Assembly (NCBI GenBank): GCA_016841825.1 | Contig: JAENYK010000008.1 | Span: 62,001-126,000, forward strand | DNA from: Halothermothrix sp. | GTDB lineage: Bacteria > Bacillota > Halanaerobiia > DY22613 | Length of the DNA: 64,000 nt | Direction: 5' to 3' | Part shown: positions 1-64,000 of the stretch, in pieces | Numbering within the stretch: position 1 is the stretch's first letter | How the letters are laid out: each line of letters opens with the position of its first letter | Program-made: the position numbers and the translations under genes | The notes under the pieces: model-generated | What the model saw: the letters and a program-made list of their open reading frames with translations, nothing else | What the model was told of the DNA's origin: nothing | The model's database searches: none

Positions 1-219
1 CAGTTCATCATCATCTTTTTGCATAAGTACCATGTAGTCCTTATCCTCAACATCAAAAACCCCCAAAACATAGCATTCTATCTCACTACCATCTTCCATG
101 GTTAAAAGTAATACATCTACTGTCTCGTCTCCATGATGCCCACCACATCCACAGTCCTCAGTACAATTGTGATGTTCAGTATGTTCTCCACAACTACAAC
201 TTTTCTGTTCTTTACTCAA
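1..219 (-). CDS. DUF1292 family protein, 3' end cut by window edge
   Basis: This reading frame is open from a TTG codon at 219 to the window edge (73 codons) and lacks its C-terminus. It is preceded by an AGGAGGAG ribosome binding site, which decides the TTG start. The first about 30 residues are rich in Cys and His (CSCGEH, CGCGGHH), which suggests a metal-binding N-terminal tail. It is followed by an acidic DUF1292-like stretch (LLTMEDGSEIEC, then DVEDKDYMVLM). DUF1292 proteins are small, of unknown function and often lie near ruvX-type genes, but the neighbour is outside the window. The family call is from the acidic beta-rich pattern only. Confidence 0.72.
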   Translation of the reverse strand, partial: MSKEQKSCSCGEHTEHHNCTEDCGCGGHHGDETVDVLLLTMEDGSEIECYVLGVFDVEDKDYMVLMQKDDDEL

Positions 220-549
220 AATATTCTCCTCCTTTAAAATAACTTCATAAATATCCTGATTTAATAACTCCTGATGTAAATAAATCTTCTTGCTAAAATA
301 CTATTTTCTCTCAAATTACATGCTTAACCTGATAAAAGACAACTCTCCCAGCTCAAATATTAACAAAATATTTTGCTTCTTTATTATAAACTTAGTTTAA
401 CACAATTAACTTGATTCCTTCCCCATTTTGTAAAATAAATTTTTATCTCTCGAAAAAAATCTTTCTATAACCAATATAAAATCAACCTACAAAATAACAA
501 AAGAAAAGTCTCCTACTAGGAAGAATTGATTATTTTCAACTTTCAAGAT
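220..549. other. AT-rich intergenic region, no gene seen
   Basis: About 330 bases between the DUF1292 gene and the NUDIX gene are very AT-rich and broken by stops in all frames. No convincing promoter, hairpin or RNA gene was recognised. It must hold the promoter of the DUF1292 gene and the end of the NUDIX transcript. Confidence 0.5.
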
Positions 550-1041
550 TTAACCTTCTGACTGAATTAATCGCAAAGCATAAGCATAACGCTTTTGAAA
601 ATCTGCGATAAAAACTCGATCAGGTGGATTAAGCTCCTCTATATCTGGTAGATTATTTATTTCAAAAAAACTCAAATCAAGACTTTCATCTCTATCCAGA
701 GCGAGCTGACCATGATAGTCATCAGACACATAAACCACACTAACAATATACACTTCATCACCATTGGGATATTTGTGATGCAGCTCCTGACCAGAATAAG
801 TTCCAAAGAAATGTAAGCTATCTACTGTCAGACCTGTTTCTTCCAATACTTCCCTGCTGGCAGTTTGTTCCAAAGTCTCTCCAGGTTCTAATGCTCCTCC
901 AGGAATCCCCCATTTTCCATTATCAGTTCTTTGCTGTAAGAGAATTCTCCCCTGATAGTCAATAATAATAATTCCTGCCGCACACATAACCAGCGGTCTA
1001 TGACCCACTATCTTCCGCAAATCCATAACATAGTTAGACAT
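550..1041 (-). CDS. NUDIX hydrolase
   Basis: A 163-residue protein with a complete Nudix box at about residues 48-71: GGALEPGETLEQ followed by REVLEETGL, fitting GX5EX7REUXEEXGU. Nudix enzymes hydrolyse nucleoside diphosphates linked to another moiety in the cytoplasm, using Mg2+ held by the box glutamates. The region before the box (LLQQRTDNGKWGIPGG) is typical of small MutT/ADP-ribose-pyrophosphatase-like members. The substrate cannot be read from sequence. The ATG start has a GAGGGAG ribosome binding site 9 bases upstream. It is a single gene, divergent from the secreted protein at 1280. Confidence 0.9.
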   Translation of the reverse strand: MSNYVMDLRKIVGHRPLVMCAAGIIIIDYQGRILLQQRTDNGKWGIPGGALEPGETLEQTASREVLEETGLTVDSLHFFGTYSGQELHHKYPNGDEVYIVSVVYVSDDYHGQLALDRDESLDLSFFEINNLPDIEELNPPDRVFIADFQKRYAYALRLIQSEG

Positions 1042-1279
1042 CTACTACACTCCCTCTCGCGATATTCTTCAGATACCACAATCTATGATAATCTATTAGT
1101 ATTGTTTATAGTAGTTCGCGACAATCAGTTTCTCTCCTGCCATTCAATCAGTATTTATTTTCTGGCTAAATTTTATTTAATCTGAAAGAAGATTTAGCAG
1201 GAGATATTAGGATTAACTCGAAGTAAGATGTATATGGTCATATTTTACTGAAAATATCACTCTTCAAAGGAGGATAAAG

Positions 1280-1747
1280 ATGAAAAAGATTAGATATATC
1301 GTGCTATTCGCCAGTTTGCTTTTGATTTTTGTTATAACCACAACTGGTAAAACCACCTCTTCAGTAGATGCTGATGACTCACATACCAGTGTCACCATAT
1401 CAAAACTAACCGATCCCAGAACTTTAAAGGTCTACCAACCATTTACCTGGTCGAATAAAGTCTATATTGATCTGACTGAGGAACTATCAGAAGGTAGTAC
1501 GATCAATTCAATCCAACTCCAGAGTGCTAAAATCTTTTCAAACTGCGGCCAATATCGAGATATTTACCTATATATCTGGGATGAGGAGGGTAACTATACC
1601 CGTCTTGAGTCTGGCTTACTTAACAAAGAATTTGTCGATAAATCTGCAGCACAAAAATTTTATCTCAGGTTTTACACCAACTATATGGAGCACAAAGGTA
1701 ACCCTCTAATTGTCGGACGACCCATGTTAACATTTGACGTTCAGTAA
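1280..1747 (+). CDS. Small secreted protein of unknown function
   Basis: A 155-residue protein preceded by a strong AAAGGAGG site. Residues 1-25 form a signal peptide (KKIR, then a hydrophobic core of about 17 residues), with cleavage likely near TTTGKT. The mature part is polar and beta-rich and resembles a small carbohydrate- or cell-surface-binding sandwich, with no motif I recognise. There is one internal Cys (FSNCGQ). It is monocistronic: a terminator overlaps its stop codon. Function unknown; secretion is inferred from the N-terminus only. Confidence 0.7.
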   Translation: MKKIRYIVLFASLLLIFVITTTGKTTSSVDADDSHTSVTISKLTDPRTLKVYQPFTWSNKVYIDLTEELSEGSTINSIQLQSAKIFSNCGQYRDIYLYIWDEEGNYTRLESGLLNKEFVDKSAAQKFYLRFYTNYMEHKGNPLIVGRPMLTFDVQ

Positions 1748-1778
1748 TCAACCTTAATTGTCAAGGTTGATTTTTTTT
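1746..1778 (+). terminator. Rho-independent terminator of the secreted-protein gene
   Basis: A perfect 10-bp stem (AATCAACCTT / AAGGTTGATT) with a 7-base loop is followed by a run of T. The 5' arm overlaps the stop codon of the gene ending at 1747. Confidence 0.9.
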
Positions 1779-1847
1779 ATAATCCCCAGATAACTATTTT
1801 CCTTATACTAAAAGTAACTACCATTTAACATGTTTTTGACATTTATC

Positions 1848-1856
1848 TGATATAAT
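1848..1856 (+). promoter_or_regulatory. Extended -10 promoter for the glycosyltransferase gene
   Basis: TGATATAAT is an exact extended -10 element (TGnTATAAT), with transcription expected to begin near 1863, about 40 bases before the ATG at 1903. A TTGACA lies only 9 bases upstream, too close to act as its -35. Confidence 0.5.
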
Positions 1857-1902
1857 TAAAATAGTAAGCAAATAGTCTGAAAAATATTTAAGGGGGAGTT
1901 AT

Positions 1903-3054
1903 ATGCGAGTTGCTATATTTACTGACACTTATCTTCCACAGATTAATGGCGTCTCAAAGACTCTTTACAAATTAAAACAGTATCTTGACAAAGAAGAGAT
2001 TGAATACAGATTTTTTGTACCGGGAAATGACTTAAAGGCTGACCTGATACAGAATATAATTACCTTTCAGAGTTTCAATTTTTTTCTATATCCCGATTGT
2101 AAGATTGCCCTGCCCAACAATCAGATGATAAAAAATGTCCTATCTAAATTTAAACCAGATCTCATTCATTGTACAACTCCATTTTCTTTAGGATTGACAG
2201 GAATGAAATATGCTAAAGACAACAATATACCCTTAGTATCCTCATACCACACTAGTTTTGACAAATATCTTGAGCATTACAAACTTCAGTTCCTGGAAAA
2301 ACCTTTATGGCATTTCTTTAGATGGTTTCATTCCTATTGTGAAATCAACTTTTGCCCATCAGAAGAAACAAGAAAAGAACTAAAAAAACAGGGGATCAAT
2401 AATATTGAGATCTGGGGCAGAGGAATTGATACACAAAAGTTTTCCACAAATTATTATAGTGCAGAATATAGAAAAAATTTAGGAGTAGTAGATGAAAATA
2501 TCCTGCTTTATGTAGGACGAATAGCAGCAGAAAAAGAACTAGATGTATTGCTGGATGCAGTCAAAATTTTAAATAGGAAAAAACTTAACTATAAACTCCT
2601 GCTAGTAGGTGATGGTCCCATTAGAGCAAGATTGGAATCTCTGCAGTTACCAAATGTAATCTTTACAGGATACAAAAGTGGCGAAGAACTGCAAACAATC
2701 TACGCCTCAGCCGATTTATTCCTCTTCCCATCCAGTAGCGAAACATATGGAAATGTCATTTTGGAAGCCATGGCTTCAGGGCTTCCCGTAATCGCACCTT
2801 TCGCAGGCGGAGTTAAAGAAAATTTGATTCATCAATACAATGGTCTTGCCTTTCAGGCAGGTGATGCAGAAGATATGGCAATAGCAGCGGAAAGATTACT
2901 CAAAGATAATCAATTAAAGCTACATTTAAGAGATAATGCCTTACAACATTCACTATCAAAAAGTTGGGACTCAGTCTTCAAAAACTTATTTGCACACTAT
3001 CAATTGATTATAGACAGATCCAGAGAAGTAAGAAATAAAGTTAAAAGTATGTGA
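1903..3054 (+). CDS. GT4-family glycosyltransferase
   Basis: A 383-residue GT-B fold enzyme. The N-terminal domain opens with RVAIFTDTYLPQINGVSKTL, a typical family 4 acceptor-side start seen in alpha-mannosyl- and glucosyl-transferases acting on diacylglycerol or phosphatidylinositol lipids. The C-terminal domain has VGRIAAEKELDVLLDA, LLVGDGP and the E-x7-E nucleotide-sugar motif within SSSETYGNVILEAMASGLPV (about residues 278-297). It probably makes a membrane glycolipid or cell-envelope glycan from a nucleotide sugar; donor and acceptor are not determined by sequence. AGGGGGAG lies upstream of the ATG. It is monocistronic, between an extended -10 promoter and a terminator. Confidence 0.88.
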   Translation: MRVAIFTDTYLPQINGVSKTLYKLKQYLDKEEIEYRFFVPGNDLKADLIQNIITFQSFNFFLYPDCKIALPNNQMIKNVLSKFKPDLIHCTTPFSLGLTGMKYAKDNNIPLVSSYHTSFDKYLEHYKLQFLEKPLWHFFRWFHSYCEINFCPSEETRKELKKQGINNIEIWGRGIDTQKFSTNYYSAEYRKNLGVVDENILLYVGRIAAEKELDVLLDAVKILNRKKLNYKLLLVGDGPIRARLESLQLPNVIFTGYKSGEELQTIYASADLFLFPSSSETYGNVILEAMASGLPVIAPFAGGVKENLIHQYNGLAFQAGDAEDMAIAAERLLKDNQLKLHLRDNALQHSLSKSWDSVFKNLFAHYQLIIDRSREVRNKVKSM

Positions 3055-3161
3055 GAAGAATGACCGAGCCACACTTTTCTCTACCTACAAAACCGAAAGA
3101 CTTCTCTTCACTGATGTCAAAATCCATCTCCATTCTATATAAAAACTTTATCCCAATGATC

Positions 3162-3199
3162 AAAGGGCAATTCAGCCAAAATCCCGAATTGCCCTTTTT
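3162..3199 (+). terminator. Terminator of the glycosyltransferase gene
   Basis: A 12-bp perfect stem (AAAGGGCAATTC / GAATTGCCCTTT) is followed by T residues on the plus strand. No U-tract follows on the minus strand, so it serves the plus-strand gene best, though the hairpin may also stop the convergent EamA transcript. Confidence 0.85.
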
Positions 3200-3219
3200 A
3201 TATTATAGATAACATACCA

Positions 3220-4146
3220 TTAAACTTCCAAACCGCTATCAGTCTCCACAAAATTTTTCTCTTCCAGAGAATCATCAAATTTATCTTTTTTAATAGTAGC
3301 CAGATAGATTCCACCCAAAATTGGTATTCCTCCAATCAAGGTAAAGATCGGCGGCTTTTCTTGCAAAATTAACCAGGCCAATAGAGTAGCACCTACTGGT
3401 TCACCCAAAATACTCACCGATACTGCTGAGGCATGAAGATATTTGAGAGCCCAGTTAAAAGAAGTATGACCAATTATCGTTGGAACCAATGCCAACATGA
3501 ACATATAAAACCAGGTTGATTGATCATAACCCAGCAGCGGAATACCGTTAACCAGAATGTAGATTAATAAAAACACAGAACAGATCCCATATACCAAAAA
3601 TATATACACTCCCAGGGATAAATTTTTCCGTAAATGGCGACCAATTAGAAAATAACCGGCAGCCATAATCGACCCACCTAATGCCAGCAGATCACCAAAA
3701 AGATTGGTACTCCCCAGAGAAAAATCTCCTGCTCCAATTATCAAGCTACCAATACAAGCGAGAGTAATCCCTCCCAATAAAAACAGTCCCGGACGTTCTT
3801 TCAAAAAAATAGCTGCAGCTAAAGCCACGAAAATGGGTTGAGTTGTCACAAAAACTACTGAACTGGCCACACTGGTATGTGAAAAAGAAGTAATCCAGAA
3901 CAGAAAATGCACAGCTAATAGCAAACCTCCCAAAATTCCAAACCAGATCTGGCTTTTTTCCAAAGCTCTAAACTCTTTTTGATATCTAATCAGGATAAAT
4001 GGTGCCAGTAATACAGTAGCAATTCCCATGCGATAGAAAGCAATTATCGCAGCAGGTGCTTCAGCTAAACGAATAAAAATTGCGGCAAAAGAGACTGCAC
4101 TAACACCAATGATCAACATTATATATGGAGGCAACTTAGGTTGCAT
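3220..4146 (-). CDS. EamA/DMT-family membrane transporter
   Basis: A protein of about 308 residues with ten hydrophobic segments in two EamA repeats. The first begins LIIGVSAVSFAAIFIRLAEAPA and both repeats end in the usual helix pair near FLKERPG and LILQEKPP. Drug/metabolite transporters of this family export small metabolites or amino acids across the cytoplasmic membrane. An ATG at 4155 abuts GGAGG with no spacing, whereas the ATG at 4146 has GGAGG 9 bases upstream, so 4146 is preferred. It overlaps the upstream GNAT gene by 11 bases and is probably co-translated with it, so it may export what the acetyltransferase modifies. Substrate unknown. Confidence 0.88.
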   Translation of the reverse strand: MQPKLPPYIMLIIGVSAVSFAAIFIRLAEAPAAIIAFYRMGIATVLLAPFILIRYQKEFRALEKSQIWFGILGGLLLAVHFLFWITSFSHTSVASSVVFVTTQPIFVALAAAIFLKERPGLFLLGGITLACIGSLIIGAGDFSLGSTNLFGDLLALGGSIMAAGYFLIGRHLRKNLSLGVYIFLVYGICSVFLLIYILVNGIPLLGYDQSTWFYMFMLALVPTIIGHTSFNWALKYLHASAVSVSILGEPVGATLLAWLILQEKPPIFTLIGGIPILGGIYLATIKKDKFDDSLEEKNFVETDSGLEV

Positions 4147-5047
4147 TCGATTCATCCTCCCTATCGAGCACTAGTTGAAAAACATATACATTTGGTTCAA
4201 CAATATTTTCCCAGTGAGCAAAACCTTGATCCATATATAGAGATTTTAATCTTTGATCTTCAGGTACCATGGAACCGATCATTTCAAATCCTCTGGTAAT
4301 AGCTGTCTTCTGAGCCCAGGCTAAAAGGGTAATAATGGCTTCATCTGTTCCCGTAATAATTGGAATATAGAACATTTTATCCTTCTGATTGTCAGGATAA
4401 ATAATCATCCCTCCCGTCATTTTTTCGCCATTTTTCAAGTAATATACATGTCCAGCTGCTATCTCCGCGGCGATCAATTCTTCAGAAATCTCCCGAAAAA
4501 GCCAGCCGTAACCCAGAAAATTGTTAACAGGTTTTTGCTCAGGTGCTTCAAGCAGTGTTTGCACGATCTGAACATAATCTTCAGAGGTCTGAGTAGCCTG
4601 CATGACCAGATTAGAATTCACTTCTGTAGATTTGACTGATTTAACCTCCTGGTCACCATACCAGAATTGGGCAACCCGTTGAAAGCCATTACTTGCGGAA
4701 ACATGAATACTTGCGTGATTATCATAATATGTGCTCAATTGAAGCTGCTTTAGCCCCATCTCATAGCCTTTATTGATATAATAGCGAGTAATCTGTTTAG
4801 CAAAACCTTTAGAACGGGCTTCGGGAGCTACTCTTAATCCCTCTAACCAACCAATACTTCTTCCAATCAGAGTCATCTTACCTACACCCATAACCTGCCC
4901 ATCTTCCACCATTACAGTAAATTCACCTTCATTATCTGTTAACCATTTATCGATAATATTTGGCATGTAATCTGACCCTTCCCACACAGTACTACAAATC
5001 TCTAAGATACGTCCTTTGTCTCCTGGTACAGCTCTCCTAAAATTCAT
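4136..5047 (-). CDS. GNAT-family acetyltransferase, two-domain
   Basis: A 303-residue protein. Residues 1-130 form a GNAT domain with the acetyl-CoA loop LRVAPEARSKGFAKQI (R/Q-x-x-G-x-A type) and a second half, about 140-300, that looks like a further degenerate GNAT fold (LLAWAQKTAITRGFEMIG, LYMDQGFAHWEN). Transfer of an acetyl group from acetyl-CoA to an amine is expected; the substrate is unknown. AGGAG lies 9 bases before the ATG. Its 3' end overlaps the EamA exporter gene, making a two-gene operon. Confidence 0.82.
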   Translation of the reverse strand: MNFRRAVPGDKGRILEICSTVWEGSDYMPNIIDKWLTDNEGEFTVMVEDGQVMGVGKMTLIGRSIGWLEGLRVAPEARSKGFAKQITRYYINKGYEMGLKQLQLSTYYDNHASIHVSASNGFQRVAQFWYGDQEVKSVKSTEVNSNLVMQATQTSEDYVQIVQTLLEAPEQKPVNNFLGYGWLFREISEELIAAEIAAGHVYYLKNGEKMTGGMIIYPDNQKDKMFYIPIITGTDEAIITLLAWAQKTAITRGFEMIGSMVPEDQRLKSLYMDQGFAHWENIVEPNVYVFQLVLDREDESNAT

Positions 5048-5143
5048 CTCAAATCAACTCCTATTCTATAAAAATAAACGAGAATCCTATCTTATTAATT
5101 ATTATATTCGGTTTGTATTACGGATTACCTTTTTCTAATAATA

Positions 5144-5175
5144 AAAGAAGCGATGAATTTCTTCATCACCTCTTT
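5144..5175 (-). terminator. Terminator downstream of the coiled-coil membrane protein gene
   Basis: Read on the minus strand, a stem of about 14 bp with two G-U pairs closes on a GAAA tetraloop (core GATGAA / TTCATC) and is followed by TTTTATTATTA. It begins a few bases after the stop codon at 5181. Confidence 0.65.
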
Positions 5176-5180
5176 AATAT

Positions 5181-5597
5181 CTAACGATCGGCTTTTCGCC
5201 CATTGAGAACTAATTTTAAAATATCGCGAAATTCTGAGCGAAATTGATTAAAATCATCGTGTAAAGAATTAAACCATCCACGCTCATCTGTTTTTATTTC
5301 ATTCAGGTCGTTGCTAAGATCCTCCAATTCACGTAAATCAGACTCCATCTTACGTAATATTGGGGTAATATCTTCTTTGACAGTCTGACGTAAATTCCGA
5401 ATATCATCTTCAATCTTATTGTGCCGATATTTATTCTCCCGCAAGAGACTAAATAATTCTTCTCTCAAATTATTCATATCTTTACAAGATTGATGCTGAT
5501 AATAGATCACATATCCTATCAATGCAGATATCACGGCCCAGGCAACAGAAAAGTCCTGACTAATCAAATAATCGATGAGCATATTCAAAATTTCCAT
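5181..5597 (-). CDS. Small membrane-anchored coiled-coil protein
   Basis: A 138-residue protein with one transmembrane segment near the N-terminus (about residues 18-34, AWAVISALIGYVIYY). After it comes a charged helical region of about 100 residues with heptad-like spacing (LREELFSLLRENK, IEDDIRNLRQTVKED, MESDLRELEDLSNDL). The topology resembles small anchored coiled-coil or holin-like proteins, but no family motif is recognised. It lies between a terminator and the bshC gene and appears monocistronic. Function unknown. Confidence 0.7.
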   Translation of the reverse strand: MEILNMLIDYLISQDFSVAWAVISALIGYVIYYQHQSCKDMNNLREELFSLLRENKYRHNKIEDDIRNLRQTVKEDITPILRKMESDLRELEDLSNDLNEIKTDERGWFNSLHDDFNQFRSEFRDILKLVLNGRKADR

Positions 5598-5697
5598 CTC
5601 CTGTACCCCCTATCTAGTAATATAATATTATATGTCTAGGGGACAGGATTGGTCAAAATATCACCATACAACATTCACTAAAACCCAGTAGAACTTT

Positions 5698-7308
5698 TTA
5701 TAAATAAATCAGGTAATGGTAGTTGCCGGATAACAGATTCAAATCTTTTAGTTCTTTAATCAGTTTTGATTGATATTTAAAAATATACGGCAAGATGTTC
5801 AATCTTCTCTCCTGCAATATATCATTAGGATATAAATTCATCTTCAACTTATCTAATTGTCGTAACAAAATCTCAGAATTTTTCCGGTGTTGATGATACG
5901 CTTTCTCTTCCAGATAATTTATCTCTTCAATGATTCGCTGGAGATTTTGCGAACCAAGATTTTTAAACTTTCCATCCAATAGAGTTAATTCTTTAATCAA
6001 TTTTTGATATTCAGGAATGAAAAGCCCTTTGATCTGATTGAATCGATCTTTTAATTGAAGTTCATCAGCCTCCGCCAGAAAATCCTCCCTGATGTTATCA
6101 AACTCTTGAAAAATCTGTTGTGGATTAAGTTCATATTTCTGTAAACTCCTGGCAATAGATGATTCAATCAAAGTAATGCTAATTCTGGGATAGATAATTG
6201 GCATCTCCATATCGAATAAACGATAAATTTCTTTAAACTGAGAATAGTAAGCTGTTTCCCCAGGGCCACCGATATATGCTATTGTAGGGAATATCACATC
6301 CTGAAACAGAGGTCGCGTCACAACATTAGTACTGATACTTTCTGGCGAGGTTTTAATCCAGTTCACAACCTCTTCCCTGGTCATCCCTTCTTCCAATCCA
6401 CGCAGTAAATAACCACTATCAGTCAGATCTAACGGATACCTGGCATCATTTTTAATTAAAAAGAGATGCACCTGATTATCAGTTTTATGTATCTGTGCAG
6501 GATAACCAGCCGTTCTAAGCATCTCTTCCGACTCTGACAGACAATGAGTGATCTGATCATTCTTTTCCAGAACCTGCAAAAAGAAGTCCTGGCCTAATTT
6601 ACGCAAGTGAGGATCCAGAGAATCCACAAAGATAATTCCTGTATCCTCCATCAACCAGGCCATAATTCTGGCAAACCATTCTCCCAGATCCTGACTTCCC
6701 TCAGCCATATCTTTGATTCTTTTCATAATGTCAGATTTAAAATCGGTATCCGGAGTGGCCTCATTAAACTCAACTAAAAACTTTTGAACTTCAGACTCTA
6801 ACTTCAACCTCCCTATAGGTTGTCGATTTACCATACCTTGTAACTTGACTTCAACTTCAGCATGCTCCCGATTTAAAAAGTACACTCCCGCAATCTCCTG
6901 AAAATCATGATCTTCACTGGCTATCCAGAATACAGGGACTGTCGGAATTCCTTTAGCATTAAGATCCTCAGTCAATGTAATCACCGTTAAAGCTTTATAA
7001 ATAGTGTACAGGGGTCCAGTAAGAACCCCTGCTTGCTGTCCAGTAATTACAACTACCGTATCCGGAGAGATAAGCTTATTCAGATTAGCTAGAGTCTTTT
7101 GAGACGCACCAATCCTTTGATTATATTCAATCAAAACATTGACTACACTCTCTCGCTGAAAGTTCCTCTTTTGTAAATATTGATAACGCTGAACAAAAGA
7201 GTTAACATCATTGGGGTTATATTCAAAAAAATCTTTTACTTGTAAAAAATTATCTCGATAAGCATCAATTAGAGGTCTTTCAGAGATCCTAATCTGTTCA
7301 ACTTTCAT
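5698..7308 (-). CDS. bshC: Bacillithiol biosynthesis cysteine-adding enzyme BshC
   Basis: A 536-residue protein with the family hallmarks VVVITGQQAGVLTGPLYTIY (about 87-106) and FWIASEDHDFQE, a Rossmann-like core, and a long C-terminal coiled coil (about 400-510) as in known BshC. The family adds cysteine to glucosaminyl-malate in the last step of bacillithiol synthesis, in the cytoplasm. The ATG follows the selD stop by three bases and its ribosome binding site (GGAGGT) lies inside the last codons of selD, so the two are translationally coupled. No bshA or bshB is seen in this window; the GT4 protein at 1903 does not start like BshA. Confidence 0.92.
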   Translation of the reverse strand: MKVEQIRISERPLIDAYRDNFLQVKDFFEYNPNDVNSFVQRYQYLQKRNFQRESVVNVLIEYNQRIGASQKTLANLNKLISPDTVVVITGQQAGVLTGPLYTIYKALTVITLTEDLNAKGIPTVPVFWIASEDHDFQEIAGVYFLNREHAEVEVKLQGMVNRQPIGRLKLESEVQKFLVEFNEATPDTDFKSDIMKRIKDMAEGSQDLGEWFARIMAWLMEDTGIIFVDSLDPHLRKLGQDFFLQVLEKNDQITHCLSESEEMLRTAGYPAQIHKTDNQVHLFLIKNDARYPLDLTDSGYLLRGLEEGMTREEVVNWIKTSPESISTNVVTRPLFQDVIFPTIAYIGGPGETAYYSQFKEIYRLFDMEMPIIYPRISITLIESSIARSLQKYELNPQQIFQEFDNIREDFLAEADELQLKDRFNQIKGLFIPEYQKLIKELTLLDGKFKNLGSQNLQRIIEEINYLEEKAYHQHRKNSEILLRQLDKLKMNLYPNDILQERRLNILPYIFKYQSKLIKELKDLNLLSGNYHYLIYL

Positions 7309-7311
7309 TTG

Positions 7312-8370
7312 TTAAACCTCCACTTTTAATTTACCAGGATGGTCTGCCACAACCTCACCAATAACTGTCGCAGCAAGAACTCCATCTCTGGACTTGAGTT
7401 CTTCTATTAATAGGTCGACTTTATCAGCGTCAATAGAGATTAACAATCCACCAGAAGTGATAGCATCTGCCAGAATTAGCTGTTCAATAGAGCTAATACT
7501 AGCAGCAAACTCTACTTTCTCAGTCAGATATTTAAGATTTGCCCGGGTCCCACCGGGTACAATGTTTTGCTCTGCATATTCATAGGTTTCCGGGATTATA
7601 GGCACACTGTTCTTATAAACCTTGATTCCCACATTGCTACCACTGGCCATCTCATAGGCATGGCCCAACAACCCAAACCCAGTAACATCTGTACAGCCAT
7701 TCGCACCAACAACATTCATAGCTTCTGCAGCGTCTTTGTTCAAAGTAACCATAGTTTTAACTGCTTCATCAATTACGTTGTCAGGTACTACACCACGTTT
7801 GATAGCTGTTGTAATAATTCCAATTCCAAGCGGTTTAGTTAAAACTAGCTTGTCGCCAACTTTTGCTCCAGCATTAGTCATCACCTGTTTAGGATGAACC
7901 AGACCAGCAACTGCTAGTCCATATTTGGGTTCAGCATCATCAATAGTATGACCTCCTGCCAGGCAAGCACCCGCTTCAACAACTTTATCAGAACCACCTG
8001 CCAGAATCTGAGTTAAAACCTCTAATGGTAAAACTTTTGGAGAAAAACCAACAATATTTAATGCAGTAATTGGATAACCCCCCATTGCATAGACATCACT
8101 TAATGCGTTAGCAGCTGCAATCTGCCCAAATATATATGGGTCATCTACTACAGGAGTAAAATAATCAACTGTCTGAATTAACGCTAAATCTTCAGTCAAA
8201 ACAAATACACCAGCATCATCTGAAGTATTTGGACCAACAATCAATCTTTGATCAACAGGATGTTTTGGTAATTGACACAGAACCTGTGCCAGGGTATCAG
8301 GACCCAATTTGCATCCTCAACCAGCCTTTGTCGAATAACTAGTCAACCGAATCTTTTCTCCGTTAGTCAT
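7312..8370 (-). CDS. selD: Selenide, water dikinase SelD, itself a selenoprotein (in-frame UGA)
   Basis: SelD makes selenophosphate from selenide and ATP for selenocysteine synthesis. A conventional reading stops at TGA 8317-8319, but the frame continues upstream to an ATG at 8370 with AAGGAGGTG before it. Read through, it gives 352 residues, with Sec18 in AGUGCKLGP, the exact place of the catalytic Cys/Sec (E. coli Cys17) followed by the catalytic Lys. Downstream are the ATP-binding motifs TSDDAGVF, ANALSDVYAMGG, AGGHTIDD and GLLGHAYEM. A GGGT/ACCC hairpin sits exactly 11 bases after the UGA. It lies 16 bases after selA and is coupled to bshC. An annotation starting at 8307 would lose the active site. 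Confidence 0.95.
8292..8305 (-). promoter_or_regulatory. SECIS-like hairpin for UGA recoding in selD
   Basis: In the mRNA, GGGT pairs with ACCC around a 6-base loop starting 11 bases after the UGA, the spacing known for bacterial SECIS elements. Flanking TGC/GCA may extend the stem. It lies within coding sequence, as bacterial SECIS elements do. Confidence 0.6.
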
Positions 8371-8386
8371 AGTCTTCAACACCTCC

Positions 8387-9793
8387 TTATTTTTTGACTA
8401 TCTGAGATATATCTATTAATACTTTAATGATCTCTCTGTCTTGTTCTGGCAAGACTGTCCGCAAATCAAAGATTAATTCATCATCTTGAATCCTACAAAT
8501 AATCGGCATCTGTGCCTCTCGCAAACAGATGCTAACATCGGTAGTGGACAGATTAGCCAGTTTTACCCCCACCAACAGAGTAGGCATCTTTTCTAAAGGA
8601 AGACTTCCACCACCAATCATTGAAAAACCTTCCAGAATATGAGCCACTGCACTGGGAATTTGTTTGCTAATCTGCTGAGTAAATGCCTCTAAACGAGGTG
8701 CAAGATCATCACTGGTCAACTTAATCATTCTCAACGTTGGAATCTCTTCCATAGCTTCCTCTTCACGTAGATAATGTTTTAAAGTTACCTCTAATGAAGC
8801 CAGAGTAAACTTATCTACCCGCAATGCCCTCAAAAGATGATTTTTTTTCAATCGGCCGATGAATTTCTTTCTCCCAACAATCACTCCAGCCTGTGGCCCT
8901 CCTAACAGTTTATCACCACTGAAAGAGACGAGATCTACTCCTGCAGCAACAGCTTCCTGAACTGTTGGTTCATGCGAGACTCCGTATCTTTCCAGATTAA
9001 CTAACACACCACTTCCCAGATCTTCATAAACTGGAATCTGGTGTTTCCTGGCCAGTTCGACCAGCTCCTGATTCTCAATCATCTGGCTAAATCCGACAAT
9101 CTGATAATTACTGGTATGAACTTTCGCAATCAGTGCAGTGTTCTCAGTAATTGCATCCTCATAATCGAAAAGATGAGTTTTATTAGTAGAACCCACCTCT
9201 TTTAAGATACACCCACTGGCCTTCATCACTTCATGCATTCTAAAAGAACCACCAATCTCCACCAACTCTCCCCGTGAAAGAATAACTTCCTGATTATTGG
9301 CCAAAGTACTCAAAACTAATAGGACTGCAGCAGCATTGTTGTTAACAATCAGAGCATCCTCCGCTCCGGTCAAACGACAGAGCAGGTCAGTAACCAGAGA
9401 ATATCGACTACCTCTTCGACCTTCTTCCAAATCATACTCAAGATTACAGTAAGATCTAGCAATTTGAGTCAGAACATCAGCAGCTTGTTCACTTAATACT
9501 GCTCTACCTAAATTGGTATGCAAAATCGTTCCTGTTGCGTTAATCACCTTTTTTAGTCTGGGAGCCATATACTGCAGAACAACATCTCTGACTTCCCGGG
9601 CTAATCCTTCTTCTGAAAGATCTAAATAAGTAGCTTCGACTTTGTTTTGCAAAATCATTTGTCGTTTCTCGTCCAGCACCTGGTTAACCAAATCTACTAC
9701 CAGATCTTGAGGGTACTGACTCAATATGTTCTTCAACTCCTCATTTTGTAATAATCGATTAACTGCCGGAATCTTCCGTAAATATTCTTGCAT
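8387..9793 (-). CDS. selA: L-seryl-tRNA(Sec) selenium transferase SelA
   Basis: A 468-residue PLP enzyme that converts Ser-tRNA(Sec) to Sec-tRNA(Sec) with selenophosphate, forming decameric rings in the cytoplasm. Visible are the N-terminal tRNA-binding helical domain (about 1-70), NATGTILHTNLGRAVLS (about 85-101), and the PLP lysine motif VSFSGDKLLGGPQAG (about 289-303). The length matches the family. A GAGGTG site precedes the ATG. It is the first gene of selA-selD-bshC; selB and selC are not in this window. Confidence 0.95.
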   Translation of the reverse strand: MQEYLRKIPAVNRLLQNEELKNILSQYPQDLVVDLVNQVLDEKRQMILQNKVEATYLDLSEEGLAREVRDVVLQYMAPRLKKVINATGTILHTNLGRAVLSEQAADVLTQIARSYCNLEYDLEEGRRGSRYSLVTDLLCRLTGAEDALIVNNNAAAVLLVLSTLANNQEVILSRGELVEIGGSFRMHEVMKASGCILKEVGSTNKTHLFDYEDAITENTALIAKVHTSNYQIVGFSQMIENQELVELARKHQIPVYEDLGSGVLVNLERYGVSHEPTVQEAVAAGVDLVSFSGDKLLGGPQAGVIVGRKKFIGRLKKNHLLRALRVDKFTLASLEVTLKHYLREEEAMEEIPTLRMIKLTSDDLAPRLEAFTQQISKQIPSAVAHILEGFSMIGGGSLPLEKMPTLLVGVKLANLSTTDVSICLREAQMPIICRIQDDELIFDLRTVLPEQDREIIKVLIDISQIVKK

Positions 9794-10022
9794 CTATTTT
9801 ACACCTCATTATTTAATTTAAAGCACTTCCACATTGGTAGTTTGCTCTATTATATCTTACCCACAAATAAAATATCTTCTACATAAATATTGTCAGTCCT
9901 GCCCCAGGCAAAAATTTATTGGACAAATTATAGATATCAAAGAACAGATTAGCTCTATCAACCGTCTTTCCTTTCCTGAAATAGACAAAAACTTTTCTTT
10001 CCCGTTAATTATTAGGATAGAA

Positions 10023-11762
10023 TTACCCAATCAATTGAATTACAACCGGAAAGACGACTACTAAATGCTGCCAAAAACTCCAGACTAGCAATATTTCTAA
10101 CATCACCAGCATATCAGTAATCTTTTTCGGTTTAATCCGCCAGTATGCCAATACCAGTAAACTGGCCATAAGTCCGCCAAAATGATATAAAGCTGGTTGA
10201 ACACCGGTCCTGATAAAAAAGCCGTTCCATTGACCTTCCAGAATGCATAATATCAGAAACATACCCAACAATGGAATTACTGGTCTTTGAATAAAAATCT
10301 TTTCGAATCCAAATCTCTTTAACCCACCAAAGATACAGATAACAATAATGGGATTAATCAGATTTAAAAAAGTATACATCCCCCCGATGATAATTACTGT
10401 ACCGAAAAGGAAGATTAGATGAACTACCACCTTCTTTAATGAGAAATCATCAGCCTGGGGATTTAAACCCAGCCGGGCTAAAGCCTTGAAAGGAACTGTA
10501 TCCCGATTATTTCGATAGATTAACTTACTGCCTTTGGATGATATATCCCACCAGAAAAGATGAGCCTTCCCTTCTAAATCTATTATTAATCTGGGAAATC
10601 CAGCACTATAAGCACTGTCTGATGGTACTTCCAGAGCGTCTTTATACATCTCCTGAAAATTATAATTCTTGCTGCCCCGTTCCTGATTAATCTGTAATAA
10701 TTCAAACAGTGACCCAAAACAGATCTGATGAACCTGGGTAACCTGTTCACTCCAGGTTACAAATATTCTTCCTCTGGGGTCTACTGCCAGGTCACCATGA
10801 TGACCAATGGTTTTGGCAGAAAATACAGATTGATCTCTAACCACAAATTCTCCATCCTTAATAATTGAAACACGAGGTGCGATACTGGGTGCAGTAAAAG
10901 TCATTCTAATTTGAAAATCACTTCCACCCCATATGCCTATCACCTGATCTTTCGTCTGATCATAAATCAGTTCAGGGCCAACGTCTTGTTCTTCGTAAAG
11001 AATGGAATCCCCAATCAGCTTCGCTGAGTGTCCAAAAAACATTGGGTCATTTATTTGTCCATTAGGTTCCACCGTTGTATACAAAATATTATAATCTGAT
11101 CCTTCTCCACTTTTCCAGACGTCATTTTTCCAGACAAGATGTAAACGACCTTCTTTATCTGTTACCATTCTGGGGAAAAATATCTTCTGACTCGCGGTTA
11201 TCTGAAAGATTTTCTTCTTTTCGATCCTATCAGAGGTGTAATTCAGCAGCTGCACCCACAATTTATCTTTATCATCATCCTCAACCCAGGACAAATAAAG
11301 ATTTGATTCTTTAGCATGAACAAATAGATTCCGCAATCTGGCATTGCCCGTAACAAAATGATGAGTACTAAGAATATTACCCATGCCATCTAAAATAATC
11401 CCATTTATGCTAAAAAAAGCGCCATTTTCCTCTATCCAAAAAAGACCTATCTCATTTCCCAGTTTTACTAAATTAAAGTCAGTTCTTTCTCCTACCGTTT
11501 GATCATATTTCAGCCACTTTTTGAAGTCTTTATCTGATCGTATAGAATTTCTATCCGCATCATAAATATAAAAAGCTCGCTCGTCTGTATTGTAATAACC
11601 ACACATTATCTTTTCTGCATATTCCAATACTTGAACAGGTCTCATCTCCCAATTAGACTCAGTAGCTATATTGATGCTCTTTGACCATTGACCATAGCCT
11701 AGCTGAGCAAATCCAAATGTTAAAATGATTATAATTAATATTCTAATTACCCAATTTTTCAT
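10023..11762 (-). CDS. Membrane protein with predicted extracellular beta-propeller and C-terminal TM helices
   Basis: A 579-residue protein with an N-terminal signal or anchor (about 5-24) and a beta-rich region (about 25-415). That region carries a repeated motif of the type D-x-x-G-R-x-H-L-V-W: KEGRLHLVWKN, PRGRIFVTWSE, LEGKAHLFWWD, SNLYLSWVED and EIGLFWIEE. Such spacing suits a BNR/sialidase-like propeller. About five transmembrane helices follow (about 430-579). I know no named family for this combination. It overlaps the upstream permease gene by four bases (ATGA), so it is the third gene of a coupled operon with two ABC permeases. The propeller may act as a tethered receptor or lid for the transporter; that is inference. 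Confidence 0.7.
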   Translation of the reverse strand: MKNWVIRILIIIILTFGFAQLGYGQWSKSINIATESNWEMRPVQVLEYAEKIMCGYYNTDERAFYIYDADRNSIRSDKDFKKWLKYDQTVGERTDFNLVKLGNEIGLFWIEENGAFFSINGIILDGMGNILSTHHFVTGNARLRNLFVHAKESNLYLSWVEDDDKDKLWVQLLNYTSDRIEKKKIFQITASQKIFFPRMVTDKEGRLHLVWKNDVWKSGEGSDYNILYTTVEPNGQINDPMFFGHSAKLIGDSILYEEQDVGPELIYDQTKDQVIGIWGGSDFQIRMTFTAPSIAPRVSIIKDGEFVVRDQSVFSAKTIGHHGDLAVDPRGRIFVTWSEQVTQVHQICFGSLFELLQINQERGSKNYNFQEMYKDALEVPSDSAYSAGFPRLIIDLEGKAHLFWWDISSKGSKLIYRNNRDTVPFKALARLGLNPQADDFSLKKVVVHLIFLFGTVIIIGGMYTFLNLINPIIVICIFGGLKRFGFEKIFIQRPVIPLLGMFLILCILEGQWNGFFIRTGVQPALYHFGGLMASLLVLAYWRIKPKKITDMLVMLEILLVWSFWQHLVVVFPVVIQLIG

Positions 11763-12739
11763 CCTCTATCACCCCAGGCATAACGAATTTGTGGATTGAC
11801 CAATCCATACAATATATCAATCAGCAAATTTACCCAGACCAGGATCACACACAAACAAATTGCAATCCCCAGGATTAACGGGTAATCATATCTCGCCAGA
11901 CCGTCTAACATCTGTGTTGTAATTCCCGGCCAGGAGAATATCTTCTCCACAATAAACAATTCAGAAAAGAGAATCGGCACAGCCATCCCGAGAGTAGTTA
12001 ACCAGGGAATAACCGCATTTTTCAATGCATGTTTAAAAATTACCTTAAACTTCCCCAGTCCTTTAGCTCTGGCTGTTCTAATAAAATCTTCCTGAAAGAT
12101 CTCCAATAGACTTGTCCGAATAAATCCTACCAACGTACAAGTAATTCCAAAGGCTAGTCCCAACATTGGTAAGATCAAAAACCTGGCCTCAATCCACATC
12201 TGCTTATACCAGACATAAGACTGACCAACATACACACCATTAAACGGTAACCAATTAACCAGTATTGAAAATAGATAAATACCAACAATTGCAGGCACAA
12301 AAGAAGGAACCCCAATTCCCATTAAGATTACTATCTCCAACCAACGAATTATCCACCGTCCAGAATAAACAGCTAAAATGATTCCAATGGGAATACTAAT
12401 AAGGATACTCAGGAATAATGAAGTAATTACAAGTAAGATACTTTTTGGTAAATGATAAACAATAATCGATATTACCGTTGCTTCTGGTCTCTTGTTACTC
12501 ATTCCCATATTTCCGTGCAAAATATCTGAAATCCAATCAATATATCTCAAGGCTACCGTCTCAGAAATACCAGAAGTTGCTCGATATCTGGCAATGTCAT
12601 ATGGATTTAGATTAATATCCAGACTGCCCACCTCATAAAAATTATCAGTAGCAATATTGATCACAAAAAAAATCATAAACGTAACCCCAAAAATCAGGAG
12701 CAGACTTTGAACAATTCTGATAATCAAATATCTAGCCAT
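11759..12739 (-). CDS. Dipeptide/oligopeptide-type ABC permease, DppB-like
   Basis: A 326-residue membrane protein with six predicted helices and the cytoplasmic EAA loop DFIRTARAKGLGKFKVIFKH, the contact site for an ABC ATPase. The start MARYLIIRIVQSLLLIFGVTF is typical of DppB/OppB. It overlaps the upstream permease by 8 bases and the downstream propeller gene by 4. The intact EAA loop implies it needs an ATPase, yet none is encoded in the window, so a distant or shared ATPase is probable. Substrate unknown. Confidence 0.88.
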   Translation of the reverse strand: MARYLIIRIVQSLLLIFGVTFMIFFVINIATDNFYEVGSLDINLNPYDIARYRATSGISETVALRYIDWISDILHGNMGMSNKRPEATVISIIVYHLPKSILLVITSLFLSILISIPIGIILAVYSGRWIIRWLEIVILMGIGVPSFVPAIVGIYLFSILVNWLPFNGVYVGQSYVWYKQMWIEARFLILPMLGLAFGITCTLVGFIRTSLLEIFQEDFIRTARAKGLGKFKVIFKHALKNAVIPWLTTLGMAVPILFSELFIVEKIFSWPGITTQMLDGLARYDYPLILGIAICLCVILVWVNLLIDILYGLVNPQIRYAWGDRG

Positions 12740-13832
12740 GTGTTATCTCCTCCTCAATAACTGGTTGATAGATGACCTGTCGCAATCCTTCACCAAAAAA
12801 GGAGAACCCAATAATAGACAATGCCAGAAAAAGAGCCGGAAATGCAAAATACCACCAATTTCCTTTTACTAAAGACATAAAAAAACTATTATGAATTAAT
12901 GTACCCAGACTCAACTCAGTATGAAACTTCAGGAAGCTTAAAGAAGACTCGATAGCAATATTACTGCCGATCAAAGTCATAAATTGAGTTACCAGAATAG
13001 GATACAAAATTGGTAGGAGATGATTAAATAGAATCCTTATCTCCTGACTCCCAATAGCCTGGGCAGCAACAACAAACTCTTTTTTCCTTAAGACCATAAT
13101 TTCACCTTTAATCAACCTGGCTGTTTTGGCCATACCAAAAATCGAAATAATCATCACCGTAGAAAGAAAATCAATCTTAATAGTAGTCTTCAAAAGCAAA
13201 ATCAAGAACAAAATAGGTAAAACCAGTACCATATTAACAAAATAATCGATTCCATTCGTTACCCAGATCTGATAATAACCAGAAATCAACCCCAATACAG
13301 TACCCAAAATTAAACTAAACACACTGGCCATTACTGCCATTTTTATCGTGTTCTGCAATCCATACATAACTTGACTAAAAACATCTTCACCCAGAGGTGT
13401 AGTCCCAAACCAATGTTCAGCACAGGGTTTAAGATTATCAAACATCCGAAAAGTTCTAGTTTGTGAGTTCCACTCCGCAGTTCTACGAACCATTGGATCA
13501 TATTGAGTCAGCTGGCCAGCAAAGATAGTAAAAAACAGAACGATTGTTATAAAAATTAATCCAATCCTCACCTGGGGATTTTTCATAATTAAGCTAAATT
13601 TATCAAATTTCTCATTACTCCGATGTTTAAAATTCTCCACGCTAGCTACAACTTTTTTGGGTGTAGGAAGATTAAACAATAAAAGCAGAACTGAGTACAA
13701 TATTAATGCTATCAAAAGATAGCTCTGTTTAATGTAAAAAATCTGAATGAGATCTGCCCCATACGTCCATGTGAAAGTAAAAATTATTAGTAATCCACAA
13801 CTGAAGATACTCAATAGCATTATTTTTTTCAT
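12732..13832 (-). CDS. Dipeptide/oligopeptide-type ABC permease, DppC-like with N-terminal extension
   Basis: A 366-residue protein. Residues 1-52 carry two extra hydrophobic segments not usual in DppC, followed by a basic linker (about 55-85). The canonical DppC core then begins with RIGLIFITIVLFFTIFAG, WFGTTPLGEDVFSQVMYGLQ and the EAA loop EFVVAAQAIGSQEIRILFNH. It is longer than typical DppC (about 300). Its ATG overlaps the TAA of a possible 46-codon ORF upstream. It pairs with the DppB-like gene to form the membrane channel. Confidence 0.86.
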   Translation of the reverse strand: MKKIMLLSIFSCGLLIIFTFTWTYGADLIQIFYIKQSYLLIALILYSVLLLLFNLPTPKKVVASVENFKHRSNEKFDKFSLIMKNPQVRIGLIFITIVLFFTIFAGQLTQYDPMVRRTAEWNSQTRTFRMFDNLKPCAEHWFGTTPLGEDVFSQVMYGLQNTIKMAVMASVFSLILGTVLGLISGYYQIWVTNGIDYFVNMVLVLPILFLILLLKTTIKIDFLSTVMIISIFGMAKTARLIKGEIMVLRKKEFVVAAQAIGSQEIRILFNHLLPILYPILVTQFMTLIGSNIAIESSLSFLKFHTELSLGTLIHNSFFMSLVKGNWWYFAFPALFLALSIIGFSFFGEGLRQVIYQPVIEEEITHG

Positions 13833-13972
13833 TATTTTGGCCCACCTCTGTTCTGTTTAGTTTCAACCTTCACCTTATCAAGTGTTATAATTTTTTCACA
13901 TTTTTTACCACATTTCAAATTTTTCTTCACTCTAGAATCATTTTGATTCCAATATTTCTTATATTCTGTCAA
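13832..13972 (-). CDS. Possible 46-residue Lys-rich leader protein of the permease operon
   Basis: From a TTG at 13972, an open frame of 46 codons ends in TAA that overlaps the ATG of the DppC-like gene (TAATG), the arrangement of translationally coupled genes. The product is basic, with a CGKKC pair (residues 21-25) and a GGPK end. An AAGGA lies upstream of the TTG. It could be a genuine small protein, the tail of a lost gene, or chance. No family recognised. Confidence 0.35.
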   Translation of the reverse strand: MTEYKKYWNQNDSRVKKNLKCGKKCEKIITLDKVKVETKQNRGGPK

Positions 13973-14007
13973 CAAGACCAATTTCCTTTTTTCTTCTTGC
14001 AGCTAAA

Positions 14008-14050
14008 CTAAAAAAACATGTGAGTAGTACAATCTCTCACATGTTTTTTA
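14008..14050 (-). terminator. Bidirectional-looking terminator after the APH-like gene
   Basis: A 9-bp stem ACATGTGAG / CTCACATGT is flanked by A-runs on one side and T-runs on the other, so it can act on either strand. It is 29 bases past the stop of the minus-strand gene at 14079. Confidence 0.85.
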
Positions 14051-14078
14051 AAATTTTGTGTATTTAATCTACGTCTAT

Positions 14079-15029
14079 TTAGGCGAATCTTTCTAATAAT
14101 CTGATTCCACCTGAATAATAATAATCTGGTGCCTGAGTATACGCCCAACTACATATCCCAAGTCCAATTCCCAGCAGATAATAATCCAGTCGTTGATAAA
14201 AGTTCTGCTCAATAACTAACGTCTCCTGATACCCTCGTAAAAACGACCGTTCCATAGCTTCAATATATTCACCATCATCCAGAAAATATGTATGATACAT
14301 TCCGGCAATATCTTTGTAAAAATCATCAGGATAACAGTGTTCAAAATCAATAATTCCCACCACTCGCCACAGACCATCGATCTCTTTAACCAGAACATTT
14401 CGCCCATCAAAATCGTGGTGACATAAGGAAAAATTAGTGATGTCTGCAAACAAATTATAACCCTGGCGCAGTCTTTCGGCACATCTTCTCTGTAACTCTT
14501 CTTCAGGAAGATGCATCTCCAATACTTCCTTGATTATGGCTTCTCTTGAAGTAACAAAGGATGTATAATAATCTCTTTTCACCTTAACCAGACGATTCCC
14601 ATGTTCATCCCAATTGCCAAAAAAATCAAAAGACTGATGGACATGGATCTTGGCCAATTGTCTGCCCATCTCTTCCATAATAGTTAGCCTATTTTCCGGA
14701 GAAATCTGATCTTTTACTATCTCATAAGGCTCTCCCTCCAGATACTCCAGTAGAACCCATTCGGTTCCATCATCCAGACATCCATAATCCAGGCATTCAG
14801 GTGTCAAAACATCACTATCAGCCAATATTCTCAGAGAAGCAACCTCCTTATTCCAGCGATTCTGCTTATAATAAAGTTTAATAATCATTCGATTTCTCAA
14901 TTCATCAGCGATTAAATATACTTGATGGCGTTTTAAGATAGTATTTCCCACCGATCTTATCTCAGTTATCTTTCTAGCCAATAATCCTTCTGTGATATCT
15001 TTAATCTCTTGTTCTGAATAATCTAACAT
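14079..15029 (-). CDS. Aminoglycoside phosphotransferase (APH)-family kinase
   Basis: A 316-residue protein with a protein-kinase-like fold. It shows the N-lobe strand-Lys region (RNRMIIKLYYKQNRW) and the APH catalytic loop HHDFDGRNVLV (HxDxxxxN, about 204-214). The Mg-binding motif IIDFEHCYPDD follows at about 226-236. This family phosphorylates small hydroxylated substrates such as aminoglycosides, choline, homoserine or spore sugars; the target is not evident. The gene is isolated between a terminator and a leader of about 170 bases that begins at a duplicated promoter (15191-15234). No resistance function should be assumed. Confidence 0.82.
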   Translation of the reverse strand: MLDYSEQEIKDITEGLLARKITEIRSVGNTILKRHQVYLIADELRNRMIIKLYYKQNRWNKEVASLRILADSDVLTPECLDYGCLDDGTEWVLLEYLEGEPYEIVKDQISPENRLTIMEEMGRQLAKIHVHQSFDFFGNWDEHGNRLVKVKRDYYTSFVTSREAIIKEVLEMHLPEEELQRRCAERLRQGYNLFADITNFSLCHHDFDGRNVLVKEIDGLWRVVGIIDFEHCYPDDFYKDIAGMYHTYFLDDGEYIEAMERSFLRGYQETLVIEQNFYQRLDYYLLGIGLGICSWAYTQAPDYYYSGGIRLLERFA

Positions 15030-15190
15030 ATTAAAACCTCCTGTCAGGAAGATTGGTAATAATTCAATTTAGACTATTTTCATTAAGATAAAACTTTCGA
15101 TTTAATATTAAGCTTTCTTTTCATTGGATGCTGACCCCCTTTATGCGATTCATCATCGTGATAATAGCATTTCCCATAATAACACCCTGG

Positions 15191-15234
15191 CATGATTTAA
15201 TTATACAAGTACAATCCGTGTCCGTCAAAGTGGA
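15191..15234 (-). repeat. 44-bp exact direct repeat, copy 1, carrying a sigma-A promoter
   Basis: Identical over 44 bp to 16170-16213. On the minus strand it contains TTGACG (15223-15228), a 17-base spacer and TATAAT (15200-15205). It points toward the APH-like gene, whose ATG is about 170 bases downstream. It lies 66 bases beyond the stop of the alpha/beta hydrolase gene. Confidence 0.9.
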
Positions 15235-15300
15235 GGATCCCCCAACTTTCATCGGAAAAAGCGCTCCGCCAGAAGGTTTAGGATTTCTATTAATTTGTCG

Positions 15301-16146
15301 TTAAGCAAACGATAGTCGTACCTCTACCACAACCACCTCTGGGTAATCCCAATGCAATAGATGTGTACTTTCAGGTACGACTTTTACTATAGCACCAGTC
15401 TCTTCTTGTAAAATCTTACTCATCTTCTTCCTGATACTAAACCAATTTTCCGGTAGCGTACTTAGGAGTAAAAGAATATCGCAATATATTTTAGAGTATA
15501 CTTCATTTGGTGGATTTTTGTACATAGAATTAGTCGCAGCCCTGGCAGTCTCCCCCCTGGCGTGAAACTTTAACACTCCATTTTCTTCTCGCATCAGATC
15601 TTTAGAAGCAGTTTTTAATAAAGACGACCATCTGGTGTAACACGTCTTTTCCTGCTCAAAAAATTCTTCCCAATTATTGAAGGCATAGCCATTAAAGTCC
15701 GTCAGATAGAAGTCTATCTCTTGCTTCAATGAGCTATCCATCTCAGCATAAACCATCTCTTTTAAATAATAGCCTCCATCTAACAAAAGTATTTTCTCTA
15801 CCTTGTCAGGATATCTGGCAGAATAATGTAAAGCAAGGTCACCACCCCAGGAGTGAGCCAAAAAATAAAATCGTCCTAGTTTTAATGTTTCGATAATCCC
15901 ATCTAACCAGCTCACCAAATTTGGTATTTCAAAATCTGCCTCAGAGTTAAAAGCTGGAGTTTTTCCATGACCTGGTAAGTCCATCGAGACAAGATAAAAC
16001 TCGTCCTCTAGCCTGTCCGCCACCTCGATAAAGCTCAGATTCGTGCTTCCTAAACCATGTAGACAGACAACAGCAGGCTTATCACGGTCACCCCACTCAC
16101 AAATGTGAACAGCTAGTTCTGAATTTTGAATATATGAATGTCTCAT
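15301..16146 (-). CDS. Alpha/beta-hydrolase fold protein
   Basis: A protein of about 281 residues. The oxyanion/N-terminal motif is VCLHGLGSTNLSF, the nucleophile elbow is FLAHSWGGDLAL (Ser in SxGG, about residue 108), the acid is probably the Asp in LLLDGG, and the base the His in STHLLHWD near the C-terminus. Carboxylic ester or lactone hydrolysis is likely, with the substrate unknown. A GTG at 16155 is also in frame, but GGGAG lies 8 bases before the ATG at 16146, which is preferred. The gene has its own promoter in repeat copy 2 and is bracketed by the two 44-bp repeat copies, so it could be lost or gained by recombination. Confidence 0.85.
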   Translation of the reverse strand: MRHSYIQNSELAVHICEWGDRDKPAVVCLHGLGSTNLSFIEVADRLEDEFYLVSMDLPGHGKTPAFNSEADFEIPNLVSWLDGIIETLKLGRFYFLAHSWGGDLALHYSARYPDKVEKILLLDGGYYLKEMVYAEMDSSLKQEIDFYLTDFNGYAFNNWEEFFEQEKTCYTRWSSLLKTASKDLMREENGVLKFHARGETARAATNSMYKNPPNEVYSKIYCDILLLLSTLPENWFSIRKKMSKILQEETGAIVKVVPESTHLLHWDYPEVVVVEVRLSFA

Positions 16147-16169
16147 TATGTACACTCCCTTTGTGCTTT

Positions 16170-16213
16170 CATGATTTAATTATACAAGTACAATCCGTGT
16201 CCGTCAAAGTGGA
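16170..16213 (-). repeat. 44-bp exact direct repeat, copy 2: promoter of the alpha/beta hydrolase
   Basis: The minus strand has TTGACG (16202-16207), a 17-base spacer and TATAAT (16179-16184), ending 33 bases before the hydrolase ATG at 16146. It is the second copy of the segment at 15191-15234. Since promoter elements and flanks are identical, the two adjacent genes are expected to be co-regulated. Confidence 0.9.
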
Positions 16214-16361
16214 AATGAGTCAACTATAAAAAGTGATCGGAATCAAAGAGGACAGAAGTCAGTTTTTCTCACAGAAAGTAAAGTCAGGATGGCAGAGCGA
16301 ACAACAAATAAAGGGGAAATATAAGTTTTTCACGGCATTTTTGAGCACCAGCCCTCCAAAC

Positions 16362-16425
16362 AAAAAAGCCATAAGATTTGCCAGGTTAGGGTGGCTCACA
16401 CCGCTGACAAATTCTATGGCTTTTA
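16362..16425 (-). terminator. Long bulged hairpin, probable terminator of htrA
   Basis: Arms AAAAGCCATA / TATGGCTTTT enclose ATTTG / CAAAT, CAG / CTG and GGTG / CACC segments with small bulges, giving a rod of about 60 bases. On the minus strand it is followed by TTTTTTG. It sits about 75 bases past the htrA stop. It could also be a small RNA. Confidence 0.65.
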
Positions 16426-16498
16426 TCTATATTAACCTCAGATAAAAATAATTGAGGATTAAAAAGGGTGTTAGGTGTAAAAGGGTGTTTAGCATAGA

Positions 16499-17608
16499 TC
16501 ACTTTTTATCAGAATTTTCTTCTGTTGGCATCTCACCAATACTCAGAGTAGTAACTTCTAGACTTTTATCTCTAAGAAGAAGAATCTTCACTTCTGCTCC
16601 AATTCCCTCTTCTTTAATCACATTCTTTAAATCATTCCAGGCTTTTATCTTCTGACGGTCAATCTCTAAGATTACATCTCCAGCTTGTATTCCCGCTTTA
16701 TCTGCTGGACTATCTTTAACGATGTCCTGAATATACACTCCACCGTCACCATTAAAACCGAAATACTCATTAAGTGCAGCTTTTGATACAGAAGCACCGT
16801 AAACTCCAATATATGGCTGTTTAATATATCCAAACTCAATCAGTTCATCGACAATATCTTTAGCCTCATTAATTGGTATTGCAAAACCCATACCCTGAGC
16901 ATTACCCAATATAGCTGTATTAATACCGATTACTTTACCCTGGCTATCCAGTAACGGTCCACCACTATTTCCCGGGTTAATCGAAGCATCCGTTTGAATG
17001 ACATTTTCAATCATTACAGTTGAACCCTGATTATTCTGGCCCTGAATACTTCTACCCAGTGCACTTACCACACCTGTAGTTACAGTATTCTGAAAGTCAA
17101 TATCATAGGGTGTACCAATAGCGATTGTTAATTGGCCAACGTGTAAATTTCCAGAGTCACCCAATGGAGCAACCGGTAAATTTTCACCTTTTGCATCTAT
17201 CTTCAAAACTGCCAAATCACCAGGTGCATAAGTTCCTACTATCTCCGCTTCGTACTCACGTTTATCAGTAGTGATGACTTTGATCTCAGTAGCACCTTGC
17301 ACGACATGATTATTTGTCAGAATGTACCCACGTTTATCAAATATGAAACCAGAACCTAGACCTTCTACTTCTCTATTATAGGAATTGTAGAACATATCGT
17401 AAGTAGGTATCAGATTCTTAACACTGATACTTACTACCGCTGGACCCACGTTCTGTACCGCTCTGACAATCGCCTCTTCCTGTGGAACCACAATAGTGCT
17501 CTGACTATCATCATCTGCAAGCAGAACAGAATTACCAACTAAACCTACTACAAACAATACTGCTAAAATCAATCCAATTATCTGGACACTACGTTTCATT
17601 TTTCTCAA
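16499..17608 (-). CDS. HtrA/DegP-type serine protease with one PDZ domain
   Basis: A 369-residue surface protease. An N-terminal signal anchor (about 8-30) is followed by a trypsin-like domain with the triad His101 (TNNHVV), Asp131 (PGDLAVLKID) and Ser215 (NPGNSGGPL). A single PDZ domain (about 265-355; IQDIVKDSPADKAGIQAGDV, then ILEIDRQKI) follows. The family degrades or refolds damaged exported proteins outside the membrane. Length and layout match Firmicute HtrA/YyxA. It is monocistronic with a long terminator hairpin. No CtsR or CssR site was recognised upstream. Confidence 0.95.
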   Translation of the reverse strand: MRKMKRSVQIIGLILAVLFVVGLVGNSVLLADDDSQSTIVVPQEEAIVRAVQNVGPAVVSISVKNLIPTYDMFYNSYNREVEGLGSGFIFDKRGYILTNNHVVQGATEIKVITTDKREYEAEIVGTYAPGDLAVLKIDAKGENLPVAPLGDSGNLHVGQLTIAIGTPYDIDFQNTVTTGVVSALGRSIQGQNNQGSTVMIENVIQTDASINPGNSGGPLLDSQGKVIGINTAILGNAQGMGFAIPINEAKDIVDELIEFGYIKQPYIGVYGASVSKAALNEYFGFNGDGGVYIQDIVKDSPADKAGIQAGDVILEIDRQKIKAWNDLKNVIKEEGIGAEVKILLLRDKSLEVTTLSIGEMPTEENSDKK

Positions 17609-17766
17609 CTCCTTTTAACTATTTTCTAAACATAGTTTAGCGGGAAATTTTCACGAAAATATTACGAACTGATGATAAATCAAAAAATTTTTTCTCAACT
17701 ACAGCATAAATGACTCTTTCTTATCCATACTAAAAATGATATCACAATGAAAGGAGGGAATTAAAA

Positions 17767-17934
17767 ATGCAAAAATCCAATAATCCTATAGGAAGAGTCA
17801 AATGTGTAGTGGATAGCTGTCAATTTTATGAGAATGGCAACCATTGTATGGCTGAAGCTATCGAAATTCAACCCCCCAATGCCAATGATAATCAAGATAC
17901 TGACTGCGCCACTTTTCAACCAAAAAAAATGTAA
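17767..17934 (+). CDS. DUF1540 small cysteine protein
   Basis: A 55-residue protein with an AAAGGAGGG site 8 bases before the ATG. The pattern VKCVVDSCQFYENGNHCMAE, with a fourth Cys in DTDCATF, fits the DUF1540 domain (four Cys, probably metal-binding). It resembles the protein at 52556-52804, which shows the same spacing (VYCSVSNCHYWSQGNHCHAN). DUF1540 genes are common in spore-forming Firmicutes, where a spore-related role is suspected. Followed by a strong terminator, so monocistronic. Confidence 0.85.
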   Translation: MQKSNNPIGRVKCVVDSCQFYENGNHCMAEAIEIQPPNANDNQDTDCATFQPKKM

Positions 17935-17960
17935 TCATGCATATTTAGTATGAAAAATGA

Positions 17961-18014
17961 AGGGGTTGTCTCAAATGGTTTTTAAAAACTATTGAGAGGC
18001 AGCCCTCTTTTTTT
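17961..18014 (+). terminator. Terminator of the DUF1540 gene, with IS-end-like arms
   Basis: A long imperfect stem (GGGGTTGTCTCAAAT against ATTGAGAGGCAGCCC, with a GTTTTTAAAAAC centre) is followed by a run of T. The arm AGGGGTTGTCTCA recurs inverted at 19270-19282. Confidence 0.75.
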
Positions 18015-18292
18015 ACTAAAAAATAGTTAAAAAATTGGATATTCCATGAAAGACACTAAAAAAAGGATACAGTAAAATAGAGTACCTTGCGATTCCTCAA
18101 TTTTGTTTATTCATTTTTTTTACCTAAGCTATCATTTTTTTGGATAACCACTTACTATATCTATTTGACTGTATCTTGTTGTGCAGTTTATTGATATTGT
18201 ATCTGACAGTCCCAAACTTTAAATATGGGAATCTTTTGTATGAAGGAGTTTTATTGCAATAGACGAATAACATAGTAAGATCAGACCTATGG
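18015..18292. other. AT-rich intergenic region with no intact gene
   Basis: Stops occur in all frames. Several short Shine-Dalgarno-like and ATG fragments (for example near 18241) suggest decayed coding sequence leading into the TPR-like fragment at 18293. Nothing definite can be called. Confidence 0.4.
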
Positions 18293-18478
18293 GTGCGAAA
18301 AGCATCTTATTATAGTAGATATCAGTACAGTCGATCTAAAGTGTTCTTCGAAACTGAAGATATTATGGTTTACAATTTTCTGGCCCTGGTTTACGGATCT
18401 TTAGATAAATATGATGAAGCTTTTGAGATACAGGCTAAAAATATTAAAGAAAACCAATCAGGTATTAAGAAAAGGTGA
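18293..18478 (+). pseudogene. TPR-like gene fragment
   Basis: A 61-codon frame whose second half (YNFLALVYGSLDKYDEAFE, then IQAKNIKE) reads like one tetratricopeptide repeat. The first half has no recognisable domain, no good ribosome binding site precedes it, and one TPR alone is not a complete protein. It is most likely the remnant of a larger TPR gene. It ends just before the ribosome binding site of the GNAT gene. Confidence 0.35.
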
Positions 18479-18485
18479 AACAAAT

Positions 18486-19040
18486 ATGAGTCTGCTAATC
18501 CAAACTCAAAGAACTATTTTGAGAGATTTGACTGAAAAAGATTATGAGTTTTTTTCTAATCTGGAGACCAGGGAACATAGCTTGAGATATGAGTCAGATA
18601 CTATTCCAACGAAGAAGTATCTGGATAAAAAATTCAAAGACATATTGAGCAGTTCACATGAGAAATCAAGAACAAAATATATCTTATTAATAGAAAGAAA
18701 AGAAGATCATTTACTATTAGGTAAAGTACTCCTCTGGCAGATTGATAAAGCAATCGCTGAATGGGAGATGGGTTGGGTAACTCATCCTAATTACCTTGGT
18801 AAAGGATATGCGTCTGAAGCAGCTAGAGCTCTTCTTGAGTTTGGATTTGTTCAACTTGGAGCGAACAGGATCTGTGCGAATTGCAATGACGCTAACTTAA
18901 GTTCGGAAAGAGTGATGCAAAAGATCGGAATGCACAAGGAAGGTATCTTACGCGAGACACGTAAACTCAATGAAAAATGGTATGGAAGCTGTATTTATTC
19001 TATTTTAAAACGGGAATTTGATAATTGGGGGAGTACATAA
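18486..19040 (+). CDS. RimJ/RimL-type GNAT acetyltransferase
   Basis: A 184-residue protein. The start MSLLIQTQRTILRDLTEKDYEFF is typical of RimJ/RimL-like enzymes; the acetyl-CoA loop is VTHPNYLGKGYASEAARALL (about 99-118), followed by RICANCNDANLSSERVMQKI and GMHKEGILRE. AAGGTG lies before the ATG at 18486, so an upstream in-frame ATG at 18411 is rejected. It probably acetylates an N-terminal or small-molecule amine. It lies inside the segment bounded by the two IS-end-like palindromes, suggesting accessory DNA. Confidence 0.87.
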   Translation: MSLLIQTQRTILRDLTEKDYEFFSNLETREHSLRYESDTIPTKKYLDKKFKDILSSSHEKSRTKYILLIERKEDHLLLGKVLLWQIDKAIAEWEMGWVTHPNYLGKGYASEAARALLEFGFVQLGANRICANCNDANLSSERVMQKIGMHKEGILRETRKLNEKWYGSCIYSILKREFDNWGST

Positions 19041-19252
19041 TACTTTATATAGAAATGGATGTCTTTGTATCAACTGAAGACTGGATCAAATTTATCTGAA
19101 TGTCTATCTTTGATTTTTAAAAGATATATTTCCCATGGAGAGACTAACAGCAAGATTGGGGAATATCTATGAATGCAAAATATTACGATACCAAAATTAT
19201 CTGGGCAAAGTATTTACACAACAGAATTCATGTGTTTTGTATTAGGTATATG

Positions 19253-19290
19253 GATGGGGCATCTCAAAATGAGACAACCCCTTCTCCATC
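19253..19290. repeat. Palindrome with IS-end-like arm
   Basis: GATGGGGCATCTCA / TGAGACAACCCCTTCTCCATC forms a nested stem (GATGG/CCATC, GGGG/CCCC, TCTCA/TGAGA). Its right arm is the reverse complement of AGGGGTTGTCTCA at 17961-17973, so the two arms form a 13-bp inverted repeat 1.3 kb apart. No U-tract follows on either strand. Confidence 0.6.
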
Positions 19291-19317
19291 TGCATAAAAA
19301 TCGTGTATTCTACATAA

Positions 19318-19902
19318 TCAATTCTCATGCATTCCTTCGTCCAAACTACTTAACAGTTCAGTACCTCTCCTTTTCAACCAATCAGGCAGATTTTGCTGCA
19401 AATTATTCAGCAGTAAATTCAAATTACAGTCAACTCTATGCTGAATAAAGCTTTCTTCTATAGTCAACCCTCGCTTTTCACGCCCGATCATCCAATAGAT
19501 AGCCCACCAATCCTCCAGAGCCATCAATGGAACCTGTTCATCTTCCAGTGCTATCCATTGACTAATTCTAGTTTCGTCAAAATTTAATTGAAATTTATAT
19601 GGTGGTTCAACAGCGATAAAAACTGCCATCAAATCAACCATAATTCCATCAATAGATAACTCATAACAATATTTCGAGAAAAATTGGGAAATAGGTTTCT
19701 TTTTTCTCAAATCAGTACTCAATAACCGTAAACACTCTAAAGCTCTTTGATAGTCAGCTTCTAAAATAAAAATATCCAGATCCCTGGCAGTGTCCACTAA
19801 TCCTTTGAACAACAGACATTGAGAGCCCCCTAAACCCCAGACAATCTCATTAGTATTTAAAACCTGACTTATTTTATATAAAGACTTCAAACGCTCTATC
19901 AT
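19318..19902 (-). CDS. Nucleotidyltransferase-fold protein
   Basis: A 194-residue protein with the motif WGLGGSQCLLFKGLVDTARD followed by LDIF (about 23-46), i.e. GGS-x-x-L and a D-x-D pair, as in minimal nucleotidyltransferases of the KNTase/MNT superfamily. A third acidic residue may lie in IMVDLMAVF. Members transfer NMP to antibiotics, proteins or RNA, or serve as toxin/antitoxin parts; no partner toxin is seen. It lies in the same direction as and 27 bases after the dehydrogenase gene upstream, and may be in its operon. Confidence 0.65.
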   Translation of the reverse strand: MIERLKSLYKISQVLNTNEIVWGLGGSQCLLFKGLVDTARDLDIFILEADYQRALECLRLLSTDLRKKKPISQFFSKYCYELSIDGIMVDLMAVFIAVEPPYKFQLNFDETRISQWIALEDEQVPLMALEDWWAIYWMIGREKRGLTIEESFIQHRVDCNLNLLLNNLQQNLPDWLKRRGTELLSSLDEGMHEN

Positions 19903-19929
19903 GATCTTCCCTCCTCACATGACAAAACC

Positions 19930-20931
19930 CTAATATCCCTCAGTTACATTTACGATATTCAAAAAATCATCTTTACCTGCTGACAGTTTCCGAATATTAA
20001 TAATCACATCTTCCCAGCGAATCAGGTCATCTTCAGGTGAGTCTGCCCGATGAGGGCTAAGAATTATGTTAGTTAACTGATGAAATGGGAAACTATACGG
20101 CCTATCTTGAATTTTCGTATTCGGGGTTGGCTGATATTCATAACCATACCAGACATCAATTGCCGCTCCAGCGATAATCTCATCTTTTAAAACAGTATAC
20201 AAAGCTTCCTGATTAACAACTGGACCACGACCTACATTTAAAATAATTCCATCCTTACCTAACAACTTCAGTTCGCGGATTCCAATCATATTTTCGGTAT
20301 GCCTGTTGTGAGGCAAAGATACTAACAATATATCTGATTGCCGCAAAAACTCATTAAAATCATCACCATAGAAAATCTGATTGATATATTCGGGCAGTAA
20401 ATCTAACGGTCTCTTCTTATAAACAATCTGCCGCAACTCAAATCCTGCAATGAAACGGGAGAATTGTTGACCAATAGCTCCATAACCTAATAGTCCTACT
20501 GTCTTACGTCTCAGGAGATATGATTTAGCATCATCATCTGAAGTACGCCAGATTCCCTGATTCATCCACTGATGATGTGGGATAATCTGATTAACCAGGG
20601 TCAATAACATAGCCAGAGAATGCTGTGCTACTGCATAACTATTACCATGTGAGTTAACCAGAATCACTTGTGGAAATTGTTTAAAGATCTCGACCTGATG
20701 TTCAACCCCAGCACCTGGATTAATATATAATTTTAGATTTTGAGCTGATTTTAAGAGACTAATCGTAGGCCTCCATCCAATAATAACATCTACATCCCCC
20801 ACCAATCTGCACAAATTATTCTCTGAAAAATCATCAGGAAAGATAAGTTCTGCACATTCCGAAAGTTGGTCTTGCAGATATTTTCTTAATTTGGCCGGCA
20901 CATCCCAAAGAGTTAGAACTTTTAACATCAT
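19930..20931 (-). CDS. D-isomer-specific 2-hydroxyacid dehydrogenase
   Basis: A 333-residue NAD-dependent enzyme. The substrate domain flanks a Rossmann domain with VGLLGYGAIGQQF (GxGxxG, about 144-156). The catalytic Arg is in SLPHNRHTENMIG or VGRGPVVNQEAL and the His in LSPHRADSPEDD (about 291-302). The family reduces 2-keto acids to D-2-hydroxyacids or oxidises 3-phosphoglycerate/formate; the exact substrate is not clear. It starts 38 bases after the SEC-C/TPR gene and is probably co-transcribed. Confidence 0.88.
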   Translation of the reverse strand: MMLKVLTLWDVPAKLRKYLQDQLSECAELIFPDDFSENNLCRLVGDVDVIIGWRPTISLLKSAQNLKLYINPGAGVEHQVEIFKQFPQVILVNSHGNSYAVAQHSLAMLLTLVNQIIPHHQWMNQGIWRTSDDDAKSYLLRRKTVGLLGYGAIGQQFSRFIAGFELRQIVYKKRPLDLLPEYINQIFYGDDFNEFLRQSDILLVSLPHNRHTENMIGIRELKLLGKDGIILNVGRGPVVNQEALYTVLKDEIIAGAAIDVWYGYEYQPTPNTKIQDRPYSFPFHQLTNIILSPHRADSPEDDLIRWEDVIINIRKLSAGKDDFLNIVNVTEGY

Positions 20932-20969
20932 AGCTACCTCCCCAATATAAAACGAGGCAACAGCCTCGT

Positions 20970-23000
20970 TTATCTGACTTTCGATGCCCCTCTAATAAAC
21001 CATTCAGCAAATTCAAAATTCTCTTCCCATAGGCGGTAATTATTGTAAACATAGAAGATAGCTTCATTCTCGTCACCTGACCCATAATACATTGGTGACT
21101 CAGAAGGAATATCTTTTTCACCAATAAAATATCCGACAACATAAGGATTACATCTGATCGCTTCTTGCATAAGCTTTTGAGCCTTTTTCCCAGGGCCAGA
21201 TAGTTTATATTCTAATATTAATCGATTATAGCAAAACTCAGCACATGTATCTTCTGCATACTTCTCTAAAATACTTCTGGCTTTCTCCAGTTGATTGGTT
21301 CGCAGATACAGATTGACCATTACATATCTCATCCCCTGATTATCATTAGGATTCAGTGTCAACATATCTTCACAGTGTTCCGTAGCCTCCTCGAGAGCCT
21401 CGATCAAAATCAAACTCTCAATCAACCCCTGTTTAGCCCTCATATAGGGTCGTGTTTCTACGAAACCCCAAAAATTATTTTTAAACTCTAAAAATATCTC
21501 CTCACCCAGATCTAACTTCCCCACTTCAATTCCTTTACGGTATAGCTCAATAGACTCTTCAATATCCTGTGTATCATATTCAGCAAGAATGTTAAAGGCA
21601 TCAGCACTATATGGATAAAGTTTCAATGCTTCTTTAGCTAAATCTATCTTTTTTTTGATATTACTTTGATTCCAGGCATCGTAGAGTAATTTCTGGGCTT
21701 TAAATTTGTCAGATCCCAAAACACTATTCTCAGCTGTTATAAGTTCATAATTATCTTCTATAAATTCATCGACATCCAGCGTATCAGAAAAACTATGCTC
21801 ATTACGTCTGATAAAGGTTGAGATCTCAAAAAGGCTCTCTTCAGCTAATAATCTTGGTCTCATCCCCTCTTCTTCCTCGGGTACAACCAATTCTGCCAAA
21901 ATATCTACCATATCACCATATCTAGAAGAGATGCTTGATGGAGATACTCCATATTTTGCAGCAACTTCAATTTGAGTTTTTTCTCTTCCCATGGCAATAC
22001 TGATCAGGTATTCCACTGATGCAGCCAGAGTCTCCGGCTTGGTAATCCTTGGATTCATTTTCTCACAATAAAGATGCCACAATTTAAGAGCAATGGCCAA
22101 CTGTTCTAAAGGAAATTCATCAATTAAGTTATCTTCTATAAGTCTGGCAACCAACCGCTGCTTCTCTCCTTCCCATTCCAGACTATCTCTAAACATTTCA
22201 AAATGCATCTCCTCAAAATCTTCGAAATCAACCTGATTAGCCAGTTCAATGGTAGTTAATAGCACCAGATAGCCATACCTTTTCAAGAAGTCAAGCCAAT
22301 CTTCTCCCCGCGAGATGGCTCCTTCCTCAACTTTTCTTTCTTTAATCACGGTAAGTTTACTAATAATCTGATCCAGAGTACATGCCGGAAAAGAAGTATA
22401 ACCCAAAATGTCGTAATACTCTCCTTTAGCAAGGACACGAGTCGCCAGAAAATTTCCAACCTTGATCTCTTCAGCATACAGGTTAGTCGTCTGAATAGTG
22501 ATTTCCTGATCTAAAATAATATCTTTTAATAAAAAAGAAGTCTCATCTATCTGTAGTACTTTATAAATAGAAACAAATGAATCTTTCCAGCGAGTAAAAT
22601 TATCTATTACAAAAGACCTTAATCCCCTTTGTTCCCGTGCCAGATGTTTCTCAAAAATGGTCTTTCCTTCAGCCCAGGGAAAATCGAAGATCAAACATTC
22701 TATCAAAGGCATCAACTCAACATCTTCAAAAACTTCTTCTGGATTGTTGGAAATATGTTGAATTTTCTCCATAAGCTCAGGTCTCTCAGCAAAATCCCCC
22801 TCTAACATGCTAAGTAAAGCCATCGGCAATCGGCGAAGATTTTTACTTAGATCTTCAAAGACAAGACCTAACATATAATCCATCTTCTCCTCTAATATAG
22901 CAGCTTTGAAATTCGCCAGACTCTGTGTTTTCCCACAACACTTTTTATACTTTTTTCCGCTCCCACATGGACATAGATCATTCCTACCCACTTTGCTCAC
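20970..23000 (-). CDS. SEC-C motif and TPR-repeat protein
   Basis: A 676-residue cytoplasmic protein. Residues 4-24 (GRNDLCPCGSGKKYKKCCG) are a SEC-C zinc motif (CxCx8CC) as at the end of SecA. The central part holds an HTH-like stretch (IEVAAKYGVSPSSISSRYGD, about 342-361). From about 440 on, helical repeats of TPR type (AKEALKLYPYSADAFNIL, ATEHCEDMLTLNPNDNQG) continue to the end. SEC-C in non-SecA proteins binds zinc and is linked to ribosome or protein interactions. It heads an operon with the dehydrogenase. Confidence 0.8.
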   Translation of the reverse strand: MSKVGRNDLCPCGSGKKYKKCCGKTQSLANFKAAILEEKMDYMLGLVFEDLSKNLRRLPMALLSMLEGDFAERPELMEKIQHISNNPEEVFEDVELMPLIECLIFDFPWAEGKTIFEKHLAREQRGLRSFVIDNFTRWKDSFVSIYKVLQIDETSFLLKDIILDQEITIQTTNLYAEEIKVGNFLATRVLAKGEYYDILGYTSFPACTLDQIISKLTVIKERKVEEGAISRGEDWLDFLKRYGYLVLLTTIELANQVDFEDFEEMHFEMFRDSLEWEGEKQRLVARLIEDNLIDEFPLEQLAIALKLWHLYCEKMNPRITKPETLAASVEYLISIAMGREKTQIEVAAKYGVSPSSISSRYGDMVDILAELVVPEEEEGMRPRLLAEESLFEISTFIRRNEHSFSDTLDVDEFIEDNYELITAENSVLGSDKFKAQKLLYDAWNQSNIKKKIDLAKEALKLYPYSADAFNILAEYDTQDIEESIELYRKGIEVGKLDLGEEIFLEFKNNFWGFVETRPYMRAKQGLIESLILIEALEEATEHCEDMLTLNPNDNQGMRYVMVNLYLRTNQLEKARSILEKYAEDTCAEFCYNRLILEYKLSGPGKKAQKLMQEAIRCNPYVVGYFIGEKDIPSESPMYYGSGDENEAIFYVYNNYRLWEENFEFAEWFIRGASKVR

Positions 23001-23200
23001 AAACCAAAACCTCCTCTATTATCCTATGTTATAATAAAAATTTCTCTCTCCTTTACTAAATTTTTATGAGGTATAAAAATGGCTTTTAATTTTCAAAAAT
23101 CAAATTGTACCTCACTCTCTCTGCTATAAGCTTTACTCCTATCAAAGGTTATCACTATAAATTTCAATACAAATGTAAAATTTCCTCTATTTTTTTGCAT

Positions 23201-23240
23201 AATTAAGGGCCATTGTTTAGCAAATCAATAGCCCTTAATT
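23201..23240 (-). terminator. Hairpin after the HELGH protein gene, weak terminator
   Basis: A 10-bp stem (AATTAAGGGC / GCCCTTAATT) with an inner CATTG/CAATA pairing lies immediately after the stop at 23242. On the minus strand it is followed by A-rich rather than U-rich sequence, so termination is uncertain. Confidence 0.4.
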
Positions 23241-23241
23241 C

Positions 23242-23937
23242 TCATCTTCCAGATAATCTAATAGGCAAATTTTTATAACCTAACCTCTGGAAAAAATCTT
23301 TAATTCTTCGATATTGATCTTCAGCAGGAAGTTGATGAATAGGATAAACTAATAGTTCTTCACCCAGCTCAAAAGCTTTCACAATCTGTTCAGAACAGGT
23401 TAAAAGTTCTCTGATCCGATCTTCTTCTCCATCTGTATTTATAATCAGATCCAATAGTCGGAGACCGATTCCATGAAGAATTAGAGGTTCATCACCGGCG
23501 TCTTTAATCAACTCTTCCCCAGTAGCCAAAATATTCTTTTGTAATTCCAGATGGTAAGTGCTTGGAATAGCATACTCACTAAGCAATCGCTCAATCAGAA
23601 AATGATGAGCAATCACACTATTAATCTGTGATGTCAGATACTTCTCTGACCAATCTTCAGTCAACTTAACATCATATAATCCTTCAGCCTTTAATAAAAG
23701 ATGACCCAGTTCATGAGCGACTATCTCCAATTGCTCTCCAGGATTGATTGTATTTAGAATAACAATCCGCCAACCTCCAGGAATAGCTACAGTTAGAGCA
23801 GGGCTTTCATAAGAAATACTATAACCTGCCATTATTCCTTCCTCTGCAGAGAGAGCCAATGTCTCCACTTGTTCTTCCAAGAGTTCACTAACATCATCTT
23901 TTAATCTTGTAATATCCATATCCTTCAGCTCCTTCAC
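23242..23937 (-). CDS. Cytoplasmic HELGH zinc-protease-like protein
   Basis: A 231-residue protein with the metallopeptidase motif EIVAHELGHLLLKAEGL (His75 and His79; HExxH) and no signal peptide or transmembrane helix. The preceding strand (WRIVILNTINPGEQ) and this helix resemble the ImmA/IrrE-type fold, but the rest, a helical domain of about 150 residues, is not recognised. A peptidase acting on a cytoplasmic protein such as a repressor is a possibility only. Monocistronic; no repressor gene lies next to it. Confidence 0.65.
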   Translation of the reverse strand: MKELKDMDITRLKDDVSELLEEQVETLALSAEEGIMAGYSISYESPALTVAIPGGWRIVILNTINPGEQLEIVAHELGHLLLKAEGLYDVKLTEDWSEKYLTSQINSVIAHHFLIERLLSEYAIPSTYHLELQKNILATGEELIKDAGDEPLILHGIGLRLLDLIINTDGEEDRIRELLTCSEQIVKAFELGEELLVYPIHQLPAEDQYRRIKDFFQRLGYKNLPIRLSGR

Positions 23938-24092
23938 ACTTTGTCTCTAACATCTGTTGTTTTTATCCATAATATATTTTATCCTAACATCAGAAATATC
24001 CTGCACACATTTAGAGAAATACTACCTCTACCACTCTAATACCTCTTAATTTAATCAAATTTTTATTATCTCCCAAGAATTTAACTCTTCCC
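23938..24092. other. Divergent intergenic region, nothing recognised
   Basis: AT-rich sequence between the start of the HELGH protein gene and the promoter of the M-box/mgtE unit; it must contain the promoter of the former, but no clear -35/-10 pair was found. Confidence 0.4.
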
Positions 24093-24121
24093 TTGACTTA
24101 TCAAAAAAAATTGATTATACT
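24093..24121 (+). promoter_or_regulatory. Sigma-A promoter of the M-box/mgtE transcript
   Basis: TTGACT (24093-24098), a 17-base spacer and TATACT (24116-24121). Transcription should start near 24128, about 80 bases before the riboswitch aptamer. Confidence 0.75.
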
Positions 24122-24209
24122 TTAATAAGAAGTATTTTTAAGAAAAGTTTTCTACAAGAACAAAATAGAGTCAAGAGAACCTAAGCGGCTGCCTGGCTTT
24201 GCCGCTAAT

Positions 24210-24464
24210 CTTCGTTAGGTGAGGCTCCTATACTAGATATATGCTACTGCCCGGAAACATCGAAAGATGCCAATGGGTCAACAGGGATTACCGACTTAAG
24301 GTTTTACCTAATGTAGCTGGACTCAGTCCAAAGCTGTATAGTGCCAAAACTCAACGAATGGAGATATGATACGCCAATTTAGAATTGCTGGCGTTGTTCT
24401 TTTGTGCATTTAATTCTCAAAATGCCAAAAACCTTCCATTCGTTGTGGAAGGTTTTATTTTTTT
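24210..24464 (+). promoter_or_regulatory. M-box (ykoK) magnesium riboswitch with transcription terminator
   Basis: The aptamer (about 24210-24364) contains the conserved ykoK-leader blocks CTTCGTTAGGTGAGGCTCCT, GCTACTGCCC, GCCAATGGGTCAACAG and AGCTGGA, and is closed by P1 TTCGTT (24211-24216) with AACGAA (24353-24358). CAACGAATGG (24352-24361) is the exact complement of CCATTCGTTG (24436-24445), which sits in the terminator loop and arm. With Mg2+ bound, P1 holds the first sequence and the terminator (24427-24464) forms; without it the antiterminator forms and mgtE is transcribed. Class identification rests on established M-box sequences; the switching helices are read directly. Confidence 0.95.
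24427..24464 (+). terminator. Riboswitch-controlled terminator upstream of mgtE
   Basis: An 11-bp stem AAAACCTTCCA / TGGAAGGTTTT with loop TTCGTTG is followed by ATTTTTTT. Confidence 0.93.
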
Positions 24465-24633
24465 GACTCAAGGAGGGGGTGGTAGAATGGATGCAGATCC
24501 TGGTAGTAGACCCAGACATTTAATTAAACAAACAGCTCCTATAGGTGTGCTCTACCTATGCCACTCTAGTTATTTCTAATCTTTAGAGTGATATTCCACC
24601 TATTAGGGTAAATACTATTCTAAGGAGGACAAA

Positions 24634-25977
24634 ATGATGAATGAAAAATTCCTTGAGTTAATCGCCAACAAAAAAATATCCTCGATCAAAGAACAATTAA
24701 AAGCTATACAACCAGTTGATATTGCTGAGATTCTGGATGAGATGGACAACGTAAATAGTCTCTTAATTTTTAGATTGCTGCCGAAAGAGACAGCAGCAGA
24801 AGTATTTTCTCATCTTTCCACTGATAAACGAACAGAACTATCCATGTTGGTTAGAGAAGATGAGTTAAAACTTATTATTGAAGACCTATACTTTGATGAT
24901 ATGATCGACTACCTGGAAGAGATGCCTGCCAATGTAGTCAAAAGGATTTTAAAAAACACCAGTGAAGTTGAACGCAAACTGATTAATCAATTCTTGAATT
25001 ATCCAGATAATTCTGCCGGCAGTATTATGACCATTGAATACGTTGATTTAAAAGCTAACATGACTGTTGCTGATGCTTTACAAAGAGTTCGTAAAACTGC
25101 ACCAGACAAAGAAACAATCTACACCTGCTATGTCACTAATAGCTTGCGCAAAATGGAAGGCATTGTCTCTTTGAAGGATCTGGTTCTGGCCCCAGTAGAT
25201 ACAACCATCAGGGAAATAATGAAAGAAAAATGGATCGGGGTCAACACTCATGATGACCAGGAAGAAGCCGCCGCACTGTTTAAAAAATATGATCTCTTAT
25301 CTATGCCTGTAGTCGATAACGAAGGCCGTTTGGTAGGGATCATCACTATTGATGACATTGTTGATGTTATTGATGAAGAGAATACCGAAGACTTTCAAAA
25401 GATGCATGCGATTCAACCTTCTGATGAGGGGTATCTGGAAGCTGGAGTCTTCAGTTTAGCCAAAGTTAGAATCCTCTGGTTATTAATTCTAATGTTTTCT
25501 GCCACCTTTACGGGTTATATTATCCGCCAATATGAAGGACTACTGCAATCCACAGTGGCACTGGCAGCATTTATCCCAATGCTAATGGGTACAGGTGGTA
25601 ACGCTGGAGCTCAATCTTCTTCTCTGGTAATCCGCGGTATTGCTTTAGGAGAAGTAGAGCTTAAAGATTTTTTCAAAGTTATCTGGAGAGAAGTCCGGGT
25701 TGCCGTAATCGTAGGAGTTGCTTTAGGAATTTTAAACTTACTGCGAATTATTTTCCTTGAAGGGAGCAGTTTTAATATCGCTCTTGTGGTGTCATTAACT
25801 CTCTTAATTACTATAACTGCCGCAAAAATTATGGGAGGTATTCTACCACTTTTGGCTAAAAGTTTAGGAATTGATCCCGCTATCATGGCAAGTCCACTAA
25901 TATCTACTATCGTTGATGCGATTACTCTGATCACTTATTTCACCATTGCCGGAGCAATTTTGGGAATTGCGATATAA
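24634..25977 (+). CDS. mgtE: Magnesium transporter MgtE
   Basis: A 447-residue protein with the MgtE layout: helical N domain (about 1-125; LPKETAAEVFSHL, LEEMPANVVKRIL), two CBS domains (about 130-255; MSRKVIT-like NDHDD replaced by GVNTHDDQEEAAALFKKY) and five membrane helices (about 280-447). The pore signature PMLMGTGGNAGAQSSSLVIR lies at about 312-331. It is a homodimeric Mg2+ channel gated by cytoplasmic Mg2+. AAGGAGG precedes the ATG. The M-box riboswitch upstream fits Mg2+ homeostasis. Confidence 0.96.
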   Translation: MMNEKFLELIANKKISSIKEQLKAIQPVDIAEILDEMDNVNSLLIFRLLPKETAAEVFSHLSTDKRTELSMLVREDELKLIIEDLYFDDMIDYLEEMPANVVKRILKNTSEVERKLINQFLNYPDNSAGSIMTIEYVDLKANMTVADALQRVRKTAPDKETIYTCYVTNSLRKMEGIVSLKDLVLAPVDTTIREIMKEKWIGVNTHDDQEEAAALFKKYDLLSMPVVDNEGRLVGIITIDDIVDVIDEENTEDFQKMHAIQPSDEGYLEAGVFSLAKVRILWLLILMFSATFTGYIIRQYEGLLQSTVALAAFIPMLMGTGGNAGAQSSSLVIRGIALGEVELKDFFKVIWREVRVAVIVGVALGILNLLRIIFLEGSSFNIALVVSLTLLITITAAKIMGGILPLLAKSLGIDPAIMASPLISTIVDAITLITYFTIAGAILGIAI

Positions 25978-26062
25978 GTAATTTCCAATTTGTCATATTG
26001 AACAATATCTAATCAGCTTTCAACTAATGAGAGTATAAAAAAAGAGAGGTGATTGAACAATA

Positions 26063-26110
26063 ATGGAAACAGACGGTTATCTTGATCGAATACGTAAAAA
26101 ACCCCGATAA
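26063..26110 (+). CDS. Possible 15-residue peptide before the mgtE-distal terminator
   Basis: ATG at 26063 with AGAGAGGTG upstream, 15 codons, and TAA inside the 5' arm of the terminator at 26099-26141. The position and ribosome binding site could be chance. It may also be a leader-type peptide, but no gene follows on this strand. Confidence 0.2.
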   Translation: METDGYLDRIRKKPR

Positions 26111-26141
26111 TTTAGCTAATCTGAACATCGGGGTTTTATAT
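26099..26141 (+). terminator. Terminator downstream of mgtE
   Basis: AACCCCGAT / ATCGGGGTT stem with a 17-base loop and a TTTATAT tail, about 120 bases after the mgtE stop; flanking A-run also allows use by the convergent HD gene. Confidence 0.85.
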
Positions 26142-26239
26142 ACTTTTTACCATATCAGCAAAATGGTGATCCTCAATCCATTTGACAAAAAATTACTTCA
26201 TTCCATCAATAGAAAACCCACAGCTTTTCACACTAGTCT

Positions 26240-26923
26240 TCAACTAAACAGCGTTTCTTTCATCATCTCAGCAATATTTTCTGTTCCCAATAACTCATTC
26301 TCAAGTTGACAGATAAAATTTTCGATAAACCGCTTTTTCCCTTGCAGAATTTCTCTGGCAGCCTCAGTATTAAGAATCTTCATTTTCCGCTCACAAAACT
26401 CAATCTCATATCCTTTTACCCGTGCCAGGAGGTCATGGAAAAAGAAAGACGATTCCCGATCCAGATGGTTTGAAGCCATAAATATTGACATCACACCAAT
26501 CTCATCCAGAGTATCAGCATCCTTTAAGATAGCCAGCAATGGTTGATCTTCGCGGCTAGATTTATCTGAATGTTCTGAGATTAACTGAAGCAGGCTCTTA
26601 TGATCAGGTACAGCTCTGGCCAATTCAGGATTTTGTCCTAACCACTGGCGAATAATCTCCGAACCACGAAAAGCGTGGTTCTCCCGTTTAATCATTCGCC
26701 CAATATCATGAAGAATGCAGGCAAGTCTGACAGTTAGCACCTCATCCGCGGTGAATCTTGCTTCAGCCTGCATTATCTTAACCGCATATCGTTCTACCCG
26801 AAACGAATGATGAACTACAAAACGCCAATCCATTCTCCAGGGATGAATATTCTCATATGAACATTCCTGGCCTTCTAAAAAGCTAATTAAAAACTTCCTG
26901 GCCTGGTCTAAAATATAATCCAT
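26240..26923 (-). CDS. HD-domain hydrolase
   Basis: A 227-residue protein of the HD superfamily: metal ligands in VVHHSFRVERYA (His), CILHDIGRMIKRENHAF (HD pair) and LKDADTLDEIG (Asp). Such enzymes hydrolyse nucleotides or phosphate esters. An upstream in-frame start at 26989 exists, but GGAGGT lies 8 bases before the ATG at 26923, where the HD domain also begins. Monocistronic; substrate unknown. Confidence 0.85.
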   Translation of the reverse strand: MDYILDQARKFLISFLEGQECSYENIHPWRMDWRFVVHHSFRVERYAVKIMQAEARFTADEVLTVRLACILHDIGRMIKRENHAFRGSEIIRQWLGQNPELARAVPDHKSLLQLISEHSDKSSREDQPLLAILKDADTLDEIGVMSIFMASNHLDRESSFFFHDLLARVKGYEIEFCERKMKILNTEAAREILQGKKRFIENFICQLENELLGTENIAEMMKETLFS

Positions 26924-27068
26924 AACTTTAAACCTCCAAGTATCTTCCCAGCAATAACTGATTAACATACCTACTGAGGATTTCTCCAAAAAATAATCTC
27001 AATTTAATATAACTCCCTTTCATTGTACATATCCACCTTTAAACCTGCTTCAACCAAGTTCGTAGTAT

Positions 27069-27650
27069 TTATTTTCGCCATCGCAAACAAAAAACCTGCT
27101 CTGATGTTTCTTCCTTCACCAATTTTAAACCCACCTGTTTTCCTAAACCGATATAATATTCCTTATCCTGTCTCTGCTCAAGCCAGGATATTCCATAAGT
27201 TGTTTCAATTATACCATCTTCGAGAATGATTTCCATAGGTAAAACAAAAATATCTTTCTCACCCCCAGGAAATTCCGGTATGGTTACGTCCCATAAGATT
27301 AACTCTCCACCAGGCTTCAAAACCCGATAGATTTCTTGAAATATTTGACGATGATCATTGACCTTTATATACATAAAAGTAAAAAAGGAAGTTACAGTTT
27401 CAAAACTATCATCTAAGAATTTTAAATCTCTACCATCCATAATGATTTTTAAAGGGCCAGCAGAGGCTTCTGCTAATTCAGACTCCAAAGGATCAATAGC
27501 CACAACTCTATCCGGGAAAATTCGCCCAATAATCCCTTCACCTCCACCACCTATGTCTAACACACGCCCAACGCATTCTAAGCCTTTAAGATTAATCGAT
27601 TCTCTGGAAATACAATATAATCTTTCCTCTATTGATCTCTTTTCACTCAT
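27069..27650 (-). CDS. Class I SAM-dependent methyltransferase
   Basis: A 193-residue protein with motif I VLDIGGGGEGIIGRIFP (about 28-44), the acidic motif II VVAIDPLESEL, motif III in IIMDGRDLKFLDDSFETVTS and motif IV YRVLKPGGELILWD (about 108-121). It transfers a methyl group from S-adenosylmethionine; the substrate is unknown. GGTGGA precedes the ATG at 27650. Single gene. Confidence 0.87.
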   Translation of the reverse strand: MSEKRSIEERLYCISRESINLKGLECVGRVLDIGGGGEGIIGRIFPDRVVAIDPLESELAEASAGPLKIIMDGRDLKFLDDSFETVTSFFTFMYIKVNDHRQIFQEIYRVLKPGGELILWDVTIPEFPGGEKDIFVLPMEIILEDGIIETTYGISWLEQRQDKEYYIGLGKQVGLKLVKEETSEQVFCLRWRK

Positions 27651-27679
27651 TTCATCCACCATTCCTTAGTTAACTTAAG

Positions 27680-27830
27680 TTATCAAATAATCCCTGCAGA
27701 TTTTAAAAAATTTATATCAGCAAGGATGCTAAACTCAGGATTTGTACCCCCACTGAAGTACACACTATTTAGTTAATTATACCCCCACCTATAGCGGCTG
27801 GGAGACTTCTCTTCTGAAATGCCGTTAAAC
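27680..27830. repeat. Degenerate dispersed repeat, copy A
   Basis: This intergenic segment aligns with copy B at 32992-33120 in DNA (shared blocks CACTGAAGTA / CATTGAAGTA, CACCTATAG, CGTTAAA). The minus-strand translations also align: FNGI, then RYRWGYN, LNSVYFSGGTNP and NFLKS in A against FNDI, LYRCEYKY, LNDVYFNGDTKD and HFLKS in B. Copy A has an in-frame stop. It looks like a decayed small ORF or mobile-element remnant. Confidence 0.6.
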
Positions 27831-27832
27831 TC

Positions 27833-28594
27833 CTAACAGGCCAGAATACCTCCATCTACAGCCAAAATATGACCAGTAATAAATGATGCTTGTGCAGAGG
27901 CTAACCAGAGAACTGTTTGAGCCACTTCTTCTGGTTCACCCATGCGTCCAATAGGTTCAACCTTCTTGACCCATTCATCATAGCCTGGTTTCTTTTGTCG
28001 ATCCTTATCAGTCATTGGCGTATCAATAAGACCTGGAGAGATTCCATTAATTCTAATCCCCTGGTCAGCATATCCCATAGCCGCGGATTTAGTTAACCCA
28101 ACCAGTCCGTGCTTACTACTCACATAAGCTGGCCCATTAGCATATCCTCTGTGTCCAGAGACCGAGATGTTGTTGATAATAGCTCCTCCCCCCGTCTTTA
28201 ACATCTCACCAATCTGATATTTCATGCAATAGAATACCCCGTTTAGATTAGTCTGAATTACATAATGCCAATTCTCTAACGAACAGGTCGTTAATTTTCC
28301 TGTCTCTCCAGAAGTTCCTGCATTATTGAAAGCAATATCCAATTTGGCATATTTCCCCATAATATAAGAGAGCAAATTCTTAACTTCCCCGGCATTAGAT
28401 ACATCAGATTTGATAAATTCTAAGCTCCATCCCAATTCCTTTGCTTTCACAACTACCGTTTCCCCTCTTTTTTGATCTCTCCCAGTAATAATTACCTTTG
28501 CACCATTTTTTGCAAAACCAAAAGCTACGGCTTTACCAATTCCACTGTTTCCGCCAGTTACCAGAACAACCTTGTCCATAAATTCTGAATACAT
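27833..28594 (-). CDS. Short-chain dehydrogenase/reductase
   Basis: A 253-residue classical SDR. It has the cofactor motif VTGGNSGIGKAVAFG (about 14-28), NNAG (about 91-94), and the catalytic Ser in INNISVSGHRG with Tyr-x-x-x-Lys in YVSSKHG (about 160-166). The C-terminal end (FITGHILAVDGG) is standard. It oxidises or reduces an alcohol/ketone with NAD(P)H. AAAGGAGG precedes the ATG. Substrate not evident; monocistronic. Confidence 0.92.
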   Translation of the reverse strand: MYSEFMDKVVLVTGGNSGIGKAVAFGFAKNGAKVIITGRDQKRGETVVVKAKELGWSLEFIKSDVSNAGEVKNLLSYIMGKYAKLDIAFNNAGTSGETGKLTTCSLENWHYVIQTNLNGVFYCMKYQIGEMLKTGGGAIINNISVSGHRGYANGPAYVSSKHGLVGLTKSAAMGYADQGIRINGISPGLIDTPMTDKDRQKKPGYDEWVKKVEPIGRMGEPEEVAQTVLWLASAQASFITGHILAVDGGILAC

Positions 28595-28632
28595 TATGAG
28601 TACCTCCTTTAGATTTATATCTAAGTTCTATG

Positions 28633-28731
28633 ACTCCTACTTCTATAAGTGAGAGCTGCCTTGTTCTACTTCAGATGGAGTTGAATCCCCATCTGAAGCC
28701 ACAAGGTTCAGTTTTAGCTGAACAAGCTCAC
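28633..28731. repeat. Nested palindromic element (IS200/IS605-end-like)
   Basis: About 95 bp holding CTCCTACTTC/AAGTGAGAG, a perfect 10-bp stem CTTCAGATGG (28669-28678) / CCATCTGAAG (28689-28698), then GTTCAG/CTGAAC. An outer CTTGTTC / GAACAAG pairing brackets the last two. It supplies the last codons of the GNAT gene ending at 28714. Blocks ACTTCTATAAGT and CTACTTCAGATGG resemble copy A read on the other strand. Confidence 0.6.
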
Positions 28732-29301
28732 TGTATTTTTTCTATGCCAATAATCACTTTTCAAAATGGCCAGCACAATAGTGCTGGTCAATTCACCTTT
28801 GATATAATCTCTTTCTCTAAGAAATCCTTCTTGCAGAAAATGATTCTTCTCCAATACACGAATAGATGCCTCATTTTTGGGATTAACAGTAGCTTCGATT
28901 CGGTTTAAACAAATCTTTTCAAAACCAAAAGTCACCAATTTACTAATGACTTCAGTAATGTAACCTTTGTTCCATTCACTCTTTTTTAAGGAATAACCTA
29001 TCTCACAACGTTCTTCGATCTGATGAAAATCTCCTAATGCACAGGTTCCGATCAAGACATCATCTTCCTTTCGAGCAATTGCCCAGATAATCTCTTCCTT
29101 TTTTGTAAATAACCACTTAAAACTCTGAATAAACTGCCAGGAATCTACCCTGGTCTTATGAGGTAAAAACCAATCAAATTCAGCTACATCCGGATCACTA
29201 TATAGTTCAAAAAGAGCATCAACATCGGAGTCCAGACATTCCCGAAGGATCAACCGCTCTGTTTCCAGAATAGGAAATTTTTCAAAAAAATTCAGGTTCA
29301 T
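28714..29301 (-). CDS. RimJ/RimL-type GNAT acetyltransferase
   Basis: A 195-residue protein: start FPILETERLILRECLDSDVD, acetyl-CoA loop region CEIGYSLKKSEWNKGYITEV (about 97-116), then RIEATVNPKNEASIRVLEKN and GFLRERDYI. It probably acetylates an N-terminal or small amine. The ATG at 29301 with GGAGAGGAAG upstream is preferred to 29331. Its last four or so codons and stop lie within the palindromic element at 28633-28731, so the original C-terminus may have been replaced by an insertion. Confidence 0.87.
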   Translation of the reverse strand: MNLNFFEKFPILETERLILRECLDSDVDALFELYSDPDVAEFDWFLPHKTRVDSWQFIQSFKWLFTKKEEIIWAIARKEDDVLIGTCALGDFHQIEERCEIGYSLKKSEWNKGYITEVISKLVTFGFEKICLNRIEATVNPKNEASIRVLEKNHFLQEGFLRERDYIKGELTSTIVLAILKSDYWHRKNTVSLFS

Positions 29302-29477
29302 TTCGCTTCCTCTCCAATGCAAAAATAGCATATGGCTATTTAATGGTAAATTTAAGCATACTTTCTCTTAATTCGTCAATAATAAATATTCTCCTCTATA
29401 ATTATAACATTCTTCCCTATTAATTCACAAAAATAGTTTTCAAAATTAGGATTGAATAGCAAAACTCATAACCTTAT

Positions 29478-29515
29478 AAAAAAGCTGTACCAACAATTAC
29501 GTTAGCACAGCTTCT
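29478..29515 (-). terminator. Terminator of the FNT channel gene
   Basis: On the minus strand AAGCTGT / ACAGCTT with an 18-base loop is followed by TTTTTATAA. Confidence 0.8.
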
Positions 29516-29538
29516 TAATACAGCTTTTTGGCAGCTAA

Positions 29539-30414
29539 TTATTTAGCAGCAGATTTTACTTCTAATTGAACCTTTTGTGGTTCGGCTTTACGTTTACGCA
29601 AATGGAGAGCCCAATACAAAGTCCCAACAAAAAAAGCTCCTCCAATGATATTACCTAATAGTACTGGAATAAAATTATTAGTAAACATTTTTCCCACACT
29701 CAATGTACTGATTACCCCTTCTAAACCAGCTAAGTGGACTATCTGACTATGCCCTTTGACTAGGAGTCCCATCGGAATATAATACATATTAGCAATAACG
29801 TGTTCAAACCCACTGGCCACGAAAGCCATAATGATAAAGTAACAGACAGCTACTTTACCCATAATATCTTTAGCAGCAGTCATCGCCCAGACTCCAAGAC
29901 AAACTAACCAGTTACACATAATGCCCCGAAAGAAAGCTTCAGAAAAGGTTAAATTTACTTTTGAAGTAGCAATTTTTAAGATTGATACCCCTACTAAATT
30001 GTCATTAGCCTGCCATAGATTAGTCTGATACATAAAAAATACCACTGTTAAAGCACCTATAAAGTTCCCGATAAAAACCCAACCCCAATTCCTAACAACT
30101 TTCCGCCAGGTTGTCCTGCCATTAAGAGAAGCCATTACTAGCAAAGTGTTTCCAGTAAATAGGCTAGAACCACAGATGACAACCAGAAGTAATCCCAGAC
30201 TAAAAACCGTACCAACCATAAATTTGGCCATACCATAACCCAAGTATTTGGCTATATCATGACCAACTATAGTTGATGCTTCAGCTGCCATTGCGACATA
30301 TGCCCCTGCTAAAAACGCTGAGATCAGAATCTCACTAACTCCCTGATTAGCTTTTTTAACGCCACTTTCCATGGTTATAACTGCTATTTCTTCAGGGGAA
30401 TGAAAATTATGCAT
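29539..30414 (-). CDS. Formate/nitrite transporter (FNT) family channel
   Basis: A 291-residue membrane protein with six helices and the FNT features FLAGAYVAMAAEAS, SSLFTGNTL (slide-loop area), GIMCNWLVCLGVW and ASGFEHVIANMYYIP (about 201-215). FNT pentamers conduct formate, nitrite, hydrosulfide or lactate. Which anion is carried cannot be told; formate is attractive in an organism with selenocysteine machinery, since Sec-containing formate dehydrogenases are common, but no such gene is in the window. The gene has its own terminator. Confidence 0.92.
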   Translation of the reverse strand: MHNFHSPEEIAVITMESGVKKANQGVSEILISAFLAGAYVAMAAEASTIVGHDIAKYLGYGMAKFMVGTVFSLGLLLVVICGSSLFTGNTLLVMASLNGRTTWRKVVRNWGWVFIGNFIGALTVVFFMYQTNLWQANDNLVGVSILKIATSKVNLTFSEAFFRGIMCNWLVCLGVWAMTAAKDIMGKVAVCYFIIMAFVASGFEHVIANMYYIPMGLLVKGHSQIVHLAGLEGVISTLSVGKMFTNNFIPVLLGNIIGGAFFVGTLYWALHLRKRKAEPQKVQLEVKSAAK

Positions 30415-30575
30415 AATTAGCCCTCCCAGTATTATGATTTATTTCTCAATTTTAGGCTATTTCAGTATACCGTAACCTTCTTCCGATGTCAATAATTTTT
30501 CACGGTCTTTTACCATTAGTAAATTTTTCCTGAAAAGTAAATTGGATCAATATTTAATAATTTTTTACGCAAATT

Positions 30576-31397
30576 TTATGCCAATTCCTCCTGCTCAGTT
30601 AAGTCAGCCTGATTAATCTGCTTAACTATAGAATAACTCATCCGGTGAATTGGAGTGATTCCTAATTTATGTAAACCTAAAATATGTTCTGCTGATCCAT
30701 ATCCTTTGTTTCGCTCAAAACCGTACCCGGGATATTTTTCTGCAAATTCAACCATCATCCTATCCCTGGTTACTTTGGCAACAACTGAAGCAGCAGCAAT
30801 GGAGACACTCATCCCATCACCTCCGACAATAGGCTTTTGGAAGGTTACCAGACCGGGAATCTGCTTATCTCCATCCACAAAAATGAACTCAGGTTCTGTA
30901 CCTTTATGCACCAACTCTCCCAGAGCCAACGTCATCGCTTTAAAGCTGGCCTGCAGGATATTAATTTCATCAATCACACGGTTATCGACTATGCCAATCC
31001 CCACAGCGAAAGCTTTCTGAAGAATCACCTGATAAAATTCTTCTCTCTGCGTTTCTGACAATTGCTTGGAATCGTTTAAGCCTGGCAGATAAAAGTCAGG
31101 TTTAATGATTACAGCAGCAGCAACTACTGGGCCAGCCAGGGGTCCACGTCCCACTTCATCAACCCCTGCAATCAACTCAAATCCCTGATTCCAATATGCT
31201 TTCTCAAATTCCAACATATCCAGGAATTGCTGCTCCAATTCTGCCTGTTTGACCAATTTTCGTTCTATCTTTTGAGCCAACCGTTGAACCCCTTTACGGT
31301 TATCCTGGGCTAGTTTTATTTGCAATTCCTCTGTCGGTTCTACGCTATTTAGCCAGTTTTCGATCTCCCCGATGGACATTTTAGAAAAATCATTCAT
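30576..31397 (-). CDS. rnhB: Ribonuclease HII
   Basis: A 273-residue enzyme that removes ribonucleotides from DNA-RNA hybrids. The signature IAGVDEVGRGPLAGPVVAAA (about 77-96) contains the first catalytic Asp-Glu; later acids lie in FIFVDGDKQIPG and VTRDRMMVEF. A helical N-terminal extension of about 70 residues precedes the core, as in the longer Firmicute RNase HII. It lies at the end of the lepB-ylqF-rnhB run, 69 bases after ylqF. Confidence 0.95.
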   Translation of the reverse strand: MNDFSKMSIGEIENWLNSVEPTEELQIKLAQDNRKGVQRLAQKIERKLVKQAELEQQFLDMLEFEKAYWNQGFELIAGVDEVGRGPLAGPVVAAAVIIKPDFYLPGLNDSKQLSETQREEFYQVILQKAFAVGIGIVDNRVIDEINILQASFKAMTLALGELVHKGTEPEFIFVDGDKQIPGLVTFQKPIVGGDGMSVSIAAASVVAKVTRDRMMVEFAEKYPGYGFERNKGYGSAEHILGLHKLGITPIHRMSYSIVKQINQADLTEQEELA

Positions 31398-31466
31398 CGT
31401 ATATCACCTGACCTTATAAAGTATTATGTAAAAAAAGGCAAATCATCCACCCATTAACTGCTCATT

Positions 31467-32360
31467 TCAATCAGATTTAACATTTTTCTCTACTGCTGTT
31501 TCATGTTTTTTCTCAAAATCCAGAGGTCGTTCCAGACTAATCTGCCCTATCCGACCATCTCTAAATTCTTTCAAGATCATTTTTGCAGTCTGTTCCTCTC
31601 TTACTCGACCTCCAGACATTAGAAAACCTCGTTTACGACCCAATGCCAACATCATCTCATAAGGATCTTCAACGATTTCTACATCAAAGAAAGTTTTTAA
31701 CTCTTCTGCTGCTTTATCCATTAACCACCTGGTCAGATGATAGGCTACCTCTCGCTCATCTAAAACCTCTGAACGAATAGCTCCGGTAGCTGCCAACCTA
31801 TACCCTACATCTTGATTTTCAAACTTGGGCCAGAGTATCCCTGGTGAGTCTAACAACATTAAGCCCTCTTTGACCTTAATCCATTGTTTTCCTCTGGTTA
31901 CACCGGGGCGATTCTCTACTTTCGCACTGGAACGCTTAGCCAGACGATTAATCAAAGCTGACTTACCTACATTGGGGATACCAATAATCATCAGACGAAT
32001 ATTCCGGGAGTTACGCCCCCGCTTCTGCAAACGTTCATTAATCTGGTCTGCTTTCCGATTAATTTCTTCCATAACTTCCTTCAATCCACTGCCCGTCATT
32101 GTGTTAACCGGAAAAGTAGGAGCTTTTTGGTTATAATAATCGACCCATTCACGGGTAATCTGGGAATCTGCCAGATCCTTTTTATTAAGAATAACGATTC
32201 GATCCTTATTCTCGATTAATTTGTCCAGTTCAGGATTACTACTACTATAAGGAATCCTGGCATCTAACAACTCTAAAACTATATCCACCATCTTCAGATG
32301 CTCTTTTAATACCCGCAGAGCCTTTGCCATATGACCTGGAAACCATTGTATTGTTTTCAC
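31467..32360 (-). CDS. ylqF: Ribosome biogenesis GTPase YlqF/RbgA
   Basis: A 297-residue circularly permuted GTPase: the G4 motif NKKDL (about 59-63) comes before G1 GIPNVGKSALINRL (about 127-140), G2/T in RPGVTRG and G3 DSPG. The start IQWFPGHMAKALR is the family signature. RbgA drives late assembly of the 50S subunit. It lies between lepB and rnhB, as in many Firmicutes. Confidence 0.96.
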   Translation of the reverse strand: MKTIQWFPGHMAKALRVLKEHLKMVDIVLELLDARIPYSSSNPELDKLIENKDRIVILNKKDLADSQITREWVDYYNQKAPTFPVNTMTGSGLKEVMEEINRKADQINERLQKRGRNSRNIRLMIIGIPNVGKSALINRLAKRSSAKVENRPGVTRGKQWIKVKEGLMLLDSPGILWPKFENQDVGYRLAATGAIRSEVLDEREVAYHLTRWLMDKAAEELKTFFDVEIVEDPYEMMLALGRKRGFLMSGGRVREEQTAKMILKEFRDGRIGQISLERPLDFEKKHETAVEKNVKSD

Positions 32361-32381
32361 TGTTTTACACCCACCTATCTT

Positions 32382-32888
32382 CTATAACAGTTTTACCCGG
32401 TTCAATGGCCAGAAGATTAACATAGCCTTACCCACAACATTCTCTCTGGGAACAAAGCCCCAGAATCTGCTGTCTTCACTGTTATTTCTATTGTCTCCCA
32501 GGACAAAATAATTATCCGCAGGAACCTCTATCGGACCATAATCACCATAACCCTGTGTCAAAGTATAATCCTCTTCTAGCAATCTATCATTAACATAGAC
32601 ATGTCCATCTCTAATCTCCACTGTGTCACCACCAACGCCAATAATTCGCTTTATAAACTTACGCTGTGGCTGTACCGGGTATTTGAAGACAATAATATCC
32701 TGGGCTCTGGGTTCAATAAATCGATAGATGAACTTATTAACCAGAATACGATCACGTATCTCCATGGTAGGGCGCATTGATCCCGATGGAATATAAAATG
32801 CTTGAACAATAAAGATGATGATCAATAATGATAATACTAAAGCTATAATTATGGATTTCGCATATGCCATCAATTCTTCGTTTAACAT
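32382..32888 (-). CDS. lepB: Signal peptidase I
   Basis: A 168-residue membrane-anchored protease that cleaves signal peptides outside the membrane. One N-terminal helix (about 11-31) leads to PSGSMRPTM with nucleophile Ser37, the general base Lys80 in RKFIKRIIGVGGD, and the box GDNRNNSEDSRFWGFV. Size fits Firmicute SipS-type enzymes. It is in an operon with rplS upstream and ylqF downstream, separated from rplS by a repeat-bearing gap of about 230 bases. Confidence 0.96.
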   Translation of the reverse strand: MLNEELMAYAKSIIIALVLSLLIIIFIVQAFYIPSGSMRPTMEIRDRILVNKFIYRFIEPRAQDIIVFKYPVQPQRKFIKRIIGVGGDTVEIRDGHVYVNDRLLEEDYTLTQGYGDYGPIEVPADNYFVLGDNRNNSEDSRFWGFVPRENVVGKAMLIFWPLNRVKLL

Positions 32889-32991
32889 TCAGACTCCCTC
32901 ACTTTCTCTGAGCCTAAATACAATAGAGGGATGGCATTAAACTGCCCTCCCTCATAATTGCATTGATTAAAGTCACATTAACAGCAGGCTG

Positions 32992-33120
32992 TTAATGCCT
33001 TAAATTTAACGATTTCAAAAAGTGATTTGTATCTTTGGTATCTCCATTGAAGTAAACATCATTCAGATATTTATACTCACACCTATAGAGACTACCTTCC
33101 AAAATATCGTTAAAATGCAT
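32992..33120 (-). repeat. Degenerate dispersed repeat, copy B (43-codon ORF-like)
   Basis: Counterpart of copy A (27680-27830); here the frame is open for 42 residues from ATG 33120 to TAA 32992 (SLYRCEYKYLNDVYFNGD). No ribosome binding site is seen. Between it and lepB is a perfect 9-bp hairpin CATTAACAG / CTGTTAATG (32976-32997), and nearer lepB the stem GAGGG-GGCA / TGCC-CCCTC (32926-32953). Confidence 0.55.
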
Positions 33121-33124
33121 GCTC

Positions 33125-33472
33125 TTAATAAACGTTTTTCTCTCTAATTCTAGCTTTTTTACCAACAGTACCACGTAAATAGTACAGTTTTGCACGGTTA
33201 ACGTCACCATGACGGATTACTTGAATTTTGGCAATCTTCGGTGAATGAATGGGAAAAGTTCTCTCAACACCCACACCATGAGATAATTTACGGACGGTCA
33301 TAGTCTCTCTAATTCCACCATGCTGAAGTCGCATAACATATCCTTCATAAATCTGAATTCTCTCTTTACCACCCTCTACAACCTTGTAGTGAACGGCAAC
33401 AGTATCACCAATAGCTATCTCTGGGAGATCATCTCTCATCTGTTCGCGTTCAATTTGATCGATAATATTCAC
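33125..33472 (-). CDS. rplS: 50S ribosomal protein L19
   Basis: A 115-residue L19: [20 protein letters not shown] (about 22-41), the [18 protein letters not shown]-like stretch and the C-terminal end [15 protein letters not shown]. It binds 23S rRNA at the subunit interface. The start is GTG at 33472 with AAGGAGGG 8 bases upstream. It follows trmD by about 150 bases with a hairpin-bearing leader. Confidence 0.97.
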
Positions 33473-33489
33473 TTATGTTCCCTCCTTCC

Positions 33490-33535
33490 ACAAGAACGTT
33501 CGTGCCTGGTCTAGCAGGTAGCGGACCGTTCGTAA
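33490..33535 (-). promoter_or_regulatory. Hairpin in the rplS 5' leader, candidate L19 autoregulatory element
   Basis: A CCTG / CAGG stem (33505-33508 with 33515-33518) is nested in GAACG / CGTTC (33494-33498 with 33527-33531), just upstream of the L19 ribosome binding site. L19 leaders that control rplS exist in Firmicutes; whether this matches the known fold was not tested. Confidence 0.35.
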
Positions 33536-33623
33536 TTCACACAAAAATAATTATATCACAGAGCCTCAAAAAAGACAACCTATAGAATTATTTTTTTCAC
33601 CATTTCAAAATTTTTTAGCTCGT

Positions 33624-34364
33624 TTATCTTAACTCTTGATAAATCTCCCGGAGAAGCTTTTGATCATTGTCATCAAATTCAAGAACTTCTAACAGATCCG
33701 GTCGATTAAGCAAAGTAAGTCGGAGTGCTTCTTTACGCCGCCAACTCTCAATCTTAGCATGATGACCACTCAAAAGGATATCCGGAACACTTTTACCCTG
33801 AAATTCCCTGGGTCTAGTATATTGAGGATAACCAAGTATTCCCTGATAAAAAGAATCATCTTTAAAGGAATTCTCATCCCCTAACACTCCAGGAATCATT
33901 CTGGATACAGCATCCACCAATACCATGGCGGGTAATTCACCACCTGTAAGAACATAATCACCGATAGATAACTCTTCATCAATCATCATCTCTCTGATCC
34001 GCTCATCAATACCTTCATACCGACCACAGAGAATCAAAATCTCCTGCTTTGCAGACAATTCTATCGTCTTTTGCTGAGTTAATGTCGTTCCCCGGGGAGA
34101 CATAAAGATTCGATGAGGCAATCTTTTAGCATTCCCACAAACATCTTGAAACGCCCGAAAAACAGGCTCGATCTTCATTAACATACCGGGACCCCCACCA
34201 AAAGGATAATCATCAGTAGTAGCATGTTTGTCTATCGCATAGTCCCGAATGTTTACCAGATTAATCTTAATTAAACCATTCTCTTGAGCCCGTTTTAAGA
34301 TGCTCTCTTGAAAGACTCCAGAAAACATTTCTGGAAATATACTCAAAATATGAAATGTTAACAT
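33624..34364 (-). CDS. trmD: tRNA (guanine-N1)-methyltransferase TrmD
   Basis: A 246-residue SPOUT methyltransferase making m1G37 in tRNA. Knot motifs [13 protein letters not shown] (about 109-121), [16 protein letters not shown] (about 129-144) and the start [20 protein letters not shown] are diagnostic; [13 protein letters not shown] binds substrate. It follows rimM by 12 bases in the rpsP-khpA-rimM-trmD-rplS operon. Confidence 0.97.
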
Positions 34365-34376
34365 TTCTGCATCACC

Positions 34377-34883
34377 TTAATCCACCAAACCTTCTATCAA
34401 ATGAACCGTTATTCTGCCGTTATCTAAATCAATATCCTTTACCACATCATAAATAGCCGGAAGCATAATCTCCTTTTTTCCCTGTTTAACGATATAAACA
34501 TCATTACTTCCTGTGGTAAGGATATCCTCAAGCTGACCTAAATATTCATCTGTATCAGTGTACACCTGCAGCCCAAGCATATCATGAATAAAATAATGAC
34601 CTTCAGGCAATTCCACAGCTTCCTCAGCAGGAATTTTAACAAAATACCCGCCAAGTCTTTCTGCATCTTTAACTGAATCCACATCTTGAAATTTGATGAC
34701 TGCAAAATTTTTGTGAAATTTAACATTCTCCACATGGAGTCTTCTGATATCTTCACCTTTCTCCAAAAAGACCCGTTCTAACTCAAAAAAACGATCTGGA
34801 AAATCTGAAAGAATAAGGCATTTAACTTCACCAAATTTGCTGTGGTGTTTACTAATTTTCCCGATAGTAATCATTTCAGACAC
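34377..34883 (-). CDS. rimM: 16S rRNA processing protein RimM
   Basis: A protein of about 168 residues: N-terminal beta-barrel (ITIGKISKHHSKFGEVK) and C-terminal PRC barrel (GHYFIHDMLGLQVYT, GQLEDILTTGSNDVYIV, IMLPAIYDVVKDID). It assists 30S head assembly through ribosomal protein S19. Several starts are possible; GTG 34883 has GAGGTGG 5 bases upstream, while GTG 34892 overlaps that site and ATG 34874 lies farther away. Confidence 0.93.
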   Translation of the reverse strand: MSEMITIGKISKHHSKFGEVKCLILSDFPDRFFELERVFLEKGEDIRRLHVENVKFHKNFAVIKFQDVDSVKDAERLGGYFVKIPAEEAVELPEGHYFIHDMLGLQVYTDTDEYLGQLEDILTTGSNDVYIVKQGKKEIMLPAIYDVVKDIDLDNGRITVHLIEGLVD

Positions 34884-34940
34884 TATACCCACCTCTTTAC
34901 AAGTTTTTCTGAGATAAAAAGACCAGGTAGACCCTGGTCT

Positions 34941-35168
34941 TTAGAGAATCTCTACATTAACTCGTTTGTTTTCCTTGGTGGCGGCAGCTTTAAGTACAGT
35001 ACGAATCGCTTTGGCAATCCGACCTTGTTTGCCAATCACCTTACCCATATCATCTTCTGCAACAGACAGCACAAGATTGACAGTGCGATCACCTTCTGTC
35101 TCCTTAACCACAACTTCTTCTGGATGGTCTACCAGAGATTTCGCAATAATCTCAACTAATTCTTTCAT
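34941..35168 (-). CDS. khpA: KH-domain RNA-binding protein KhpA
   Basis: A 75-residue protein (start [19 protein letters not shown]) consisting of one KH domain with the GxxG loop in [20 protein letters not shown]. It binds RNA, commonly with KhpB, and is linked to cell division and translation control in Firmicutes. The position between rpsP and rimM is conserved. Confidence 0.95.
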
Positions 35169-35206
35169 AGTTTATACACCTCCACTAGAAGGTATCCCAA
35201 ACCGAA

Positions 35207-35470
35207 TTACTTGCTCTCATGAATTTTCCGCATAATACCTTGCTTTTTAAAAAGACTCTTTACTGTATCAGAAGGTTGTGCCCCTTTACCCAACCATTCC
35301 ATTGCTTTCTCTTCGTTAATCTTCACAGTTTCAGGATCGGTCGTCGGGTTATAATACCCTAACTCTTCAATAAATCTACCATCACGTGGAAATCTGGAGT
35401 CTGCAACTACTAAACGATAGAAAGCATTTCTCTTGGAACCCATTCTTCTAAGACGAATTTTTACAGCCAT
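35207..35470 (-). CDS. rpsP: 30S ribosomal protein S16
   Basis: An 87-residue S16: [40 protein letters not shown] and the C-terminal [12 protein letters not shown] region. It is a 30S assembly protein. AAAGGAGGTG lies 5 bases before ATG 35470; a longer frame from 35497 has no such site. Confidence 0.97.
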
Positions 35471-35530
35471 GTCTTTCACCTCCTTTAAATAATACAACTA
35501 ATTTTTCATATTTTAAAAAAACAAATTTAT

Positions 35531-36868
35531 TTACATAAAAGGAAATTTACTCATTTTCCCCTTTTTCTGCATGCCTGTTAACTGCTTCATCATCTTTCTA
35601 ACATCATTGAACTGCTTTAAAAGCTTATTAACCTCCTGCACAGAGGTCCCACTCCCCCGAGCTATCCGCTTTCTTCGGGAACCATTAATCACATCCGGAT
35701 TAACTCTCTCTTCTCTAGTCATAGAATTGATGATAGCTTCCACATGATCCAAAGCTTTCTCATCAACCTGCATATTCTTTAACTGCTTAACCTTACCCAT
35801 ACCGGGAATCATCCCCATAAGCTGGTCTAAAGGCCCCATATTACGAACTTGCTTCATCTGATCCAGAAAATCTTCAAAAGTAAACTCCTGTTTTCTGAGC
35901 TTCTCTTCTAACTCTTGAGCTTTCTTCAGATCAATGGTCTCCTGAGCTTTCTCAATTAGACTCAGAACATCACCCATTCCCAATATCCGATTAGCCATCC
36001 GATCAGGGTGGAAAGGTTCAAGACCATCTAGCTTCTCCCCCATACCGATAAATTTAATTGGTTTACCGGTAACAGTTCTAATGGAAAGAGCAGCACCACC
36101 ACGGGCATCCCCATCTAACTTAGTCAATACAACACCATCAATCCCCAGGGCTTGATCAAAACTCTCGGCAACATTAACAGCATCTTGACCAGTCATCGAG
36201 TCCACGACCAGAAGAATCTCGTGAGGCTTAACAGATGCCTTAATATCTTTTAACTCACCCATTAACTCTTCATTAATATGCAGACGACCTGCAGTATCTA
36301 TAATCATATAATCCCGACCCTGGTTCTCAGCGTATTGAACAGCTGCTTTGGCAATATCAATGGGACTGGTCTGACTACCCATACTAAAAACCGGTATGTC
36401 CAGCCTTTCACCAAGAACCTGTAACTGTTTGATTGCAGCAGGTCGATAGATATCAGCTGCAACCAACAAAGGGCGTCGACCCTGTTTTTCCAAAAGTTTA
36501 GCAAGTTTACCAGTAGTTGTAGTCTTACCAGCACCCTGTAAACCTACCATTAAAATTATCGTAGGAGGTTTGGAAGCACTAGCCAATTTACTCTGGGTAC
36601 CACCCATTAATTTAGTTAATTCATCATTAACAATCTTAATAACCTGTTGGCCTGGAGATAAACTCTCCATAACCTCATAACCAACAGCACGTTCTTCTAT
36701 CTTCTTAATAAAGTCTTTGACTACCTTAAAGTTAACATCGGCTTCCAACAGGGCTAACTTTACTTCTTTTAAAGCGGTCTTTACATCTTTTTCATTCAGT
36801 TTTCCCTTTCCTCTCAGCTTAGAAAAGGTTGCCTGTAACTTTTCAGCCAGATTTTCAAAAACCATCAT
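35531..36868 (-). CDS. ffh: Signal recognition particle protein Ffh
   Basis: A 445-residue SRP54 GTPase. N domain (about 1-85), G domain with G1 GLQGAGKTTTTGKLA (about 109-123), DTAGRLHINEELM, TKLDGDARGGAALS, and a Met-rich M domain (about 305-445; MKQVRNMGPLDQLMGMIPGM, SGTSVQEVNKLLKQF). It binds signal peptides and 4.5S RNA and docks to FtsY. AGGAGG precedes the ATG; ylxM is directly upstream. Confidence 0.97.
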   Translation of the reverse strand: MMVFENLAEKLQATFSKLRGKGKLNEKDVKTALKEVKLALLEADVNFKVVKDFIKKIEERAVGYEVMESLSPGQQVIKIVNDELTKLMGGTQSKLASASKPPTIILMVGLQGAGKTTTTGKLAKLLEKQGRRPLLVAADIYRPAAIKQLQVLGERLDIPVFSMGSQTSPIDIAKAAVQYAENQGRDYMIIDTAGRLHINEELMGELKDIKASVKPHEILLVVDSMTGQDAVNVAESFDQALGIDGVVLTKLDGDARGGAALSIRTVTGKPIKFIGMGEKLDGLEPFHPDRMANRILGMGDVLSLIEKAQETIDLKKAQELEEKLRKQEFTFEDFLDQMKQVRNMGPLDQLMGMIPGMGKVKQLKNMQVDEKALDHVEAIINSMTREERVNPDVINGSRRKRIARGSGTSVQEVNKLLKQFNDVRKMMKQLTGMQKKGKMSKFPFM

Positions 36869-36911
36869 ATACCTCCTTCTATCCTGGTGGTCGGTACAAG
36901 TATATCTGACT

Positions 36912-37259
36912 CTAACTATCTAAAAGCTGACTCAGTAGGTTCAGAATCTGTTCTTGTTTCTCAACATCACAATCCAACTCTAAAAATAGATCTTTGACAG
37001 TCTGAATCTTCGCTTTAGTAACCTGGGTTCTGCTCAACAAATGCAGTTTCTCTTCATATTCTTCTAATATCTTTTCAGAACGGCGCAGATTATCATATAC
37101 AGCTTGTCGGCTGACAGCGAACTTCTCAGCAATCTCACCTAAAGAAAGATCCTGCACATAATACAAATTCATAAACTCCTGTTGACGTAAAGTTAATAAT
37201 TGACCATAAAAGTCAAATAACTCACCCATCCGAATCATTTTTTCTAACAAAGTTATCAC
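36912..37259 (-). CDS. ylxM: YlxM-type HTH protein
   Basis: A 115-residue protein with a sigma-70 region 4-like helix-turn-helix ([20 protein letters not shown], about 38-57) and a C-terminal coiled coil. YlxM/p13 is encoded next to ffh in Firmicutes and modulates SRP function. The start is GTG 37259, within AGGTG, which can pair with the 5' end of its own transcript. First gene of the ylxM-ffh-rpsP operon. Confidence 0.92.
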
Positions 37260-37295
37260 CTACATGCTGTTAAGGAGAATTACTTTACAGGTGAT

Positions 37296-37324
37296 ATTAT
37301 ATCCAATTTTACAGGTCTTGTCAA
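37296..37324 (-). promoter_or_regulatory. Consensus sigma-A promoter of the ylxM-ffh operon
   Basis: Exact TTGACA (37319-37324) and TATAAT (37296-37301) with a 17-base spacer on the minus strand; start expected near 37289, about 30 bases before the ylxM GTG. Confidence 0.92.
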
Positions 37325-37560
37325 CTTTTTTTTTACATCTTGTCAGATTTAATGTGTACCACCAAATTATAGTCATTAGCAATCTCTTTAGGTATTCCAC
37401 ATTAAATATTTATTTCCCTCTTTCTATAGATATTTCATATCTGTAATCTAATTAGAACTATAACGTTATATTTAATTATCTATCTCTTGATCTGACAATA
37501 ACAGAAAGTACCTACTCTTTAAGCAAACCGACTTAAAGACAAGTATCCGCTAACAATTAT
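37325..37560. other. Intergenic region between the ylxM promoter and the ftsY terminator
   Basis: AT-rich; holds a small palindrome ATAGATATttcATATCT near 37427. No gene is supported. Confidence 0.4.
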
Positions 37561-37630
37561 AAAAAAACAGCCACCGTAGAAAATTCTCCCAACATATCGC
37601 GAAAAATCGCCTAAGAATTTCCCAGTGGCC
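37561..37630 (-). terminator. Terminator of the smc-ftsY transcript
   Basis: On the minus strand a three-part rod: GCCAC/GTGGC outside, AAATTC/GAATTT inside, and GCGA/TCGC at the tip, followed by TGTTTTTTT. It begins about 50 bases after the ftsY stop. Confidence 0.85.
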
Positions 37631-37678
37631 TTCTTATCCTGACTATCAATGTAAAAAATATAACATATCCAGTAAAAA

Positions 37679-38725
37679 TTACTCAGCAAACAATGCCTGA
37701 ACAAACTCTTCAGGAATAAAATCTTGTAAATCTTCCGCCTTCTCTCCCACACCAATAAGTTGAATTGGAATCTTCAGGTCATCTTTAATCGCAATCACAA
37801 TTCCACCTTTAGCAGTACCATCTAATTTAGTTAGAGTAATTCCGTTAACTTCAACTGCTTCATTAAACAGTCTGGCCTGGTTAATAGCATTCTGCCCTGT
37901 TGTGGCATCAACCACCAACAGAACATGTTCATGTGCACCAGCAGCTTCCCGACTCAGAACCCGACGGACTTTCTTTAACTCTTCCATCAGGTTCTTTTGG
38001 GTATGCAATCGTCCTGCCGTATCAAGAATTAACAGATCAACATTACGTGAACGGGCTGCATGAATAGCGTCAAAAGCCACTGCAGCGGCGTCAGCGCCTT
38101 CAGAATGAGCTATTACATCAATACCTACTCTATTACCCCAGACCTTCAATTGATCGATTGCTGCAGCTCTAAAAGTATCTCCAGCACCTAATAAAACCTT
38201 TTTACCTTGATTCTTAAAACGTTCAGAGATTTTGGCAATAGTAGTAGTCTTACCAGCACCATTCACACCTACGACCATTACGATATTTAAACCAGACTTT
38301 AATTCTAATGGTGTAGGTTCACCCAGAAGATTATTAATCTCTTCTTTAAAAATCTGTTTTAACTCAACAGGATCATTAATTCTCTTTTCGTCCACTATCT
38401 CCTGTAAATGCTCTACTAACTTCATAGTAGTATTGATACCTACATCAGCCTGAATCAAGATCTCTTCTAATTCTTCAAAAAACTCGTCATCAATAGCTCG
38501 ACCTGTAAAAAGGCTCTCAACCTTATTGACAAAACCTTTTCGGGTTTTATTGAGACCTTCTTTTAACCGTTGATATAAGCCTACTTTCTGTTTTTCATCC
38601 TGAACTTCTAATTGCTCCCTTTCCCCAGTCCCGGGAGTCTCTTCACCTACATCCTGTGCTTTCCCTTCTAGAACTTCTGCAATCTCTTCATCCTTTTCCC
38701 TTTTACCAAAAAGTTTTTTTAACAT
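37679..38725 (-). CDS. ftsY: Signal recognition particle receptor FtsY
   Basis: A 348-residue SRP receptor. A short charged N-terminal region (about 1-50) precedes the N domain (GLNKTRKGFVNKVESLFTGR) and G domain with G1 VGVNGAGKTTTIAKI (about 153-167), LILDTAGRLHTQ, DATTGQNAINQA and TKLDGTAKGGIVI. It brings ribosomes to the membrane together with Ffh. The start lies about 50 bases after the JAMM-like gene in the smc-JAMM-ftsY run. Confidence 0.97.
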   Translation of the reverse strand: MLKKLFGKREKDEEIAEVLEGKAQDVGEETPGTGEREQLEVQDEKQKVGLYQRLKEGLNKTRKGFVNKVESLFTGRAIDDEFFEELEEILIQADVGINTTMKLVEHLQEIVDEKRINDPVELKQIFKEEINNLLGEPTPLELKSGLNIVMVVGVNGAGKTTTIAKISERFKNQGKKVLLGAGDTFRAAAIDQLKVWGNRVGIDVIAHSEGADAAAVAFDAIHAARSRNVDLLILDTAGRLHTQKNLMEELKKVRRVLSREAAGAHEHVLLVVDATTGQNAINQARLFNEAVEVNGITLTKLDGTAKGGIVIAIKDDLKIPIQLIGVGEKAEDLQDFIPEEFVQALFAE

Positions 38726-38775
38726 CTAAATTCCCTATCCTCCCCCATTAAACTTTTGCTCCGCAAAACCTTTGC

Positions 38776-39903
38776 TTAAATAATCTCAATAGGTTTGCAC
38801 AAATCAGTATATTCCTGAACTATGGCAAAACGCTTTTTGCGAATGTCTGCTTCTTCCTCTGGAGTAGCTGCCAGGAAAAATTTTTGCCCAACATCTTCAT
38901 ATTCATCTGCCAATTCTGCAACTTTTGGGTCTAATTCGATTGCTGTCGCTCCCCGTAACTCACCATGACGATTGTGACCAATGGCAATAATTGCTCTCCC
39001 CCAGGTCCCAGGGCCAGCCATAGCATCACCCATATGCATTACCCCTGTGCCGCCCGGATGGGTATGCACAATAATCGCATCATTAGGCACATCCTCGGTA
39101 TAAACCTGACGTAAAGATTTGCCACTAATGTCTGTAAAACTGGAAGCCAACAGTCGGGATGGTACATAACCCATTCCACCAACTACAATCTCTCCAGCCT
39201 GATAGACATGACCATTCTGGTCAACTCTACCCATAGCTGCTAATTCTCGCCCTTGCTCAATGCTAGAAGATTGAGCTATTAGCGTATCAGCAAACTCTTT
39301 AGCAATCGATTTGACTTCAATTCTCTCCAGATTCCATGGCTTTTCAGAAAACCGAAAATCATTCTCTGGAATATCCCGTACAGGGACCTCTTCGCAGATA
39401 TCCAAATACTCCAGATGAAGTTTGGAAGATGCTTTCATCATCTCCCGTTCCTCTTCCATACTGGAAGCTCCAAGGATTTCAATCTGATTCTTTTCTGAAC
39501 GAGTAGCCAGATCAAACAGGTGAGATTGTGGATAAAGAATACCCACTCCTACCATTTTTTCAGCTTTAATACCTATATTTATTACTGGTACATTAAACAG
39601 ATTAATCAACCCTGTACTGATAATTAAACCAGTCTTTCCGGGGTCAGTAACAATAACAGCAATATTATCTGGAAGCTGATTGATCCCTTCTAATATTGAG
39701 CGTCCTTCCATATCTACCATCTTGGATAGTAGTCTGCGAAATGGAACTCCGGAAATGCCACCATTCTCAATAGGTGACAACGCGTCTATATTTCCATCTT
39801 GACTAATCATACCGATAGCTCCAACACCGCGTCCCTGACCTATCTCATTACTTTGCTCAACAAGGCGATCAACAATTGATTGTGCAATTCCGTTAATTTT
39901 CAT
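38776..39903 (-). CDS. Tandem JAMM-like protein, N-terminal copy degenerate
   Basis: A 375-residue protein made of two related halves. The first (about 10-100: [48 protein letters not shown]) aligns with the second (about 205-290: [49 protein letters not shown]). The second contains His280-Thr-His282, then seven residues, then His-x-x-Asp293. That is the JAMM metalloprotease spacing HxHx7SxxD with His in place of Ser. In the first copy HTH is replaced by VTD. No signal peptide. The family name is unknown to me. Encoded between smc and ftsY and probably co-transcribed. Peptidase or isopeptidase activity is inference. Confidence 0.65.
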
Positions 39904-39975
39904 AACGTTCCTCCTCTAATAGTCCGATTTGTGTGCTTTTATATAGTCTATCACTGGGTCATCACGAATATGCGA

Positions 39976-42900
39976 CTAACTGGCTTTCTCGGAAAATTTA
40001 TAGGAGATCAACTTAGAAACACCTGACTCTTCCATGGTTACTCCATACATGGCATCTGCCTCAGCCATCGTCCGATTACGATGAGTAACAATAATAAACT
40101 GGGCCATCGAGCTAAACTCCCGAACGAATGTAGCAAAACGTTCAACATTAGCTTCGTCCAGTGGAGCATCAATCTCATCCAAAATATAGAAAGGACTTGG
40201 CTTAACCTTCAAGAAAGCAAAAATTAGCCCCAGAGCTGTTAAAGCCTTCTCACCACCAGACATCAATGATAATTTCTGTAATTTTTTACCCGGCGGTTGA
40301 GCATTAATCTCAACACCAGTCTCTAACAGATTATCTGGATCTGACAGTCCCAATTGAGCACTACCACCACCAAATAATTTGGTAAATATCTCTTCAAATT
40401 CTACTTTGACCCGTTCAAATGTAACAAAGAACCGTTCTTTAATCGTCTCATCTAATTCATTAATCATCTCATCTAAAGATTCTCTGGCTTTAATCAGATC
40501 AGCATGCTGTTCTTTTAAAAAACTTAATCGTTTGATTAAAGTAGCATATTCCTCCTCTGCTCCTTGATTGACAGCACCCAATACTCTCAGACGCCACTTC
40601 AAGCTACGGATTCGCTTTTCTACTTTGTCTAAATCTTCTATAGGTTCAATCTCTCGCATAAAATGATCTAGATCAATACCATGGTCTTCTTTTAACTGTT
40701 CTTTGATTGACTCCAGTCTGGAAGAAAGCTCGGCGATTTTTATCTCATACTGACTAACTTCTTTACTCAATTCATTCACCCGACGCCGAATGCTGCGTGC
40801 CCGGGCTTCTTCTTTTTTAAAAGCTCCAGAGAGGTCTTTCTCCTTCTGTTTTAATGCCACCACTTCTTCACCCAGTTGTTGTTCTTCCACTTTGATAGTT
40901 CGCTTCTCTTCAATGATCTGTTGAATCTGACCTTCCAGATCACCTTTGGCTGTCTCCAATTCATTCCATTCTAATTTAAGAGTTTCAATCTTGGCAAGAT
41001 TTTCGGATTTTAATTGAGTCAACTGTTCTAACCTCTGATTGTGACTATTTTCCTGTTCATCGAAAGAGGCTAACTGAATGCGTCCTTCTGTGTTTTCTCT
41101 CTGAAGTTGATCAATTCTTTCTCTCTGTTCAGTCAACTGTTTTTCCAGAGATTTTAATCTTTTCTCCTGTTCTGCAAAATCAGTGTTCAAGGCATTTAGA
41201 TTATATTCCACCTGTTGAATCAACACATCCAATCTTCCTAATTCTTCATGAGAAGATTCAAACTCTTGATCCACATCATTTAACAGTCCCTCCTGATGCT
41301 GAGTATCTTTTTGCAGTTGTTCTACATCTTTGCGCAAGTTAACCCTTTTGAGCTCTAATTGGTGAATTCTGGTCTGCATCGCTCCAAGTCTCTTATCCTG
41401 CTCTTCAACCCGGGTTTTAACCAGTTGACCATTGTCCTTGATCAGTTCCAATTCTTCTTTTAAACTCTCCACCTTCTGTGATAACTCTTCAATCTCTCTG
41501 GTTCTTCCCAAAAGATTCGAACTTTGCTGCTGACTACTACCACCACTAACAGAACCACCTGGGTTAATATTATCTCCATCCAGGGTAACAATCCGCAATC
41601 TTTGTTTGCCATTCCGAGAGATCTGTAAGGCTGCGTCCATATCTCTAGCGATAATTATTCTACCTAAAAGGTTATAAATCATAGGCTTTAACCTGGGTTC
41701 AACCTGAACAAAATCAGAAGCAATTCCCAAATATCCATCAATCGAGCTAATATTGGGATTATCATTCATCCGATTACCTCGAACCATATCCAATGGTAAG
41801 AAAGTAGCCCGTCCACCTCTAGTCTTTTTTAGAAATTCAATCGCATTTTTGGCATCTTCACCAGTTTCCACAACAATATTTTGTAAACCGCCACCCAGAG
41901 CAGCAGCAATAGCCTTCTCTTTGTCTTCATCAACATGTAAAAGTTCAGCTACAACACCGACTAGACCGGTTAAACGATCCTTAGCTTTCAAGACATTTTT
42001 AACACCCTGATAATACCCTTCTAAAGAGTTCTCCATATCTCGTAACAGCTTCAATCTGGACTTAGAACCCTGATAATCTTCCCGCAATGAGATAAATCTC
42101 TCCTGAAGTTTTTGCAATTCTTCCTGGTCTTCACTCTGACGGTGACGCAAAATATCCTCATCTTTTTGTAATTGAATCAGCTCATCATTGATCTCTTTTA
42201 GCTCCTGTTCCAACTGTTGTAACTTATGTGCGGCTTCATCTAAATGCTTGTCATTATTGGAACGAAGTTGGATTAATTCATTAATTCGCCCATTCAACTT
42301 CATCTCCTCATCCTGATACCTCTGAAGTTGACTCTTTAGCTCACTTCGCTGGTTAATATATTCCATCGAATCATTTTTTAAAAGATCGATCTTACCTTCA
42401 TCAATTTTAATCAAACGCAGAAGATTCTCAATCTCTTGTTTACCTGTTTCGATGGATTGAACTAATTCTTGACGGTAACGATTTAGATTAGATATGGATA
42501 ATTGAACCTCTTCCCGTTCACTCTCATAGCGTTCAATCTGATTATACCGCTCATCAGACTCTGATTGGATTCGATTCTGATGAGAAAAAAGACTATTCTG
42601 CTTCTCACGCAGCATCTGAACCTGGTTATCCAGATTCTCCCGTAAATTCTTTTTTTCAAAATAACTCTCCTGCTTTTGATCTATATCTTCATTAATCTGA
42701 TCCAATTCACTCTGCAGCTGATCAACCCTGGCTTCAAAAGAATTAACAAGATTTTCTCTCTCCTCCAAACTAGCTGCCAAACGATTACGATCATTTTCGT
42801 ATGTACCCAATTCTCTGGCATAAATAGACCAATTGGTCAAAAGCAAACCTTCTTCCAACTCTTTTAATTCTGACGAATATTCTTTATATTTCCTGGCGTC

Positions 42901-43530
42901 CTCCGCCTGTTTCTTTAAAGGTTCTGCCTGACGCTCTAACTCATTGATAATGTCTAACACTCTGGTTAAATTAAGTTCCGTCTCTTCTAATCTGCGGGAT
43001 GCTTCTTCTTTCTTGGTCTTGTATTTAATAATTCCGGCAGCTTCCTCAAAAAGCTCACGTCTATCTGTAGCCTTACTACTGAGAATAGAATCTATTTTTC
43101 CCTGCCCTACAATCGAATAGGCTTCTTTACCAATACCTGTATCCATAATTAGTTCTTCCACATCTTTCAAACGACAGACTGTCCCGTTTAATAGATAATC
43201 ACTTCCCCCACTTCGGGAGACTCTTCTCCCAATAGATACTTCATTATATTCAATAGGTAAAGAACCATCAGAGTTATCAAGAATTAAACGAACTTCAGCT
43301 ATATTCATAGCTTTACGCTTATCCGAACCTGCAAAAATTACATCTTCCATCTTCGAACCACGTAAGCTTTTCGCACTCTGTTCTCCCAACACCCAGCGGA
43401 TGGCATCGACAATGTTACTTTTCCCACTTCCATTTGGGCCAACAATTGCTGTTATACTGGGTTCAAAGGTTACATTGGTAGCATCAGCAAATGACTTAAA
43501 TCCATGTACTTCAACTCGTTTTAAAAGCAC
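39976..43530 (-). CDS. smc: Chromosome segregation ATPase SMC
   Basis: An 1184-residue protein: Walker A AIVGPNGSGKSNIVDAI near the N-terminus, a coiled coil, the hinge (about 510-680; AIAAALGGGLQNIVVET, GGSVSGGS), a returning coiled coil, the signature LSLMSGGEKALTALGLIFA and Walker B FYILDEIDAPLD. It condenses and segregates the chromosome with ScpA and ScpB, both encoded at 53-54.7 kb. The GTG at 43530 gives a start LLKRVEVHGFKSFAD that aligns with other SMCs and has AAAGGGG at good spacing; ATG 43536 sits too close to it. Confidence 0.97.
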   Translation of the reverse strand: MLLKRVEVHGFKSFADATNVTFEPSITAIVGPNGSGKSNIVDAIRWVLGEQSAKSLRGSKMEDVIFAGSDKRKAMNIAEVRLILDNSDGSLPIEYNEVSIGRRVSRSGGSDYLLNGTVCRLKDVEELIMDTGIGKEAYSIVGQGKIDSILSSKATDRRELFEEAAGIIKYKTKKEEASRRLEETELNLTRVLDIINELERQAEPLKKQAEDARKYKEYSSELKELEEGLLLTNWSIYARELGTYENDRNRLAASLEERENLVNSFEARVDQLQSELDQINEDIDQKQESYFEKKNLRENLDNQVQMLREKQNSLFSHQNRIQSESDERYNQIERYESEREEVQLSISNLNRYRQELVQSIETGKQEIENLLRLIKIDEGKIDLLKNDSMEYINQRSELKSQLQRYQDEEMKLNGRINELIQLRSNNDKHLDEAAHKLQQLEQELKEINDELIQLQKDEDILRHRQSEDQEELQKLQERFISLREDYQGSKSRLKLLRDMENSLEGYYQGVKNVLKAKDRLTGLVGVVAELLHVDEDKEKAIAAALGGGLQNIVVETGEDAKNAIEFLKKTRGGRATFLPLDMVRGNRMNDNPNISSIDGYLGIASDFVQVEPRLKPMIYNLLGRIIIARDMDAALQISRNGKQRLRIVTLDGDNINPGGSVSGGSSQQQSSNLLGRTREIEELSQKVESLKEELELIKDNGQLVKTRVEEQDKRLGAMQTRIHQLELKRVNLRKDVEQLQKDTQHQEGLLNDVDQEFESSHEELGRLDVLIQQVEYNLNALNTDFAEQEKRLKSLEKQLTEQRERIDQLQRENTEGRIQLASFDEQENSHNQRLEQLTQLKSENLAKIETLKLEWNELETAKGDLEGQIQQIIEEKRTIKVEEQQLGEEVVALKQKEKDLSGAFKKEEARARSIRRRVNELSKEVSQYEIKIAELSSRLESIKEQLKEDHGIDLDHFMREIEPIEDLDKVEKRIRSLKWRLRVLGAVNQGAEEEYATLIKRLSFLKEQHADLIKARESLDEMINELDETIKERFFVTFERVKVEFEEIFTKLFGGGSAQLGLSDPDNLLETGVEINAQPPGKKLQKLSLMSGGEKALTALGLIFAFLKVKPSPFYILDEIDAPLDEANVERFATFVREFSSMAQFIIVTHRNRTMAEADAMYGVTMEESGVSKLISYKFSEKAS

Positions 43531-43606
43531 AGCCATCCCCCCTTTAGATAAAATTACTATAATCACTCATTTATATATTGTATCATATCACCTGTAAAAA
43601 GTGAAC

Positions 43607-43646
43607 GAAAAAAAACCTACCCAGCAAAAAGATTCAGGATAGGTTC
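43607..43646 (-). terminator. Terminator of spoVS
   Basis: On the minus strand AACCTATCC / GGGTAGGTT (9 bp with one G-U) is followed by TTTTTTTT, 37 bases after the spoVS stop. Confidence 0.85.
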
Positions 43647-43682
43647 AAGAAAATCACGTTCTAAACGTACATCACACCCTAC

Positions 43683-43943
43683 TTACCGTGGTTCAACAAT
43701 AAACTTAATAGCCGTTCTCTCTTCACCATCGATCATTATTTCAGCAAAAGCTGGAATAGTAATCAGATCAATACCATTAGGCGCAACAAAACCCCTGGCG
43801 ATAGCGATCGCTTTGATTGCTTGATTAACTGCCCCTGCACCGATTGCTTGAACTTCTGCTGCTCCTTCTTCTCTTAATACTGCAGCTAATGCACCAGCTA
43901 CCGATTTTGGCTCAGAATGAGACGAGACCTTTAATACTTCCAT
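43683..43943 (-). CDS. spoVS: Stage V sporulation protein S
   Basis: An 86-residue SpoVS, almost invariant in this family: MEVLKVSSHSEPKSVAGALA, IGAGAVNQAIKAIAIARGFV and IPAFAEIMIDGEERTAIKFI. It is an Alba-like dimer needed for late sporulation in Bacillus and present in some non-sporulating bacteria. AAGGGGGAG precedes the ATG. A sigma-H-like promoter lies about 100 bases upstream and a terminator follows, so it is monocistronic. Confidence 0.97.
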   Translation of the reverse strand: MEVLKVSSHSEPKSVAGALAAVLREEGAAEVQAIGAGAVNQAIKAIAIARGFVAPNGIDLITIPAFAEIMIDGEERTAIKFIVEPR

Positions 43944-44049
43944 GTACTTTTCTCCCCCTTTGGTGTATGTAGTTTGATTAAAAAATATAACTTATGGAAG
44001 ATAGTTCTATTCGATGAGGACATTTCAGTAAATCAAATTATTAAGTTAT

Positions 44050-44078
44050 ATATTCTCTAGAAATTTAAAAAATCCTTC
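44050..44078 (-). promoter_or_regulatory. Sigma-H-like promoter of spoVS
   Basis: On the minus strand GAAGGATTT, an 11-base spacer, and AGAGAATAT match the sigma-H consensus RnAGGAwWW-N11/12-RnnGAATww. B. subtilis spoVS is known to be sigma-H dependent. Confidence 0.55.
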
Positions 44079-44108
44079 TTTACCATTCAGCAAGTTTCGG
44101 AATTTTCT

Positions 44109-44834
44109 CTACTCAAGCACATTTTCCTCTATTTTTTTGAGAAGGTTTATCTCCGTTTTGGTCAAATGCCTATATGTACCAGACCGTAAATTGCCTAATG
44201 TCAAAGGGCCAACCTGAACCCGCTTAAGTCTGAGTACCGGAAAACCTACAACATCCATCATTCTTCTCACCTGGCGGTTTCGCCCTTCGTGGATCATTAT
44301 CTTAATCAGGGAATTGTCTTTCTTATGTTTGATCAACTCTACCTGAGCGGGAGCGGTCATACCATCTTCTAATTCTACCCCTCTAGCTAAATCATTCAAC
44401 GCTCGTCTGGTGATCTTACCCTTTACAGATACAAGATAAACTTTGCCTACTTCATGGCTCGGATGAGTCAAAGCATAGGTCAAAGAACCATCATTAGTCA
44501 GAAGAAGTAACCCTTCGGTATCTATATCTAGACGTCCTACCGTATGAACTCTTTCCGATACTCCTTTCAACAGATCAAAGACTATTTTCCGATTCTGAGG
44601 GTCATCGGCTGTAGCAATATATCCTCTAGGCTTATTTAACATTATGTAAATTAACTTTTCTCTGGATATCTCCTGACTATCCACTTCTATAATATCTTTA
44701 TCGGGATCTACTTTCGTCCCTAGCTCTGTTACCACAACCCCATTGATTTTGACCCGTCCAGCTACAATCATCTTCTCTGCCTTTCGACGAGATGCAAGAC
44801 CTGCCTGTGCTATTACCTTTTGCAATCTTTCCAT
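44109..44834 (-). CDS. rluB: rRNA pseudouridine synthase, RluB/RsuA family
   Basis: A 241-residue enzyme: S4 domain (about 1-60; RLQKVIAQAGLASRRKAEKM), catalytic motif GRLDIDTEGLLLLTNDG (Asp in GRLD, about 99-115) and HEGRNRQVRRMMDVVGFPV (about 182-200). It isomerises a uridine in 23S or 16S rRNA; RluB-type is the usual call in Firmicutes. ATG 44834 has GAGGTGG 6 bases upstream. It follows the cbiO gene by 11 bases. Confidence 0.92.
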   Translation of the reverse strand: MERLQKVIAQAGLASRRKAEKMIVAGRVKINGVVVTELGTKVDPDKDIIEVDSQEISREKLIYIMLNKPRGYIATADDPQNRKIVFDLLKGVSERVHTVGRLDIDTEGLLLLTNDGSLTYALTHPSHEVGKVYLVSVKGKITRRALNDLARGVELEDGMTAPAQVELIKHKKDNSLIKIMIHEGRNRQVRRMMDVVGFPVLRLKRVQVGPLTLGNLRSGTYRHLTKTEINLLKKIEENVLE

Positions 44835-44845
44835 CAAATACCACC

Positions 44846-45760
44846 TCAATTAAATTTTTTCTGACTAACAGCGATTAAGTTGAGAATCTCTTTTTCTGCC
44901 TGGTCTATATCCAGAGGAATCTCCACAGATAATCCTCTATTTTTTAGTCTGGCAAAAAGTTCTACCAAAATAGGAGGACGCAAGGAGACATTCCTCAAAA
45001 ACTCCCTTTCTAAAAATACATCTTCAATCTGACCATAACGAAGGATTTTGCCTGCATTGAGGATATACGCCTTATCCACAATTCCGGGCAGATAATTAAT
45101 ATCATGCGAGGTCATCAAAAGAGCTGTTCCATAACGATTATTGATCTCTTTTAAAAGATCAATAATCTCCTCCTTAGATTCGGGATCTAAACCGTTAAAG
45201 GGTTCATCTAAAATTAGAAGTTGAGGTTTTAAAACCATAGCTCCTGCTAAAGCTACTTTTTTCTTCTGACCACCACTTAGATAGTGGGGAATTTTTTTTA
45301 GAAGATGACAAATTCCCAGATTTGTGCAGATTTCTCTGACCAATTCTTCAACTTCTGGTTTTGAGTAACCATAATTGCGAGGTGTAAAAGCGATATCGTC
45401 ATATACTGTGGGACCAATTATCTGTTCATCTACATTTTGAAAGACAACTCCAATATTTTTTACCACTTCACGTTGAGCCTTTGCTGGCTCCAATCCGAAA
45501 ACTTTGACTTCTCCCTCGATAGGAGTCAAGATACCTAAAATATGATTTAGTAGAGTTGTCTTGCCTGCTCCATTAGGACCAAGAATAACAATTCGTTCTC
45601 CCTGATAAACTACAAAATCCAATCCACAAACTGAGACTTCTGTATTGTCAGGATAAATGTGTTTAATACACTTAACTTTAATAATTTGATCCTTATCTTC
45701 TACAAGCGGTTTCTCATCTATTTTATCATTAATTTCAGCTTTCTGCAGAGATTTTTTCAT
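44846..45760 (-). CDS. cbiO: Cobalt/nickel ECF transporter ATPase CbiO
   Basis: A 304-residue ABC ATPase: Walker A ILGPNGAGKTTLLNH (about 77-91), Q-loop VVFQNVDEQIIGPTVYDDI, signature YLSGGQKKKVALAGA, Walker B LLILDEPFNGLD and H-loop MTSHD. An N-terminal extension of about 28 charged residues precedes the domain. It energises metal uptake with CbiQ and CbiM; the ATG overlaps the cbiQ stop by 4 bases. Confidence 0.93.
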   Translation of the reverse strand: MKKSLQKAEINDKIDEKPLVEDKDQIIKVKCIKHIYPDNTEVSVCGLDFVVYQGERIVILGPNGAGKTTLLNHILGILTPIEGEVKVFGLEPAKAQREVVKNIGVVFQNVDEQIIGPTVYDDIAFTPRNYGYSKPEVEELVREICTNLGICHLLKKIPHYLSGGQKKKVALAGAMVLKPQLLILDEPFNGLDPESKEEIIDLLKEINNRYGTALLMTSHDINYLPGIVDKAYILNAGKILRYGQIEDVFLEREFLRNVSLRPPILVELFARLKNRGLSVEIPLDIDQAEKEILNLIAVSQKKFN

Positions 45761-46455
45761 ATTATCACCACCAGAATTATTACTGTCAATCCAGCCAGTA
45801 TAGTCAAATAATCTGAATTTCCAAGTTTTGTCTGCAAATCTGTTTTGAGTCCATTATAACCTCTAATAGTCAAAACCTGATGCATCTTTTCACTCAAATC
45901 AAAGGCATGAATAAAAAGAACCCCAATAGCTCCAGCCAGATTTTTAATATTAAATAACAGTCCTAAAGGACGATAACCACCTTTTAATCGAACACTGGTT
46001 AATAGATTTCGCATTTCTGCTATTAAGATAAAGAATATCCGATAAGTAAAAAACATCCCATCGACTAATATCTGAGGTAAAAATCTATTGATTAAGGCAA
46101 ATAACTCTGGATATGGCGTTGTGAAGATAAAAAGTAATAGCGCCATTGCTGCAGTCACTGCTTTAAAAATAACAACCAAACCAGCAGACAGTGATACAGA
46201 AAATCTTATAAAAGCAAAAAGCAGACTAAAAAAGGCCGGATACAGGGCATAATGAATCATTTTTTGAATAGATATTTGAGCAAATAAACAACCTACCAAC
46301 AAAATTCCAACAAGCGGAAGAAAATCTAAAAGCGAATCCGCCAGAATTATCCCAATCAATACGCAGATGACGAAGAAAAATTTGGAGATAGCAGAGCTTT
46401 GGTGAAGCACGCTATCTCCCTTATTTGCCATCAAATCAATCAATGCCAGATCCAT
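45757..46455 (-). CDS. cbiQ: Cobalt/nickel ECF transporter transmembrane protein CbiQ
   Basis: A 232-residue membrane protein with about five to six helices and the EcfT coupling signatures RLKGGYRPL and TIRGYNGLK (A-R-G type), which contact the ATPase. ATG 46455 with AAAGGAAG upstream is preferred over GTG 46464. It lies 26 bases after cbiM and overlaps cbiO by four. Confidence 0.92.
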   Translation of the reverse strand: MDLALIDLMANKGDSVLHQSSAISKFFFVICVLIGIILADSLLDFLPLVGILLVGCLFAQISIQKMIHYALYPAFFSLLFAFIRFSVSLSAGLVVIFKAVTAAMALLLFIFTTPYPELFALINRFLPQILVDGMFFTYRIFFILIAEMRNLLTSVRLKGGYRPLGLLFNIKNLAGAIGVLFIHAFDLSEKMHQVLTIRGYNGLKTDLQTKLGNSDYLTILAGLTVIILVVII

Positions 46456-46481
46456 AGATAACACTTCCTTTAAATTCGATT

Positions 46482-47282
46482 CTATTTGAGCAACTCAGGT
46501 TTGACTTTGAGAAAGAATCTGGCCAACAAAATAGTCACCAAAACTTCAAGACCAATACCGATAAGCAAGATTAGAAGCACAGCTCCAAGACCAGTCATCC
46601 CAAGAAAAGAAACGTGTGACAAACTATCTCGCAGATCAGCCAATCCTAAAAATGTTTCGTCATTAGCTGAGTGCAAATGATCTTCTCCTAAGTGTTCTTC
46701 CTCTAAATGGGAATTAGCAAGATGATCATGTTCACTATGATCATCTGCCAGATGTTCAGCACCATGCTCATGGTGGTCATGAGGTAAGGCATACTCCCAA
46801 CCACTCTGAGATAAACCCACCACGCCCAGCATTGCACAGGTCGATATTATCAGTGTTATAGCTGTAACAACTGCAATTGCAGGAATAGCTTTGATTCGAC
46901 GTTTTAGAGCAGAAAACATCAATGAACCGATAACCACTTCTAAACCCAGGATTAGAGTATTTAACCCAACAGTAGTAATTCCACCATGTCCCAGAAAACT
47001 TAAAAATAAGTTAACAATAAAAACAGCAATATATCCCAGTACTGGCCCAGATAAAACTCCCATTAAAACAGTGAGATTTATATGAAAAGGCACTATGCCC
47101 AATGGTATAGACATGGTGATTAACATTATTGCACTTACTACTCCCAGATACGGGATTTTCTTTCTCAAATCTTCCTTTTCTAACTTTCTAATTGCTAAAA
47201 TCAGAAAAAAACCAGCAATCAAATAGCCTATCCCCCACCAACTTAAAGGCAACACCCCATCGGGAATATGAATATGACTCAT
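46482..47282 (-). CDS. cbiM: Cobalt/nickel-binding ECF component CbiM, with His-rich loop
   Basis: A 266-residue membrane protein. The start MSHIHIPDGVLP carries the amino-terminal metal-binding His residues that define CbiM/NikM, so ATG 47282 (AAGGAGG upstream) is certain and a longer frame from 47360 is wrong. Residues 168-204 form an exposed loop with twelve His among Asp and Glu, likely a metal chelator. A last hydrophobic segment (about 228-255) may stand in for the CbiN/NikN partner, which has no gene here. Co2+ versus Ni2+ cannot be decided. First gene of cbiMQO. Confidence 0.93.
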   Translation of the reverse strand: MSHIHIPDGVLPLSWWGIGYLIAGFFLILAIRKLEKEDLRKKIPYLGVVSAIMLITMSIPLGIVPFHINLTVLMGVLSGPVLGYIAVFIVNLFLSFLGHGGITTVGLNTLILGLEVVIGSLMFSALKRRIKAIPAIAVVTAITLIISTCAMLGVVGLSQSGWEYALPHDHHEHGAEHLADDHSEHDHLANSHLEEEHLGEDHLHSANDETFLGLADLRDSLSHVSFLGMTGLGAVLLILLIGIGLEVLVTILLARFFLKVKPELLK

Positions 47283-47388
47283 ATTTTTAAACCTCCTTAT
47301 TTTATAGATAATAGTAGTGTAACCGCTTTTAACTAACTCATACCTTTTGTCATAGACCACTGACTATATTTGAGAAATGTTAGTTAGA

Positions 47389-47443
47389 TGCGAATGATTC
47401 CCATTTACATGTTTATTGTATGCCTAATAAGAAAAAAAATCAA
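47389..47443 (-). promoter_or_regulatory. cbiMQO promoter with Fur-family operator
   Basis: On the minus strand TTGATT (47438-47443), a 17-base spacer, and TACAAT (47415-47420). Over the expected start lies TGCGAATGATTCCCA (47389-47403; same form on the plus strand as written), a 7-1-7 inverted repeat with one mismatch, the geometry of Fur/Zur/Nur boxes. No B12 riboswitch sequence is present in this leader. Confidence 0.55.
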
Positions 47444-47488
47444 GCTCTATGGATCGATACCCTCACTTTTGTTGATAAAAACTGAACA

Positions 47489-47552
47489 TAAAAAAGACTT
47501 TCAGCATTGTGCAAAGAATAGATCAATCTCATCACAAGTTGAAAGTCTTTAC
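47489..47552 (-). terminator. Terminator of the D-Ala-D-Ala carboxypeptidase gene
   Basis: An 11-bp stem AAAGACTTTCA / TGAAAGTCTTT with a long loop is followed on the minus strand by TTTTTTATG. Confidence 0.85.
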
Positions 47553-47555
47553 TGA

Positions 47556-48701
47556 TTAAGTAATTGTCTTCAGGATAGAAGAAAGCCATTTCCAAAACCT
47601 GAAAACAATCGATTTTGGTGTAACATCTTCTTTAGCTAGCAAATCAATCTGTCCAACATACTCATCATTTACTTTTATCTCCATCCAGCCAACCTTTTGT
47701 CCCTTAACAATAGGTAATTGAAGATTCTCCAGAAGATAAATCGTCCTACTGGCTCTGGAATCTTTTTCATTTGGGACAGTTACCACAAAATCCCGACTTG
47801 CCAAAATCGCTAGTTGACCTTCTTTACTCTCTTTTATTTCCCTTGTATCAATTAATTCTCCACTTTTAATTAAGGTTACATTTGAAAAACCATCCAGTCC
47901 ATAATCCAATAACTTAATCGAATCCTGCCAGAGCTGATCCGCATGCATAACTACAGCAATTACTCTTCTATCTTTACGAGTAGCGCTGGAGATTAAACAT
48001 CGACCAGCTGCAATAGTATAACCTGTTTTGCCCCCATCTGCTCCTTCATACATCCAGAGAAGCTTATTATGATTGTTTAATGCACGTTTCCATGGATGTC
48101 CAGGCCAGGAGATAGATTTTTTCTCAGTAGCGGTTATTTCCCTAAATGTCTCGTTCTGCATACAATATCGCATAATCATTGCTAAATCATAGGCTGTCGT
48201 CAGATGCTTATCATTGGGAAGTCCATTAGGGTTTTGGAATGTAGTATTCAAAGCCCCTACTTCTTTCGCCTTCTGATTCATTAGTATCGCAAACTCCTCT
48301 ACACTACCTGCTATATACTCGGCTACTGCCACAGAAGCATCATTTCCCGAATTTAGCATAATCCCATAAAGTAACTCTTCGAGAGTCAGTTCTTCTCCCT
48401 CTTCTAGCCAGATAGATGAACCTCCTTCAGCTGCCGCCCGATAACTAGCTTTAATTGTATCATGTAAATTTCCCAGTTCAAGACCCAAAATGGAGGTCAT
48501 TATTTTTGTTGTACTGGCAGGGGCTCGTCGTTGATGAATATTCTTGCCGTAAAGAACCGACCCCGTCTCTGCATCAATCACTATAGCAGAATCAGCAGTT
48601 ACATTTACAGCCTGGCAGGTTAATGACCCGATTAGTATAATCAAACATACTAAAAGGGTCGTAATAATGCTTTTATTGCTATAAATTTTTTGTGAATTCA
48701 T
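47556..48701 (-). CDS. D-Ala-D-Ala carboxypeptidase (S11, DacF-like)
   Basis: A 381-residue penicillin-binding protein. Signal peptide about 1-31 (IITTLLVCLIILIGSLTCQA), then the serine motif APASTTKIM (Ser63-x-x-Lys66), SGN in YGIMLNSGNDASVAVAEYI, and KTG in DGGKTGYT. A C-terminal beta domain and amphipathic end (about 290-381) would tether it outside the membrane. It trims pentapeptides of peptidoglycan. ATG 48701 places the signal peptide at the N-terminus; upstream in-frame starts to 48842 overlap the ytfJ terminator. Its place beside ytfJ and scpAB suggests a sporulation-type DacF/DacB. Confidence 0.92.
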   Translation of the reverse strand: MNSQKIYSNKSIITTLLVCLIILIGSLTCQAVNVTADSAIVIDAETGSVLYGKNIHQRRAPASTTKIMTSILGLELGNLHDTIKASYRAAAEGGSSIWLEEGEELTLEELLYGIMLNSGNDASVAVAEYIAGSVEEFAILMNQKAKEVGALNTTFQNPNGLPNDKHLTTAYDLAMIMRYCMQNETFREITATEKKSISWPGHPWKRALNNHNKLLWMYEGADGGKTGYTIAAGRCLISSATRKDRRVIAVVMHADQLWQDSIKLLDYGLDGFSNVTLIKSGELIDTREIKESKEGQLAILASRDFVVTVPNEKDSRASRTIYLLENLQLPIVKGQKVGWMEIKVNDEYVGQIDLLAKEDVTPKSIVFRFWKWLSSILKTIT

Positions 48702-48792
48702 TGACTTCCACTCCCATTTGCAAAATGTCATACTTAAAGTATGTTCATTCATAAAAGGGTCTATACATAAATAATTGTAAATGGTTGTAAAT

Positions 48793-48818
48793 AAAAAACC
48801 CCAAATTTCGGGGCTTTT
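48793..48818 (-). terminator. Terminator of the ytfJ gene
   Basis: CCCC / GGGG with flanking A-T pairs and a 7-base loop, followed on the minus strand by TTTTTTATTT, just past the ytfJ stop. Confidence 0.8.
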
Positions 48819-48822
48819 CGCA

Positions 48823-49239
48823 TTAGTGTTCTTTATCTCCACTTCCAGAACGCTGTTTCAAAATATCTTTTACCTCATGTAATAGTTCAGGGGCCACATT
48901 GATGATCCGTTCGATAACTGCATTGTTAGTAACCGGTAATAAACGTACCTGATCTTTACCTACTACCAGAAATGCAACTGGATTCAAACTAACTCCAGCG
49001 CCACTGCCGCCGCCAAATGGAGTTGCCTCAGCCTCTTTATCTTTCTCCTTTCCATTTCCATTCGTCTTCATATATTCGCCGCCACCAGCAGCAAAACCAA
49101 AACTCACTCTGGAAATGGGAATGATTACTTCACCATTGGGAGTTTCTACTGGGTCGCCGACAATGGTATTTACATCTACCATACCCTTAATGTTTTCCAT
49201 TGCGGAATTCATTAATCCTTCGATCGGATGATTAGCCAT
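48823..49239 (-). CDS. ytfJ: GerW/YtfJ-family sporulation protein
   Basis: A 138-residue protein: MANHPIEGLMNSAMENIKGM, then DVNTIVGDPVETPNGEVIIP and a Gly-rich stretch SFGFAAGGGEY with FGGGSGAGVSLNPVAFLVV. These are hallmarks of the GerW/YtfJ family, required for spore germination in Bacillus. It overlaps the DUF2953 gene by 8 bases; the pair is commonly kept together in spore formers. Confidence 0.95.
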   Translation of the reverse strand: MANHPIEGLMNSAMENIKGMVDVNTIVGDPVETPNGEVIIPISRVSFGFAAGGGEYMKTNGNGKEKDKEAEATPFGGGSGAGVSLNPVAFLVVGKDQVRLLPVTNNAVIERIINVAPELLHEVKDILKQRSGSGDKEH

Positions 49240-49984
49240 TAATTTTTGCCCTCCTTTTATAACCTTGCAGGAGTATTTTAAATCCTGTAATCATAATATT
49301 TCCGATTCGAATGCTAAATATACTCTCAAACTTGGTATCAATTCCTACCATAGTAAAAGATGGCTCTACGCTAATCTGCGGCACTGTTTTCATATCACAA
49401 AAAATTGATAATATATCCAAAAACACAGATTTGCCTGTCCAGATTGCACCAGAAGTAATAGCAGTTACAGCTGCATCTGGCAACCCAAATTTAGTATTCC
49501 AGACAAATTTCTTACAATCTCCCCTAATTCCCATAAATAACATTCCCATCACCCGATAGATTACTGCATTTTCCATACTTAGCTCGCCACTATGTTGGTC
49601 TTCTTTTCGATAACTCTCTATCATTTCAAAAAGTGCTTCATACTGATCTGCTATCTTTAAGAGAAATTTGAGCTTTTCAATAACTTTTTGAATATCGAAA
49701 GAACGAAGACCAAATTCCTCCACAACCTCATCTTCGCCTTTTTTGCCTTTGGCCCCAAAGAATTGAGCATGTAACTCCAGGAATGGTATCATAAGTTTAT
49801 GTCGAATTTTGATATAAGATATCGCTAATCGATAATTAATTAAACCAAATAAGGCTTTCGCCTGAATTTTTAAATTATCATCTTTATTCAACCTATAATA
49901 ATTTACTGACACTTTAACAGGCAAAAATGTAATTATAATGCTGATAATTAACAATATAACTACCACAATCAATATAATTAACAT
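49232..49984 (-). CDS. DUF2953 membrane-anchored protein (YtfI-like)
   Basis: A 250-residue protein with one N-terminal helix (about 1-25) followed by a beta-rich region (VKVSVNYYRLNKDDNLKIQA) and a polar helical middle (FDIQKVIEKLKFLLKIAD). This is the DUF2953 layout, usually encoded with ytfJ in spore formers. GGAGGAG lies 5 bases before ATG 49984. Function unknown, presumed sporulation-related. Confidence 0.85.
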   Translation of the reverse strand: MLIILIVVVILLIISIIITFLPVKVSVNYYRLNKDDNLKIQAKALFGLINYRLAISYIKIRHKLMIPFLELHAQFFGAKGKKGEDEVVEEFGLRSFDIQKVIEKLKFLLKIADQYEALFEMIESYRKEDQHSGELSMENAVIYRVMGMLFMGIRGDCKKFVWNTKFGLPDAAVTAITSGAIWTGKSVFLDILSIFCDMKTVPQISVEPSFTMVGIDTKFESIFSIRIGNIMITGFKILLQGYKRRAKING

Positions 49985-50079
49985 AATGAACTCCTCCCGC
50001 GGTGGGAAAAATTTACTCCGCAAAATTCTAATGTTTATTTTCCCACCACTGGAAAAGTTTATACTATTTCGTCTTCAGT

Positions 50080-52014
50080 TTATTTGAAATCCTCCAACTT
50101 TACACAGATCTCCTCCCATTCTGCCCACAGATGCTCCAATTCTTCTTGAATTCTGTCATTCTCTTCTTTTAATTCCTGGAGATATTGATAATTAGTTATT
50201 ACGTCTGACTGAGTCATTAAATTATTATTTTGCCCAATTTTGTCTTCACATCCGGCAATACTCTCTTCTATTTTTGCCAATTCTTTTTGGAATCTTTTAC
50301 TAAGAATCTGCCCCTTCACCTCCTTATTTCTTTTTTCTGGTCTGACCTTCTGTTCACATTTTGCCTTTTTAACAATTTGTCCGGTTTGTTGTTCTTGCTT
50401 TTGTTTTAATTTCATCTGATAGTAATCATAATTACCGGGATAGTAAACCAGCTCCCCTTCTTCTAATGCATAAATCTGATCCACTATGTTGTTTAAAAAA
50501 TATCTATCATGAGAGACCACCAATAATGTAGCGGTATAATCCTGTAGTGATTCTTCTAATATCTCGATAGATGGTAGATCAAGATGATTAGTTGGTTCAT
50601 CCAGGATTAATAGATTCACCTGGCTGTGAACCATTTTCATCAGAATAAAACGACTTCGTTCACCGCCACTTAAATCTTTTACCAGCTTAAAAACAGAATC
50701 ACCAGTGAATCCATAATAGGCAAGGGTGTTGCGGGCACTCGTTTCTGACATCGGTTCTGCTGTCATTCTAAAGGCATCTAACACTGTTTCAGTCTCTTCT
50801 ACTATATCCTGGTGCTGCTCAAAATAACCTATTTGAACACTGGCACCAATGGTTAGCTGCCCATGGTCAGGTTCTATCTCCTGCATAATCATTTTGAGAA
50901 TGGTGGATTTGCCAGCACCATTGGGACCAATCAAACCTATTCGCTGTCCAAAGAATATCTGTAAATCTAGTGGATTAAACAGTGGTTGATTCGAATAATT
51001 TTTGGTTACTCTCCGTAAAGTCACTACTTCCTTACCACTTCGCTCAGCACCAAACTTTAATTGAAAACGAGTTTCATCCTTCAGGGGACGATCAACCTTT
51101 TCCATCTTTTCTAATTGTCTCTCCATAACTTTCGCCCGTTTATATAACATCTCATTGTCTGCCTGATTTGCCCAGATACGAAGTCTTTTGATAGCCTCTT
51201 CTTTTCGCTGAATCTCTTTTTGCTGATTCTCATATTCCTTTAACGCCAGTTGATGACGTATCTCCCGCTCTTGAAGATAGTATGAGTAATTACCAGAATA
51301 ATCTTCTGCTTTACCATGTTTAACCTCAACAATTCGCTGAATTGTATGATCGAGAAAATAACGGTCGTGAGAGATAATGATTACTGTTCCCTCAGAGTGA
51401 TTAATATACTCTTCTAACCAGGTGATAGCTGAAAAATCTAAATGGTTTGTAGGTTCATCCAATAAGATAACATCTACATCTGAAAGAAGAAGCACTGCCA
51501 ACTGTAATCTGGCCATCTCACCTCCACTCAAATCCATCACCTGACTGCTAAATGGAACCGTTAATCCCAATCCTTGAATAATCTGTTTTATCCTCTGTTC
51601 AAAAGTATAACCACCTTGATTTTCAAAATCTGTCGCCAGTTGAGCATACTCTTTCATATAACCTTCTATTTTATTGGAAGCTCTATCTGCACTGGCCATC
51701 AATGATTCCAACTCTCTTAATCGCTGTTCCATAATAAGCAGATGATTAACACCTTTCCATAATCTTTCTTCAACAGTCTCTCCTAAATGACGCTCTGGAA
51801 TTTGGGCCAGATAACCGATTCGCAAATTTCTACCAATAGCGACTATACCTTTGTCAGCTTCCTCTAACCCACTGATCAATTTTAAAATGGTAGATTTACC
51901 AGAACCGTTAGCTCCAATTAATCCCACTTTCTCACCAGGATTGACTGTCATCGAAAAGTCTAGAAGAACTTCTCCTAAACCGTAATTTTTCTCGATATGT
52001 GATAATGTTATCAT
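50080..52014 (-). CDS. ABC-F ATPase, YdiF-like
   Basis: A 644-residue soluble protein with two ABC domains and no membrane segment. Domain 1: GLIGANGSGKSTILKL, MDLSGGEMARLQLAVL, VILLDEPTNHLDF; then the linker (EEAIKRLRIWANQADNEMLY, about 270-290) that reaches into the ribosomal P site area. Domain 2: GLIGPNGAGKSTILKM, LSGGERSRFILMKM, LLILDEPTNHLDL. A C-terminal coiled coil (about 565-644) matches B. subtilis YdiF. ABC-F proteins rescue stalled or drug-bound ribosomes. The gene has its own promoter and a leader of about 340 bases (52040-52356) with a short ORF and several hairpins. Confidence 0.93.
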   Translation of the reverse strand: MITLSHIEKNYGLGEVLLDFSMTVNPGEKVGLIGANGSGKSTILKLISGLEEADKGIVAIGRNLRIGYLAQIPERHLGETVEERLWKGVNHLLIMEQRLRELESLMASADRASNKIEGYMKEYAQLATDFENQGGYTFEQRIKQIIQGLGLTVPFSSQVMDLSGGEMARLQLAVLLLSDVDVILLDEPTNHLDFSAITWLEEYINHSEGTVIIISHDRYFLDHTIQRIVEVKHGKAEDYSGNYSYYLQEREIRHQLALKEYENQQKEIQRKEEAIKRLRIWANQADNEMLYKRAKVMERQLEKMEKVDRPLKDETRFQLKFGAERSGKEVVTLRRVTKNYSNQPLFNPLDLQIFFGQRIGLIGPNGAGKSTILKMIMQEIEPDHGQLTIGASVQIGYFEQHQDIVEETETVLDAFRMTAEPMSETSARNTLAYYGFTGDSVFKLVKDLSGGERSRFILMKMVHSQVNLLILDEPTNHLDLPSIEILEESLQDYTATLLVVSHDRYFLNNIVDQIYALEEGELVYYPGNYDYYQMKLKQKQEQQTGQIVKKAKCEQKVRPEKRNKEVKGQILSKRFQKELAKIEESIAGCEDKIGQNNNLMTQSDVITNYQYLQELKEENDRIQEELEHLWAEWEEICVKLEDFK

Positions 52015-52039
52015 ACTTAATTCCTCCTTTTAATTGCAT

Positions 52040-52145
52040 AAAAAAACCATAAACAACCCTGTCTATGGCGATGGTATCCAATCGTAATTATCGTATTTGA
52101 AAATATAACAACCATAGTCAGGATCTCAACCTGTACTATGGTTGT
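52040..52145 (-). promoter_or_regulatory. Putative attenuator in the ABC-F leader
   Basis: On the minus strand a perfect 11-bp hairpin ACAACCATAGT / ACTATGGTTGT (52108-52145) is followed by CCATA / TATGG with a T7 run (52040-52068), just before the ABC-F ribosome binding site. CTATGG of the first 3' arm can instead pair with CCATAG of the second 5' arm, so the structures exclude each other. A further hairpin GCGTG / CACGC lies at 52153-52183. The terminator stem is weak (5 bp). Confidence 0.4.
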
Positions 52146-52213
52146 CAGAATCAGCGTGGATTTATTTTCAGATTAATCTGCACGCAATGTATTCCAATAT
52201 CAACTTATAAAAG

Positions 52214-52333
52214 CTAATTTAGACCAAATTTACAGGTTGAACGCAACTTATCTAATTTTGGACAGACTACTCCCTTGGTGAAAAGATAATTTGCACACTG
52301 AATATAATGGAAGTATGTGCCTTTGCGTTCCAT
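52214..52333 (-). CDS. 39-residue leader ORF upstream of the ABC-F gene
   Basis: ATG 52333 has AAGGAGGG 7 bases upstream, as good as any gene here, and lies about 23 bases after a promoter. The product (MERKGTYFHYIQCANYLFTK to FGLN) has three Cys (13, 24, 34) and matches no family I know. Position between promoter and attenuator suggests a regulatory leader peptide, but a free-standing small protein is equally possible. Confidence 0.6.
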   Translation of the reverse strand: MERKGTYFHYIQCANYLFTKGVVCPKLDKLRSTCKFGLN

Positions 52334-52362
52334 GTTCAACCCTCCTTAATTTAATCCTCTCC

Positions 52363-52392
52363 ATTATACCATAATTTAGGCATATCCTTCAA
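52363..52392 (-). promoter_or_regulatory. Promoter of the leader ORF and ABC-F gene
   Basis: On the minus strand TTGAAG (52387-52392), 18 bases, then TGGTATAAT with an extended -10 (TATAAT 52363-52368). Start near 52356. Confidence 0.7.
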
Positions 52393-52555
52393 GCAAAATT
52401 TTTTTCGCATATTTTATCCAGGCTGGCTGATTAATTGTCTTTATTTTCCAAACAACTTTGTCAGGTATTAACTAAATTATCCGGGTATATATCTTCTGAT
52501 AATGAAAAAACCTAAAGACATAGTTCCAACAACAAAAAATATAGGAGGTACTCTC

Positions 52556-52804
52556 ATGCAGCAGTTAGAAGTCTATTGTTCTGTCAGTAATTGCCATTAT
52601 TGGAGTCAAGGTAATCATTGTCATGCTAATAAGATTCTTATTACTTCAGATTCTGTTGGTGCTGATCAACCAGATAATTTTGATGCTCCTGAAGTAACCA
52701 ATTCTTTACAAACTCCCTGTAATAGCTGTATGGAAACTTGCTGTAAATCCTTTGTGCACAAGGATTCACAAGGTGTCACAGTTGACGGTATCTATAAACA
52801 ATAA
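52556..52804 (+). CDS. DUF1540 cysteine-rich protein
   Basis: An 82-residue protein. VYCSVSNCHYWSQGNHCHAN is the DUF1540 pattern; a second Cys cluster TPCNSCMETCCKSF follows (about 57-70), giving eight Cys in all, probably a metal-binding fold. AGGAGG lies before ATG 52556, so the longer frame from 52502 is not used. It is a paralogue of the 55-residue protein at 17767. Ends in a terminator; monocistronic and divergent from the ABC-F leader. Confidence 0.88.
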   Translation: MQQLEVYCSVSNCHYWSQGNHCHANKILITSDSVGADQPDNFDAPEVTNSLQTPCNSCMETCCKSFVHKDSQGVTVDGIYKQ

Positions 52805-52832
52805 AGATACCTAATTATCATGAACTTAGCAC

Positions 52833-52879
52833 AAAACCACCTGTCTATCTTTTATTATAAGATCAAACAGGTGGTTTTC
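52833..52879 (+). terminator. Terminator of the DUF1540 gene
   Basis: AAAACCACCTGT / ACAGGTGGTTTT perfect 12-bp stem with a long loop and a T-rich tail. Confidence 0.88.
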
Positions 52880-52930
52880 TAATTTTCATGTAATCCACAG
52901 ATAATGCTGAAGACTCCTTCTGACCGTTCT

Positions 52931-52997
52931 AATACCTTTCAGATTATGATAGAGATATCAATCAACTTAATATCTCTATCATAATCTGAAAGGTATT
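52931..52997. repeat. Perfect 28-bp inverted repeat with 11-base loop
   Basis: Arm 52931-52958 (beginning AATACCTTTCAGATTATGAT) is the exact reverse complement of 52970-52997; the loop is CAATCAACTTA. No U-tract follows on either strand. The structure contains the last codons and stop of the small basic protein gene. Confidence 0.95.
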
Positions 52998-53172
52998 GTC
53001 TTGTAGTCTTCTTTGTCAGTTGTTTTTTCCGTTTCTTTGATTCATGAACACCAGTACCCTGGCGGACAATTTCATCACTACCTTTGTTCAACTTTCCGGA
53101 AGATTTCTTCATTAGATCTAGAGAATTAAGCACACTAATGACTTCCTTTTTTGGTTTCTTTCGCTTTGCCAT
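52939..53172 (-). CDS. Small Lys-rich basic protein
   Basis: A 77-residue protein starting MAKRKKPKKEVISVLNSLDL with about 30 percent Lys plus Arg and no hydrophobic segment. GGGAGG lies upstream of ATG 53172. Its last about 18 residues are encoded by a perfect 28-bp inverted repeat, so the natural C-terminus may have been replaced. It could bind nucleic acid by charge, but no family is recognised. Located just downstream of scpB, separated by about 150 bases. Confidence 0.6.
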   Translation of the reverse strand: MAKRKKPKKEVISVLNSLDLMKKSSGKLNKGSDEIVRQGTGVHESKKRKKQLTKKTTRQYLSDYDRDIKLIDISIII

Positions 53173-53324
53173 GAGCAAAACCTCCCTGTAAAGTTTTCTA
53201 AATTAAGTATACCTAATTTACGCTAAATTGTAAACCTTTCAGAAAAAAATGATAGTAACTTGATTCATTGACCACTGCCCAGAATAGGTCTTACATAGCT
53301 CCTCAAACTATCATTCGCACACTA

Positions 53325-53945
53325 CTAATCAGTGGGCAGCTTTAACAGATTAACATATTCTACATCTTCCAATTCTTCTGCCAGATCATCATCTTCTGCA
53401 ATAGCTTCTTCAATGAATGCTTTCTGCTCCAACAGTGAGAACTCAGATGGTTCAGGTAATTGAGATAGATCTTCCAAATCAAAATACTGTAAAAATAGAT
53501 CTGTTGTTCCATAAATAATCGGAGTGCCAATCGTATGTTTTCTTCCCAACTCCTCAACTAGGCCTCGTTTTTGTAAAGTGATCAAAGCTTTTTCAACTTT
53601 TACTCCTCTAATATCTTCAATCTCAGATCTGGTGATCGGTTGTTTGTAAGCAATAATAGCCAATGTCTCCAGAGCAGCCTGAGTCAAACGTTGTTGTACT
53701 TTTGGATGATACAATTCCCGGATATATTCAGCAAATTCAGGTCGGGTAGCAATCGTATATCCTTTACCCACTTTCCGTATCTGAAATCCACGTCCAGTAG
53801 TATCATATTCCTGACGCAGCTCTTCAATTTGCTCGATAATAGACTGTTCCGATATGCCTACAACCCGTTCAATCTCATCTGGAGTAACAGGCTCATTGGC
53901 GATAAATAACAAAGCTTCGATCAAAGGTTTATATTGATTATTCAT
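53325..53945 (-). CDS. scpB: Segregation and condensation protein B
   Basis: A 206-residue ScpB with two winged-helix domains: YKPLIEALLFIANEPVTPDE, GYTIATRPEFAEYIRELYHP and ALETLAIIAYKQPITRSEIE with IRGV. An acidic C-terminal tail (AEDDDLAEELEDVEY) ends it. It forms a dimer that holds ScpA on SMC. ATG 53945 lies inside the end of scpA (8-base overlap), so they are coupled. Confidence 0.96.
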   Translation of the reverse strand: MNNQYKPLIEALLFIANEPVTPDEIERVVGISEQSIIEQIEELRQEYDTTGRGFQIRKVGKGYTIATRPEFAEYIRELYHPKVQQRLTQAALETLAIIAYKQPITRSEIEDIRGVKVEKALITLQKRGLVEELGRKHTIGTPIIYGTTDLFLQYFDLEDLSQLPEPSEFSLLEQKAFIEEAIAEDDDLAEELEDVEYVNLLKLPTD

Positions 53946-54702
53946 TCTCCTCACCCCGACTACAGATCATTATGTTACCATAGACACTATCCTGAGTTAC
54001 CTTTACCTTTTTTATCTTCATTAATTCCAGCAGTGCCAGAAAAGTAATTACAACTTCAAGTCGAGAAGAACTCCCGGAAAACAGAGTGAAAAAAGTTACC
54101 TCTCCAGATGAGTCTTCCACAATCGCTTCCACTTCAAACATCTTATCTTTAATATTAAACTCTTCTATCTTGAACTCTGGCTTCTCTTCTTCAGCCTCTT
54201 CAGACTGATTGGCTTCACGAATCTCTGCTTCCCTTAACGCTTTAATAAATGCTTGACGAAAATCATTGAGAGTCACATTCTCCAAAGGATTAAAATCAGG
54301 CAGATCATTGACAATCTCTTCGACAATAAATTCATTATCCCGGGTAAAATATTGCTCGCCAACCTCTTCCTTCTCTTTTAAGACATTAGCCAATTCTTTG
54401 AATTTTTTATATTCCAGAAGTCTGGTTACCAGTTCATGAGGTACTATATCTTCTCCGCCTTCCCCATCCTGATTCATGGGTAAAAGAGTTCTTGATTTGA
54501 GTTCCATCAATTGAGCTGCTGTCACCAAAAAATCTCCTGCAAAATCCAGATCACGTTCCTGCATCTCTCTAATATAGGCTAAATATTGTTCGGTCAATTC
54601 GGACAGTGAGATCTGGTTAATTTCCAGTTTATGCTTTTTTACTAAATGGAATAATAGATCCAGTGGACCCTCAAAAAATCCCAAATTAACTTGATAATCC
54701 AC
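53938..54702 (-). CDS. scpA: Segregation and condensation protein A (kleisin)
   Basis: A 254-residue kleisin: N-terminal SMC-binding helices (FEGPLDLLFHLVKKHKLEIN, AGDFLVTAAQLMELKSRTLL), an acidic middle, and the C-terminal winged helix (SRLEVVITFLALLELMKIKK). It bridges SMC heads with ScpB. First of the scpA-scpB pair and downstream of an HD gene by 43 bases. Confidence 0.96.
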   Translation of the reverse strand: MDYQVNLGFFEGPLDLLFHLVKKHKLEINQISLSELTEQYLAYIREMQERDLDFAGDFLVTAAQLMELKSRTLLPMNQDGEGGEDIVPHELVTRLLEYKKFKELANVLKEKEEVGEQYFTRDNEFIVEEIVNDLPDFNPLENVTLNDFRQAFIKALREAEIREANQSEEAEEEKPEFKIEEFNIKDKMFEVEAIVEDSSGEVTFFTLFSGSSSRLEVVITFLALLELMKIKKVKVTQDSVYGNIMICSRGEENE

Positions 54703-54745
54703 TTATTTCACCTCTTTAAACAATCTCTTTGCTTATCCATTAATT

Positions 54746-55279
54746 CTATGACCTCTGGTCTGCATCTTTTAAGATTATAATTCTCCAATCATCAGTTTCG
54801 GTTACATGATGCTGCAAAACCAGATTAACTATCTCTTCATCGCATCCGATCTGTTGTAACTTCTCTGCGCCTAATTCTCCATGATTTACTGCGACATAAA
54901 AAGCATGCCGTCTATTTTGAATAAATCCACCTTTACCATGCAAAGCCCAGATTTCAATTCGCCCAGGACAAAATTGGCTCATGATAACAATAATCGCTCG
55001 ATCAAGCAAATTCAGGTCTCCTGCCCTTTTTCCAACATCATGTAACAGGGCAACCTTCAGTAATTGCTTCATCTCCGGAGAATTAACCCGATAACCTCTT
55101 GACTGCAGAGATTCCATCACTTTGTAACTCACATCCAGGGCATGTCTTTGATCTACAATCGACATCTCATAAAACAGATCTCTTTCAGGAGGTAAAAGAT
55201 TACTTAAAACAAAATCAGTCTCATTTTCATTTACTGCTGCTGTAATTGCACTATAAAATTGTCTGATCCGATTGAACAT
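54746..55279 (-). CDS. HD-domain phosphohydrolase
   Basis: A 177-residue protein with HD metal motifs: RHALDVSYKVM (His), VALLHDVGKRAG (HD pair, about 77-88), AVNHGELGAEKL and VLQHHVTETDDW. Related to HDIG phosphodiesterase/nucleotidase domains, with no sensor domain attached; substrate unknown. It lies between the site-2 protease and scpA, likely in one operon. Confidence 0.87.
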   Translation of the reverse strand: MFNRIRQFYSAITAAVNENETDFVLSNLLPPERDLFYEMSIVDQRHALDVSYKVMESLQSRGYRVNSPEMKQLLKVALLHDVGKRAGDLNLLDRAIIVIMSQFCPGRIEIWALHGKGGFIQNRRHAFYVAVNHGELGAEKLQQIGCDEEIVNLVLQHHVTETDDWRIIILKDADQRS

Positions 55280-55310
55280 AGTATATTCACTACCTCATCC
55301 TTCAGATTTT

Positions 55311-55979
55311 TCACAGTCCCAATAATGAGAAAGCAAAATCTATCAGTGGTTCCAAAATCACACCAAAAGCTCCAGTAACAGCCAGGAGCAGGACAATAAT
55401 CATTCCCGTTGGCCCTTCCAAAAAATCAATAATATACGAATATTTACTGGGCAATATTCCACCTATAATTTTTGACCCATCAAGAGGTGGGATAGGTAAT
55501 AAATTAAATATACCCAGACCGATATTGATAAGCACCATCAATATTAATAGATTAAACAAGTTAAATGTAAACGAGTTCAAGTATACATATGTTTGTGGAT
55601 AACTAAACTGGACACTAAATTTCCATATAATATCCGGATCAAAGAATTTCCACAGATGAATTCCAAGTGCTGTTAGGATTGCCAGACAAAAATTAGATAC
55701 TGGCCCGGCCAGTCCAACCAACATCATTCCTTTACGGGGGTTTGTAAAATTATATGGATTAACCGGTACAGGCTTGGCCCAGCCAATTCTCTGAGTAACG
55801 ATTAGTACCAGAAGACCAATCGGGTCAATATGAGCCCTAATATCCAAAGTCAATCTACCATTAAATCTGGCTGTTTTATCACCCAACATATCTGCAGCTT
55901 TGGCATGAGAAAATTCATGCACAGATAATGAGATCAAAATAATCGGTAATGATAAGATCAAATTGCGAAAATCAAACAT
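55311..55979 (-). CDS. Site-2 protease (M50) family membrane peptidase
   Basis: A 222-residue integral membrane metalloprotease: HEFSH in LISLSVHEFSHAKAADMLGD (about 17-36) and the third ligand in NLLPIPPLDGSKIIGG. About five helices, no PDZ domain, typical of the short group 3 YwhC-like enzymes. They cut substrates inside the membrane; target unknown. ATG 55979 has AAGGTGG upstream and directly follows the tRNA nucleotidyltransferase stop. Confidence 0.92.
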   Translation of the reverse strand: MFDFRNLILSLPIILISLSVHEFSHAKAADMLGDKTARFNGRLTLDIRAHIDPIGLLVLIVTQRIGWAKPVPVNPYNFTNPRKGMMLVGLAGPVSNFCLAILTALGIHLWKFFDPDIIWKFSVQFSYPQTYVYLNSFTFNLFNLLILMVLINIGLGIFNLLPIPPLDGSKIIGGILPSKYSYIIDFLEGPTGMIIVLLLAVTGAFGVILEPLIDFAFSLLGL

Positions 55980-55980
55980 A

Positions 55981-58611
55981 TTACCCACCTTCCTTTTCAT
56001 TTAAATACTTCTTAATAAACTCTAACTCTTCTTCCCGTGAGTTGATTAAACCATCCAGTTTTGCTTTTTTAACTTTAGAGATTACTTCCTTAAAAAGTGG
56101 GCCAGGTGAAAAACCAAGATCAATTATATCTTTACCTGTAGTTTCTACCTCTATGCTCTTCAAGCGTTCAATATACTCCAATAGTCTATCCACCACTACA
56201 GGTGAATCACTGATCAGACTTAGATACATTAATTCTTCACAGGTCAAACCTTCCAGTAATTCATATAACTTACTGGGTGGCAAATTACTCTGGAGTAACT
56301 GTTCTTTCAACTCACCAGATCTGTTCACCGCGAACAGTAATTGCTCTCTGCGTTCTTTAGTAAAACGTCTTTCCCGGCTGAGTTCAACTAGCTTCTCGCT
56401 CGATAAATCAGAAAGAATAATCATTAAGACCACAAGCCAGCGCTGTATCTTGTCCTGACATTGATTTTTAAAGAGTTCCAGAGCCCAATCGACCCGTTTC
56501 AACCGTTTCCATTGAATATGAGTCAGGCGCAGTCCAGGCCACAGTTCATTTAAAATATCATAATCCTCTAGGTACCACAAAACTTGTTCAACTTTACCTT
56601 CAACTAATAGTGCCTGTAACTCATCCCATAACCTGGGCCATTTTAATTCTCCTAAAATATGTCTCTGCATTGCTTGCCGGATTAATAGATCTGTATCACC
56701 TTCAATGATAAAATTAAACCGGACTGCAAACTTGATTCCTCTAAGGATACGTGTCGGATCATCAATAAAGGTAAAGCTATGTAATCCCCGCAAAATCCCC
56801 TGTTCCAGATCATCTTTACCACCAAAAAAATCAATTAACCAGCCAAATTTACCTTTATTCAAAGAGATGGCCAGAGTATTAATTGTAAAATCTCGTCTAT
56901 ACAAATCCTGTTTCAAATGACCAGGTTCTACCTGGGGTAAGGCAGCTGGATATTCATAATATTCCACCCTGGCAGTAACTATATCTAATTGGAAATCATT
57001 CACAGTAAGCGTCGCTGTTCCAAATTCAGGATGGGTAATCAGATGTCCGCCTAAAATTTGTTGTAATTCACTGGCAAACAGAATACCATCACCTTCAATC
57101 ACCAGATCCAGATCTTTACTGGTCTTATGGAGCAGCATATCACGAACAAAACCTCCTACCAAATACGGCTTAACCTGTAATCTGGAGCTAAGATCTCTAA
57201 TCTGACAGAAAAGATCATATAACTCTGGAGCGGATTGGGCCAGATTTGAGGACAGATTGTAAATCTGAGGGTTTGCCTGGACTAAAGAACTCCCATAATA
57301 GCTCTTGCCCTCTACCAGATCGTCACCATAGAGGGTTTTCAATAGATCAGATCGGGTAATAATCCCGATCAAATTGTTGTTTTCATCAATGACAGGTAAT
57401 CGTCCTATATCATGGGCAACCATCAAATTCTGTACTTCTGAAATGGGAGCAGTATCTGAAATTGTAATCACTTTTCTCGTCATATAACCTTTAATTGGCA
57501 CATTACCGAGATTATGTTTCTTAAGCTTATCCAGATCACGTCTAGAAAAAACACCTTTGATCTCACTCTCATCCATCACAATCAATCCAGAATGACCATA
57601 GCGAATCATGATCTCTTCGGCCTGTTGAACCAGAGCTTCAGGCGGCATAGTCTTTACAGGAGTAGTCATAATGTCTCTAGCCAAACGCGGCTTTTTGATA
57701 TATTGTTCCAACATCCCCTTAACCTTTGTCAACACTTCTTCCAATTTTCCACCTTTGATTACTGCAGAAGCAGCACCGGCATGACCTCCTCCGCCTAAAG
57801 TTTGCAAAAATTGACCCAGATGAACTGTCTCTACGTCGGCTCGTGCCACAACCAACACCCGTCCTTCCATCTCTACAATCACAAAATATAAGTCCGCTTC
57901 CCGAATATCCCGTAATTTATGGATAATATTATTAATTCCCAGAAGGTAGTCAGGCAAAACTGCAGAGTAAATGTCAACCCTTAGTCCATGAACCAACAGA
58001 TTCTCCATCTGATCAAATAGAATATTCAGGACTTCTTGTTGAGCTTCATTTAAAGCAAATTCCACAAACTCTGCTACCACATTCAAACTGGCTCCACGAT
58101 TCAGTAGATATGCCACCATCTCTGCATCGATAGCTGTTGTTGTCGAATAGGTTAAGCATCCTGTATCATGATAGATTCCCAGAGCAAACAATGTAGCCTC
58201 TGTCGAGGTGATCGGAATCTCATGAACCTTTATTTGTTGAACTAACATAGTAGCTGAAGAACCTACGGGAGATGTGTAATCAATGAATTCAAAATCAAAA
58301 CTCTCCTGATCTAAAAGATGGTGGTCATAGACAAGCTTCTCAATCTCCGGATTATATAATAACTCCCTGAATGGACCCACCCGGGCCGGATCTTTAGTAT
58401 CCACCAGAATGATTCTCGTAACTTCCTCGAAATCAATATCCCTGGGACGTTTGATATCAAACTGCTCTTTGAATAAAGCCATAAAATCTTTGACCTGATT
58501 GGATAGATATCCAGGAAAAACCGGAATAGCATTTGGATATATCTTCGTTGCAGCAATCATCGCCGCCAATCCATCAAAATCCGTCCCCTCATGGGTGATG
58601 ATAATCTCCAT
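55981..58611 (-). CDS. tRNA nucleotidyltransferase fused to DHH and CBS domains
   Basis: An 876-residue three-part protein. DHH phosphoesterase (about 1-305): EGTDFDGLAAM, LVDTKDP, YDHHLLD, DHH-associated GGGGHAGAASA. Two CBS domains (about 312-430): ARDIMTTPVKTMPPEALV, GYMTRKVITISD. Poly(A) polymerase/CCA domain (about 465-876): LVGGFVRDMLLHKTSKDLDL with D-x-D, RRDFTINTLAISL and DDPTRILRGIKFAVRF. This layout is known in clostridia and deeper lineages as an A-adding or CCA-adding enzyme. DHH suggests a linked RNA or cyclic-dinucleotide phosphoesterase, CBS an adenine-nucleotide sensor. ATG 58611 preferred over 58620. Confidence 0.94.
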   Translation of the reverse strand: MEIIITHEGTDFDGLAAMIAATKIYPNAIPVFPGYLSNQVKDFMALFKEQFDIKRPRDIDFEEVTRIILVDTKDPARVGPFRELLYNPEIEKLVYDHHLLDQESFDFEFIDYTSPVGSSATMLVQQIKVHEIPITSTEATLFALGIYHDTGCLTYSTTTAIDAEMVAYLLNRGASLNVVAEFVEFALNEAQQEVLNILFDQMENLLVHGLRVDIYSAVLPDYLLGINNIIHKLRDIREADLYFVIVEMEGRVLVVARADVETVHLGQFLQTLGGGGHAGAASAVIKGGKLEEVLTKVKGMLEQYIKKPRLARDIMTTPVKTMPPEALVQQAEEIMIRYGHSGLIVMDESEIKGVFSRRDLDKLKKHNLGNVPIKGYMTRKVITISDTAPISEVQNLMVAHDIGRLPVIDENNNLIGIITRSDLLKTLYGDDLVEGKSYYGSSLVQANPQIYNLSSNLAQSAPELYDLFCQIRDLSSRLQVKPYLVGGFVRDMLLHKTSKDLDLVIEGDGILFASELQQILGGHLITHPEFGTATLTVNDFQLDIVTARVEYYEYPAALPQVEPGHLKQDLYRRDFTINTLAISLNKGKFGWLIDFFGGKDDLEQGILRGLHSFTFIDDPTRILRGIKFAVRFNFIIEGDTDLLIRQAMQRHILGELKWPRLWDELQALLVEGKVEQVLWYLEDYDILNELWPGLRLTHIQWKRLKRVDWALELFKNQCQDKIQRWLVVLMIILSDLSSEKLVELSRERRFTKERREQLLFAVNRSGELKEQLLQSNLPPSKLYELLEGLTCEELMYLSLISDSPVVVDRLLEYIERLKSIEVETTGKDIIDLGFSPGPLFKEVISKVKKAKLDGLINSREEELEFIKKYLNEKEGG

Positions 58612-58710
58612 ACTACACACCTTACCTCCCTGTCACTTCAGTGACCAAGCTATTTCTGTAAGCAAAATCCATTATATTATTATACCACAAAGGTATTGAT
58701 AAAAAAAGTC

Positions 58711-58745
58711 AAAAAAAGATTGCAGCCTGAATTTTAGCTGCAATC
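58711..58745 (-). terminator. Terminator of the dipeptide transporter operon
   Basis: GATTGCAGC / GCTGCAATC perfect 9-bp stem followed on the minus strand by TTTTTTTGAC, about 28 bases after the dppC stop. Confidence 0.9.
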
Positions 58746-58772
58746 GATTATGCTCAATTGCGATAAAGTGTG

Positions 58773-59654
58773 CTAGTGCTTAAGCCGTGGATCCAGAGCA
58801 TCTCGTAAACCATCTCCCAAAAGGTTGAACCCCAATACAGTCAAAGCTATTGCAAATCCAGGGAATAAAGTATACCACGGGGCTACCCGGATATATTGTA
58901 ATCCCTCGTTGATAATCGATCCCCAACTGGGAATTGGTTTTTGCACACCTAATCCAAGAAAACTTAACCCGGCTTCAGACATAATCGCTCCAGCAATCCC
59001 CATAGTTACGGAAACAATCATTGGAGCTATACAATTTGGTAAGATATGCCTGATAATAATACGATGTGTTTTAACGCCTAAAGCCCGGGCAGCCTCCACA
59101 AAATCCTGCTCCCGAATGGCTAAAACCTGACTTCTAACTAATCTAGCTTTACCAGTCCATCCTACCACACTCAAAGCGATAAACACATTGAATAACCCAG
59201 GACCCAGAGCAACCCGCATAGCTATAATTAACAGCAAACCAGGAAAGGACATGATAACATCGGTAAATCGCATAATCAGCATATCCACTTTACCTCCAAA
59301 ATATCCTGCGACTGCACCTAAAGTTACTCCAATTACCAGAGTGATAAATTGTACTACAAAACCAACAGTCATCGATATTCTCGACCCATAAATTATTCGG
59401 GACAAGATATCTCGTCCATAATAGTCAGTTCCAAACCAATGAGCTCTGGAGGGTGGATCCACATTCTCCCGTAAACTAATCTTATTGGGATCATAAGGTG
59501 CTAATAATGGAGCAAAAATTGCAACAAAACCCAAAAATATAATCAAAAACAGACCAAACATAGCTGTCGGGTTCTTCTTCAAACGCTGCCAGGAATCGTA
59601 CCATAAACTTCGTCCCTTCTCCATTTTGACATCTAGAACATTAGTATTCTCCAT
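58773..59654 (-). CDS. dppC: Dipeptide ABC transporter permease DppC
   Basis: A 293-residue permease: a first helix FLIIFLGFVAIFAPLLAPYD, WFGTDYYGRDILSRIIYGSR (family signature) and the EAA loop DFVEAARALGVKTHRIIIRH. It forms the channel with DppB. ATG 59654 has GGAGGGG 7 bases upstream. Last gene of the operon; no DppD/DppF ATPase follows before the terminator. Confidence 0.93.
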   Translation of the reverse strand: MENTNVLDVKMEKGRSLWYDSWQRLKKNPTAMFGLFLIIFLGFVAIFAPLLAPYDPNKISLRENVDPPSRAHWFGTDYYGRDILSRIIYGSRISMTVGFVVQFITLVIGVTLGAVAGYFGGKVDMLIMRFTDVIMSFPGLLLIIAMRVALGPGLFNVFIALSVVGWTGKARLVRSQVLAIREQDFVEAARALGVKTHRIIIRHILPNCIAPMIVSVTMGIAGAIMSEAGLSFLGLGVQKPIPSWGSIINEGLQYIRVAPWYTLFPGFAIALTVLGFNLLGDGLRDALDPRLKH

Positions 59655-59674
59655 TGATTTACCCCTCCTTCCTC

Positions 59675-60601
59675 TCAATCATAGCGAATCCTGGGATCCA
59701 GAAAACCATAACTCAGATCAACAAGTAAGTTAGCGACAACAAAAATAATGGCTCCAATCATTACTGAACCAGCGATAACTTGAAAATCCCGTTTATTAAT
59801 AGCCTGTACCACATAGCGGCCAAATCCAGGCCAACCAAAAATTGTCTCAGTCAAAACCGAACCATTAAGATATGAGGCAAAATCCAACCCCAGAATAGTT
59901 ATAATTGGAATCATGGCATTCTTTAAAGCGTGTTTAAAGATAACAATCTTTTGACTCAAACCTTTTGATCTTGCGGTTCTAATAAAGTCCTGGCGAATAA
60001 CTTCCAACATTGTTGACCTGGTCATTCTCGCTAAAAAAGCAGAAGAACGAGTACCTAATGTAATAGCTGGCAAGATAAGATATTTAATACTCCCATCTCC
60101 CATACCCGATATAGGTAACCACCCTAAAGTGATACTAAAAATATAAATCAAAATTAAACCAAACCAAAAAACTGGCGTAGAAATGAAAATCAGAGCAAAG
60201 ACCATTACTGTCCGGTCAATCCAGGTATTATGAAAGACTGCTGCTAGAATACCAATTAAAATACCCATAATAGAAGCAACAATCATCGTTGAAATAGCTA
60301 ATCTAGCAGTATTGGGCAGCTTCTCTAAAATCTCTACCGCTACTGGACGATGAGTAACAAAAGATTGTCCTAAATCACCTCTGAGAGTACGACCAATATA
60401 GTTAAAAAACTGAATATACCATGGATCATCAAGATGCAGGTCTTTTCTAATCCGCTCAATTACTTCATCATTCGCTCGTTGCCCCATCATGTTAGTTATC
60501 GGGTCTCCCGGAATGACAAACATCAGTAAAAATGTTATAAAAAGTACACCAAGTAATACTGGAATCATCATTACCAGACGCCGAATCAAATATTCAAACA
60601 T
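59675..60601 (-). CDS. dppB: Dipeptide ABC transporter permease DppB
   Basis: A 308-residue permease with six helices: start MFEYLIRRLVMMIPVLLGVL, FVIPGDPITNMMG, and EAA loop DFIRTARSKGLSQKIVIFKH. It pairs with DppC 20 bases downstream. The binding-protein gene is upstream across a gap with a strong hairpin. Confidence 0.94.
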   Translation of the reverse strand: MFEYLIRRLVMMIPVLLGVLFITFLLMFVIPGDPITNMMGQRANDEVIERIRKDLHLDDPWYIQFFNYIGRTLRGDLGQSFVTHRPVAVEILEKLPNTARLAISTMIVASIMGILIGILAAVFHNTWIDRTVMVFALIFISTPVFWFGLILIYIFSITLGWLPISGMGDGSIKYLILPAITLGTRSSAFLARMTRSTMLEVIRQDFIRTARSKGLSQKIVIFKHALKNAMIPIITILGLDFASYLNGSVLTETIFGWPGFGRYVVQAINKRDFQVIAGSVMIGAIIFVVANLLVDLSYGFLDPRIRYD

Positions 60602-60636
60602 TCACTTCTCCCCTCCTTACTTCTCACAGTAGTAAG

Positions 60637-60668
60637 ACACACTCCCCCTCATATAAGGGGAAGTGTGT
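60637..60668 (-). other. Intercistronic hairpin between binding-protein and permease genes
   Basis: On the minus strand ACACACTTCCCC / GGGGGAGTGTGT is a 12-bp stem with one G-U pair and a loop of about 8 bases, without a U-tract. It probably stabilises the upstream binding-protein mRNA or reduces read-through. Confidence 0.7.
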
Positions 60669-60692
60669 GAGTAGTAGTTGTAGCGCTATAAA

Positions 60693-62261
60693 TTATTTTT
60701 TTGAGTCATCAATCCAGATGGTTGTAAGTTTGTCGGCATCATACATCTGATGCCAGATCTCATCTTGAATCCATGGTTGTTTCAAAGTATAGGCGGTTGT
60801 ATGGAACAGCCAGACATATGGTTGAAGTTCAAATGTTCTTTGGGCAATTCGTTTAGCCAATTCATAGCGAACCAATGGATTGCTGGTTCTTTCCATCTCA
60901 TCAATCATCTGATCAATTAATGGATCATTCATGCCAACACGGGAACCTTTAGAATATAACAAAGGTTGTAAGAAGTTGTATGGGTCAGCATAGTCAGCAT
61001 ACCAGTTTAGATAATACATAGGTACTTTACCCTCTTTAACTGCCGGATAGAAGGTAGCCCATTCACTTTCAATAATCTCTGCATCAATACCGACATCTGC
61101 CAAAAATGCCTGGAATACGCCAGTCATTTGAACCCGGTCAGTAGTGTTAGAAGTCCACAGTTCAATCTTTAAGCCGTCAGGATAACCTGCCTCTTTTAAC
61201 AGTTGTCTAGCTTTTTCCGGATCATATTCAACTGGTTGAATTTCTGCAGAATAACCTTCCATTCCTGGAGGCAGTGGTCCATTAGCTAAAGTATCAGTAC
61301 CATTTCTCAAAGTTTCAATTATTGTCGGTACATCAATAGCATGGGCAATAGCTTTTCGTACTCTAACATCATCTAATGGTTTGACATTCTGATTAAGTGC
61401 CAGATAATAAGTACTCAACTCAGTCTGCTTAACAATGTAATCTTTCCAAATTGGATCGTTGATCCATCGCTCAAACTCTGCAGTTGGAATTGGACCAAAG
61501 TCCAGGTTACCAGCTTCAAATTCAGCCACTGCAGTCAGATCTTCCGGAATTACACGATAATAAACTTTATCTACATACGGTCTTCCTTCAAAATAATCCT
61601 CATTAGCTTCCAGAATGATATGATCATCATGTTCCCACTCAATCAGTTTCCACGGGCCAGTACCAACAGCATTCTCACTGAATAGGTCACCGTATTTTTC
61701 AACTACTTCTTGAGGAACGATCAAAGCATGAGGTAAGGTTAAGTGCTTCAAGAACAGACCAAATGGATACTTTAATTGGAACTGCACAGTATGATCATCA
61801 ACAACTGTCACCCCAGAAACACCTTCTGTAGTACCGTCCAGAGCAGCATCAGTACCAACGATCATATCATAAGCCCAGGTACCAGGAGAAGCTACTTCTG
61901 GATCAAATAAACGATCAAAAGAAAATTTAACGTCATGGGCAGTAAACTCACGACCATTATGGAACTTTACACCTTTTCTCAGATTAAAAGTCCAGATCAA
62001 ACGATCATCACTGACAGTCCAATCTGTAGCCAGAGATGGAACCACATCATTGGAGTAATAGTCAAAACGAACAAGACCATCAAAAATCTTCACAGCCATA
62101 GCACCAGCGTTAAAACCAGACGCATAAGCAGGATCCAAAGTATCCCAATCAGAACTATTTCTGAGATTCAATGTACCACCATATTGTGGATCTGCAGCTA
62201 AAACTGTCATACTTAACATTACCATTACCACAATTAACAGAATGGTTACTCTACTTCTCAT
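60693..62261 (-). CDS. dppA: Dipeptide/oligopeptide-binding protein (SBP family 5)
   Basis: A 522-residue extracellular binding protein. Signal peptide about 1-22 (VTILLIVVMVMLSMTVLA, cut before ADPQYGG; no lipobox Cys), then the family 5 features LNLRNSSDWDTLDPAYA, LRKGVKFHNGREFTAHDVKF (about 92-111) and DDVRVRKAIAHAIDV. It delivers peptides or similar ligands to DppBC; dipeptide specificity is by family only. AAGGAGG lies before ATG 62261, so the 16 extra residues from 62309 are rejected. Lack of a lipid anchor is unusual for a Gram-positive-type cell and would suit an outer-membrane (diderm) lineage or an uncleaved anchor. Confidence 0.9.
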   Translation of the reverse strand: MRSRVTILLIVVMVMLSMTVLAADPQYGGTLNLRNSSDWDTLDPAYASGFNAGAMAVKIFDGLVRFDYYSNDVVPSLATDWTVSDDRLIWTFNLRKGVKFHNGREFTAHDVKFSFDRLFDPEVASPGTWAYDMIVGTDAALDGTTEGVSGVTVVDDHTVQFQLKYPFGLFLKHLTLPHALIVPQEVVEKYGDLFSENAVGTGPWKLIEWEHDDHIILEANEDYFEGRPYVDKVYYRVIPEDLTAVAEFEAGNLDFGPIPTAEFERWINDPIWKDYIVKQTELSTYYLALNQNVKPLDDVRVRKAIAHAIDVPTIIETLRNGTDTLANGPLPPGMEGYSAEIQPVEYDPEKARQLLKEAGYPDGLKIELWTSNTTDRVQMTGVFQAFLADVGIDAEIIESEWATFYPAVKEGKVPMYYLNWYADYADPYNFLQPLLYSKGSRVGMNDPLIDQMIDEMERTSNPLVRYELAKRIAQRTFELQPYVWLFHTTAYTLKQPWIQDEIWHQMYDADKLTTIWIDDSKK

Positions 62262-62309
62262 ACAATATCCTCCTTGTAGATTAGATTTTGTCCATTTACA
62301 TAAGTACAT

Positions 62310-62355
62310 GTACTAACTACTCTCTCGCGCTTAAACGCGAACCTACTTTTAGTAC
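62310..62355 (-). promoter_or_regulatory. Two-stage hairpin in the leader of the binding-protein gene
   Basis: GTACTAA (62310-62316) pairs with TTAGTAC (62349-62355) around an inner TCGCG / CGCGA stem (62325-62329 with 62336-62340), 50 to 95 bases upstream of ATG 62261. No U-tract. A regulatory RNA is possible; no known riboswitch class is recognised. Confidence 0.45.
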
Positions 62356-62496
62356 TCACCTCCCACAATTCTCTTTTAAAGTAAAATTTTTTTATTATTC
62401 TGAACTTACTGATAAATTTATTTTCTTTTAAAAATATTCGCGATTCTTTTGCCTAAATCCTGCTCAAAATTTAAATATTCTACAATTACCAAAAGA

Positions 62497-63204
62497 TTAC
62501 TGGCAAATGTCAACCAAACTTTTGAATATTTTCGTGAAATGAGGATGATGTTCCCACAATAATTCTGGATGCCACTGGACACCGACCGCATATCTAGACT
62601 TAACTCCTTCAATAGCTTCAATAATTCCGTCTCTGGAATGAGCTGTAGCGACAAATCCATCAGCTACCTGCTTAACTGCCTGATGATGATAACTGTTGAC
62701 AGTTAGCAGAGTGGTCCCAAAAATTTCGGCTAATCTACTATGTTCTATCAGATCCACGGTATGAGTAACATGCCACCGGGGTGCCGACTGTTGATGTTTA
62801 AAAAACTTATCATCTCCACAAAATGAAGGTATGTCCTGAATAATAGTCCCACCTGCCGCAACATTTAACACCTGACATCCCCGACAGATGCCCAATATAG
62901 GCTTATCCTTGTTTAATGCAAGTCGGGCCAACTCCAGCTCAAAGACATCCCTCTCAGGATCAATTCTCCCCAAACCAGGAACCGGCTCTTCATCAAAAAG
63001 GAGGGGATCTACATCTACTCCACCACTTAACAGTATCCCATCAACCTGACCTATCATCTCTTCAATTAAGTTGACATTATCGTGGATGACTGGCAAAACC
63101 AGAGGTATTCCTCCTGCATTCTCTATGGCTTTAATATACATCTTTCCCAGGGTCAAAACATTTTTTTCATCTTGAGAAGATGTGATTCCAATAATTTTTG
63201 CCAT
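62497..63204 (-). CDS. PuuD-like class I glutamine amidotransferase (gamma-glutamyl hydrolase)
   Basis: A 235-residue enzyme with the class I GATase triad: Cys in PILGICRGCQVLNVAAGGT (about 95-113) and His-Glu in VGVQWHPELLWE (about 209-220). The start IIGITSSQDEKN fits the family that hydrolyses gamma-glutamyl-GABA or related gamma-glutamyl amides. It lies between a D-aminoacylase and a peptide transporter, so a role in breaking down imported acylated or gamma-linked amino acids is plausible. Confidence 0.88.
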   Translation of the reverse strand: MAKIIGITSSQDEKNVLTLGKMYIKAIENAGGIPLVLPVIHDNVNLIEEMIGQVDGILLSGGVDVDPLLFDEEPVPGLGRIDPERDVFELELARLALNKDKPILGICRGCQVLNVAAGGTIIQDIPSFCGDDKFFKHQQSAPRWHVTHTVDLIEHSRLAEIFGTTLLTVNSYHHQAVKQVADGFVATAHSRDGIIEAIEGVKSRYAVGVQWHPELLWEHHPHFTKIFKSLVDICQ

Positions 63205-63374
63205 AATTTATACCGCCCCTTTCACATCTGAGCTTTTTTACTTTTAGTCTTATTTCTAGATGGATAAAAAATTCTCCTGCTATAAATAAGAATATGCCAG
63301 AAAAACAGCTATTAATACTGATTAATCATAAATTTAGTTATTTAATTTATAACATTGAAGGTAGTTGTTACCGA

Positions 63375-64000
63375 CTATTGAGAATTTTTCCGCAAAACTT
63401 TACCAGATTTGACACCTGTATGCTGCCCTTCATTTATCACCACTACTCCATTAACCACTACATACGGAATGCCTCTGGGATATTGAAAAGCATTATCAAA
63501 GTCAGCCAGATCTTTGACCGTCCGGGGATCAAAGATAGTGATATCAGCATCCATTCCCTCCCGAAGAATACCTTTAGAAAGTAATCCTAATCTGGCAGCA
63601 GGTAAAGAAGTCATCTTCTTGACTGCATTCTCCATGGAAATTATGCCTTCTTCCCGACTATATTTACCCAAAACTCTGGGAAAAGTTCCGAAATTACGGG
63701 GATGAGGTTTGCCACTGGCCAAAGGACCTACAACAGATAACGCATTGCCATCTGAGCCAATCATGGTTAAGTCATCACTAATCACCCGTGCTACATCTTC
63801 TTCACACATTGCAAAACGGATCATTCCCACATTCAATTCCTCTGTTAGCAAAAGTTTAATAACCGTTTGAGCCGGTGTTGTCCCCCATTGTTCAGAGATG
63901 GTCTGTAGATCTTTGCCCTCTGTCCAACGATTTTTCTCAGTTTTGACATCAGAGATAAACAAATTATGCCAGCCTCTGGGACCCTGTTGAGTCTCCAATA
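63375..64000 (-). CDS. N-acyl-D-amino-acid deacylase (D-aminoacylase), C-terminal part
   Basis: The open frame continues past the window edge, so only the last about 208 residues are present. GSDGNALSVVGPLASGKPHP (metal-binding Asp and His), RVLGKYSREEGIISMENAVK and KMTSLPAARLGLLSKG, with REGMDADITIFDP and VVVNGVVV, are typical of the D-aminoacylase branch of the amidohydrolase superfamily. These hydrolyse N-acyl-D-amino acids. It is about 170 bases upstream of the PuuD-like gene on the same strand, in a catabolic cluster with the Dpp transporter. Confidence 0.9.
   Translation of the reverse strand, partial: LETQQGPRGWHNLFISDVKTEKNRWTEGKDLQTISEQWGTTPAQTVIKLLLTEELNVGMIRFAMCEEDVARVISDDLTMIGSDGNALSVVGPLASGKPHPRNFGTFPRVLGKYSREEGIISMENAVKKMTSLPAARLGLLSKGILREGMDADITIFDPRTVKDLADFDNAFQYPRGIPYVVVNGVVVINEGQHTGVKSGKVLRKNSQ

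Follow-up and report, generated by a model that had tools for sequence, protein, structure and literature searches.

The ABC-F gene at 52 kb of the 64-kb window (the whole stretch of DNA analysed here) is preceded by a leader which, judged from predicted RNA folding, is reasonably likely to be a ribosome-mediated transcription attenuator of the vmlR, cplR and msrD kind, with initiation-stage stalls, and not cysteine, as the signal sensed. As in those systems, a uORF with a ribosome binding site lies between promoter and terminator, and an intrinsic terminator stands before the main gene; a competing antiterminator that depends on ribosome position was found in silico, at a chosen transcript length. 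Six leader segments pair as 1:2, 2:3, 3:4 (hairpin P1), 4:5 (antiterminator) and 5:6 (terminator). Neighbouring helices of this ladder are mutually exclusive, and it links the leader's strongest long helices. The elements are listed below; promoter-like sites, Shine-Dalgarno and uORF were read from the sequence, P1 was placed by folding, the terminator by folding and a terminator scan, and the ABC-F gene by its ORF and profile matches.

52363-52392, minus strand: promoter-like site TTGAAG-18-TATAAT with extended -10 (TGG), 10/12 matches
52342-52349, minus strand: Shine-Dalgarno of the uORF, AAGGAGGG, a near-perfect ribosome binding site
ATG 52333 to TAG 52214, minus strand: uORF of 39 codons, MERKGTYFHYIQCANYLFTKGVVCPKLDKLRSTCKFGLN
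52334-52342, minus strand: segment 1, the SD-to-AUG stretch (GGGUUGAAC), partner of segment 2
52330-52323, minus strand: segment 1', uORF codons 2-4, alternative partner of segment 2
52231-52246, minus strand: segment 2, uORF codons 30-35, partner of segment 1 or 3
52125-52147, minus strand: segment 3, 5' half of P1 (anti-antiterminator), partner of segment 2 or 4
52106-52125, minus strand: segment 4, 3' half of P1, alternatively the antiterminator strand, partner of segment 3 or 5
52055-52069, minus strand: segment 5, 5' half and loop of the terminator, copy-like of segment 3 (CCATAG-ACAGG)
52039-52055, minus strand: segment 6, 3' arm of the terminator and T7 tract, partner of segment 5
52147-52135/52118-52106, plus inner CAGG:CCTG, minus strand: P1 hairpin
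52129-52102, minus strand: second promoter-like site, inside P1
52069-52060/52055-52046, then T7, minus strand: intrinsic terminator hairpin
50080-52014, minus strand: ABC-F gene, 644 aa

Several elements that an earlier note on this DNA had pointed out are indeed present. The extended -10 promoter is there with its TG, though a count of such sites does not by itself make it significant, the shuffled region giving a mean of 2.5 promoter-like hits as good as 52392-52363. The uORF has the excellent ribosome binding site and the Cys content described, with three Cys residues at codons 13, 24 and 34, and P1 and the terminator with its T7 run do precede the ABC-F gene. The terminator scan returned a single site in the leader, where shuffles give 0.2 on average, and a strong ribosome binding site lies 3' of the terminator, directly before the ABC-F gene. 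Translation of the uORF and termination in the leader probably both take place, as parts of the predicted RNA device. A transcription start further downstream, from the site within P1, is conceivable on sequence grounds.

The folding of the 347-nt leader beat all of 100 dinucleotide shuffles (z -3.4). The mutual exclusion that the earlier note had seen between the pairings 52108-52145 and 52040-52068 did not hold, and P1 (P=1.00) and the terminator (P=0.999) coexisted in the same ensemble. The CTATGG/CCATAG pairing invoked for that exclusion nevertheless proved to be the core of a real competing helix, much longer than had been noted. This helix, 4:5 (52125-52111 with 52069-52055), is 14 bp long with a single A-A mismatch, at -18.3 kcal/mol, and competes against both P1 (3:4, -24.0 kcal/mol) and the terminator (5:6, -12.2 kcal/mol). 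Beyond the earlier note, uORF codons 30-35 (segment 2) pair with the 5' half of P1 over 11 bp (2:3, 52241-52231 with 52135-52125, -14.7 kcal/mol) and with the uORF start region over 9 bp, at -12.5 kcal/mol with segment 1 and -11.5 kcal/mol with segment 1'. The ladder was assessed by duplex and partition-function tests instead of a gapless-helix automatic search, which overlooked the link between 2:3 and 3:4 because P1 contains a bulge.

When one partner was shuffled, helix 4:5 was matched in strength by only 1-2 of 5000 shuffles and helix 2:3 by 8-18 of 5000, the native 2:3 energy was reached by 57 of 5000 synonymous uORF recodings, and helix 1:2, ordinary in a free scan, was unusual with the SD-to-AUG stretch fixed (70/5000), all of which somewhat overstates the case since the segments were picked after viewing the sequence.

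We then considered how the ladder depends on the ribosome, using equilibrium folding of growing transcripts in which the ribosome was mimicked by stretches forced to be single-stranded; the transcript length taken as the decision point was, like the segments, chosen after seeing the sequence. With segment 1 covered, 2:3 formed before segment 4 emerged. A footprint at codons 1-3 gave the combined 2:3 and 4:5 state with P=0.71 at exposed end 52055, and the antiterminator fell to P=0.52 at end 52054 and 0.35 at 52051. Its probability was 0.00 with no ribosome or with the ribosome at the later codons tested, among them the Cys codons 13 and 24 and the Cys-34 stretch; larger footprints left a partial antiterminator signal at codons 4-6. 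None of 300 synonymous uORF recodings reproduced the start-dependent switch. RNA polymerase usually covers 12-14 nt of RNA, and we infer that its pausing in the T tract exposes the RNA to about 52055. In the full-length transcript terminator and P1 always won, which means that the device could work only as a kinetic race. The outer stem of P1 might also stand beside 2:3 as a partial pseudoknot, a structure outside the model of the software.

The proposed course of events is as follows. With no ribosome on the uORF, 1:2 would form, P1 and the terminator would follow, and transcription would stop (OFF). A ribosome running to the end of the uORF would cover segment 2, again leaving P1 and the terminator (OFF). 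A ribosome held at codons 1-3, by inhibitors of the initiation stage or of the first peptide bond, would instead cover segment 1; the freed segment 2 could then pair with 3, and the released segment 4 with 5. Helix 4:5 would hold back the terminator until RNA polymerase has moved on into the ABC-F gene (ON), and the product, an accessory ABC-F of ribosome-protection type, would relieve the stall. What the analysis shows are the pairings, their strengths, how they depend on the footprint in equilibrium folding at the decision point, and the leader layout of the paralogues; which drug induces the gene and what the ABC-F protein does are inferred.

A stronger form of this proposal is a two-sided position sensor, in which the last codons of the uORF are the switch strand and the gene is ON only with a ribosome at the start codon, being OFF both without a ribosome and after completed translation. 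We put it forward tentatively, with the balance somewhat against it. If true, it would account for the length of the 39-codon uORF, and initiation-stage and elongation inhibitors would be told apart by the design of the RNA and not by peptide sequence. In the ermC-type 1:2/3:4 attenuator, which acts on translation of the methylase, segment 2 becomes free to pair with 3 once a ribosome occupies segment 1. The same segment-1 logic would apply here, with helices 4:5 and 5:6 added to make a transcription switch.

Control by a uORF, a terminator and ribosome stalling is established for the ABC-F genes vmlR (PMC9226507), cplR (PMC10201436) and msrD (PMC10314930). With the vmlR leader of Bacillus subtilis, the present one shares the uORF, anti-antiterminator, antiterminator and intrinsic terminator before the ABC-F gene, and in both the trigger is a ribosome at the uORF start, by prediction in our case; the vmlR uORF, however, has 3 codons (MIN) and lies within the anti-antiterminator (PMC9226507), whereas here there are 39 codons and a distal coding segment is the strand that would start antitermination. 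The cplR leader of Clostridioides difficile likewise has a uORF and a terminator, and it controls an accessory ABC-F through ribosome stalling (PMC10201436), as is predicted here. In cplR the uORF reads MRI, and translational attenuation is added because the SD is sequestered in the terminator stem (PMC10201436), while the SD of our ABC-F gene lies 3' of the terminator and is exposed in the predicted fold. With msrD the leader has in common a leader peptide and, by prediction, an intrinsic terminator upstream of the ABC-F gene that a stalled ribosome keeps from acting. The stall on msrDL (MYLIFM) occurs at the stop codon via contacts between peptide and drug (PMC10314930), and the one predicted here is at the start.

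What sets the present leader apart is a long uORF whose distal codons serve as switch strand, with a predicted trigger limited to the first three codons. With this position-specific design one could test cleanly whether a uORF that encodes no special peptide tells stalls at the start codon from those further on. The proposal would also carry ribosome-sensing attenuation beyond the named resistance families, to a further ABC-F clade from a lineage that is sparsely sampled.

The ABC-F protein passed the NCBIfam model NF000355 (ribosomal protection-like ABC-F) with 465.8 bits against a cutoff of 380, and it carries the ABC_tran_Xtn linker and a C-terminal domain. It fell below every curated cutoff of the Vga, Msr, Lsa, Sal, OptrA, CplR and producer models. 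Among proteins of solved structure, E. coli YheS is the closest to it in sequence. In a tree whose long branches leave deep placements unsure, it joined its two nearest orthologues (L044 and L045), then a class-wide clade and the Listeria and Staphylococcus proteins, and did not group with YheS, EttA, Uup, YbiT, OptrA, MsrE, VgaG or LsaE. It is an accessory ABC-F of an unnamed clade outside the named ARE families, distinct from the mutM-linked housekeeping ABC-F of the same genome.

With this protein as query, seven ABC-F genes were found in the genome that encodes it. The one downstream of mutM (L003) is the housekeeping copy; it has no leader, and orthologues of it occur in related families as well as in the family's one other genome (L084). 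Five of the seven, namely the query gene, L004, L006, L007 and L008, are preceded by a uORF and a terminator. By one automatic criterion, a uORF with a strong hairpin terminator was found for 5/7 ABC-F genes against 4/49 other genes of the 64-kb window, from which the base rate was taken (Fisher p 6e-4), and this base rate is an upper estimate since one of the four non-ABC-F hits, examined at 28714-29331, is the terminator of the upstream gene. The four paralogue leaders resemble that of the query in having a promoter, a uORF and a terminator before the ABC-F gene. The uORFs of the five leaders differ (with some doubt over where that of L004 starts), and no sequence homology with the query leader is evident except for CCATAG/CTATGG hairpins in L004 and L008. 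Generic pairing and simple equilibrium scans of the paralogue leaders showed no robust start-dependent switch. Learning which leader answers which inhibitor would tell what the uncharacterised ABC-F proteins protect against.

Among the individual leaders, L007 has a 30-codon GTG uORF upstream of its ABC-F gene. Within this uORF, a 14-base stretch is complementary, counting G-U pairs, to the terminator's 5' arm, with a pairing energy of -18.3 kcal/mol where the terminator stem has -18.8 kcal/mol, and is a candidate antiterminator. Of the two uORFs of L008, MRK lies ahead of the terminator, and MINRWKSSY follows it and precedes the gene; an MRK uORF also occurs in some vmlR leaders (PMC9226507). 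The 5.08-Mb genome contains ten CCATAG...CTATGG inverted repeats, and three of them are hairpins of ABC-F leaders, at C2:326227, C16:114112 (P1 of the window) and C38:213208 (L072, L074, L077). The number expected in ABC-F leaders is ~0.006, or ~0.06 if repeats are confined to a tenth of the genome, and the three may reflect a shared origin, a shared binding site or coincidence. In other genera, a Listeria ABC-F gene (L081), whose product is 43% identical to the query, has the same layout with a uORF and a clear terminator, and a Staphylococcus ABC-F gene (L083) has a uORF upstream. These two uORFs, of 36 and ~31 codons, look related across the genera (MFL...(I/V)R..FS....L.KS).

The earlier note's reading presupposed that uORF and pairings are conserved among orthologues, and formally this is not what was found: both are absent from the two nearest orthologues (L044, 55%, and L045, 53%), neither of which has a comparable leader, although at only ~55% identity these are not close, and four further ABC-F genes of this genome carry a leader of the kind. 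No credible uORF homologue was found in 59 class genomes, plasmids and phages, and among 398 sampled phylum genomes (E below 1e-185) there was no orthologue beyond the genome itself; a contig search of genomes returned only distant ABC-F relatives. The exact leader is a singleton, and what speaks for it is internal design and analogy, not covariation.

The earlier note had also proposed ribosome-mediated attenuation with the Cys content of the leader peptide in view. The kind of device is well supported, but not the part assigned to cysteine. Attenuation by stalling inside the uORF, through cysteine shortage or, at a later codon, through a context-specific drug (a macrolide, for instance), appears improbable to us. 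Three Cys in 39 codons would suit it, as would the Cys in the uORFs of L007 and L083 and in that from one possible start in L004, and drug sensing within the peptide is known from the msrD and erm leaders (PMC10314930). A stall at the Cys codons, however, leaves the switch off in our folding, which makes Cys content an unlikely sensor and led us to reject cysteine sensing through the leader peptide; the sequence of the Cys-34 codon is explained by its place in pairing segment 2, and the ABC-F protein has no evident tie to cysteine supply.

The leader might instead be constitutive or read through, with P1 and the terminator as tandem terminators (for instance a remnant of an earlier gene arrangement), expression coming from the promoter in P1 or from leakage, and the uORF incidental. 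The second promoter-like site at 52129-52102 and the leaderless nearest orthologues are consistent with this, and P1 and the terminator look alike enough for duplication to be possible. Yet the near-perfect ribosome binding site directly 3' of the promoter, the antiterminator match 4:5, the loss of the switch in all 300 synonymous uORFs and the recurrence of the layout on the paralogues speak otherwise, and we regard this reading as rather unlikely. Least credible, and very improbable in our estimate, is a riboswitch or a leader bound by an antiterminator protein in place of a ribosome sensor. The three inverted repeats in ABC-F leaders could be a shared binding site, but an Rfam search of the leader gave nothing at gathering score and only chance-level matches below it, and sensing of a metabolite or protein needs no uORF with a strong ribosome binding site.

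Two further features of the window were recorded. A divergent gene at 52502-52804 encodes a Cys-rich DUF1540 protein. An M-box (magnesium) riboswitch at 24204-24369 (150.7 bits) lies ~265 bases upstream of an mgtE-like gene (24634-25977), an ordinary arrangement.
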